A DNA stretch of 42,603 nt from positions 1-42,603 of the forward strand of contig CALJAP010000090.1 in the NCBI GenBank assembly GCA_938027655.1, written 5' to 3'. Position 1 is the first letter of the stretch. Every line of letters begins with the position of its first letter. Below the pieces are notes generated by a model, which was not told the origin of the DNA, made no database searches, and saw only the letters and a program-made list of their open reading frames with translations. This DNA is from an uncultured bacterium (GTDB taxonomy: Bacteria > Armatimonadota > HRBIN16). The position numbers were made by a program, and so were the translations under genes. This document shows, one piece after another, positions 1-42,603 of the stretch.

Positions 1-1
1 G

Positions 2-385
2 GTGACTGTGCCAGGCTTTTACAACGGCTATCTGGCAACCGTGCACAGCGCGGATGAGAACGCAGTCATCACCAGCCTGCTCACCCTTCCCGCGTGGCTG
101 GGAGGGTACCAGCCGCCCGGCGAGCTTGATCCAAACGCCAACTGGCAATGGGTCACCGGCGAGCCGTGGACCTATACCAACTGGTATCCCGGGCAACCTA
201 ACGACTACTTGGGACCGGGTAGTGAGCAGTATCTGGTCATCTACACAAACGGCATGTGGCATGACTACCCGCAGGGCACTCGCCCCAGCTTCGTCGTGGA
301 GCTAAACCCGGTACCCGACCCGGCGAGCATCGTGGGGTTGGGAGCCGGTATAGCAGGGTTGCTCCTGCGCCGCCGAAAGCGCTGA
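2..385 (+). CDS. C-type-lectin-like domain protein with PEP-CTERM anchor (5' truncated by window)
   Basis: C-type-lectin-like motifs (WVTGEPWTYTNWYPGQPND) and C-terminal VPDPASIVGLGAGIAGLLLRRRKR anchor. Confidence 0.75.
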   Translation: MTVPGFYNGYLATVHSADENAVITSLLTLPAWLGGYQPPGELDPNANWQWVTGEPWTYTNWYPGQPNDYLGPGSEQYLVIYTNGMWHDYPQGTRPSFVVELNPVPDPASIVGLGAGIAGLLLRRRKR

Positions 386-419
386 TAAGACACGCCCGGC
401 AAGACACCGTTTCTTGACC

Positions 420-445
420 GCTTTCGTTGCGCCCGCAACGAAAGC
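420..445. terminator. Perfect 11-bp inverted repeat (GCTTTCGTTGC-GCCC-GCAACGAAAGC), possible terminator
   Basis: Direct reading; lies 35 nt after the PEP-CTERM gene stop, followed by T-rich gagttttgttgcctttt. Confidence 0.6.
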
Positions 446-467
446 AGGGAGAGTTTTGTTGCCTTTT

Positions 468-497
468 AAGCCGGCAGGTTTGAGCACCTGCCGGCTT
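468..497. repeat. 12-bp inverted repeat AAGCCGGCAGGT-ttgagc-ACCTGCCGGCTT
   Basis: Direct reading of palindromic arms. Confidence 0.7.
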
Positions 498-533
498 CGA
501 TATGTACAGGTTCCCCCTTGTATAAGGCAGGAT

Positions 534-580
534 TCCCCACATCGACAGCGAACCTCTTCTACAGAAGGTTCCTGTGGGGA
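534..580 (+). promoter_or_regulatory. Stem-loop overlapping the ribosome binding site of the next gene
   Basis: TCCCCACA (534-541) pairs with TGTGGGGA (573-580), inner GAACC/GGTTC and TTC/GAA pairing; GGGGAGG SD at 576-582. Confidence 0.5.
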
Positions 581-587
581 GGCCGCT

Positions 588-1541
588 ATGCCTGAAGTCT
601 GGTTACCTTTTGCCAAACGACACTTATGGGGTTTCACACAGGGTATTCAGGTTGGTATTGCCCCGGATGAAGTAGAGGAAGGGGCGCATTCCCCTCGTGG
701 ATTGTTCCGCATCGGCTATCCCATTCTGGATAATGGCAAAAAAACGGGGTTGATCAACTTCATTGCGGTGGAACCCATCGTGCGCGGGCAAAGAGGCTTT
801 AGCGAACTGGAATGGAGCCAAACCGACCAGCAACAGGGCAAGAGATTCTGGTGCCTGAAGGACAATGAGCCAGTATCCGAGCCACAACATGGTGAACGAT
901 ACAAAGAGGGCAAGGTAGAGTATCTGAGGGTACGCTTCCTGATAGAGCGATTCGAAAACGGCGCGGAAGTAACCGTCGCAGCAACCTTCCGCAGTGACCG
1001 CCCCGACGAGGTATGTCTGGTTGCAGAGCCCACCCCGAACAGCGCATCTCTTGACCAGTGCGTGCTTACCGCCACGATGGGGAACTACATTCGCGCCCGC
1101 CAGCTATGGCTCAGGGATGCCGTGGTACACAGCCGTGAGTTATTCGGCAGTTACCAAGGAGAACACTTCGCCCCGGATACCTGCTTCCCTCTGGAGCGAC
1201 TTCCCCGCAATCACGCAGGCGACATCGTTGTCTGCTTAACCACCGACGAGGCTGATCCGGGCAAAGAGCCAGCAAACCCGCGCGCTCCCTGGTGGCGGTA
1301 TCGAGGCTCTTTCCCTGTCACCCAGTACTGGCGCAAGCCGAAAGGCACGTGGAACCGGGACTTGCAGGTACGCGTGAACGCCCGACGTGTCTACTGGGCA
1401 AGTCAGGTGGAGATTCCGCACGGCATCGCTTACGAGAACTTTGACCTCGTCGAGCGGTTTCATAGCAGTAGCCCTTTCTGTTTTGGCGTCACCCGTAAAC
1501 CGCCAAGCTCCCTCGCGATACTAAATTACCGAGCGCGGTGA
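588..1541 (+). CDS. Hypothetical protein (ORF 414..1541; start at ATG 588 preferred)
   Basis: Long ORF MPEVWLPFAKRHLWGF..., SD GGGGAGG 5 nt upstream. Confidence 0.7.
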   Translation: MPEVWLPFAKRHLWGFTQGIQVGIAPDEVEEGAHSPRGLFRIGYPILDNGKKTGLINFIAVEPIVRGQRGFSELEWSQTDQQQGKRFWCLKDNEPVSEPQHGERYKEGKVEYLRVRFLIERFENGAEVTVAATFRSDRPDEVCLVAEPTPNSASLDQCVLTATMGNYIRARQLWLRDAVVHSRELFGSYQGEHFAPDTCFPLERLPRNHAGDIVVCLTTDEADPGKEPANPRAPWWRYRGSFPVTQYWRKPKGTWNRDLQVRVNARRVYWASQVEIPHGIAYENFDLVERFHSSSPFCFGVTRKPPSSLAILNYRAR

Positions 1542-1704
1542 ATCCCCCTTTTTGTTTGGCGAAGAGGCAGGATTACAGATACCCGATGGTTAAATTGAAC
1601 AGGCGGGTTTCGCCATAGAAATGAAGGCACTTCGGGCAGTAAATCTAACCCATTGGATAGGGGGAACCAGTAGCAGTTTGTCAAGCGTGAACCCTCGCTT
1701 TCCC

Positions 1705-1845
1705 ACTCTGGAGGGCGAACCTGCCGGTGAGCCGATTCGCCCCACCCAACCTCCCCGCACGCGGGGAGGAGCGTCATGTCCCCCTGCTTGCGGGGGGACG
1801 ACAGGGGGGCTAACGGCTCGGCAGGAGCCTCGCCCTCCAGAAGAG
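1705..1845. repeat. Intergenic palindromic repeat element, family A copy 1
   Basis: Terminal inverted arms CTCTGGAGGGCGAACCTGCCGGTGAGCC / GGCTCGGCAGGAGCCTCGCCCTCCAGAAGAG with internal GC hairpins. Confidence 0.7.
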
Positions 1846-1918
1846 TGAATCTTGATAAACCAGTGGTAGTCTGTCAAGCACGATTCTTTGAATATGAGCC
1901 GGGTGGCTGCGCTTCGCT

Positions 1919-1945
1919 GTCATTCTGAGCGAAGCGAAGAATGAC
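1919..1945. repeat. Palindromic dispersed repeat GTCATTCTGAGCGAAGCGAAGAATGAC
   Basis: Direct reading; matches the widely seen bacterial intergenic repeat that translates as FFASLRMT. Confidence 0.6.
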
Positions 1946-1995
1946 AAAAAGGTGAGGTCATTTAGTAAAAACAAACATCTTTGGAGGAGAAAAAC

Positions 1996-2601
1996 ATGCA
2001 AGAACCGCAAGCGCCCAGCAAACGACCAACCGCGCGTGACCGCATCATGCGAGCAGCAGAAGCGCTGTTCGCCGAACGGGGGTTCGAGGCGACCTCTATC
2101 GGCGAGATCGCCCTGCGTGCGCACGTGAACCGCGCACTGCTGTACTATTACTTCGAGCACAAGGAGGACCTGTACCACCAGCTGCTGCAAGAAGGGGTAG
2201 AGAAACTGCGTGCGACGGTGCTCACCGCTATAAACACCACTACCTCTGCACGCGACGCGATCCGCGCCTTCCTGCAAGGTTACCTGCGGATTGCCCATCA
2301 TAATCCGGGGCTGGTACGCATCGTCTACCGGGAAATCGTTGGGGCGCAGCGGGGCGACCAGGAAAGCCAGTCGCTGGTGCGGCAGTTCATGCAAACTATT
2401 GCGCAGATGGAACAGGTGATACGGCGGGGGATAGAGAACGGCGAGCTGGTGCCGCACGACACCGGTAAAAGCGTGTACCTGCTGCTGGGGATGGTGAACG
2501 TTTTTGTCACGCTCACTTATCTCGAGCAGGTATCCTACCCAACGGACGAGATAGTGGAGCATATCGTGCACGTGTTTTTGCACGGGTTGGGGAAAGATTA
2601 G
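1996..2601 (+). CDS. TetR/AcrR family transcriptional regulator
   Basis: N-terminal HTH (RDRIMRAAEALFAERGFEATSIGEIALRAHVNRALLYYYFEHKEDLYHQLL); SD ggagg upstream. Confidence 0.92.
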   Translation: MQEPQAPSKRPTARDRIMRAAEALFAERGFEATSIGEIALRAHVNRALLYYYFEHKEDLYHQLLQEGVEKLRATVLTAINTTTSARDAIRAFLQGYLRIAHHNPGLVRIVYREIVGAQRGDQESQSLVRQFMQTIAQMEQVIRRGIENGELVPHDTGKSVYLLLGMVNVFVTLTYLEQVSYPTDEIVEHIVHVFLHGLGKD

Positions 2602-2615
2602 AGGATTTTGTGCCC

Positions 2616-4598
2616 TTAAGTCTCCAGCACCAGTTCCGCCACGGTGCTGAGCAGTTCGGCATCGTGGCGGGTGAACTTACGTGGTTGCAAGGTATAGACC
2701 GCCAGCAGGCTGGTGGGTTTCTTCCCACCGAGTGGAACCGCCAGACATGATGCCATTCCCTCGCGCTGAACGAAGGGGTCGTCTCGGAAGCGCACATCGG
2801 ACGACGCCTGATACACCAGCAACGGACGCCCCGTTTTCACCACCCACGCCATGCTGGAGGCCTCTTCCTCGTCCAGCAGTGTCGCCACCCGCGAGCCGCT
2901 TACCGCCATTGGCTTGACGCGATGCCCCTCCACCGTATAGTATATCGCTCTATCCGCTCGCAACACTTCCGCAGCGATGTTAGCGATAAGCTGCGGAACC
3001 TCTCCCTGTTTGACTGTGCTACCGATTGCCCGCGCTACCCGCAGGAAATACTGCCGCAGGTCCTCCGACTTCTGCCGCTCCTCTTCGTAACGCAGGGCGT
3101 TATCGATAGCCACTGCCGCCTGATTGGCGATGGTGTACAGAAGCTCCATTTCGGCGATGGTGAATAGCCGTCGCCGACTGCTCATCGCCAGCATGACGCC
3201 CATCGGCTCCATGCCCACCTGCAGAGGCACACACGCCAGCGACACCACCCCCTCGCGGTCCAGTGGAACCGCCGCATTGCGCGGGTCAGCAGAAACGTCC
3301 AGCACATAAACAGGGCTTTGAAACTCCAGCACCCAACCGGGGATACCCTGCCCCTTGGTAGGACGCAGGCGGTCGAAATAGGCAGGGTCTACGCCGCGGC
3401 TCACGTACGTGCGCAACACACCCTCATTGCTGTCGTAAAGCATCAGCGCAAACTTATCCACCTGTAGCAGGCGCAGTACGCTGTCCGCCACCAGGTCCAA
3501 CACGCTGTGCAGCTCCAGCGAGGAGTTCACCGACTGCGACAGCTCGTAGATAGAGGTAGCCTCCTCCGCGCGACGGTGGGCGTCCTCATAAAGCAGGGCG
3601 TTTTCAATGGCAATCCCCGCCTGCGACGCCACCCCGTTCAGCAGCTTCAGGTCCGCTTCGGTGTAGGCGTTGCGGCTGGTGCTGGTGACCAGAAGCAACC
3701 CGAGCGTCTTCGTGCGCGACTTCACCGGCGCATACAGGGCAGAGTGTATCCGCAAGCGAGGCACAAACTGCTCGACGCCGGGCTCCAGGTCCGCGGCATT
3801 GACCAGGCGCGGTTCGCCACTGCGCAACACCTCCGCCTGCAACCCCTCATCCGCCGCCAACATCACCTCACGCTCTTCCCCTTCCAACCCACGCTCGGCG
3901 GCAATAAACAGGTGCGTGCGCTCATCTGTCAACAGGAAAAGCGCGGCGAAGGCATGAGGTAGGTGTGCCGCAACCTCGTCCACCACGGTGTCCAGCACCT
4001 CATTGAGGTTCAAGCTGCTGCCGATGCTCTGCGCCGCGTGGTACATCACATCCAGCTCGCGTCGCAGGCGGTCGGTGCGCTGTTCCAGCTGCCTGCGCCG
4101 CCACAGGCTAGCAATATGCGAAGCCAGTATCTGCAGAATGCGAACATCGGAGGAGTCGAAACGGGAACCATCGCGTTTGTTCAGCACAGCGAGCGCACCC
4201 AGCATCCGCTGATCACACTGTATCGGCACTACAGCAGCGCCGCGCAATCGCGCTCCGCCCAGCAGGCTTTCCATCACCGGGTCGGGGTGTACCGGATAAA
4301 ACGGGATGGCGTTTTCGCCGCGGCGCACGGTGCTCTCCATCAGTGAGTTCTCCACACGAAACACCGTGCCCCGCAAATCCTGTACATCTTCCCCGGCTAC
4401 CGCTACCAGTCGCAGTTTGGTCTCGCTCTCCGTCAGGAAGGCGATGGCACTTGCGCTCGCTCCGGTCAGCAAACAGGCTTCCTCCGCGATGCGACGCAAC
4501 GCCTCCTCCGGTGCCAGGGGGTCTACTGCTACCTGTGCTACCCGGTGAAGCCCGGCAACCTGCTGTTCAATAGAAACGATGCTCTCTGCATCCATCAC
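2616..4598 (-). CDS. Multi-GAF domain protein, four tandem GAF domains and no recognisable output domain
   Basis: Four repeats of GAF-like sequence with closing motifs such as [20 protein letters not shown] and [22 protein letters not shown]. Confidence 0.85.
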
Positions 4599-4639
4599 AA
4601 CGCCCCTGTTCTCTGGGCAAACATGGAAACCACACTTTT

Positions 4640-4668
4640 ATTGTTATATATCTGTCCCCCTTTGTCAA
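4640..4668 (-). promoter_or_regulatory. Possible promoter for the GAF gene (TTGACA-N17-AACAAT)
   Basis: Minus-strand TTGACA at 4663-4668, weak -10 at 4640-4645. Confidence 0.3.
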
Positions 4669-4796
4669 GTCGTGTGGCTCTGGAAAAGACTTCGACACCT
4701 GCGCCGCCCCTCCTGCGCAAAGCAGGAAGATACGCTTTTTATGGTAAAATATTAGTTACCCAAAGCGCGATATTCAGATGTAGAGGAGGGAATATC

Positions 4797-6776
4797 ATGA
4801 GCGACGGCGTTGCGGAAGCAACAAAAGCACAAGCGGCTATCGAAGCCCTTTTGCGGGAGAACCGCACGTTCCCGCCTTCCGAATCGTTCCGCGCACAGGC
4901 GAACGTGAACGACCCGCGTATCTATGAAACGGCTGCGAAAGACCCTGAGGCATTCTGGGCAGGCTTTGCCAGCGAACTGGAATGGTTCGAACCGTGGCAC
5001 AGAGTGCTGGAGTGGGATCCGCCTCACGCGCAATGGTTCATCGGCGGAAAGCTGAACGTCTCGGTAAACTGCATAGACAGACACCTGCGCACAGCCCGAC
5101 GCAACAAAGCAGCCATTATCTGGGAAGGCGAACCCGGTGAAGAGCGCGTACTGACCTACTGGGACCTCTACCGCGAGGTGACCAAGTTTGCCAACGTGCT
5201 GAAACGACTTGGCGTGCACCGGGGCGACCGGGTGGTCATCTATATGCCGATGGTGCCCGAAGCCGCCATCGCGATGCTCGCCTGTGCGAGAATAGGTGCG
5301 CCTCACTCCGTCGTATTTGGAGGCTTCTCCGCCGAAGCGCTGCGCGAGCGCATTAACGACTGTGGGGCAAAAGTGGTTGTCACCGCTGACGGCGGCTATC
5401 GGCGAGGCAACATTGTACAGCTAAAACGCGCCACCGACGAAGCTCTGAACCACTGCCCCACCGTGCAGCATGTTATCGTGCTCAACCGTGCAATGGACGC
5501 CACGCATGTGCCCATGTTGGAAGGGCGTGACCACTGGTGGCATCGCCTGATGGAACATGCTCCCATGCACTGCGAACCCGAGGCGATGGACTCCGAAGAC
5601 CTGTTGTATATTCTGTACACCTCTGGCTCTACCGGCAAGCCCAAAGGTATCGCCCACACCACAGGCGGCTACCTTACCGGCGTGTATGCAACGACCAAGT
5701 GGGTTTTTGACCTCAAAGAGGACGACGTGTTCTGGTGCACCGCCGACATCGGCTGGGTTACCGGACACTCTTACGTGGTGTACGGTCCCCTTGCCAACGG
5801 CGCAACGGTGCTGATGTACGAGGGCGCACCCGACTACCCCGACCGTGACCGCTTCTGGGAGCTGGTGGAGAAATACCGGGTGACGGTGTTCTATACCGCG
5901 CCTACCGCCATCCGTGCCTTCATGAAGTGGGGACCGCAGTATCCGCAGCGACATGACCTGTCCAGCCTGCGCCTTTTGGGTACCGTCGGCGAGCCGATTA
6001 ACCCCGAGGCGTGGATGTGGTACCACGTGTATATCGGTGGACAGCGTTGCCCCATCGTCGACACATGGTGGCAAACCGAAACAGGACACATCCTGATCAC
6101 ACCTCTGCCCGGCATCACCACGACAAAGCCCGGTTCCGCCACACACCCCTTCCCCGGTATCGAGGCGGACGTGCTTAACGAACACGGTGAGTCGGTACCG
6201 CTGGGCGCAGGCGGCTATCTGGTTATCAGGAAGCCCTGGCCGGGCATGTTGCGCACCATCTACGGCGACCCCGAGCGCTATGTGCAACAGTACTGGAGCC
6301 GTTTCCCCGGCATCTACTTTACAGGTGATGGATGCAAACGCGACGAAGAAGGCTACTACTGGCTGCTGGGGCGCGTGGATGACGTGATGAACGTAGCGGG
6401 ACACCGCATCAGCACAATGGAGGTGGAATCCGCTCTGGTAGACCACCCCGCGGTCGCCGAAGCGGCGGTCATCGGCAAGTCGCACGAAATCAAAGGGCAG
6501 GCGATAGCCGCCTTCGTCACTCTCAAAGAAGGGCACCGCCCAAGCAGCGAGATGATAGACGAGTTGAAGGAGCACGTGGTGCAGAAGATTGGTCCTATCG
6601 CTCGCCCCGATGATATTCTCTTCACGGCGGAACTGCCCAAGACCCGCTCCGGTAAAATTATGCGACGCCTGCTACGCGACATCGCCGAGGGGCGCGCACT
6701 GGGCGATACCACCACACTGGCAGACCCATCGGTTGTTGCCGCCCTGCGCCAGCACTACGAGGAAAGCGAGACGTAG
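4797..6776 (+). CDS. acs: Acetyl-CoA synthetase (AMP-forming)
   Basis: [15 protein letters not shown]-binding motif, C-terminal [17 protein letters not shown], about 659 aa; SD GAGGAGGG. Confidence 0.95.
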
Positions 6777-6802
6777 CCAGCACACGAGAAGGGTGAACAC
6801 AT

Positions 6803-6912
6803 CGGAGGGCGAACCTGTGGGTGAGCCGGTTTAGCCCCCACCCCAGCCCTCCCTGCTCACGGGAAGGTCAGGTGGGGGCATTCACACTGCTCGGCAGGAG
6901 CCTCGCCCTCCA
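6803..6912. repeat. Intergenic palindromic repeat element, family A copy 2
   Basis: CGGAGGGCGAACCTGTGGGTGAGCCGG ... CTCGGCAGGAGCCTCGCCCTCCAG. Confidence 0.65.
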
Positions 6913-7001
6913 GAGGTTGACGAAAACGCTACTTTGTGGTACTGTACAAACTGCCGAAGGCTCCAGGTTGCCTCTTCCATTCCGAGGTGCGCACCCGTAG
7001 C

Positions 7002-7088
7002 GGAGAGGTGGCCGAGTGGTTGAAGGCACCGGTCTTGAAAACCGGCAGGCGATGAGCCTCGTGGGTTCGAATCCCACCCTCTCCGCCA
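7002..7088 (+). tRNA. tRNA-Ser (anticodon TGA)
   Basis: GGAGAGG/CCTCTCC acceptor stem, ctTGAaa loop, long variable arm, GTGGGTTCGAATCCCAC T-arm, CCA encoded. Confidence 0.95.
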
Positions 7089-7100
7089 CCTGCCGATGGT

Positions 7101-8498
7101 TTGGTTCATTGGGGGACTGGTTCGCCCGTGGGGGAAAAACGTACACTGAAATGGTTTTTCTGGCTCGCATGGGTTGTTGGCGGTCTGTACTTCGCCGATA
7201 AGGGTGCAAGCTACTACCGCCAGGCGCGTGCTTTGCCGCCCTCCGCAATAGAGGCTATTCCCGAAATGCCTCCGCACCATGCAGGGGACCGCGTGCTGGT
7301 GTTCGCTCCTCATCCCGACGACGAAGCCATCGGCTGTGCCGGGGTAATCCAGCAGGCTCTTGGTGCGGGAGCGCAGGTGTGGGTAGTCTATATGACCAAC
7401 GGTGACGGCTTTCGCCTCGCTGTGGAGCAACAGTACCGACAGCCCAAACCCACCCCCAGGCAACATATCCTGTTTGGGGAGATGCGTCAACAAGAAGCAC
7501 GCCGTGCGATGCATCTGCTGGGACTGGCGGACTGGCGCATCACCTTCCTGGGCTACCCCGACCGAGGGCTCTATCTCCTCTGGCGTTCCAACTGGACACC
7601 CTCCAGCGCCTTGCGCTCTTACTATACCGATACCGACTCTAATCCATACCGCGATACCCTGCGACCGGGTTCGACATACTGCGGGCAAAACGTGCTGCGT
7701 GATGTGGAGACAGTGCTGAGGCGTACCGTACCCACCCACGTCTACGTGACCCACCCGGCTGACGATCATCCCGACCACGCGGCCACCGCCCTTTTTGTGC
7801 AGACTGCGCTGGCTCGTCTGCGAGTGCAGGGTGTCGGCTTCGCACAGCGGGTCGTGCTGAGGCACTATCTAGTGCACTGTGGCGACTGGCCCCAACCACA
7901 CGGACTGCACCCTGACGAGCCACTTACTCCACCCGCCGCTTTCTTCAACATCGGCTTGCACTGGAAGCGACTGAGCCTGACCCCGGCACAGCAAATGAAG
8001 AAGCTGAAGGCGATACAGTCCCACAACTCCCAGATGCTCATGATGTCGCGCTTCTTGCAAAGCTTCGTGCGTCAGAACGAACTGTTTATCGAACAGCCGG
8101 TGACGATGCCTCTTGAACCGGCGCGTGGCATTGTCTGGGAAGAGCCTGACGAAGAAGACTTTCTGCGCGAACTGCAATCACCCGGCGACTTCAGCTGGGG
8201 GGTTCTGCACCTGGAAAACGGGCGACTGATACTGCACCTGAACACACGGGGCAAGCCGCGTGTTGGCTTCACCTACATCTGCACCGCGCATGTACTGCTG
8301 CCGGACGGCAATATGACCACACTCACGCTACGGGCAAAGAGCGGGAAACGCAGCGTATCGGCGCAGGTAGACGAGGATGGGGTTACCTTCCGGTTTCCCT
8401 CCTTCCCCAGAGGCTCTGTGGTAACACTACACGCTCAGTCGCGCTTTGCTGGTTTACCGGTGGACAAAACTATCGGGCATGTGGTGCGCCTGCCCTGA
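7101..8498 (+). CDS. PIG-L/LmbE family deacetylase with N-terminal signal-anchor (start uncertain, TTG 7101 or GTG 7128)
   Basis: VLVFAPHPDDEAIGCAG motif and HPADDHPDHAATA. Confidence 0.85.
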   Translation: MVHWGTGSPVGEKRTLKWFFWLAWVVGGLYFADKGASYYRQARALPPSAIEAIPEMPPHHAGDRVLVFAPHPDDEAIGCAGVIQQALGAGAQVWVVYMTNGDGFRLAVEQQYRQPKPTPRQHILFGEMRQQEARRAMHLLGLADWRITFLGYPDRGLYLLWRSNWTPSSALRSYYTDTDSNPYRDTLRPGSTYCGQNVLRDVETVLRRTVPTHVYVTHPADDHPDHAATALFVQTALARLRVQGVGFAQRVVLRHYLVHCGDWPQPHGLHPDEPLTPPAAFFNIGLHWKRLSLTPAQQMKKLKAIQSHNSQMLMMSRFLQSFVRQNELFIEQPVTMPLEPARGIVWEEPDEEDFLRELQSPGDFSWGVLHLENGRLILHLNTRGKPRVGFTYICTAHVLLPDGNMTTLTLRAKSGKRSVSAQVDEDGVTFRFPSFPRGSVVTLHAQSRFAGLPVDKTIGHVVRLP

Positions 8499-8508
8499 GG
8501 GATGAAAA

Positions 8509-8533
8509 AGGCGCCGGTGGTCAGCCGGCGCCT
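8509..8533. terminator. GC-rich hairpin AGGCGCCGG-tggtcag-CCGGCGCCT, possible terminator
   Basis: Inverted repeat between convergent genes. Confidence 0.6.
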
Positions 8534-8578
8534 CGCGGGAGGAGAGGAGGAGGATGGTGCTAGGCGTTAAGTCGGTTG

Positions 8579-9262
8579 TCAAGGCGTCTGCAGCGGATTG
8601 AACTGGCTGACGCCCCACGGGCTCTGCACCGCCAGCCTGACCCACCGCACGTGACCATCTGCAAACGCGATGTTGTTTCCATCGTTGTGACGCGGACGCT
8701 GCCACGGCGCTCGCTCACGGTACGCCGATTCCCAGTTCGGATGTCGCTCGGCAAGCTGCCCGGGCATCACAAACATCATGTAACTGCCCATCGCGCCGTT
8801 CAGGTTGTTCACACCTGCTTGATTGTTCGGCGTGTCATACGCCAGAAACGTGTTGCTCGGTACCGTTATCGCGTCCAGAGCCAGTCCGCTATATCCGTAA
8901 GCCGTACCCATCAAGCGGGGAAACCCCAGAAACGTATTGTAAGCATAACTGGGCACCGGCATCGTGTTCTCAGGGCATACCCAGATTCGCGCGTCCTTCA
9001 CATACGGCTGCAACGCTATCATCCAGGCTCGTCCTGCCGGGGCGACCGCTGCGTAAGGCATTGCCGCGGGCAGGTTGCCATCCCAATCCTGTGCATACAT
9101 CGCGAACGCCTGCCCAATCTGGCGCAGGTTGCTCACACACGCTGTCGTGCGCGCCGCCGCACGGGCACGCCCAAATACCGGCATCAAAACGGACGACAGT
9201 ATCGCCACCACGGCGATGACTACGAGCAGTTCCACTAACGTAAAGCCTTTTCGCGTTCTCAT
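8579..9262 (-). CDS. Prepilin-type N-terminal cleavage/methylation domain protein (pseudopilin with H-x-DG C-terminus)
   Basis: MRTRKGFTLVELLVVIAVVAILSSVLMP, SNLRQIGQAFAMYAQD, NIAFADGHVRW. Confidence 0.92.
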   Translation of the reverse strand: MRTRKGFTLVELLVVIAVVAILSSVLMPVFGRARAAARTTACVSNLRQIGQAFAMYAQDWDGNLPAAMPYAAVAPAGRAWMIALQPYVKDARIWVCPENTMPVPSYAYNTFLGFPRLMGTAYGYSGLALDAITVPSNTFLAYDTPNNQAGVNNLNGAMGSYMMFVMPGQLAERHPNWESAYRERAPWQRPRHNDGNNIAFADGHVRWVRLAVQSPWGVSQFNPLQTP

Positions 9263-9447
9263 GACACCCACTCCTTAAAGATAGTTTTCGCGTTGTCGGG
9301 CACCTCTCTTGCAGTGCCTCTTTTTGCCTTGCACCCATCTTAGTTGCAAAAAGCGTACCAAAGCCGTGATAAAATTACCGGTTTTTGCCCCAGAAAGCGG
9401 GAAAATCCCTTCTTGATGCTGAAGAGATTACGAGGAGGGAGAACAAG

Positions 9448-10713
9448 ATGTTGCGTGTACTAGCTGAAGAAACTATCGCCACCTGCGAGCCGCCCAACAA
9501 CGGCTCTGGACCATTGTGGTGTTGGGGCGCGCCGCTTATCGCGCGTGTCGGACAGGATGTTTTCGCCAGCATCATGGAGACAGGCGTTGGCATACCGCCA
9601 CTGTGCAATACCCGTCCTCGCCTATACCGCAAGCGAGGCAACGAAGGGTGGCAAATGGTATGGTCTCCACCTGCGTTTCGCGAGCGTGAACCGTGTCCTC
9701 TGGTGGTCTTACCACGTGGCAGGTTGTTCCTTTCGGTCAACACCTCCGTGATGCCCGTCGGCACTCAGTACGGCAGGTGCGAGCCGCGCCTGCTGCAGTT
9801 TTCGCGAGGCGCGCTCTCTGCACCGAAACAGCATACCCCACCCTTCCCGCAAACGGCTACGTTTACCGACCACTCCTATCGCGGAATCGCCGCCGATAGC
9901 CAGCGAGGCGAGATACTGCTCCTGCACATCGACGCCCGCACCAGCGAGTACCACTACGCGCTGTTGAAAAGCGACGGACGCTGGGATGCGCCGGGCATTC
10001 TCTCCTTCCCTATCCGTGCTTGTTATCCGCAGGTGCTGTTGCGCAATCGCGCTGCATACGTGCTTGCGATTGGCGATATTGTGGAGCCGGTCGAGGAGTG
10101 GCGACGCTACAAGCGCGAGAGAACTCAGCGCGAATGGGACTATGTGTTCCGCAGGCTCTTCTTTGCCTGGACACCAAACGTGCTTTCTGAGCCGTTCTCT
10201 GCGCCGCTGGAGATAGACAACGTGGACGCTACAGGCGGACACATCACCAATTTAGACCTGTGGCTGGATAGCGAAGGCACCGCTCATCTGCTGTATTTGC
10301 GCCAGCAGACTACCCCCCTCTTGCGCGAGAAGTACTTTCCCAACCTGCCCCTGCGCACGAGACTGGAGCATTGCGCGGTCAAGGAAGGACACACCGTACT
10401 GAGGCAAACGCTCATGGAGGGCGGTGAGGGATTGAATACCCCCACCCCGCTGTATGCCCGCTTCCACTCGCCCGACGACAAGCGGCTGCTGGTGGTCTAC
10501 GCGGCGTCCCATGCCGACGGCACACGATTTAATGCGCTGCTGCCGCTACTGCCCCAACGCGCAGAATCACAAACCATCCCCCTGCGCGAGCCGTTTAGCG
10601 TCTTTTTCACCGCTTGCGAGCGCGGAGGGAACAAACCGTCGCATACCATAGACCTGTTCGGCATCGCACAGGACGCGAGGGTGCTGCGGTACGCTGGTAT
10701 ACAGACAGGGTAG
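9448..10713 (+). CDS. Hypothetical protein, possibly a beta-propeller-like protein
   Basis: Long ORF; SD gaggagg before ATG 9448; repeated WxxPxxLS/LL-D-G-like segments. Confidence 0.6.
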   Translation: MLRVLAEETIATCEPPNNGSGPLWCWGAPLIARVGQDVFASIMETGVGIPPLCNTRPRLYRKRGNEGWQMVWSPPAFREREPCPLVVLPRGRLFLSVNTSVMPVGTQYGRCEPRLLQFSRGALSAPKQHTPPFPQTATFTDHSYRGIAADSQRGEILLLHIDARTSEYHYALLKSDGRWDAPGILSFPIRACYPQVLLRNRAAYVLAIGDIVEPVEEWRRYKRERTQREWDYVFRRLFFAWTPNVLSEPFSAPLEIDNVDATGGHITNLDLWLDSEGTAHLLYLRQQTTPLLREKYFPNLPLRTRLEHCAVKEGHTVLRQTLMEGGEGLNTPTPLYARFHSPDDKRLLVVYAASHADGTRFNALLPLLPQRAESQTIPLREPFSVFFTACERGGNKPSHTIDLFGIAQDARVLRYAGIQTG

Positions 10714-10732
10714 CGGTCTGCCAAGGCGCGTT

Positions 10733-10764
10733 CTTCTGGAGGGCAGGGCTCCCGCCAAGCCGAC
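10733..10764. repeat. Single arm related to the family A intergenic repeat
   Basis: TTCTGGAGGGCAGGGCTCCCGCCAAGCCGAC resembles the family A arm CTTCTGGAGGGCGAGGCTCCTGCCGAGCC. Confidence 0.45.
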
Positions 10765-10866
10765 TTCCCCCGATTGAGGAGTGTTTACGGCTGAAGCCGT
10801 TCCCTGACAGACGAAGGCAGCCCTCGCTGGCTAAAGAGCCCTGCACAGGCAGGGTGAGGTCAAATA

Positions 10867-11979
10867 CTACCGGGAAAGAACCTCTTGCTCCTCGAACACC
10901 GCGTGGTAAATCACGGTGCGCCCCTGTGCACTGAACACCAGATGGATTTTGCCGTCGTCGGTCTGAATCGCACACGGATAGGCAAAGGCGTCTTCGCCTT
11001 CAAACAGGTTGAACCGGTACGGATAGCTCTTGTCGTTGTCCGTTGAAATCGCAACGGTGAGTGGGGTGCGCTCGGCAGTGGAGTCATTGTAAATGAGCAA
11101 GAGGTGTCCGTTGCGCAGGCGCAGGAACTCCACCGCCGCGTTGGGGTTCTTGAACTCCGTCTCCTTGCCCTCGCTCCAGGTGCGTCCGCCATCGCGCGAC
11201 TCCGCCCGCACGATGCGCCTGTCAGGGGTATCCTCGTAACTGCCTCCAGCCCGGCAGTAACACACCAGATAATCCTCCGTTATCGCCGCCACCGCCGGCT
11301 GCAGGTTGCCCAGCCGCGAGCGGATGCGATTCGTCTCCGTCCAGGTGTGCTTTCGGGAATCGTAGATAAAGAATAGCGAACAGGTCTCCGGCGAGACAAA
11401 CTCCGGGTCCTCCCCTACTTCGTAATAGGCAGGCAACAGGATGTCGCCGTTGGGCAAGGCAAGCGGGCGGTTGCGTACCATCATGCCCTGTGTGAAGCTT
11501 ACTATCATCGGGTCAGACCACGTTTTCGCACCGTCGTTAGAGATTTTCGCCTGAATGATGGATTTGCTCCATGTCGCTCCATAGCGTACGACATAGAACA
11601 GCCACACCTTGCCGTCAGGCGCCTGCCAGATAACGGGGTTGCCCTCAGGGCGGTTAGGCGCATCGGCAATGGCGACAGGCGTCGTCCATTCCTTACTCCC
11701 GTTGGGCAAACGTGCCCCGTAGATAGCGGTATCTTCTGCGTACTCATCGGAGCCTGCATAGAACACCAGATACAGGTCGCCGTTGGACAGTTGCGTGATA
11801 GAGGGTGCGTGCTTGTATTGACCGCCCGGATGTTCGGGACCGAACACGCGCTGCATCGGAACGTTCGCTTTCATCGCAGGTAGCGCCTCCTGTGCGCTTG
11901 TAGATAAAGGGAGCAAAAAGATATTCCACCCCACTGCCAGTAGCACAAGAAAAGGCATGTTGTCCCTCCTTATCCTCAC
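10867..11979 (-). CDS. Secreted sialidase-like (BNR/Asp-box) protein
   Basis: Signal peptide; ISNDGAKTWSDP and ESRDGGRTWSEG Asp-boxes. Confidence 0.8.
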   Translation of the reverse strand: MRIRRDNMPFLVLLAVGWNIFLLPLSTSAQEALPAMKANVPMQRVFGPEHPGGQYKHAPSITQLSNGDLYLVFYAGSDEYAEDTAIYGARLPNGSKEWTTPVAIADAPNRPEGNPVIWQAPDGKVWLFYVVRYGATWSKSIIQAKISNDGAKTWSDPMIVSFTQGMMVRNRPLALPNGDILLPAYYEVGEDPEFVSPETCSLFFIYDSRKHTWTETNRIRSRLGNLQPAVAAITEDYLVCYCRAGGSYEDTPDRRIVRAESRDGGRTWSEGKETEFKNPNAAVEFLRLRNGHLLLIYNDSTAERTPLTVAISTDNDKSYPYRFNLFEGEDAFAYPCAIQTDDGKIHLVFSAQGRTVIYHAVFEEQEVLSR

Positions 11980-11994
11980 CCCTTACCCCAAAGA

Positions 11995-12017
11995 CCCCTC
12001 TCCCACCGGGAGAGGGG
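11995..12017. repeat. Hairpin CCCCTCTCCC-acc-GGGAGAGGGG, family B dispersed repeat
   Basis: Direct reading; similar to hairpins at 36.3-36.5 kb. Confidence 0.65.
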
Positions 12018-12042
12018 CTGCGGAGAGGTTACACACCAAACG

Positions 12043-13080
12043 CTACTTCTCCGCAAACGCGGCGTCAAAGGCGATGCGCGACGGCTCGAAGTCCATTCGC
12101 TTCACGAACGCGCACGCCTCTTTCGCACCGTGCTCGCGGTCCATACCGCTGTCTTCCCACTCGACCGAGAGCGGTCCCTGATAGTTCACTTCGTTCAGCG
12201 CGCGGATGATGCCCTCGAAATCGATGCACCCGCGTCCCAGCGAGCGGAAGTCCCAGTAGCGTTCGGGATGTCCGAAGTTCAGATGCCCGCCGAACACACC
12301 GGACAGGCGCGGCGTAGACGACCAGTACACGTCCTTCATGTGCACGTGGAAGATTCGCTCGCGGAAGGTGCGGATGAACGCCACGTAGTCCACGCCCTGA
12401 TAGCCCAGGTGGCTGGGGTCATAATTGAAGCCGAATCGTCTGTGCCCGTTTACCGCCTCAATTGCCCTCTGCGCGGTGACGATATCGAAGGCGATTTCGG
12501 TCGGATGAACCTCCAGCCCGAAGTACACATCTTCCTGTTCGAACACGTCGAGGATGGGTTTCCATCGCGCCGCAAAGTCGGTAAAGCCTTTATCCACCAG
12601 GTCAGGGGGATTAGGCGGGAAGGAGTACAGGAAGGGCCAAATGGAGCTGCCCGTGAAGCCGTTGACCACCACGCGCTTGAGCTGTGCCTTCACTTCGGGG
12701 GGAGCGGCATTGAACAGCTTGCGAGCAGCGCGGGCGGTATTCTTCATCTCCTCCGCGGCACGCTCTTTCACTCCTTCGGGTTTGCCGTCGCCCCACACGT
12801 AAGGGGGCAAAATCGCCTTGTGCCGCTCATCGATATGATCACACACCGCCTGCCCCACCAGATGGTTGCTAATCGCGAAGCACTTCAGCCCGTATTTGCT
12901 CAGTATCTCCCAGCGCGATTCTACATAGCCGTCCTGCGACAGCGCTTTGTCCACCTCGAAGTGGTCGCCCCAGCAGGCGAGCTCCAGACCGTCGTAGCCG
13001 AACTCTTTCGCCTTCTTCGCCATCTCCTCCAGTGGCAGGTCTGCCCACTGTCCGGTGAACAGCGTAACCGGTCGCGCCAT
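12043..13080 (-). CDS. Sugar phosphate isomerase/epimerase (xylose-isomerase-like TIM barrel)
   Basis: [59 protein letters not shown]. Confidence 0.85.
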
Positions 13081-13153
13081 AGCGAATCCCTCCTTCAGCA
13101 AGGTTTTCACCCTTCGATTCGCCCTGCGGCGCCGCCTTCCTGCTTGCGTGCGT

Positions 13154-13804
13154 TTAGACCATCCCTCGTTTCTCCATCTGCTTATACAGCACCAGCGAGT
13201 AAATCACCGGCGCAAACACCAGTAATAAGAACAGTACAAAGCAGACGGCAGGTGGCACGCCCAGCCAAACCGCTGCCGCCCCCAACACCCCGGCAAGCGA
13301 GTAGAGGCGTGCAGACAGATGATGAGTCTTGTCCCACACAGCGTCGCTGGCGAGCGTCCACGGTGTACGCACGCCTACCCAGAAGTTACGCTTGACCCTG
13401 CCCAACAGCAATCCGATTCCGCCGAACAGCAGGAAGATGCCGCCAATCAGCGCGCGTGATACGTCCAGCTGGGGGTGCAGCGCCGCCTGTAAGGCAACCA
13501 CGTGGATATACGCCATCAGCGCAAGCACCAGTACCACGATGAGGTTGTAGGTGGAGCGGAACGGCTCGATCTTAAAGCCCTTTGGCGAGAGTCAGGGTAA
13601 TGCCAGAAACAGCAGGAACATCCCCGCCAACATGCCCGGCAGGAAGAAGGTGCCAAATGACCTACTGCTCCACCCGTCCACCTCGCCCTTCCAGTTCCAG
13701 TGTGTGGGTATCCTGTCGGGCAACGACGGATAGAGCCACAGCGAGTACGCCAGCGTGGCTGCAATCAGCAACAGCCCACAGAGAAACGCAGTACGAGTTG
13801 TCAT
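13154..13804 (-). pseudogene. SdpI/DUF1648-like membrane protein interrupted by in-frame TGA at 13592-13594
   Basis: N-part MTTRTAFLCGLL...RIPTHWNWKGEVDGWSSRSFGTFFLPG...LALP, TGA, then same-frame LSPKGFKIEPFRSTYNLIVVLVLALMAY... Confidence 0.75.
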
Positions 13805-13940
13805 GTGAAACACCTCCGGTGAATACGACACCGTGGGGGAGAGGTTCAATCGCTTTATTTTTCAAAGTTCATCAATCGTGGGGTTCAGTTGCCTGCATCA
13901 CAGTAATCACGCTTGACAGACCACTCAGGCAACTATACCC

Positions 13941-16625
13941 CTATTTTGTCGCGACTGGTCGGCGTGCCGTCGCAACCACCTCGTACCAGAGCGTCCGGTA
14001 CTGTGCCCCAATCTGAATCACTGCTCGACCGCTGGGATCGCGGCTCACAGGCAGCTTTACCTTGCGCGCACCGCGTTCATCCAGAGCGTACGCCTGCACC
14101 GCGTCGGCGGGCATCGGCAGAGTGATGCGAGCGGGAATACCCTCCACCAGCGTGGGCGCGGTTCCCCAGTTATCGCGCACCGTCACGCGGTTATCGCCCA
14201 GCTCCTCCCAGCCCCAGCCGGTGTTCTGCACGTAACCGGTGGCGGTGATGAGCAACTGTGTGGTCTGGGTGACCTGTGAAGAGAGTGCGCCCTGCTTGAC
14301 GGTGAGGGTAATCACGCCGAAGCCGTTCTGGCGCGTACTTCCGGGTTCTATCACGACGCCATCGCCCAGGTCAAACAGCCTGCCTCCGCCGAAGCCTATG
14401 ACCGCCTTCGTGCGCGCTGTGGAGATTGTCACAACACCTTTGCCGGACAACTTCCAATCCCACTTCAATTGCCCGGTGTCGGAAGTAAGGGTATCGCCAG
14501 AGGTGTTCACCTGCTCAGGGCGCAGGGCGTCAGGAGGTATCGTCTGCCCTTCCAGTGCCACTGCAACGCGGTGCTTGAGAGCAATCTCCCCACGTAAGCC
14601 CACAAACGAACCGTCCGCTATACCCCACATCCAGCTACCGCACAGGGCATTTATTACCTGTTCGCGGCTCAGCGACGCCACCACCAGCTGTTGCGCAGGC
14701 GACACGTCTCCCCGCAGGAACATCGCCCCCGCCGAGACTAAACTTACCCACTGCACAGGGTGCTGGTCGATGTCGAAGAAACCGGTAATCTTGCGGGTGT
14801 CCAAGTTATCGCGGCGGTGCGAATAGGTGTAGAAGTAAATCGCGTCCCAATCCTGTAACAATCCGTACGCCGCCGCAATGAGCAGTCCCTCCCCGGTAAA
14901 GGTATTCGGGGCGGGATGGTTGTACTCGGTAAGCGTGTGGGGTTTGCCCAGCACCCGCTTCGGCGCGAGCCATGTGAGCGTGCCGCCGCGCTCGTTCGCC
15001 ATCGAGATGTTGCGGATGTACCAGTTGAGGTTGTCCCACACTCCACCGGGGAACTCAGGATGTTGCCAGTACGCATGTGTGTCCACCGTGTCCATCTGCG
15101 CCATTGGGTGAGGCATAGTAAAGCCAACAGCAGTGCCCGTCACCAGCGCACGCACGCCCAGATCGTTCTTCAAGTAACGGTAGATGCTCATCCAGTATTG
15201 CTCTTCAGTGTCCTGTAAGAAGCGGAGCCAGTCTTTTTGAATGGGTTCGTGCGTGGCTCCCCAGTTGCTGCGCAGCACATTGGCAACCGTCTTCGCCTCC
15301 AGTGTTTGCCCCTCCGGCAGCCCGCGCAAGGTACCGCCCGGGCGCAGCGATACCCCTGTTATCCAGTACGTGCCGGTCTGTAAACCCATGTTGGTGAAAA
15401 GCACCCGCGCGTTCTCATCGCTCTGGCTTACCACAAAGGTATACTCGTAGCGCTGCCATGATGTCGCGAGCGGAACCGATATCCACGGACCCAGACCTTG
15501 CCACGGTTCATGCGCCATCGCCACTGCCACAGTAAAATTGCGAGCGGTGTTCGCCTTTGCCCAGAAGGAGAGGGTGTACAGCCCGTTGCCGCTCACCGTC
15601 AGCCCCGATTGCGACCACTGAACATGCCACCCTTGCGTGCCTGTACGGGTGACCTGAATGCGGACGGAACGGGTGTATCCCGATGGGGCGTCGGTTACCA
15701 CCGTCGCCGTTGCCTGAGCGCCCTCAAACTGTTCCAGGTACCAGCCCGTCGTGCCTCCGGTATAGTTGCCGTTGGTAATTATCTCCTGCCCCAGCGGTTC
15801 GCTACGTTCGCCCCATGCCTGACGTAAAGCCTGTGTGTTGCCGTACCTGGCGATAAGCCACTCGTTCCACTGCCTCTGCAGGTCCGCCTGGAACACCGCC
15901 GGAATACGGTCGGTCACTCCGCCCAGAAAGCCGTACACCAGCCCGTTCTCGTTGTTTACCTCCACGAACGCGACGGCGGGGTCCTGCGCGTACGTCAAGC
16001 CCGTGTAGGGGTTACGATGGGTGAGCAGTAGCCGTGCATACTCTTTCTGCAGCTCCAGCATCGGCTGGTAGAAAAAGCCGATGACGTGCTGGTCTTTCTG
16101 GTCGGAGAGGCTTTCTATCTCCGCAGGCAGTCCGTCGGACGCGAAGAAGCGACGATGAACCAGCAAGTTGATGTTCGCATAGACGCCCACCTTCTTCAGC
16201 TGCGCGAAGAAGTAGTCCAGGTTGTCCAGAGCCTGTGCGTTCAGCTGGCGCGAGTTGCCCTTCGAGTAGTCGATCAGGGATGGGTTCGCCCATGGCGCGT
16301 CCATGTGGTGGAAGCGCACCACATTCACCCCAGCCTTTGCCAGACGCAGAGCCACCTTCGGCGCATTCGCTTTGTGCTGGAAGCAGGAGCTCGCGCTCAT
16401 ATTCACTCCCCAGAAGCGGATGCGCTGACTACCCACGTACAGATGCCCGTCTGTGCCCACGTGCACGTGCCCGAACTTCCCTGCAGGGCGGTGCAGCAGG
16501 ACACTCAGGTCGGCAACGCCGGTGGGAGCAACATCCCACGGCACCACAAAAGAGAAAAGGTCATCCTGTGCCAGCAAACTTTTCGCCAGCACTATCAGGA
16601 TAAGGGAAAGCCAGCAGTTCTTCAT
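13941..16625 (-). CDS. Secreted glycoside-hydrolase-like protein (GH5-like TIM barrel) with inserted carbohydrate-binding module
   Basis: Signal peptide; RFWGVNMSASSCF, VNVVRFHHMDAPW, FVEVNNEN; CBM4/9-like segment ITNGNYTGGTTGWYLEQFEGAQATATV...SFWAKANTARNFTVAV. Confidence 0.75.
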   Translation of the reverse strand: MKNCWLSLILIVLAKSLLAQDDLFSFVVPWDVAPTGVADLSVLLHRPAGKFGHVHVGTDGHLYVGSQRIRFWGVNMSASSCFQHKANAPKVALRLAKAGVNVVRFHHMDAPWANPSLIDYSKGNSRQLNAQALDNLDYFFAQLKKVGVYANINLLVHRRFFASDGLPAEIESLSDQKDQHVIGFFYQPMLELQKEYARLLLTHRNPYTGLTYAQDPAVAFVEVNNENGLVYGFLGGVTDRIPAVFQADLQRQWNEWLIARYGNTQALRQAWGERSEPLGQEIITNGNYTGGTTGWYLEQFEGAQATATVVTDAPSGYTRSVRIQVTRTGTQGWHVQWSQSGLTVSGNGLYTLSFWAKANTARNFTVAVAMAHEPWQGLGPWISVPLATSWQRYEYTFVVSQSDENARVLFTNMGLQTGTYWITGVSLRPGGTLRGLPEGQTLEAKTVANVLRSNWGATHEPIQKDWLRFLQDTEEQYWMSIYRYLKNDLGVRALVTGTAVGFTMPHPMAQMDTVDTHAYWQHPEFPGGVWDNLNWYIRNISMANERGGTLTWLAPKRVLGKPHTLTEYNHPAPNTFTGEGLLIAAAYGLLQDWDAIYFYTYSHRRDNLDTRKITGFFDIDQHPVQWVSLVSAGAMFLRGDVSPAQQLVVASLSREQVINALCGSWMWGIADGSFVGLRGEIALKHRVAVALEGQTIPPDALRPEQVNTSGDTLTSDTGQLKWDWKLSGKGVVTISTARTKAVIGFGGGRLFDLGDGVVIEPGSTRQNGFGVITLTVKQGALSSQVTQTTQLLITATGYVQNTGWGWEELGDNRVTVRDNWGTAPTLVEGIPARITLPMPADAVQAYALDERGARKVKLPVSRDPSGRAVIQIGAQYRTLWYEVVATARRPVATK

Positions 16626-16688
16626 GGATTCCTCCCGTATCAGAGTGGGTTTACCTTCCCAACCTCAGACCGGGCACAGACGGCAACC

Positions 16689-17297
16689 TCAGAGAACCAC
16701 CCACGCGGACATGACACTGCTCAGCAGGTCACACTTCCACTTGCCATCTTCGCCCTTTACCACAATCACGTTCCAGTCGTCGTTCTTGCCTCCGCGCGTT
16801 ACCGAGGTCTTCACAGTTGCCCGGTTTTCCTGAGTGGTGACCTCTTTGATAGAGTAGGCGTCGATGGTTACGTCCATGCCGAGCTGCTTCGCCATATCGA
16901 AGACTCGCTGGACGTCCTGCCCGCTTTTCACGAAACCGAGAAATCCCGTCCACACGCAGGACTGGTATATCTTCTCATAGTCTTTTGCCTTCAGAGCGTC
17001 CAGAAACTGGCGTGCGGCGTACTGGGGTGAGCGCATGTAGATGAAGTAATACCAGCCCGCTACGCCTGCTGCCGCCAGCAGGATGATGACCAGTATCACC
17101 GCAAGTGCCCCACCGCCTTTGCCGCCAGAGCTTCTGGGCACGGATTGCGCTGTGCGTCGTGTCCGGGGCGTTATCTGGGGAGCCTCTTTCGCCAGCTTCG
17201 CCACGCGCTCCGCTTCCTCGCCCGTCAACGGGGCAAAGCACACGCTGCACGCGGCTAGCCCTTCTTTTACTTCTGCACCGCACTTTGGGCACTTCAT
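16689..17297 (-). CDS. Zinc-ribbon membrane-anchored protein
   Basis: MKCPKCGAEVKEGLAACSVCFAPL, then one TM segment and NTF2-like tail. Confidence 0.75.
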   Translation of the reverse strand: MKCPKCGAEVKEGLAACSVCFAPLTGEEAERVAKLAKEAPQITPRTRRTAQSVPRSSGGKGGGALAVILVIILLAAAGVAGWYYFIYMRSPQYAARQFLDALKAKDYEKIYQSCVWTGFLGFVKSGQDVQRVFDMAKQLGMDVTIDAYSIKEVTTQENRATVKTSVTRGGKNDDWNVIVVKGEDGKWKCDLLSSVMSAWVVL

Positions 17298-17317
17298 GGC
17301 AATACCCTCCTTGTGGA

Positions 17318-17722
17318 TTAAATCAACTCCTCGCGCAGCCGGCGGTCGTACTCCGCTCGCCGCGCGGGGTCGGAAAGGATGTTGTAGGCGGCGTTGATTT
17401 GCTTCATCCGCTCTTCCGCCTGCTGTCGTGCTCGTGCATCCGGCTGTTTGTCGGGATGATACTTGAGTGCAAGCTGGCGGTAAGCGGCTTTAATCACCTC
17501 CGGCGAGGCGTTGGGACTGACTTCCAACAGGTCGTACAACGTGTCTCGACGCGGAGGTGGTTGCGTGCGCGGAGGCGGAGGCTGGTAGGTGGTCTGCTGG
17601 TAGCGATAGGAGTGGGTTGTCTTGACCTGCCTCGACGCTGCCCACAGCGACCAGAAGAACACCAGCCAGAAAATCGGAAACTTCCACGCCAGAATGAACG
17701 AAATCAACGCCACCAGACACAT
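17318..17722 (-). CDS. Membrane-anchored J-domain protein
   Basis: N-terminal hydrophobic segment; [31 protein letters not shown]...[14 protein letters not shown] with HPD. Confidence 0.9.
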
Positions 17723-17729
17723 GGTAACC

Positions 17730-19259
17730 CTACTCCATTAGCGCTGCCACCTCGGCGAAATCCGCTTTCAGGTGCTGGTACAGCTTGCGATAGAGCGCGT
17801 AATACCGCTCGTAGGCGCGATGGGCGTCGGGGTTGGCAGGCGTGTTGCTCACCACCTCGATGGTGGCGTGACAGGCTTCGGGAACGCTCTGCCATATGCC
17901 CGTGCCCACACCCGCCAGCAGAGCCACGCCGAACGCCGGACCCTCATCCACGTTGATGGTCACGTGGTCGTAGCCCGATACATCGGCGAGAATCTGCCTC
18001 CATACCGCACTGCGTGCCCCTCCGCCCGATGCCCGTACCTGTGTAATCGGCAAGCGCATCTCGCGCAGGATTTCAAAAGAGTCACGCAAGCCGAACGCCA
18101 CCCCCTCCAGTATCGCTCGGGCGAAGTGCGACCGGTCGGAGCGCAGGGTGATGCCGAAGAAGACGCCTCGCGCGTGGGGGTCGGCGTGTGGGGTGCGCTC
18201 GCCCGTGAGGTAGGGCAGGAAAATCAATCCCTCTGTGCCCAGCGGAGCCTGCGCTGCCTCGGCGGTGATGAGCTCATAGGGGTCTACGCCCATCGCGGAG
18301 GCAACGCTCTTCTCCTCGGTAGCGAAGGCATCACGCCACCAGCGCAGACTACCTCCTGCCGACAGCATCACGCCCATCACGTGCCATTTGCCGGGCACTG
18401 CGTGGCAGAAGGTGTGCGTGCGCAAGCCGGGGTCCACCACCGGCTCGTCCGCAAAGGCGAACACCACACCCGACGTACCCACCGACACCGACACCACGCC
18501 CGTTTCCACAATGCCGTTGCCCACTGCACCCGCCGCCTGGTCACCGCCGCCGCCAACAACGGGAGTGCCCTCTTTCAGTCCTGTTGCTGCCGCCGCTTCG
18601 GCAGTGATGCGCCCGGTGATTTCCGGCGACTCGTACACCGTGGGCATCCACTGGCGCGGGACGCCGATAGCATCCAGCACCTCGTCCGCCCACTGACGCT
18701 TGCGCACGTTGAACAGCGACGTGCCCGAAGCGTCGGACACCTCCGTTGCGTACTCGCCGGTGAGCAGGTAGCGGATGTAGTCTTTGGGTAACAGCACCTT
18801 GCGTACGCGGGCGTACGCCTCCGGCTCATTGTTGCGTAGCCAGATAATCTTGCCTGCCTGAAAGCCCGTGAGCACCGGGTTGGAGGTCAGCTCCACCACA
18901 CGCTCGCGCCCGACGGTTTCGGTAATCCACGCGCATTCCGCCGCCGTGCGCTGGTCGCACCACAAGATAGCGGGGCGGATGACCTGATTGTTCTGGTCGA
19001 GGAATACCGAGCCGTGCATCTGCCCCGATAAGCCTACGCCCTGCACCTGCTCGCCGGTGATGCCTGCCTGCCGTAATACCTCGCGGATGCTCTCGCAGGT
19101 AGCTCGCCACCAGTCGGCAGGTTCCTGCTCCGCCCAGAGGGGTTTGGGGGTATACAGTGGGTACTCGCTCACCGCGCGGGCGACCACCTTCCCGCGCTGG
19201 TCGATGAGCAACGCCTTCGTGCCGCTGGTACCGACGTCGACGCCCAGCAGATATGCCAT
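17730..19259 (-). CDS. xylB: Xylulokinase
   Basis: [62 protein letters not shown]. Confidence 0.93.
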
Positions 19260-19272
19260 TGTCACCCTCCCG

Positions 19273-20109
19273 CTACACAAACTGGCTGAGGTATCGCTTG
19301 CCGGCGAGGAAGCCCTCCTCACGCCCGAACGCGCTGTCCTCATGCTCGATGGAGAGCACGCCGTCGTAGCCAACAGCCCTCAACGCGCCGATGTACTCAC
19401 CCCAGCGCACCGCGCCGAAGCCCGGGATGACGTAGCGCCACCAGCCGTGCGCTTGATTGCCCAGCCAGCGCAGCTTGTCCTCGCGAATCTCGGTGTCCTT
19501 CGCATGCGTGTGGAAGATACGCTTGCCGAAATGATGCACGGCTGCGATGTAGTCGATGCCCTGCCATATCAGGTGCGAGGGGTCAAAGTTCAAGCCGAAG
19601 TTCTCATGCGGGATAGCGTCGAACATGCACTTCCAGTGCTCCAAGCCCTGCATGTTGGTGGCATACCAGTTCTCCAGCGCGATTTTGATGCCGCGCTCGC
19701 CCGCGTAATCCAGTACCGGCGGGAAGACCTGCGTGCAGTCCTCCTGAATGGTCTTGAACTTATCCTTGCCGGGCAAAGGCATTCCGCCGAGAGTGCATAC
19801 CACTTCCACGCCCAGCAGCTGCGCGGCGTCCACCGCTTTCTTCAGCAGGTCAATCACTTTCGCACGCTCCTGCGGGTCAGCCGGAGTGGTGTTGGTGTAC
19901 ATTGCCACACTGCTGATGCGCAGGGCGCGTCGTTCCATCAGCTCCAGAACGCGCTCGGCATCCGCCTGCGTGAAGTTCGTGATGTCGATATGTTTGGAAC
20001 CCGGTCCGGAGGCTACTTCCAGCGCGGCGAAGCCGTGCTCGCCGGCGAAAGCTGCCACTACCTCCAGCGGTTCCCCACCAAACGGCGCGGTCAATATGCC
20101 GATTTCCAT
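19273..20109 (-). CDS. Sugar phosphate isomerase/epimerase
   Basis: ALENWYATN, GLNFDPSHLIWQGIDYIAAVHHFGKRIFHTHAKD, LSIEHEDS. Confidence 0.88.
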   Translation of the reverse strand: MEIGILTAPFGGEPLEVVAAFAGEHGFAALEVASGPGSKHIDITNFTQADAERVLELMERRALRISSVAMYTNTTPADPQERAKVIDLLKKAVDAAQLLGVEVVCTLGGMPLPGKDKFKTIQEDCTQVFPPVLDYAGERGIKIALENWYATNMQGLEHWKCMFDAIPHENFGLNFDPSHLIWQGIDYIAAVHHFGKRIFHTHAKDTEIREDKLRWLGNQAHGWWRYVIPGFGAVRWGEYIGALRAVGYDGVLSIEHEDSAFGREEGFLAGKRYLSQFV

Positions 20110-20195
20110 GCGTTGAACACTCCTTTCCTCTGTGCTGACAGTGTTAGAGTACGCTTTCGGGGGCGAGCAAGGCGATTCCTGCAAGTGCGGTTATT

Positions 20196-20711
20196 TCACC
20201 GGCTCCTGCGCTCTCTGCGAAACTGCCAGGGCGGGGTGGGGTTCTTGTCACGCCACAAGCCGCGTCGCTCGCGCCGCGCCTCCTCCTCCAGCTGCTGTAG
20301 CACCGGGTCGTCTGAATAGCGTCGATACCACCACGCATAGCCATTGCGCACCAGCTCGCGGTTCAGGCTGCGCCCATCGGGCAGAATCACTTCCCCAAGA
20401 ATGCGCCCGTACTGGTCGGTTCCATGTACCTGCACCGCCACCGTCTTCCCAAACGCCAGTTCGGCGGTAAACTGTTTCGCCCGCGTGCCATACGCCTGGT
20501 GGCTTTCCGGGCAGTCTATCCCCTGCAGGCGCACACGCACCGCGCGTCCCGCACGCATCACCTCTATCGTGTCGCCGTCGGAGACACCCACCACTTTGCC
20601 GGTAAAATCTCCCCGCACAGGCATCCAGCGGTACCACAGCGCGGACGCGACAAGCACCAGCACCACCGCTGCGAGGGGAACGGTTGTTCGGACTGTTCGA
20701 CTTTTACGCAT
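20196..20711 (-). CDS. Thermonuclease (SNase) family protein, membrane-anchored or secreted
   Basis: VVGVSDGDTIEV, VRLQGIDCPES, AYGTRAKQFT, YGRILGEVILPDGRSLNRELVRNGYAWWYRRYS. Confidence 0.92.
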   Translation of the reverse strand: MRKSRTVRTTVPLAAVVLVLVASALWYRWMPVRGDFTGKVVGVSDGDTIEVMRAGRAVRVRLQGIDCPESHQAYGTRAKQFTAELAFGKTVAVQVHGTDQYGRILGEVILPDGRSLNRELVRNGYAWWYRRYSDDPVLQQLEEEARRERRGLWRDKNPTPPWQFRRERRSR

Positions 20712-21049
20712 AGTGGTTCTTAGTTGGCGATTGGGGAAACGGTATCCTGCAAAAAGAGCAACCACAAGGGGGCACCCCACCTGTGCCGAATACATACAGC
20801 AGCATGGAACAGCCCCCTGTGTCTGCCCAAAAACCCAACGGACTGCTACCGCGAGCCGGTAATCGAAGAGGAAACCGACGTGCTCTGCGGTATGACCTCT
20901 GGCGGCTCAGACAGGATGCCTTTCATCGCGGATTGAGAAGTCTTGTGCATATTTCAAGGGTCTCTCATCCTTTTATCGCAAGTTCAGCATCTTGACATCG
21001 CCCGCCGGATGCGCCAAAATGAGAGCGTACTTCGCGAACGAGGTTTGCC

Positions 21050-21592
21050 ATGCGCATCTACACCAGAACGGGCGACGACGGCACAACAGGCTTGCTGGGC
21101 GGACAACGGGTTAGTAAGGATTCGCCTCGCGTGGAGGCGTACGGAAGCGTCGATGAGCTGAATGCGTATTTGGGGCTAGCGATCGTGCATCTGCACCCCT
21201 ATCCGCGTCTCTCTGAGATGTTGCAAGAGATACAGAACGAACTGTTTATCGCCGGTGCGGAGCTGGCGACGCCTATCGGTTACAAAGTGCCGGTAGAGCC
21301 TATCGGTGAGGAGCACGTGCAGAGGCTGGAGAGCTGGATCGATGAGCTGGAGCAAAACCTGTCTGCGCTGAAGCATTTCATCCTGCCCGGAGGAACCGCC
21401 GGTGCAGCTGTGCTGCATGTCGCGCGCACTGTATGCCGTCGGGCGGAGCGGCGCGTGGTGTCGCTTTTTCATGTCGAGCCGGGCAACCTGCACCTCATCA
21501 CCTATCTCAATCGTCTGGGCGACCTGCTGTTCGTCATGGCACGGGCGGTAAACGCAGCGGAAGGAGTGCAAGACGTCATCTGGGACGGTTAA
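21050..21592 (+). CDS. Cob(I)yrinic acid a,c-diamide adenosyltransferase, PduO type
   Basis: MRIYTRTGDDGTTGLLGGQRVSKDSPRVEAYGSVDELNAYLGLA, ILPGGTAGAAVLHVARTVCRRAER. Confidence 0.93.
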   Translation: MRIYTRTGDDGTTGLLGGQRVSKDSPRVEAYGSVDELNAYLGLAIVHLHPYPRLSEMLQEIQNELFIAGAELATPIGYKVPVEPIGEEHVQRLESWIDELEQNLSALKHFILPGGTAGAAVLHVARTVCRRAERRVVSLFHVEPGNLHLITYLNRLGDLLFVMARAVNAAEGVQDVIWDG

Positions 21593-21596
21593 AGCA

Positions 21597-22664
21597 ATGG
21601 ACGTATCGGTTATCGGCGCCAGCGGCGATTGCGGGCGCGAAATTGCGATACAACTGGTGGCGGAACGAGTGCTCTCCCCCACCGAACGCCTGCAGCTAGT
21701 CGGTAGACGGGGGGGCAGAAGCGAGCGTGTTCTATTTGGGCTACGTAGTGACCTCTCCGACGCCTATGCCGAAATCGCCCCCGAACTGGACGTAGCGTTG
21801 CATCCCGAAGAGGTAGTTGGCGACATCATCGTGATGGCGGCGGGACAGGCAGTGCCTACCGACGCCACCAGCGCGCCATCTCGCGATACGCTGGCGCAGT
21901 CCAACCTGCCGGTTTTCCACTCCTATGCTCGCGCTATCGAAAAGTATGGACACGGCAACGAGGTGGTCATCATTGTCACCAATCCGGTGGAGCTGGGCGT
22001 GGAGATTTTCAGCCGTTATCTGGGCAGACACCGCGTCATCGGCATCGGCGCGTATTCGGATTCGCTACGTTTCCGCCGTGAAATCGCCGTCGATGTGGGG
22101 GTGCGCCGCCAGATGGTGCACGCCTTCGTGGTAGGCGAGCACGGCGAGCAGATGCTTCCCCTCTGGAGCAGCGTGCGTATCTACGGCATGGACATGGAAG
22201 AGATGCTGGCGATTACCAGGCGATTGCGCGGGGAGCGCAGCGTGCTGGACTTTCCGCAGGAGGTGCAACGCGAGAAGCTGAGCGTGCTCGCATACCTGCA
22301 GCAAGGGCTGATACGCGAGGCATTTGAACATGTGGACCGCCTTCCTCCCGACCTGCGCGTGGTGTTAAAGCCATACCTCACCCACCTTTCGGGCGCGAAA
22401 ACGGCGGTCGCCACCGCCAACGTGACCGTAGACCTCGTGCGTACCCTCATGGACGGGCGTGAGATTGTGGTAGCAGGGCAGGTGCGACTGGATGGAGAGT
22501 TCTACGGCATCCACACCGCTATCGGTGCGCCGATTGTGGTGGGCAATAACGGTTGGTCGCAGGTAGTGCCGATACAGCTTTGGCAGGACGAAGCGCGGCT
22601 GCTGATGCAATCCGCCAGCCAGATTCAACGCAAACTACGGGAGTGGACGAAATATGGAGAATAA
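21597..22664 (+). CDS. Malate/lactate dehydrogenase family protein
   Basis: VIGASGDCGREIA, VIIVTNPVELG, DSLRFRREIA, VVGEHGEQMLPLWS. Confidence 0.85.
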   Translation: MDVSVIGASGDCGREIAIQLVAERVLSPTERLQLVGRRGGRSERVLFGLRSDLSDAYAEIAPELDVALHPEEVVGDIIVMAAGQAVPTDATSAPSRDTLAQSNLPVFHSYARAIEKYGHGNEVVIIVTNPVELGVEIFSRYLGRHRVIGIGAYSDSLRFRREIAVDVGVRRQMVHAFVVGEHGEQMLPLWSSVRIYGMDMEEMLAITRRLRGERSVLDFPQEVQREKLSVLAYLQQGLIREAFEHVDRLPPDLRVVLKPYLTHLSGAKTAVATANVTVDLVRTLMDGREIVVAGQVRLDGEFYGIHTAIGAPIVVGNNGWSQVVPIQLWQDEARLLMQSASQIQRKLREWTKYGE

Positions 22665-23121
22665 TCGCTGGGTGTTTGTCATTAAAGTACAGGATAAACC
22701 GGGCGCACTGACCGCTATCGCTTCAGCGTTCTCCAGTCGGGGAGTGTCTCTAGAAAACACGCTTGGCAGTAGTGCAGCGAGTATGCTCGGCGCACCCAGC
22801 ACCATTGTGCTCAGCTTCCGTGCTACCGAACGCAAGAAGGAGACGCTGTTGCGCACCCTGTCCCGCCTTCAGCAGGTGTTGCAGGTGCAGGCATACCCGT
22901 ATGGTTCCCGTGAACTGCGCAGTATCGCTATCGTGCGTGTCGTCCCCGGCGAAAAGATGGACTTCCCGACAAAGGGGATACAAACGGAGATTATCTCCGA
23001 ACGTGGTGACAGCAAAACGCTGCTCATCACCGGCGGCACGCAGGCAGTAGACAAGGTAGTGGAGATACTACGCGAGCGCGGCACTCTGCTGGACACAGTA
23101 ACCACCGTGATGGCGGTGTGA
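22654..23121 (+). CDS. ACT-domain protein resembling acetolactate synthase small subunit
   Basis: VIKVQDKPGALTAIASAFSSRGVSLENTLGS; second half RSIAIVRV...KGIQTEIISERGD; overlaps mdh-like gene by 11 nt. Confidence 0.7.
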   Translation: MENNRWVFVIKVQDKPGALTAIASAFSSRGVSLENTLGSSAASMLGAPSTIVLSFRATERKKETLLRTLSRLQQVLQVQAYPYGSRELRSIAIVRVVPGEKMDFPTKGIQTEIISERGDSKTLLITGGTQAVDKVVEILRERGTLLDTVTTVMAV

Positions 23122-23124
23122 AGC

Positions 23125-23922
23125 ATGCCACGCAAGCCTGTTCTCAGCCCCAGCCGAATCCGAACCTACCTGCTGTGCGAGGTGAAGTACTACCACACCT
23201 ATCTCAATCCGCAGGGTAAGTTCTACCTGCGGGCAAAGCGCGAGTACTCGTTTGGCACGACGATGCACGCGGTACTACAGCATCTGCACGCTTCCGGCGG
23301 CGTCGAAGCGGTGCCGGTGGAGCAACTGCAACAGGTAATGCAACAGCAGTGGGTGACAGCAGGCTACGAGTCGCCCCACGAGGAGCAACAGTTCCAGCAG
23401 ATGGCGGCGGCGTTGCTGGAACAATACCATGCCCGCGCGCAGGAAGCGTTGCAGCAGATACCACCCGAACAGCGTCCACGTATCCTAATGCAGGAGCGAA
23501 TGCTGCGGCTGGATATGGGCGCGTTCGCGCTGGTAGGGCGCGTGGACCGCGTGGACGAGCATCCTGACGGCACGCTGGAGATTATCGACTACAAAAGCTG
23601 GCGCACCGACGTGACTCCCGAAGAGGTGCACGACGACCTCGCCATGTGCTGTTACCAGCTGCTATTGAAGCACCTCTACCCGCACCGCCGGGTAGTCGCC
23701 ACCATTGTCGCCCTGCAAACAGGCGCGTTCGCCAGCGCAAGCCTCACCGATGAAGAGCTGGCAGAGTTTCGCGAGGACATTCGCCTGCTGGGCGAAGAGA
23801 TAATCTCCCGCGACTTCGAGTATCTGGAACCGAAGCGCATCCCCCACTGCGAGGTGTGTGATTTCCTGCCGTTGTGCCAGCGTATCTGGCAGCAGCAGGC
23901 GGGGCATCCCTTCGGGGGATAG
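23125..23922 (+). CDS. PD-(D/E)XK nuclease family protein (RecB/Cas4-like, probable Fe-S Cys cluster)
   Basis: LSPSRIRTYLLCEVKYYH, GTTMHAVLQHLH, GRVDRVDEHPDGTLEIIDYKSW, CEVCDFLPLC. Confidence 0.88.
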   Translation: MPRKPVLSPSRIRTYLLCEVKYYHTYLNPQGKFYLRAKREYSFGTTMHAVLQHLHASGGVEAVPVEQLQQVMQQQWVTAGYESPHEEQQFQQMAAALLEQYHARAQEALQQIPPEQRPRILMQERMLRLDMGAFALVGRVDRVDEHPDGTLEIIDYKSWRTDVTPEEVHDDLAMCCYQLLLKHLYPHRRVVATIVALQTGAFASASLTDEELAEFREDIRLLGEEIISRDFEYLEPKRIPHCEVCDFLPLCQRIWQQQAGHPFGG

Positions 23923-23969
23923 CGTGACCACCTTGAATTACCCCTGAAAATCCTGTATATTTATGGGTT

Positions 23970-24062
23970 GGAGAGGTCGCATAGTGGCCTAGTGCGCCCG
24001 CCTCGAAAGCGGGTACCCGGCGAAGAGCTGGGTCGCGGGTTCGAATCCCGCCCTCTCCGCCA
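23970..24062 (+). tRNA. tRNA-Ser (anticodon CGA)
   Basis: GGAGAGG/CCTCTCC acceptor, ctCGAaa loop, long variable arm, GCGGGTTCGAATCCCGC, CCA encoded. Confidence 0.95.
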
Positions 24063-24091
24063 TTTTCATCCTTCGGTGGCTGACGAAGCGT

Positions 24092-25084
24092 GTGACCACA
24101 CCGTTACAGCAAACACCGCTCGCTGACGCCCTGCATCACCTGATGCAGGCGGTTCCCGTTCCCTCTCACCTGCGCCTTCGCGAACCGCTGAAGGGGTACA
24201 CCACCCTGCGTGTGGGCGGTCCTGCCGACCTGTTCTACAGGGCGACCGACATCGAGGAGTTTGCGCAGGTGGTCATCGCCGCTCACCAGATGAACGTGCC
24301 CACCCTCATCCTGGGATTGGGTAGTAACCTGCTGGTGAGCGACAGGGGCGTTCGGGGGCTGGTAGTGTACAACTGCTGTCGGCGCATTGAGGTGGGCGAA
24401 CTGACCTTCTCCGAATCGGGCGCATCGTTTCAGCAGCTTTTTCTCAAGACGGCGCAAGCGGGGCTATCAGGGCTGGAGTTTGCAGTGGGCATTCCGGGCA
24501 CGGTGGGCGGCGCGCTGGTATCCAACGCGGGTGCGTTCCGTGAGAACATCTGCGACCTAGTAGAAACCATCGACGTGGTGGTGGAAGGCGAGCGCAAGCT
24601 AGTGAGCAAGGAGTGGATGCAGTTCTCGTATCGCGATAGCATCCTGCGTCGCCCCAATCCCCCGCGCGCGGCGATTCTGGCAGTGACCTTGCGTTTGCAG
24701 CGCGGCGACCGCCGACAGATTTTCGCCCGAGCACGCGAACTGCAACGCTGGCGCATCGAGAGGCAACCACCCAACCCTTCAGCGGGCAGTTTCTTCAAGA
24801 ACGTCACCGATCCGGAGCTGGCGCAAAGGCTGCCCGGTTTGCCCGCCGCGCTGAAAGAGGCAGGCATTGTGCCTGCGGGATACCTGATTGCCGAGGCAGG
24901 GCTGAAAGGGCTGCGCGTGGGCGGGGCGATGGTCTCGCAGAAACATGCCAACTTCCTCATCAACGCGGGCGGCGCTACCGCCAGCGACATCCGCCAACTG
25001 GCAGACATCGTGAAGCAAAGGGTTTATGAAAAGTTCGGTGTGTGGCTGGAAGAGGAGGTGTTGACAGTCGGCGAGTGGGAGTGA
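24092..25084 (+). CDS. murB: UDP-N-acetylmuramate dehydrogenase
   Basis: TTLRVGGPADLFYRA, LGLGSNLLVSDRGVRGLVV, GIPGTVGGALVSNAGAF, SYRDSILR, PSAGSFFKN. Confidence 0.95.
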   Translation: MTTPLQQTPLADALHHLMQAVPVPSHLRLREPLKGYTTLRVGGPADLFYRATDIEEFAQVVIAAHQMNVPTLILGLGSNLLVSDRGVRGLVVYNCCRRIEVGELTFSESGASFQQLFLKTAQAGLSGLEFAVGIPGTVGGALVSNAGAFRENICDLVETIDVVVEGERKLVSKEWMQFSYRDSILRRPNPPRAAILAVTLRLQRGDRRQIFARARELQRWRIERQPPNPSAGSFFKNVTDPELAQRLPGLPAALKEAGIVPAGYLIAEAGLKGLRVGGAMVSQKHANFLINAGGATASDIRQLADIVKQRVYEKFGVWLEEEVLTVGEWE

Positions 25085-25146
25085 GGCGGTTGACGAGGGT
25101 GTAGATTTTATGGGATACTCGTGGTAAACTCAGAGGAGGTACGGCA

Positions 25147-25393
25147 ATGCCAGCCACCACCTTTCGCGTTAGCAAGAAAATCCATGATCAGGTGAGAGCG
25201 CTCGCGCAGCAAACTGGGGAGAGTATGCAGGAGGTTATCTCGAAGGCGATAGAACAACATCAGGAGCAGCTTTTCTGGCGGCAGGTGCGTTCCCCGCGAG
25301 CGGTTCCGGGAACGATGGGGGAACGTTACGCCACAGACAATCGCGCAGGTCGAGCACCGACTGAGGATGCTGCGTGGGCTGAATAATGAGTAG
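25147..25393 (+). pseudogene. Decayed toxin-antitoxin locus: RHH antitoxin N-terminus joined out of frame to a MazF-like C-terminal fragment
   Basis: MPATTFRVSKKIHDQVRALAQQTGESMQEVISKAIEQHQEQLFWRQV in one frame, then +1 frame VPRERFRERWGNVTPQTIAQVEHRLRMLRGLNNE ending at TAG 25391. Confidence 0.6.
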
Positions 25394-25408
25394 CACGGAG
25401 GTTCCTCC

Positions 25409-26311
25409 ATGAAAATCCGTGTGGTGGCGGTACAGTTCAAACCGCGTAAGGGCGATGTGGAACACAATTTAGATCGCGTCACAGACGCACTGCGACAGGT
25501 CGTGGAAGACAATGTGCCTGCCGATGTGGTGGTGTTTCCCGAGACCATCTCCTCCGGCTATTTTCTGGAGGGCGGCGTGCGCGAAGCAGCACGAACCCGC
25601 GAACAGATACTGGAAGCGCTAGCACAGCGCTATCAACCGTTTGCGCGCCAGGAGCCGCTGGACGTAGTGCTGGGTTTTTACGAGCTCTGGCGCGGCAAGT
25701 ACTACAACTCCGCGCTGTATTTAACCCTGAGCGCAGAACCCGAAGCCTGTCGAATCGTGCATACGCACCGTAAGTTTTTCCTGCCTACCTATGGCGTGTT
25801 TCAGGAGAAACGCTTTGTGGCGCGAGGGCGTAATATCGAGGTATTTCAAACTCGATTCGGCGTCGCCACCGTATTAATCTGTGAAGATGTATGGCACTCC
25901 ATCACAGGCGCCATCGCGGCGTTAAAAGGTGCGGAGGTGTTTTTTGTGATTGCCGCCTCACCTGGCAGGGGCTTTCATGGCGAGAACGTGGACAACGTGA
26001 TGAAGTGGCAACAATTGCTGTGCAACATGGCGGAAGAACACGGGGTATGGGTAGTGAACGCGAGCCTGGTTGGTTTCGAAGGGGGTAAGGGGTTCGTCGG
26101 ACAGTCGATGGTGGTCAACCCCTTCGGGCAGATTGTGGTTTCCGCTCCGTTGATGAAAGAGGCGATGATTACCGCCACTATCGACACCGAGGAGATAGCC
26201 ATCGCGAGGGCGAACGCCCCCCTGCTCGCCGATTTGGAGGCAGGGTTGGCAGACCTGCTGATAGAGATGCAGGAAATCGCTGCGGAGCAACATGCGAGGG
26301 ACCGGCAATGA
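25409..26311 (+). CDS. Carbon-nitrogen hydrolase (nitrilase superfamily), probable glutaminase partner of NAD+ synthetase
   Basis: VVVFPETISSGYF (Glu), RKFFLPTYGVFQEKRF (Lys), VLICEDVWHS (Cys); 4-nt overlap with nadE. Confidence 0.88.
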   Translation: MKIRVVAVQFKPRKGDVEHNLDRVTDALRQVVEDNVPADVVVFPETISSGYFLEGGVREAARTREQILEALAQRYQPFARQEPLDVVLGFYELWRGKYYNSALYLTLSAEPEACRIVHTHRKFFLPTYGVFQEKRFVARGRNIEVFQTRFGVATVLICEDVWHSITGAIAALKGAEVFFVIAASPGRGFHGENVDNVMKWQQLLCNMAEEHGVWVVNASLVGFEGGKGFVGQSMVVNPFGQIVVSAPLMKEAMITATIDTEEIAIARANAPLLADLEAGLADLLIEMQEIAAEQHARDRQ

Positions 26312-27171
26312 GCAAACTGGAGGTGATTCGTGCGCCTGCGCACACGCACGATGCGGAAGAGCTGTTGCGCATCAACGCGCCTCTGGTGGCGGAGTGGCTG
26401 GTGGAGTTCCTGCGTGACGAGATGATACGTCGGCGGGGCTTTCATCGCGCGGTCGTCGGGCTATCGGGCGGGGTGGACTCGTCGGTGACCGCGTTTCTGT
26501 GTGCGCGTGCTCTGGGGGCGGAGAACGTCTGGGGCATCCGAATGCCCTATCGCACCAGCAGTGTCGAGAGTCTGGAACACGCGCAGCTGGTCATCGACCA
26601 GCTGGGCATCCATTCCCGCACGATAGACATCACGCCGGCAGTGGACGGCTACCTGCAGTACGAACCCGACGCCGACGGCAGGCGACGCGGTAACGTGATG
26701 GCGCGGATGCGCATGATTGTGCTGTTCGACCTCTCCGCCAAACTCAACGCCTTGCCTGTCGGCACGGGTAATAAGACCGAAAGGCTGTTTGGATACTTCA
26801 CTTGGCACGCCGACGACTCGCCGCCTATCAACCCGCTGGGCGACCTGTTTAAGACGCAGGTGTGGCAGCTGGCGCGGTATCTGGGCGTGCCGGAGGTGAT
26901 TGTCTCCAAGCCTGCCTCGGCAGACCTGATTGTTGGGCAAACGGACGAGGACGACCTGGGCATTTCTTATCATCTCGCCGACCAGATTCTGTACTTTCTG
27001 CTGCGCGGCTATCGCGTAGAGCAGATTGAGGAGATGGGCTATCCGCGCGAGAAGATTCTGCTGGTGAAAGGAAGGCTGGAGAGCACACACTGGAAACGCC
27101 ATCTACCCACGACCGCCATGCTCTCCACCACGTCCATCAACGACTACTACTTACGTCCGGTGGATTATTGA
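26308..27171 (+). CDS. nadE: NAD(+) synthase
   Basis: VVGLSGGVDSSVTAFLCARALG PP-loop, GTGNKTERLFGYFTWHADDSPPINPLGDLFKTQV. Confidence 0.95.
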   Translation: MSKLEVIRAPAHTHDAEELLRINAPLVAEWLVEFLRDEMIRRRGFHRAVVGLSGGVDSSVTAFLCARALGAENVWGIRMPYRTSSVESLEHAQLVIDQLGIHSRTIDITPAVDGYLQYEPDADGRRRGNVMARMRMIVLFDLSAKLNALPVGTGNKTERLFGYFTWHADDSPPINPLGDLFKTQVWQLARYLGVPEVIVSKPASADLIVGQTDEDDLGISYHLADQILYFLLRGYRVEQIEEMGYPREKILLVKGRLESTHWKRHLPTTAMLSTTSINDYYLRPVDY

Positions 27172-27515
27172 TGTACGACCTGATTATCGAACCCGAAGAG
27201 GAAGACACCGAGTGGTGCTGGGAAGAGGTAGAGGGTGCCCTGGGTGCGGTTGGGTTAAGCGTCGCTGAGGGTACATGCTTGCCCGCGAACGTGGAGGGAA
27301 CGGTGTGGGTGGACATCGGCTCACCGGATAGCCCGAGCGTGATGCTGATTGCGGTGCGGGCGAAAGAAGATGGGCGCCCGGAGACCATCCGGCAGGCAAC
27401 GGACGTTGCCTTTTATCTGGCAAACCGGTTGGGCGGCATAGTGATAGATATGCAGCTGGGAGGTCGTGTGTTGCCCGAAAATCGCGATTTGATCGAAGCG
27501 GAGTTTTTGCGCTAG
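27171..27515 (+). CDS. Hypothetical acidic protein
   Basis: ORF overlapping nadE stop by 1 nt (TGATG). Confidence 0.6.
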   Translation: MYDLIIEPEEEDTEWCWEEVEGALGAVGLSVAEGTCLPANVEGTVWVDIGSPDSPSVMLIAVRAKEDGRPETIRQATDVAFYLANRLGGIVIDMQLGGRVLPENRDLIEAEFLR

Positions 27516-27522
27516 AGGTACG

Positions 27523-28185
27523 ATGGACAGCTCACTGATTGTTGGAGCGATGATAGGCGCGGGAAGCGCGGCAGGCACTTACTACCTGTTCAAACGCTGG
27601 GAGGTGTTCCGCGAGCGCACGCGCGAGCAGTCGCGTCGTCGCGACGTTCTGCACCGCCTGGTGGTGGAAGCGCTGGACAACGCTGCGTGGAACGCCTACA
27701 TCGAGTCCATCATCGACGGCTGGCTAAAGGCACATGAGGCAAAAATACTCACTCCCCAAGAGGTTCAGGACGCCCTCTATCGCTGGATTGCGGAGCCGTA
27801 CTCCTTACGCTCCCATCGCGACGCCCTGCAGCAGTACGTAACTTTGCCGATACATGATGACACAGAGCAGGAACTGTATGTGGCTGTCACCAGCGTATAC
27901 CATGAGCTGACCATGAACACGCTCACTCTGCGCATGTTGCGCCTGTTTCAGGAGCTGGAGACGACAGACACCCCCTGCATCGCCCCCGAGCAGTTGATGC
28001 TACTGCTGCAGCGGGTAGCGCAGGAGTTCAAAGCAAACGGCGAGCGGTTCTACGCGCTGGCGGTGCGTCTGGTGGAACGATACCCCTTCCTCGCCGAAAC
28101 GCACGCCCGCAAGATGCGCCTGCTACTGGAACAGCTGGAAAACTATCAGAAGCAGGCGGAAGCGAGCCAGGATACAGAGCGGTAG
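27523..28185 (+). CDS. Hypothetical membrane-anchored protein
   Basis: N-terminal hydrophobic segment SLIVGAMIGAGSAAGTYYLF then long helical region. Confidence 0.6.
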   Translation: MDSSLIVGAMIGAGSAAGTYYLFKRWEVFRERTREQSRRRDVLHRLVVEALDNAAWNAYIESIIDGWLKAHEAKILTPQEVQDALYRWIAEPYSLRSHRDALQQYVTLPIHDDTEQELYVAVTSVYHELTMNTLTLRMLRLFQELETTDTPCIAPEQLMLLLQRVAQEFKANGERFYALAVRLVERYPFLAETHARKMRLLLEQLENYQKQAEASQDTER

Positions 28186-28186
28186 T

Positions 28187-28966
28187 CTACCGAGCAGACA
28201 CCTGCTGTAGCACCCACGACACCTCTTCGGCAGATAGAGTCACCGGCAGAGCCTGCCGGTAGTCCACCAATCGGTGATACGCTCCCTCCTCATAACAGCG
28301 TGTGAAGGCTTGCTGCAGGTCTAACACCACATCGGGGTCGCCTTCCAGCAAGGGTACCCAGACCCGCGGTAAACGTTCTTTCAGCGTCACGGGCCACACT
28401 TCATAGCTCGCGCCGCTGCCCGCCCGATGCAGGCAGACCAGATAGTCATAGGCGCGAGGTATGTGGTGTTTGGGCACAGCCACCGTATGCTCTCCGCCAT
28501 GAAGGAGGTCTATTTCCAGCAGGTGCACCTGGCTGGCGAGCAGCTCCGCCTGTTTCTGCAAGTAAAGCTCTCTGCCTGGGTGCCCCGGCGCCTTGTTCGT
28601 ATGGCTGAGCACCTCGATAATCGTGACCACGCGATAGTCCAATTTGGGTGCAACAATCTTGATGAAGGCTTCGCGCACTTCATGCAATGCGAGGAGGGCT
28701 TTAATCTGAATCGGCGGGTCGGCTACAGCGGTGGCAGCAGATGATGGAGATGGCGTTACGGGCTTGGTCTGCACCACCACAACATCGGGGCGCATGTCGC
28801 GCTCGCTTTGCACAATGTACAGTCGTTCTTCCACATCCGCTACGTATGCTTCTGGAAGAACCGCGTTCAGCTGTGCGCGGATGGCGTTAATCAACCCATC
28901 ATGCACGCCACCCCAGAGCGCGGGGTTCTCCAGATAGGGGTCCATTCCGGGAAACGGGCTGGGCAT
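28187..28966 (-). CDS. DUF4058 family protein
   Basis: MPSPFPGMDPYLENPALWGGVHDGLINAIRAQLNAVLPEAYVADVEERLYIV. Confidence 0.9.
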   Translation of the reverse strand: MPSPFPGMDPYLENPALWGGVHDGLINAIRAQLNAVLPEAYVADVEERLYIVQSERDMRPDVVVVQTKPVTPSPSSAATAVADPPIQIKALLALHEVREAFIKIVAPKLDYRVVTIIEVLSHTNKAPGHPGRELYLQKQAELLASQVHLLEIDLLHGGEHTVAVPKHHIPRAYDYLVCLHRAGSGASYEVWPVTLKERLPRVWVPLLEGDPDVVLDLQQAFTRCYEEGAYHRLVDYRQALPVTLSAEEVSWVLQQVSAR

Positions 28967-29008
28967 CACTTTTCACCGGTGATATTGTAGCCTGAGCTGC
29001 TACGCCTG

Positions 29009-30109
29009 TCAAACTCGTCTCTCCACTTCTCTCAGAAAGGCTTCTGCCTCATCCACGCTGCGGAAGCCCTCGCCAACGGTCAACCACACGCCTTTTGCCC
29101 CGACCGCCTCCAGCACAGTGAGCGCGTCCTGCGCGGACTCGGCAATCACCTGCACGCTTTTGCCCGCCTGCAGGCAGCGACGGTAAACCTCTATCCAGCG
29201 CGAAGCGGGTCCCTGCCCTGCACCGTACACCCACTGTATCGCGTGCAGGTTCGGGATGTCCAGCAATAGGGGCAAATGCTTCAGTGCGCCCACCCCATCC
29301 AGATGGAAGATGCTTCGCTCTAGAGGCTCCATCTCGAACAGGATGTCGGGCAGAATCATTTCCCGCGCCATTTCGGGCGAGACCATGATCCAGAAGTCGC
29401 AGCTGGGCACGTAGTAGCTGCCTTCGTGGTAGGCGTTGAGCCAGGTGGTGCAGCCGAACCCTGCTTCCGCTATTTTCGCATAGCTGCGCTCGAAGCTCCG
29501 CACGAACGCTTTCGCCACATGCCTGCCCGCCTGCACAATCAGGTCAGGGCAGTCCAGCATGTCCATGCACAGCATCTGCGGGTCACGCAGGGCGGCGAGG
29601 ATGTCGTAGTTACCGTGTAAATCGGTGATGCCCACGATGTACCGCCCCTCACACCGCTGAACGGCGTAGTCGGTCATGCGTTCAACGGTCTGCCAGTAGG
29701 GGTTCTCGAAGTCAGCCTGCGTACGCAAGATGCGATGCCAGTCTTCTGGTTCGTGCACAACAGGCTTCGACCAGCTGGTGCTCTCCGAAAACTCCAGCTC
29801 GCAGCCGAACAGCGTGGCGGTGATTTCGGGCCCGAGGTTGGGCCAGAACATGGGAAAGTTGTCGCCCACATAATCGTGGCACTCCATCCATGCGATGGCG
29901 GAATCCACCACGTACTCCACATCCATCCACCGCTCACGTAAAGATGCGTGCTGTTTAACCGGTCCCCGATATGGGCGTGATGGGGCAACGTGCAAGGTGA
30001 CCGGTGGACGATCCACTATCTCACGATGCCACCATGCTTCGAACCGCTCCACCGTTTTGCCGAAATCAGGTTTCCACTTCAGCTCGTGTATCAACCGCGT
30101 TTCCTCCAC
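29009..30109 (-). CDS. Uroporphyrinogen decarboxylase-like protein (GTG start)
   Basis: C-terminal IFHLDGVGALKHLPLLLDIPNLHAIQWVYGAGQGPA shared with the neighbouring paralog. Confidence 0.75.
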   Translation of the reverse strand: MEETRLIHELKWKPDFGKTVERFEAWWHREIVDRPPVTLHVAPSRPYRGPVKQHASLRERWMDVEYVVDSAIAWMECHDYVGDNFPMFWPNLGPEITATLFGCELEFSESTSWSKPVVHEPEDWHRILRTQADFENPYWQTVERMTDYAVQRCEGRYIVGITDLHGNYDILAALRDPQMLCMDMLDCPDLIVQAGRHVAKAFVRSFERSYAKIAEAGFGCTTWLNAYHEGSYYVPSCDFWIMVSPEMAREMILPDILFEMEPLERSIFHLDGVGALKHLPLLLDIPNLHAIQWVYGAGQGPASRWIEVYRRCLQAGKSVQVIAESAQDALTVLEAVGAKGVWLTVGEGFRSVDEAEAFLREVERRV

Positions 30110-31179
30110 TTTTTGGACTGTCGGACGAGTTCATCTGCCTGCTCGGGGGTGCTGGTGTATGTGCTTATCATCACGCCGCGTGTGCCGATGGCTTCCACTA
30201 GCGGCTGCACGCTTTCAGGCGGAACCCCCAGAGCCAGCACACCCTTGCCCGCCTTCAACGCCTTCTGGTACAGCGGATACCAGCAGGGGTCGCCTGCGTG
30301 CGGTTGTCCTGCGCCCGGCGTCCACTGGATGGCATCCAGTTTGTTGATACTGCACAGCGCGTCCAGATGCTTGATGGCATTCACACCGTCTAGGTGGTAG
30401 ATGGTGTTGTCCAGTCGCTCGCATTGCTGCTCCAGGTAGGGCAGAACAAATTCGTTAAACAGCTCCGGGCTGATCATACACGACATGTCGCACTGCAGTT
30501 TGCAGGTTCGTCCGATGCCCCAGATGTTGAACGCTGAGAAGACGGTTCCGCCATCCTCATCGCGGATAATCGGCTCGAAGGCGTCATAGTAATCGAAGTA
30601 CCGCTCCAGAATCTGCCTCTGCAGGCGATGCACGTGTTCAGGATGGTCTACGAGGTCGGTGAGCAGCCCCAGCGTGCCGCGCAGGGACGCCAGCGTATCC
30701 AGATTCTCCACAAAGTCGGGAAAGCTCACCAGCGCCTTGCCCTTGAAGTGCTCCATCGCCTGCCGAGCCATCTCGGTGTTTATCTTCCAGTACTTCTCGT
30801 CGGGGTTGTACGGCGGTATCTGCGCGGTGGTGATGTCATCGAATACCTTGCCATACCACACGGTGTTATGGTCAAAGGTGGGTGGGCTACCCAGATGGAT
30901 GGCGAGACTGCCCGGTCCTAGGTTGGTATCGAACCAGGGAAAGCCATCACCGCCGTGATAGGTATGGGCGAAGTGCCACTCTTGCTCGGTGATGCGATAC
31001 TCGATGTCCAGCCAGCGTTGCTCCGGCGTAGGGTCGGGTTTAGGCGGAGGAACGTCTACCACCGGCTTCTCGAGCGGCGCGTACACGATGAGAAGCGGTC
31101 CCTCCATCTCCTCTCGCGCCCACCATGCCGTGTAGCGCATTTTGACATGGTGCCAATCCGGTTTGTACAGCAGCGACAC
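30091..31179 (-). CDS. Uroporphyrinogen decarboxylase-like protein, paralog
   Basis: IYHLDGVNAIKHLDALCSINKLDAIQWTPGAGQPHA. Confidence 0.75.
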   Translation of the reverse strand: MSLLYKPDWHHVKMRYTAWWAREEMEGPLLIVYAPLEKPVVDVPPPKPDPTPEQRWLDIEYRITEQEWHFAHTYHGGDGFPWFDTNLGPGSLAIHLGSPPTFDHNTVWYGKVFDDITTAQIPPYNPDEKYWKINTEMARQAMEHFKGKALVSFPDFVENLDTLASLRGTLGLLTDLVDHPEHVHRLQRQILERYFDYYDAFEPIIRDEDGGTVFSAFNIWGIGRTCKLQCDMSCMISPELFNEFVLPYLEQQCERLDNTIYHLDGVNAIKHLDALCSINKLDAIQWTPGAGQPHAGDPCWYPLYQKALKAGKGVLALGVPPESVQPLVEAIGTRGVMISTYTSTPEQADELVRQSKKWRKRG

Positions 31180-31307
31180 CCTTCATCCTCCCGATGCGAT
31201 TACTGTTGTCATTTTCTGTGAAGGAATAACCGGTTCCTTGTGCAGAAAGAACATGGGGCAGACACGGGGCGCTGCGCCCACCATTTTGTTCAATCGGAAG
31301 GAAGAGG

Positions 31308-33803
31308 ATGGTTATGAGGTACATTGTTCCGCTGGCGCTGCTGGCGATATTCACCGTTCGGGGCAACGCCCAACCGGTGAGAGAGTGTGTGGTGCTTCCC
31401 CTGCCGAGTGGAATGACGCGCTCCATCGTTTATACGGACCCGGTGCAGGCTCTGCAGGTGTCCGGCGCGTGGACGGCTCCGAAGGCGGGCGATACGGTGA
31501 CCCTCCCTGACGGCTCCACCCGACAGTGGGAAGCGGTGACCGCCAACGCAGAGGGATGGTTTGAACATCCTGCTTTGCGTAACGGTTATGCGTTCGCCAC
31601 GGTATCCTCCGAGCGGGAGCGGGTTGCTTTGCTGGAGGCGCCGGGCAGTGTGAGCGTCCTCGTTAACGGGGAGCCGCGCGCCGGAGACGTGTACCAGCAC
31701 GGTTATGTGAAAGTGCCGGTGCTGCTCAAGCAGGGACAGAACGAACTGCTGCTGCGGTGCAGCCGAGCGGGCAGGCTGTCTGTCCGGCTCAGCAACGCGC
31801 CGGTGGAAGGGGCTCTGCTGGATGTGCGCGATGCCACCTTGCCTGACCTAGTAGTGGGCGAGGAGACGGACGTGTGGCTAGGCATTGTGGTTATCAACGC
31901 TTCCACGCAAGCCCTGCAAGGGCTAACCATTACTGCCTCGCATGAGGGCGGACGCACAACGGAAAGCCAGGTACCCGCATTGCCGCCTCTTAGTATCTGC
32001 AAAGTGCCCGTGCGCCTGCGCGGTTTTGCACCCCGTGCAGCAGGCGTACGCAAGGTGGAACTGCGCCTGTTGCGACAGGAGGGTAAGCAGAAGTTCACGC
32101 TGGACACGGCTGAAGTCACCTTGCGAATCCGTGAACCCCACGAATCGCAGAAGCGCACCTTTATCAGCTCGCTGGACGGCAGTGTGCAGTATTACGCGGT
32201 GTTGCCTGCGCAGAGATTAAGCAAGGATTCCCCTGCCCCTGCGCTCGTGTTAACACTACACGGTGCAGGAGTGGAGGCTATCGGACAGGTGGATTCTTAC
32301 TCCCCCAAAACATGGGCGACGATTGTGGCGCCGACCAACCGCCGTCCCTTTGGCTTCAGCTGGGAAGAGTGGGGACGACTGGACGCTCTGGAGGTGCTGG
32401 ATCTGGCGCAGAAGCGATGGCGCACCGACCCCTATCGGGTATACCTCACCGGACACTCGATGGGTGGGCATGGCACGTGGCACGTGGGATTGACCCATCC
32501 CGACCGCTTCGCCGTCATCGCGCCCAGTGCTGGTTGGGTGAGCATCTGGACGTATGCCACCAGCGCACGGCTCGGACAGCGTGAAGGCAACGCGGATGAG
32601 AAAACTGACCCGATGGAAGATTTTCTGCTGCGATGCGCTTCCCCCAGCGACACCCTGTCGCTGGTACGCAACAGCCTCTTGCAGGGCGTGTACGTACTGC
32701 ACGGCGACGCCGACGACAACGTGCCCGTCACCGAAGCGCGACTGATGCGAGACCGGCTTTCCCCCATCCACCACGATTTCGAGTATTACGAACAACCCGG
32801 CGCAGGACACTGGTGGGATGTGTCGGATGAGCCTGGTGTGGACTGCGTGGACTGGATGCCGATTTTCGATTTCTTCGCCCGCCACCGCCTGCCGACCTCC
32901 GACAGTGTGCGACGCATTGAGTTCACTACCATGAGCCCGGGGGTGTCTGCCCGATGTCACTGGGTGAGCGTCGAGATGCAAGAACAACAGATGAAACCGA
33001 GTTCGGTGAACCTGCGCTACGACCCCGGCAAACGGCGTTTCGTGGGTACGACCAGCAACGTCGTGAGGCTCTCGCTCCATCTGGAACAGGTGAAACCGGG
33101 CGCACCGATTAGCGTGGAGCTGGACGGACAGGTCGTCGGTAATATCTCCTATCCCAGCCGCGAGCGACAGCTGTGGCTGGTGAAAGAGGGCGGGCAGTGG
33201 AAGTTGTCCGCCGCTCCCTCGCCGGCAATGAAATCCCCTCAACGATATGGAGGCTTCAAGAGCGTGTTCACCAACCGCCCGGTGCTGGTGTACGGTACGA
33301 AGGGCACGCCCGAAGAGAACGCCTGGGCGATGGCGAAAGCGCGATTCGACTCGGAGACCTTCTGGTATCGTGGCAACGCCACCTTTGAGGTGATTGCCGA
33401 CACCGAGTTCCAGCCCGACCGCTATCGCGACCGGAACGTGGTGCTGTACGGCAACGCGGAGACCAACGCGGCATGGCCGCTACTGCTCGGCGATAGCCCG
33501 GTGCAGGTACATCGTGGTGCAGTGCATATGGGAGAAAAAACCCTCAGCGGCGAAGGGCTTGCTTGCCTGTTCATCCGACCGCGCGCTGGCTCTGCCACTG
33601 CGCTGGTGGGAGCGGTTGCGGGCACGGGTGTTGCGGGAATGCGTTTAACCGACCGGCTTCCTTACTTCACCGCCGGCGCAGGGGTGCCCGATTGTCTGGT
33701 GCTTTCCACCGACATGCTCACGAAGGGGATGGAGGGCGTGCTGGCAGCAGGCTTTTTCGGCGCGGACTGGGGAGTGCACAGCGGAGAGTTCGTGTGGCGG
33801 TAG
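31308..33803 (+). CDS. Secreted alpha/beta hydrolase (prolyl oligopeptidase/PHB-depolymerase-like esterase)
   Basis: Signal peptide; LTGHSMGGHGTWHVGL, LHGDADDNVPV, GAGHWWD catalytic motifs. Confidence 0.85.
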   Translation: MVMRYIVPLALLAIFTVRGNAQPVRECVVLPLPSGMTRSIVYTDPVQALQVSGAWTAPKAGDTVTLPDGSTRQWEAVTANAEGWFEHPALRNGYAFATVSSERERVALLEAPGSVSVLVNGEPRAGDVYQHGYVKVPVLLKQGQNELLLRCSRAGRLSVRLSNAPVEGALLDVRDATLPDLVVGEETDVWLGIVVINASTQALQGLTITASHEGGRTTESQVPALPPLSICKVPVRLRGFAPRAAGVRKVELRLLRQEGKQKFTLDTAEVTLRIREPHESQKRTFISSLDGSVQYYAVLPAQRLSKDSPAPALVLTLHGAGVEAIGQVDSYSPKTWATIVAPTNRRPFGFSWEEWGRLDALEVLDLAQKRWRTDPYRVYLTGHSMGGHGTWHVGLTHPDRFAVIAPSAGWVSIWTYATSARLGQREGNADEKTDPMEDFLLRCASPSDTLSLVRNSLLQGVYVLHGDADDNVPVTEARLMRDRLSPIHHDFEYYEQPGAGHWWDVSDEPGVDCVDWMPIFDFFARHRLPTSDSVRRIEFTTMSPGVSARCHWVSVEMQEQQMKPSSVNLRYDPGKRRFVGTTSNVVRLSLHLEQVKPGAPISVELDGQVVGNISYPSRERQLWLVKEGGQWKLSAAPSPAMKSPQRYGGFKSVFTNRPVLVYGTKGTPEENAWAMAKARFDSETFWYRGNATFEVIADTEFQPDRYRDRNVVLYGNAETNAAWPLLLGDSPVQVHRGAVHMGEKTLSGEGLACLFIRPRAGSATALVGAVAGTGVAGMRLTDRLPYFTAGAGVPDCLVLSTDMLTKGMEGVLAAGFFGADWGVHSGEFVWR

Positions 33804-33889
33804 GATAATCGCCTCTCCGGTTGCCGCATGCCCAGCCCCGTTTGCGGCGAGCGTACCGTCGGGATCTCATCTCTGCTGCGTCTAAACCG

Positions 33890-35335
33890 CTACGTTTCGC
33901 TGGAGCCAAGGCGCATGATAGCCTCTTCGATAATCCAGCGTTCCGATTGCGGAATACGCGCCTGTATCCGCCGGAGCAGTTCCACAGCGCGTGGGCTGGT
34001 ATTCCCTGCCAGCGCAATCAGTGCCCAGTGCCGCATGGTCGGATTGGACGAGTTGAGTGCGCTTTGCAGAGCGTTGACGCTGGCATCACCCATTGCAGAC
34101 AGGGCGCGCGCCGCAAGATAAGCTACGGTGGGGTTGCCAGCCGCGAGCTTCGCCGCCAACGGCTGCACCGCGGGCGCACCGAGAGCGGCCAGTGAGTTCG
34201 CCGCCGCCTCGCCGACGCCCCCGTCTGGGTCGGATAACGCCTCCAGCAGGTATGGGATGGCAGCAGATTGCCCTGTCTGCCCCAGCGCGGCAGCTGCGGT
34301 GCGGCGCACGCGGTAATCGGCATCTTTGAGTGCCACAGAGAGAGCACCCACCGCCGCCGGGTCGTTCATTCCGCCCAGCGATTCCGCCGCCAACCGACGC
34401 ACTTCGGGGTCTGGATGGCGGATTGCCTGAGCCAGTGCCGGGATGGCAGCACGTCCTGCGCGCGCCAGTGCCCCCACTGCCGCCGAGCGCAAAACGAGGT
34501 CTTCATCACGCAGGGCGCGTACCAGAGCATCTACCGCGCGTGGGCTGGCGATTTTGCCCAGTGCGACCGCCGCCTGCGCCCGCGCGTCACCATCGTCTTC
34601 GGGATTATTGACTGCCCGCAACAGGGCTTCTTCGGCGGAAGGATGGGCGATTGCCGCCAGCGCACCGATGACCGTGCGGCGCATTGCGGGAGAATCGTCC
34701 TGATGCCTCAGCAGCGCAGGCACAGCGCGGGGGTCACCCAGTTTGCCCAGCAGCTCGGCAACGGCAATACGCAACGCCTCATCTTTGTCGTCGATAAGGG
34801 GCAGCACCTGTGGCGTGCACACCTTGCCGATGCGCGACAGTGCATCGCTTGCCGCAGCGCGCGAGCCACCATCTTTCAGCGCATCCACCAGCTTGGGCAC
34901 GATAGGCTCGCCCAGCGTTGCCAGCGCTTTCGCCGCCCCTGCCCGCACATTGCTGTCGGCATCCTTCAGCGCGTCCAGCAACGGCTGTGGGTACTTCGGG
35001 GCGAGAGCGATGAGCTTTTGGGTCACGTGTTCACGCATCTTGATTTCAGGGTCTTTCTGCAGGGCAAGCAGCGCTTTCATCGCCTCCTCCGTGCCCAGAC
35101 GCTCGAAGGCATCCGCTGCCCTCATGCGGGCGGCGATAGGGCGCTGCTGTACTAAGTCGTATAGCGAATCGTGGGTCGCCATCAACTTTGCTGCAGCCAC
35201 TTGCTCCTCAGGACTCCTGCCCACCAGAGCGTCCACCGTCTTCTGGGTCTGCACGTTACGCCATATCGTCCAGCCAATAATGCCGCCGATAATGAGTATC
35301 CAGATTGCCCACCGTAGGGCTGCCGCTCGGTTCAT
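33890..35335 (-). CDS. Membrane-anchored HEAT-repeat protein
   Basis: TM segment AALRWAIWILIIGGIIGW then many ~31-aa repeats such as DPEVRRLAAESLGGMNDPAAVGALSVALKD. Confidence 0.93.
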   Translation of the reverse strand: MNRAAALRWAIWILIIGGIIGWTIWRNVQTQKTVDALVGRSPEEQVAAAKLMATHDSLYDLVQQRPIAARMRAADAFERLGTEEAMKALLALQKDPEIKMREHVTQKLIALAPKYPQPLLDALKDADSNVRAGAAKALATLGEPIVPKLVDALKDGGSRAAASDALSRIGKVCTPQVLPLIDDKDEALRIAVAELLGKLGDPRAVPALLRHQDDSPAMRRTVIGALAAIAHPSAEEALLRAVNNPEDDGDARAQAAVALGKIASPRAVDALVRALRDEDLVLRSAAVGALARAGRAAIPALAQAIRHPDPEVRRLAAESLGGMNDPAAVGALSVALKDADYRVRRTAAAALGQTGQSAAIPYLLEALSDPDGGVGEAAANSLAALGAPAVQPLAAKLAAGNPTVAYLAARALSAMGDASVNALQSALNSSNPTMRHWALIALAGNTSPRAVELLRRIQARIPQSERWIIEEAIMRLGSSET

Positions 35336-35410
35336 CCCTCTTCCCTCGCTCTAACGGTTTTGCTACGGTCTATTGCTTCTGTGTCGTTGGTGAGGAATCC
35401 TGCCCTGAAG

Positions 35411-35450
35411 AACCCTGTAGAACCCTGTAGCCGCAGGCTTTAGCCTGCGC
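35411..35450. repeat. Tandem AACCCTGTAG x2 followed by palindrome GCAGGCTTTAGCCTGC
   Basis: Direct reading; the GCAGGCTAAAGCCTGCGGCTAC type palindrome is a commonly seen dispersed repeat. Confidence 0.6.
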
Positions 35451-35547
35451 TTAGCTGTCCGCCTCTTAAAATTGCTGTGCATGATTTGCATATTAACGCA
35501 TAATCCAAATAAAAATATGAGTTTTTATTCAGTTTTATGGAATATTA

Positions 35548-35576
35548 TTGACACGAAATAATTTTTTCGCTATGCT
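35548..35576 (+). promoter_or_regulatory. Sigma-70-type promoter TTGACA-N17-TATGCT
   Basis: TTGACA 35548-35553, TATGCT 35571-35576 in an AT-rich block upstream of a PEP-CTERM gene. Confidence 0.7.
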
Positions 35577-35614
35577 TAGCCCGTAAGCAAACAAAATCTA
35601 AGGAGGTACGGAAC

Positions 35615-36295
35615 ATGAAACGGTTTTCGCTGATGCTCGCGGCGGCTATAGCGGTGTGGGCATTCACCGCGAAGGCAATGGCGTTCACGCCCATCTCCAG
35701 CCCGGATGCGGCGTACCTGGCGTCCACAACCTATATCGACCCGTCGGCAATATTGGACTGGACGAACGTGACTTCCATTTCCGACGGCACGCTGATCGTC
35801 TCCTTCAAAAACGCGGCGGGGTCTGCTCCGCTGACGATGAACAAACGAACGGCCCTAGGCAGCAGCTGGGCAACATGGAGCCAGGCTCCCGATTCGCAGC
35901 GCGGTGCAGGCGATGTTCTGCCCGTGTTCTACTCGAACGGGGCTACCGCGGCGCGATTCGTGCTCTCCTCGCCGGTGAACATCTTCGGCTTCGAAGCGGA
36001 GCCCGAGCCGTTCAGCGTGCATACAATGGTTGCCAGCTTCTACGACGCCTCGGACAACCTGCTGGGCACCATCTCGCGCAATGTGGATGGCATTGCTGGG
36101 GCACGCCTGTTCGCCGCCTCTTCGCCAACGCCCATCGCGTACGTGGTGTTCAGTTCTCAAGTGGACTGGGCGGTGGGTGCGTTCCGCTACGGCACGCTGG
36201 GCGGTCCCGTCATCCCCGAGCCGGGCACGATGGCGCTGTTCGGCACCGGGCTGGTAGCGGGTCTGCTTCCGCTTCGCCGACGACTGCGAGCGTAA
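35615..36295 (+). CDS. PEP-CTERM sorting domain protein
   Basis: Signal peptide; C-terminal VIPEPGTMALFGTGLVAGLLPLRRRLRA. Confidence 0.9.
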   Translation: MKRFSLMLAAAIAVWAFTAKAMAFTPISSPDAAYLASTTYIDPSAILDWTNVTSISDGTLIVSFKNAAGSAPLTMNKRTALGSSWATWSQAPDSQRGAGDVLPVFYSNGATAARFVLSSPVNIFGFEAEPEPFSVHTMVASFYDASDNLLGTISRNVDGIAGARLFAASSPTPIAYVVFSSQVDWAVGAFRYGTLGGPVIPEPGTMALFGTGLVAGLLPLRRRLRA

Positions 36296-36317
36296 GAACA
36301 AGAACCTCTCCCCCATT

Positions 36318-36468
36318 CCCTCTCCTACGCGGAGAGGGGAGCCGTTTGCACAACATCCCTCTTCCCTTGCAGCAAAGGTTGAACGATGTTAGATAACCTC
36401 TCCCCCCCTCTCCTACACGGAGAGGGGTGTCTCGCCTCGGAGGCCCCCTTCCCCTGTGGGGAAGGGGG
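36318..36468. repeat. Three successive hairpins, family B dispersed repeat cluster
   Basis: CCCTCTCC-tacgc-GGAGAGGG (36318-36338); CCCCTCTCC-tacac-GGAGAGGGG (36405-36427); CCCCCTTCCCC-tgt-GGGGAAGGGGG (36444-36468). Confidence 0.7.
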
Positions 36469-36492
36469 ACGGGGGGATAGGTTCGAACACAT

Positions 36493-38316
36493 CTATCCCC
36501 TGCCGCACTGTTCCACAATCTGCTGTGCCAGATGGGTGACACCGTAACCCTTCGTCGCCATCACGAACTGTTTGCCGTACTGCTTGGCGATGTCGCGAGC
36601 CTCTTTCCAGCGCGTTCGGCTATAGCGCACCACCACAACGGTCATGTCGGCATTGCGGATACGCGCCTCCATGCTGTTCACGCTCTCGGCACCGTCCAGG
36701 TCGGGCCAGTCCACCTCGGCAAACTGCAGCGCCTCGCGGATATGCTGCTCCGCCTCCGCTCGCCGGTTAAAGCAGAGCATGAACAGCTTTTTGCCCTGCG
36801 TGATTTTGCGGGCTTCGCTCAGCAGGTCGCCGTTATGTTCGGGCTGAGGTTCCTCTTCCGGCTGTTGCTCCTGCGGCGCCTCTTTCTGTTCGCTCTTGAG
36901 CAGTTGTTTGCCCACGTTCACCAGAAACTTGCGAGCCGAGCTCTGTTCGGATTTTGTCAAAGCGCACCGATCCGGTACGGCAGGGTTTTCCAGCAAGAAA
37001 TCGTAGCCGCTCATCAGCGCACACAGTTCCTTATTCGAGTATGGTATTTGCGCCCGATGGCATGCGACCAGTGCGCACAGCAGGTCTTCCTCAAAGGTGT
37101 CTGGATTGGGCGCAGAGAGAACCGCTTGCAGTCGGGCAATCGCCTCCCGCTGTTGCGCCTTCTTCTGTACGCATCGCTTTGCCTCTTCCCAGTGCTCGTC
37201 AGCGTGTTTGATGAAATGCGATTGCCTTTGACGCGAGCTGTTTGCCGCCAGCATATCGAGGTCCCATTTGCGCGCTCTGGCTTCTTCCTGCACTGCATCA
37301 CGCAATGTGTCCGCCCCGTCCTGCTCAGCCAGTCTGCTCAGCAGTTGTTTAGATGTCCAGATTTGCTGAACCATCGGCACCGGAGCGGCGATGCTTTCCA
37401 GCAGAGGCACGCCGACGCCTTTGTCCATATCGGCGCGATGCTGTTCATACCATCTCCACATCTGCCAGCTTCTCGCCAGAGCCTCATAGCCGGTCTGCAG
37501 CGTTTCCAGCTCGTGCTCACTGAAATCGATGCCGAGGTCTAGGGGAGGTAACCACAGGTTGCGAAACCGTTCCTTAGCAAGGGTGGTCAGCTGCCTCTTC
37601 AGCTGGCTGGCATCCCACTCTCGCCCGTACACGGCTGCTTCAGGCTGTATCAGACGATAACGACACGCACATGCCAACAGCAGAGGCACCGCCTCTTCGC
37701 GAGCAAGGGTATGGTTCTCTACATAGTCAAGCCAGCTTGCCAAAGCCTCTAACCGCCCCGATAGCCGATTGCGCGCTTCTTCTTCCCGGGTGTCAACAGG
37801 CTCCGCAACCTTCCCTTCCGTTTGCGGTTGGGTGGGTTCAGCAGCAGGCGGGGCGGTGCTGGCTGGGGTAGGAGGCGTTTCAGTCACACTCGCCATTTGC
37901 GCTTCACCCTCTGCAGATGCGGTAGCAGGTACCTGTTCCACCGGCGGCTCCGCTTCCACTGGCTCCTCCGCTGCCCCTTGCGACGGCGAGGAGGAAACCG
38001 TTTGCTGCGAGAACGTCCATCCCTCCACCATCCGGTACATTGCCCGGAGAGCAAGAGGTATCTCGTCATCCTCGCAAGCGGCTGTCATTTCACAGAGCGC
38101 GTACAGCGCTTGTAGCGTGCTGGCTCCGCTAGCGGGTATCTCCCCACCTACACGGAGGGTTCTCCAGACCAACGTGAGGAAGTCCACAGTCAAAAGCAGA
38201 TGACGACGGCTGTCGCGATCGAGGCTTCGTGCTCTCATGCATGGCGCAAGAGCCAAAATAGCTTGTTCAGCCTGAAAGCACATCTCGGTAGATGTTGCGT
38301 CACCGGTAAGCATCAC
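36493..38316 (-). CDS. Hypothetical protein, Pro/Glu-rich linker, DUF2325-like C-terminal domain
   Basis: C-terminal KKLFMLCFNRRAEAEQHIREALQF...ARIRNADMTVVVVRYSRTRWKEARDIAKQYGKQFVMATKGYGVTHLAQQIV. Confidence 0.6.
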   Translation of the reverse strand: MMLTGDATSTEMCFQAEQAILALAPCMRARSLDRDSRRHLLLTVDFLTLVWRTLRVGGEIPASGASTLQALYALCEMTAACEDDEIPLALRAMYRMVEGWTFSQQTVSSSPSQGAAEEPVEAEPPVEQVPATASAEGEAQMASVTETPPTPASTAPPAAEPTQPQTEGKVAEPVDTREEEARNRLSGRLEALASWLDYVENHTLAREEAVPLLLACACRYRLIQPEAAVYGREWDASQLKRQLTTLAKERFRNLWLPPLDLGIDFSEHELETLQTGYEALARSWQMWRWYEQHRADMDKGVGVPLLESIAAPVPMVQQIWTSKQLLSRLAEQDGADTLRDAVQEEARARKWDLDMLAANSSRQRQSHFIKHADEHWEEAKRCVQKKAQQREAIARLQAVLSAPNPDTFEEDLLCALVACHRAQIPYSNKELCALMSGYDFLLENPAVPDRCALTKSEQSSARKFLVNVGKQLLKSEQKEAPQEQQPEEEPQPEHNGDLLSEARKITQGKKLFMLCFNRRAEAEQHIREALQFAEVDWPDLDGAESVNSMEARIRNADMTVVVVRYSRTRWKEARDIAKQYGKQFVMATKGYGVTHLAQQIVEQCGRG

Positions 38317-38529
38317 AGCACCCTCCCTGAGAAGAATGTGTGTTGTATCTCTTTAGACACATAGATTCCCAAAAAAGTTTCAATTTGGCACTTACATACA
38401 TACAAACGACAAATTCAAGCGCGAAAATGGCAGGCTCAGCTGGCAGGGAAACACGAGGTCTTCGCCGTAAGTGAAAATTGCGGAGCGCGTCATTGTGGGC
38501 GCAGACGAGAAAACAGGAGGAAAAAACTT

Positions 38530-39930
38530 ATGCCGAAGATTACCATTGTGGGCGCGGGAGGATACGTCTTCCCCATCCGATTGACGGTAGATATCCTTTC
38601 CTTCCCTGCGCTGCAGGGTTCGAGCATTTACCTCTACGACATCGACGGCGAGCGGCTGGCTCGCTCCAAGCATCTCATCACCGGCATTGTGGAACGCAAC
38701 AACCTGCCCACCCGAGTGGAAGCGGGACTGGACCGTCGGGAGGCGTTGCGCGACGCAGATTACGTCATCGTTGCCTTTCAGGTGGGTGGTGTGGAGGCAT
38801 ACAAGTGGGATGTAGAAATCCCTCGTCAGTACGGGTTAGACCAGTGCGTGGGCGACACGCTGGGTCCTGGTGGAGTCTTTCGGGGGTTGCGCTCGATCGC
38901 CGTCTTCGAGGAGATAGCCCGCGACATGCATGACCTTTGCCCGGACGCGCTGATGCTGCAGTACGCCAACCCCATGTCCATCAACTGCTGGGCGCTGAAC
39001 CTGATGGGGATTAAGGTCGTTGGTTTGTGTCACAGCGTACAGGGAACTAGCAGGATGCTGGCGCACGAGCTGGGTGTGCCCTACGAAGAGGTCTCCTTCA
39101 AGTGTGGCGGTATCAACCATCAGGCGTGGTTTACCGAGTTCAAGCACAAGGGGGTAGACATGTATCCGCGCTTGCGCGAGGTGATGTTCCAGAAGTACCC
39201 GTCTCCACTGGAGGTTGACGCAGAAAGCAAACTGCCTACCAACCGCTTTGCCCAGCGTGGTCTAGACCACAAGGCAGAAGACGAGGTATACTACTACGAG
39301 CGCGTGCGCACCGAAATCATGCGCACTTTCGGCTACTTCCACACCGAGAGCTCGCACCACGGCAGCGAGTATGTGCCCTGGTTCCGCAAGAACCCGGACA
39401 TGGTGAACGCCTACATCCCCGTACGCTGGGATTACTACCAGATTTCCTGCTCGTATCAGGAGGAGAGCCATCAGGAGTACCTGCGTCAGCTGTGCGAAGG
39501 TCCGTTGCACCTGAGCGAGGAATATGGCGCACGCATCATCCACGCCTGCGAAACGGGCGAACCGGTGGTGATTTACGGCAACGTGCCCAACTGGGGCGCA
39601 CCCGGCACAGACCCCAAGCATTCGCGTTCGCACATCATCTCCAACCTGCCACAGGGCTGCTGTGTGGAGGTCGCCTGTCTGGTAGACCGCAACGGCGTGC
39701 AACCGGTCGCTTTCGGCGACCTGCCTCCTCAATGTGCAGCAATTAACCGTCAGAGTATCAACGTGCAAGAGCTGGCGGTGCTGGCGGCACTGAATCGTGA
39801 CCGTTCGCTGGTGTATCAGGCGGTGGCGATGGACCCGCTGACGGGAGCGTTGCTTACCCTTCCGCAGATTCGGCGCATGGTGGACGAGATGTTCGAAGCG
39901 GAGAAACGGTGGCTCCCGCAGTTCGAGTAG
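38530..39930 (+). CDS. GH4 family glycosidase (alpha-galactosidase/alpha-glucosidase-like)
   Basis: KITIVGAGGYVFPIRL, LQYANPMSINCWAL, GLCHSVQGTSRML, GGINHQAWFTEF. Confidence 0.92.
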   Translation: MPKITIVGAGGYVFPIRLTVDILSFPALQGSSIYLYDIDGERLARSKHLITGIVERNNLPTRVEAGLDRREALRDADYVIVAFQVGGVEAYKWDVEIPRQYGLDQCVGDTLGPGGVFRGLRSIAVFEEIARDMHDLCPDALMLQYANPMSINCWALNLMGIKVVGLCHSVQGTSRMLAHELGVPYEEVSFKCGGINHQAWFTEFKHKGVDMYPRLREVMFQKYPSPLEVDAESKLPTNRFAQRGLDHKAEDEVYYYERVRTEIMRTFGYFHTESSHHGSEYVPWFRKNPDMVNAYIPVRWDYYQISCSYQEESHQEYLRQLCEGPLHLSEEYGARIIHACETGEPVVIYGNVPNWGAPGTDPKHSRSHIISNLPQGCCVEVACLVDRNGVQPVAFGDLPPQCAAINRQSINVQELAVLAALNRDRSLVYQAVAMDPLTGALLTLPQIRRMVDEMFEAEKRWLPQFE

Positions 39931-40024
39931 GGTCTCACCTGGCTCGTCGGCTGCCCTCATGGGGGTAATCGCCCAGAATAAATCGCTTTTTAACATTTCT
40001 GGGGTACAACCCGGCTGAGTCCCT

Positions 40025-40228
40025 ATGGGAGGCAGAAAGATGATGACTAACGGTCACGACCTTGCTCAGGTAATCGAAGAGACCTGCCCACGCTGCGGAA
40101 GCAACCTGGCGTTGCACACCGCTGTCGACCTTCGGGGTAAAGATGCCGTCTACGTGCTGAAGTGCACCAATCGGCAGTGCGGTTACCGCCGGGTAAAGGA
40201 TGTCTTTCGCGTTGTGAAGGCAGCGTAA
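40025..40228 (+). CDS. Small zinc-ribbon protein
   Basis: CPRCGSN ... LKCTNRQCGYRR two Cys pairs. Confidence 0.65.
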   Translation: MGGRKMMTNGHDLAQVIEETCPRCGSNLALHTAVDLRGKDAVYVLKCTNRQCGYRRVKDVFRVVKAA

Positions 40229-40236
40229 TAAGAAGT

Positions 40237-40259
40237 GGGGGAAGGAGCACCCTTCCCCC
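40237..40259 (+). terminator. Hairpin GGGGGAAGG-agcac-CCTTCCCCC
   Basis: Perfect 9-bp inverted repeat 8 nt after the zinc-ribbon gene. Confidence 0.65.
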
Positions 40260-40343
40260 CGCGATTGCTATCTTACATACTCCCCCACGCGATATGGCAC
40301 ACCGATAAACACGGATACAACGGGCGAATCAGCGGAGATTTCC

Positions 40344-40690
40344 AACGAAGCCATTTCGCACCATTACGACATGGACGCTTTCCTGCGAGAGGCGGCGCAT
40401 GTGCTGAAACCGGGCGGCGTGCTGTTAATCGCCGATGGCAACAACACAGCAAACCCCCTTCGCCGCCGCGACCCGAAGAGGTATGGAATCGCTTCGAGAA
40501 CGGACCGCCGGGCGAAGTGCACGGACACAAGTTAGAGACTCCCTATGTGGAGATGCGCCGACAAATCATTCGCTCCACTGCCCCCGACCTATCCGCAGAA
40601 GTTGTGGACCGGCTGGCGCTGGAGACCGCGTATATGAAGCGCGAGCAGGTAGTGCACGCAGTAAACGAATATCTGGCTAGCGGGAGGTAG
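40344..40690 (+). pseudogene. SAM-dependent methyltransferase remnant, 5' truncated and frameshifted near 40472-40474
   Basis: NEAISHHYDMDAFLREAAHVLKPGGVLLIADGNNTANPLRRRD in one frame, then EEVWNRFENGPPGEVHGHKLETPYVEMRRQIIR in another. Confidence 0.7.
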
Positions 40691-40771
40691 AGCAATACGG
40701 TCTCTGGGCAAGGCACTATGCGGCGCTGGGCGGGGCAATACCCACATGGCTTAGCGTGCCCAACCGCCTTT

Positions 40772-40897
40772 TCACCGCGTTGACTGCGCTAACCTTACCG
40801 TTCGTGGTGAGGACTGACGCACGCGCACGGCGTCGAGGTAGAGGCGAATCGCCTGCGTGAGTTCGTCTGCCACAAGGCGAAGTGCGTAGGTTTTCAT
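40772..40897 (-). CDS. Possible 41-aa small protein
   Basis: MKTYALRLVADELTQAIRLYLDAVRVRQSS... with SD aggagg. Confidence 0.35.
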   Translation of the reverse strand: MKTYALRLVADELTQAIRLYLDAVRVRQSSPRTVRLAQSTR

Positions 40898-40989
40898 GTT
40901 TTCGTGCCTCCTGTGTTTGTGTGTGAGAGGCACAAGATGTAGTAGGCGAGAGGGGTTTTGAGCGGTTATTGCCACAAGATGTAGGGGTC

Positions 40990-41065
40990 TGGAGCCGACG
41001 GGCGGATTCGAACCGCCGACCTACGCATTACGAGTGCGCCGCTCTGCCAACTGAGCTACGCCGGC
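40990..41065 (-). tRNA. tRNA-Thr (anticodon CGT)
   Basis: GCCGGCG/CGTCGGC acceptor, ctCGTaa loop, GGCGGTTCGAATCCGCC T-arm, CCA encoded. Confidence 0.93.
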
Positions 41066-41070
41066 ACATC

Positions 41071-41119
41071 TGGTCGGGGTGAGCGGACTTGAACCGCTGA
41101 CCTCCTGGCCCCCATCCAG
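41071..41119 (-). other. 3' fragment of tRNA-Pro (anticodon GGG), probable attachment-site remnant
   Basis: Minus strand CTGGATGGGGGCCAGGAGGTCAGCGGTTCAAGTCCGCTCACCCCGACCA; no matching acceptor 5' strand or D-arm upstream. Confidence 0.75.
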
Positions 41120-41147
41120 TCCGAGACAGTCCGCGACACTCCCAGAC
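41118..41147. repeat. Three tandem 10-bp repeats AGTCCGAGAC AGTCCGCGAC ACTCCCAGAC
   Basis: Direct reading. Confidence 0.8.
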
Positions 41148-41163
41148 AGCTAGTTGCACTATT

Positions 41164-41193
41164 ATTGTACCACAACCCCCTAAGTGCTGTCAA
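41164..41193 (-). promoter_or_regulatory. Outward-facing promoter TTGACA-N18-TACAAT
   Basis: TGTCAA at 41188-41193 and ATTGTA at 41164-41169 on + strand. Confidence 0.7.
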
Positions 41194-41243
41194 CCTAATA
41201 CTTCAAATCGCAAGAAACATTGCATAGGAGGAGGATGCACACC

Positions 41244-42200
41244 ATGGCAAGAGAAGGTCAGCGCAAGGGTAACCGTTTGGTCAAGAATGAACGTGCGTTC
41301 AACCCTGACAGTCTGGATTGGATCCTGAAGGAGTACATCACCTGGATGAAGGTCACCCGCAAGAGACGCACGATTGAACACGCCGAAAGCTACCTCAAGA
41401 AGTTCATCCGCTGGTGTCACGAACAGGGCGTGGAGAACATTCACGACCTGCAGAGGTCGCACATCATGGGGTGGCAAGCGCATCTGCTGGAACACTACAA
41501 GAGTCGCGCTACCGTGTGGTCTATCAATTGTGATGTACGCGCCTTCCTCAACTGGTGCGTGCGAGAGGAGATTATCAAATCTCCACCGTTTAAGCACGGC
41601 GACTTCATCGCTAAGCCCAAGCCCAACCCGAAACCGTTGCGTGTGGATGATGTGCAGAAACTGATTGACGCCACAGACGGTAAGGGCTGGATAGCCGCGC
41701 GAGACCGCGCACTGGTAATCACTCTACTGTATACAGGCGTACGAAGCGGTGAACTGGTGCAGATGAAGGTAAGTGATCTGGACCAGCAGTCCTTCACCGT
41801 CATCCAGAAAGGCGACCGACAACACGTGGTGCATCTCAACGCGGAGTGTATCCACGAGATACGACGGTATCTCAGACTGTTCATGCGCGATACAGGAAGA
41901 CGATTGAGTGCAGATGACGCGCTATGGCAGTCCACACGGGGAGAACCCCTGTCAGGCAATGCACTCCGATTGATCATGAAACGACTGTCCGAGAAGGCAG
42001 GGGTACACGTGTGGGCACATCGATTGAGAGCCACTAGCGCCACACTGAGACTGGCAATGGGCGCTAGCACCGAACTGGTGAGAGAACAACTCGGACATAG
42101 CAGCTTAGAAAGCTTAAGGTCTTACGTCAAACTCGCAGAAGAGGATCGGGCTAGACTGCTGGACGAGACCAGTCCCCTCAAGTTCGTCAAGAAACGGTAA
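41244..42200 (+). CDS. Tyrosine recombinase/integrase
   Basis: Catalytic set R (LLYTGVRSGEL), K (VIQKGDRQHVVHL), HxxR (WAHRLRATSATL), H (LGHSSLESLRSY), Y; SD AGGAGGAGG. Confidence 0.95.
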   Translation: MAREGQRKGNRLVKNERAFNPDSLDWILKEYITWMKVTRKRRTIEHAESYLKKFIRWCHEQGVENIHDLQRSHIMGWQAHLLEHYKSRATVWSINCDVRAFLNWCVREEIIKSPPFKHGDFIAKPKPNPKPLRVDDVQKLIDATDGKGWIAARDRALVITLLYTGVRSGELVQMKVSDLDQQSFTVIQKGDRQHVVHLNAECIHEIRRYLRLFMRDTGRRLSADDALWQSTRGEPLSGNALRLIMKRLSEKAGVHVWAHRLRATSATLRLAMGASTELVREQLGHSSLESLRSYVKLAEEDRARLLDETSPLKFVKKR

Positions 42201-42383
42201 CTACTTCTTGTAATCGTTCACGTGGAACCCCGGTCCTATAAATTGGATCAGGGGCGGAGTGAACACACGCGCCGTCTCCGAACCACACTCGCATTTCGGG
42301 GGCGGTGCGTTACTCTCTGTGAACGGTCTCTCCATCTCTATGATACGACCGCATCGCTTACAACGATACACATAAGTCGGCAT
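42201..42383 (-). CDS. FmdB-family zinc-ribbon protein
   Basis: MPTYVYRCKRCGRIIEMERPFTESNAPPPKCECGSETARVF. Confidence 0.85.
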   Translation of the reverse strand: MPTYVYRCKRCGRIIEMERPFTESNAPPPKCECGSETARVFTPPLIQFIGPGFHVNDYKK

Positions 42384-42400
42384 CGGTCATCCCCCCAATA

Positions 42401-42603
42401 TTAAGAGAATAGGAACCCCACCTTATCGATGTTCTTGCGAATCCGTTTGATCGCGTTCTGAATGCTGTCGCAGACAGCAGCCCTGGTGATACCTAGGTCC
42501 GACGCTATCTCTTCCATGGTGGAAGCACCCTCATCGGTCAGACCGAAGTATCGGCACAGGCAATACATCTGACGTTCGGTCAGGATACCACTTAACGTGC
42601 GAA
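42401..42603 (-). CDS. Partial sigma-70 region 4/YlxM-like HTH protein, N-terminus beyond window
   Basis: Minus strand RTLSGILTERQMYCLCRYFGLTDEGASTMEEIASDLGITRAAVCDSIQNAIKRIRKNIDKVGFLFS stop. Confidence 0.7.
   Translation of the reverse strand, partial: RTLSGILTERQMYCLCRYFGLTDEGASTMEEIASDLGITRAAVCDSIQNAIKRIRKNIDKVGFLFS

Follow-up and report, generated by a model that had tools for sequence, protein, structure and literature searches.

A genomic island in tRNA-Pro(GGG) and predicted NrdR-type box pairs at tRNA-island ends in a genus of Armatimonadota

The tRNA-Pro island at the right end of the window

The window is the whole 42,603-nucleotide stretch of contig CALJAP010000090.1 from an uncultured member of the Armatimonadota (GCA_938027655.1), and it corresponds to the entire contig C90 of genome G000 (3.5 Mb, 219 contigs). 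Near its right end lies an intact tRNA-Thr(CGT) on the minus strand (40990-41065), which was detected by ARAGORN and by Rfam RF00005 (69.4 bits). Five nucleotides away, also on the minus strand, a 49-nt sequence (41071-41119) corresponds to the 3' end of tRNA-Pro(GGG), CCA included. It is 100% identical to positions 873-921 of contig C87 of the same genome, and an exact match of 49 nt (E 5.6e-19) is not due to chance. The original prediction of a 3' tRNA-Pro(GGG) fragment 5 nt from an intact tRNA-Thr(CGT) was thus confirmed by ARAGORN, by Rfam and by this identity. The end of the homology had been placed just 5' of the anticodon stem. It is near the stem; however, the identity with the C87 tRNA-Pro begins within the 5' strand of the stem, so that the predicted limit was 1-2 bases off. 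Integrases that cross over in the anticodon loop usually leave such a block, which extends from that loop to the 3' end. Three 10-bp tandem near-repeats (TCCGAGACAG/TCCGCGACAC/TCCCAGACAG; 41120-41149), which were read from the sequence, directly abut the fragment and are possible candidate sites of an integrase or an excisionase.

Three genes follow the fragment. The gene at 41244-42200 (plus strand) encodes a Xer-like tyrosine integrase (Pfam Phage_integrase, E 7e-25, and a SAM-like domain). The other two, both on the minus strand, encode an FmdB-like zinc-ribbon protein (42201-42383; Zn_ribbon_8, E 1.6e-9), which is island cargo, and a small sigma-70 region-4-like protein that is truncated at the end of the contig (42401-42603; Sigma70_r4, E 2.3e-7). 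The tyrosine recombinase, FmdB-like and sigma-4-like neighbors named from the DNA alone were therefore all recovered by Pfam. In the Pfam search, the integrase showed only the SAM-like and catalytic domains, and no arm-binding domain was detected. It aligns end to end with the XerC, XerD and XerA models, with scores below their cut-offs. The integrases at the same tRNA-Pro in the congeners G006 and G001 are 57% and 41% identical to it, respectively, and no relatives were found in searches of genome-contig and viral-contig collections.

Since the window is all of C90, the right junction cannot fall inside it. The sequence repeated on C87 is the 3' part of an intact tRNA-Pro(GGG) (873-949, minus strand). 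The fragment and this cognate tRNA lie on the same strand with matching flank order, and the 3' fragment is downstream of the tRNA. Thus, the element runs rightward from the window as expected, and the anticipated minus-strand tRNA-Pro with a repeated 3' half is present on another contig of the same genome. In the congener G003 (C151:6193-6350), an intact tRNA-Thr and a continuous tRNA-Pro are 5 nt apart, and no element is present. The left flank of this site is 84-87% identical to the window over the longest blocks and the right flank is 85-92% identical to C87, so that the empty site in this relative is syntenic to C90 on one side and to C87 on the other. The repeat on C87 and the empty site in G003 bear out the proposed insertion into tRNA-Pro, with the displaced 3' half left in the window; among the relatives, none was found with the fragment and no element.

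The complete arrangement is contiguous in two congeners. In G006, a tRNA-Thr (cut by the contig end) is followed by a 46-nt tRNA-Pro fragment, the integrase, approximately 23 kb and an intact tRNA-Pro. In G001, 13.7 kb lies between a 46-nt fragment and the intact tRNA-Pro. The displaced 46-nt piece in both genomes starts one base before the anticodon loop. In G000, the two junctions are on separate contigs (C90 and C87) with an assembly gap between them; the island interior is missing, and a search of this genome with the C90 and C87 contig ends gave no overlapping contig. These sequence comparisons show that a genomic island inserted in tRNA-Pro(GGG) has its left junction at the right end of the window.

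The Pro islands of G001 (L063:3542-15920, on G001:C5) and G006 (L060, on G006:C7) carry large defence-type genes. Both possess a helicase with DpdE as the best PADLOC hit (E 1e-183 to 1e-188) and a methyltransferase with DrmMI as the best hit. A 1695-aa helicase in the G001 island has DruE as the best hit. The three defence-type genes and the integrase make up nearly all of the 13.7-kb G001 island.

An integrase beside the displaced fragment had been regarded as an unusual orientation. This is not the case in this genus, in which the integrase adjoins the fragment in the Pro (3/3) and Gly-GCC (2/2) islands. In the Met, Gly-TCC and Arg-TCG islands, it adjoins the intact tRNA.

The element had also been described as splitting a tRNA-Pro/tRNA-Thr operon. 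The pair is indeed split by the element, being intact in G003, but the operon itself is a derived arrangement. In five congeners (G001, G002, G004, G005 and G008), tRNA-Thr(CGT) is the last gene of a Val-Asp-Phe-Thr operon, and in the first four of them tRNA-Pro(GGG) was located elsewhere, with tRNA-Ser(GCT) downstream. We therefore rejected the Pro-Thr pair as an ancestral operon. A Val-Asp-Phe operon that lacks Thr is kept on a separate contig in G000, G003, G006 and G007; the downstream side of this operon now faces tRNA-Arg(TCG) in G000 and G006. Comparison of L096/L094 with L065, L071, L073, L074 and L077 indicates a chromosomal rearrangement with breakpoints at tRNA ends, in which Thr left the Val-Asp-Phe-Thr operon for a place beside Pro, and tRNA-Arg(TCG) came to face tRNA-Phe. 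Several of the tRNAs involved are island sites, and recombination between islands may have caused the rearrangement.

Paired palindromes at the ends of tRNA islands

On the other side of tRNA-Thr, the window contains a truncated N-terminal integrase remnant (40772-40897, minus strand), which begins MKTYALRLVADELTQAIRLYLDAVRVRQSSPRTVR and runs into a stop. Its residues DELTQAIRLYLDAVRVRQSSPRT are identical to those of the intact integrase beside tRNA-Thr(TGT) on contig C20 of the same genome. Positions 40881-41065 align at 83.6% to the integrase/tRNA-Thr junction of G007:C135. This side, which the original prediction missed, is by its sequence a second, eroded island end. Between the integrase stump and tRNA-Thr, the near-palindrome CACAAGATGTAG occurs in two copies exactly 42 bp apart (40931 and 40973). 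These are predicted NrdR-type boxes, for which no strand is assigned: box 1, the outer box of the 42-bp pair, is CACAAGATGTAGTA (40931-40944), and box 2 is CACAAGATGTAGGG (40973-40986). Each matches at 11/12 informative positions. The center of box 2 is 10.5 bp from the 3' end of tRNA-Thr, and the same spacing and tRNA distance are found at tRNA-Val(CAC) and tRNA-Thr(TGT) of G000. This strong pair belongs to the eroded tRNA-Thr island, not to the Pro island.

A second kind of island in tRNA-Thr(CGT) was observed at L065 (G004:C1) and L075 (G006:C5), with a 45-nt displaced Thr fragment and an integrase whose extra N-terminal region resembles, by eye, an arm-binding domain. In G006, the neighboring tRNA-Thr and tRNA-Pro each hold an island.

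The 16-bp palindrome ACACaAcATgTtGTGT matches the NrdR box, and its copies form pairs with a spacing of exactly 32 or 42 bp. In 53 boxes, C4 (99%), A6 (98%), A8/T9 (98%), T11 (98%) and G13 (99%) are nearly invariant, and the C and the G are nine bp apart; since the sites were chosen by pattern and the frequencies were symmetrised over both strands, these values describe the set and are no test. Inverting such base pairs in Streptomyces coelicolor boxes lowered NrdR binding approximately 50-fold (PMC9110341). When 661 kb of genus loci was scanned with CACWAnATnTWGTG, the distances within pairs were almost only 32 and 42 bp (7 and 12 pairs, respectively, at a stricter threshold), and a rearranged control pattern gave no pairs in the same 661 kb. 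The whole genomes of ten congeners were also searched, with up to 3 mismatches allowed over both boxes. This search yielded 17 pairs at 32 bp and 19 at 42 bp, whereas the reversed control pattern yielded 0 in the same ten genomes. Within 20 bp of 34 of the 36 pairs lies a tRNA gene or a tRNA fragment. The tRNAs are Leu-CAG, Gly-GCC, Gly-TCC, Gly-CCC, Met-CAT, Arg-TCG, Arg-CCT, Thr-CGT, Thr-TGT, Val-CAC and Lys-CTT, and slightly weaker pairs add Pro-GGG. The remaining two pairs, both at 32 bp, are located upstream of dnaE, the gene for DNA polymerase III alpha (G002:C1:66260, L325; G004:C2:535703, L334). With such a pair in two species, the NrdR regulon of this genus probably extends to dnaE.

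The pair pattern is almost restricted to this genus: of 141 other genomes in the phylum, one has a 42-bp pair, with 2 mismatches. Other phyla and viruses do contain 42-bp and 32-bp pairs, but outside this genus none was found beside an integrase. Within the genus, a box pair indicates an island end or an empty scar, and false positives are almost absent. We also considered that the palindromes might be tRNA terminators or RNA hairpins; this was rejected because pairs also occur at displaced fragments and on the 5' side of tRNA-Gly(CCC).

Eight complete islands with both ends in view, all of them non-Pro, possess pairs at both ends. Usually the integrase end has a 42-bp pair and the distal end a 32-bp pair; the exceptions are Gly-TCC (42/42) and Leu-CAG (32/32). 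In a ninth island, Arg-CCT, only one end shows a clear pair. Relative to each att site, the pairs lie on the island side, and their distances to the tRNA edge are fixed. In 32-bp pairs, the center of the inner box is 7.5-8.5 bp from the tRNA 3' end; in most 42-bp pairs, it is 10.5-11.5 bp away. In a circularised form of the island, the inner boxes would be separated by 90-92 bp across the core in most of the complete islands measured; the span would be 80 bp in Arg-TCG (one turn less) and 112 bp in Leu (two turns more). A helical phase test on six independent values gave p ~0.0008, although it was post hoc and most of the values cluster through similar tRNA lengths; the final test excluded L142 on account of its inner distal box, which matched at only 6/12. 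The phase test is supportive of an attachment role but not decisive.

In L134, L135, L137 and L107, the credible genes closest to the distal end are directed toward it, and no gene starts there. Since genes converge on the distal pair in these four inspected islands, the distal pair is not a promoter. No boxes were found at the empty tRNA-Thr and tRNA-Pro sites; thus, the boxes travel with the islands. In G001, tRNA-Gly(CCC) retains a 42-bp pair without any island, which is probably a scar.

In L107:5989-11605 (G002:C5), the island in tRNA-Gly(CCC) displaced a 5' piece of the tRNA (50 nt) rather than a 3' piece; its integrase end has a 42-bp pair and its other end a 32-bp pair. L134, L135, L137 and L138 are compact, satellite-like islands of 6-8 kb. 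Their gene set comprises an integrase, a conserved 200-aa protein, a D5/NrS-1-like primase-helicase, a terminase-small-subunit-like protein and an amidase.

The Pro islands are the weakest case. At the distal end of the window's Pro island, C87 carries a 32-bp pair (827 and 859; 9/12 and 11/12) next to tRNA-Pro, which is weaker than the pairs in the Gly, Met and Arg islands. No recognisable pair was found at its integrase end, where the best site matched at 8/12. The G006 Pro island likewise has a distal pair and none recognisable at the integrase end, and the G001 Pro island has a pair at the integrase end only.

NrdR as a candidate host factor and alternative explanations

Each genome tested possesses one nrdR gene. 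Upstream of nrdR, CCCCTATATCTTGTGT and GCCCAATATCTGGGCA are 31 bp apart, the second box being weak (8/12), and this promoter pair is conserved in G002, G004 and G007. Among the loci tested in other phyla, the 42-bp pattern precedes nrdA in Aliidiomarina, nrdD in a Lactobacillales MAG and a deoxynucleoside kinase gene in Lactococcus; several other loci have no informative neighbor. NrdR tetramers bind two 16-bp boxes three turns apart and tolerate four turns, with spacers of 14-17 or 24-27 bp (PMC12051234); these spacers correspond to 32 and 42 bp between box centers. The DNA is reported to be kinked by approximately 90 degrees at each box (PMC12051234, PMC9110341). The box-bearing integrases are as little as 24-35% identical to the window integrase, and this divergence favors a shared host factor. 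The motif, the spacing and the context suggest that the palindrome pairs are NrdR sites. In full-text searches of the open PMC literature, we found no earlier report of NrdR at attachment sites.

The timing of tRNA-island excision and integration is mostly explained by island-encoded factors. The sequences show that the island was inserted by its own Xer-like integrase, and we consider it probable, with due reserve, that NrdR serves as a host accessory factor at the paired end boxes. The integrase acted on tRNA-Pro(GGG) with a crossover at the anticodon loop/stem, as is shown by the identity block that runs from there to CCA. The island brought a new 3' half, which gave the intact tRNA-Pro at the far junction on C87 and left the old half beside tRNA-Thr. 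We infer that NrdR in its dATP/ATP state would bind the end pairs and kink the DNA, and that it would assemble or block the att complexes of integrases that themselves lack an arm-binding domain, a role similar to that of ArgR and PepA for XerCD at cer (PMC5357621). Where a pair overlaps the int promoter, at the integrase end, NrdR may also repress int. Island movement would then be tied to the dNTP state of the cell.

A wider proposal, which we advance tentatively and hold to be plausible rather than probable, is that NrdR is the architectural and timing factor of the whole set of tRNA islands, that integration and excision follow the dATP/ATP ratio, and that the arms of the circular island are NrdR-bound. 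Each circular island would carry two such arms, typically a 42-bp and a 32-bp pair, flanking the tRNA-derived core. On this view, the dNTP state of the host may help control when the islands move. If this is true, a near-universal host nucleotide sensor at the att ends would couple island movement directly to the capacity for DNA synthesis, and NrdR would gain a role beyond transcription. The prediction is concrete, as it concerns defined 14-16-bp palindromes, two spacings and one host protein that is well studied in vitro.

The palindromes might instead be sites of the integrase or of an island directionality factor in an ordinary tRNA island, the likeness to NrdR boxes being convergence. They are located at the att ends, where the arm sites of integrases and the sites of excisionases are usually found, and the pair pattern is nearly restricted to the genus. 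However, the same palindrome and spacings recur across integrases only 24-57% identical to that of the window, the box-bearing integrases examined are without an arm-binding domain, and the palindrome is also found upstream of dnaE, nrdR, nrdA, nrdD and deoxynucleoside kinase genes. We therefore regard this explanation as unlikely. That the pairs are operators only, through which NrdR represses int and couples its expression to the dNTP level with no role in the recombination complex, would suit a repressor such as NrdR and the 42-bp pair just upstream of int at the integrase end. It fits poorly with the distal pairs, which are equally precise although the neighboring genes converge on that end, and with island-less scars that retain pairs beside tRNAs (L311), and we judge it distinctly improbable.

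It is less probable still that the boxes are decoys, by which an excised and replicating island titrates NrdR off the RNR and dnaE promoters and raises the dNTP supply for itself. NrdR does regulate RNR, and the small islands probably replicate, as they encode primase-helicases (D5_N, NrS-1-like, AAA_25/Toprim); a decoy, however, needs neither fixed distances from the tRNA edge nor a conserved core span of 90-92 bp. An explanation without any insertion, in which the fragment is a decayed tRNA-Pro duplicate or a rearrangement breakpoint and the recombinase is unrelated, is scarcely credible. The adjacency of Pro and Thr is itself a product of rearrangement and no contig spans the element in G000, but the empty site of G003 matches C90 and C87 on its two flanks, and two congeners have contiguous islands of identical layout in the same tRNA. 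We thus favor insertion by the Xer-like integrase with NrdR as the accessory factor.

Comparison with known systems

The displaced tRNA fragment, the intact cognate tRNA in the same orientation, the integrase at one end and the empty site in relatives are shared with tRNA islands of the Islander class (PMC4383910). The islands of this genus differ from these in the paired NrdR-type boxes at the att ends. As in P4/PICI-type satellites, L134 is 6-8 kb long with an integrase, a D5-like primase-helicase, a terminase-small-subunit-like protein and an amidase, whereas the visible cargo of the window's island is the FmdB-like and sigma region 4 proteins. The Pro islands of G001 and G006 share DpdE- and DrmMI-like genes, and that of G001 a DruE-like gene, with DISARM, Dpd and Druantia clusters; unlike in those clusters, the hits are spread over several systems and fit no single one.

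The action of XerCD at ColE1 cer with ArgR and PepA (PMC5357621) likewise involves a Xer-type recombinase without an arm-binding domain and sites of a metabolite-sensing host repressor beside the core, although the sites described here only resemble such sites. In contrast to the dimer resolution at cer, the present case is the integration of islands into tRNA genes, and the candidate factor is NrdR. The box pairs of RNR promoters (PMC9110341, PMC12051234) share with those of this genus the 16-bp palindrome, the C and G nine bp apart and the separation of three or four turns. The pairs of this genus differ in their location: instead of RNR promoters, they occupy the ends at which mobile islands attach and positions next to tRNA 3' ends.
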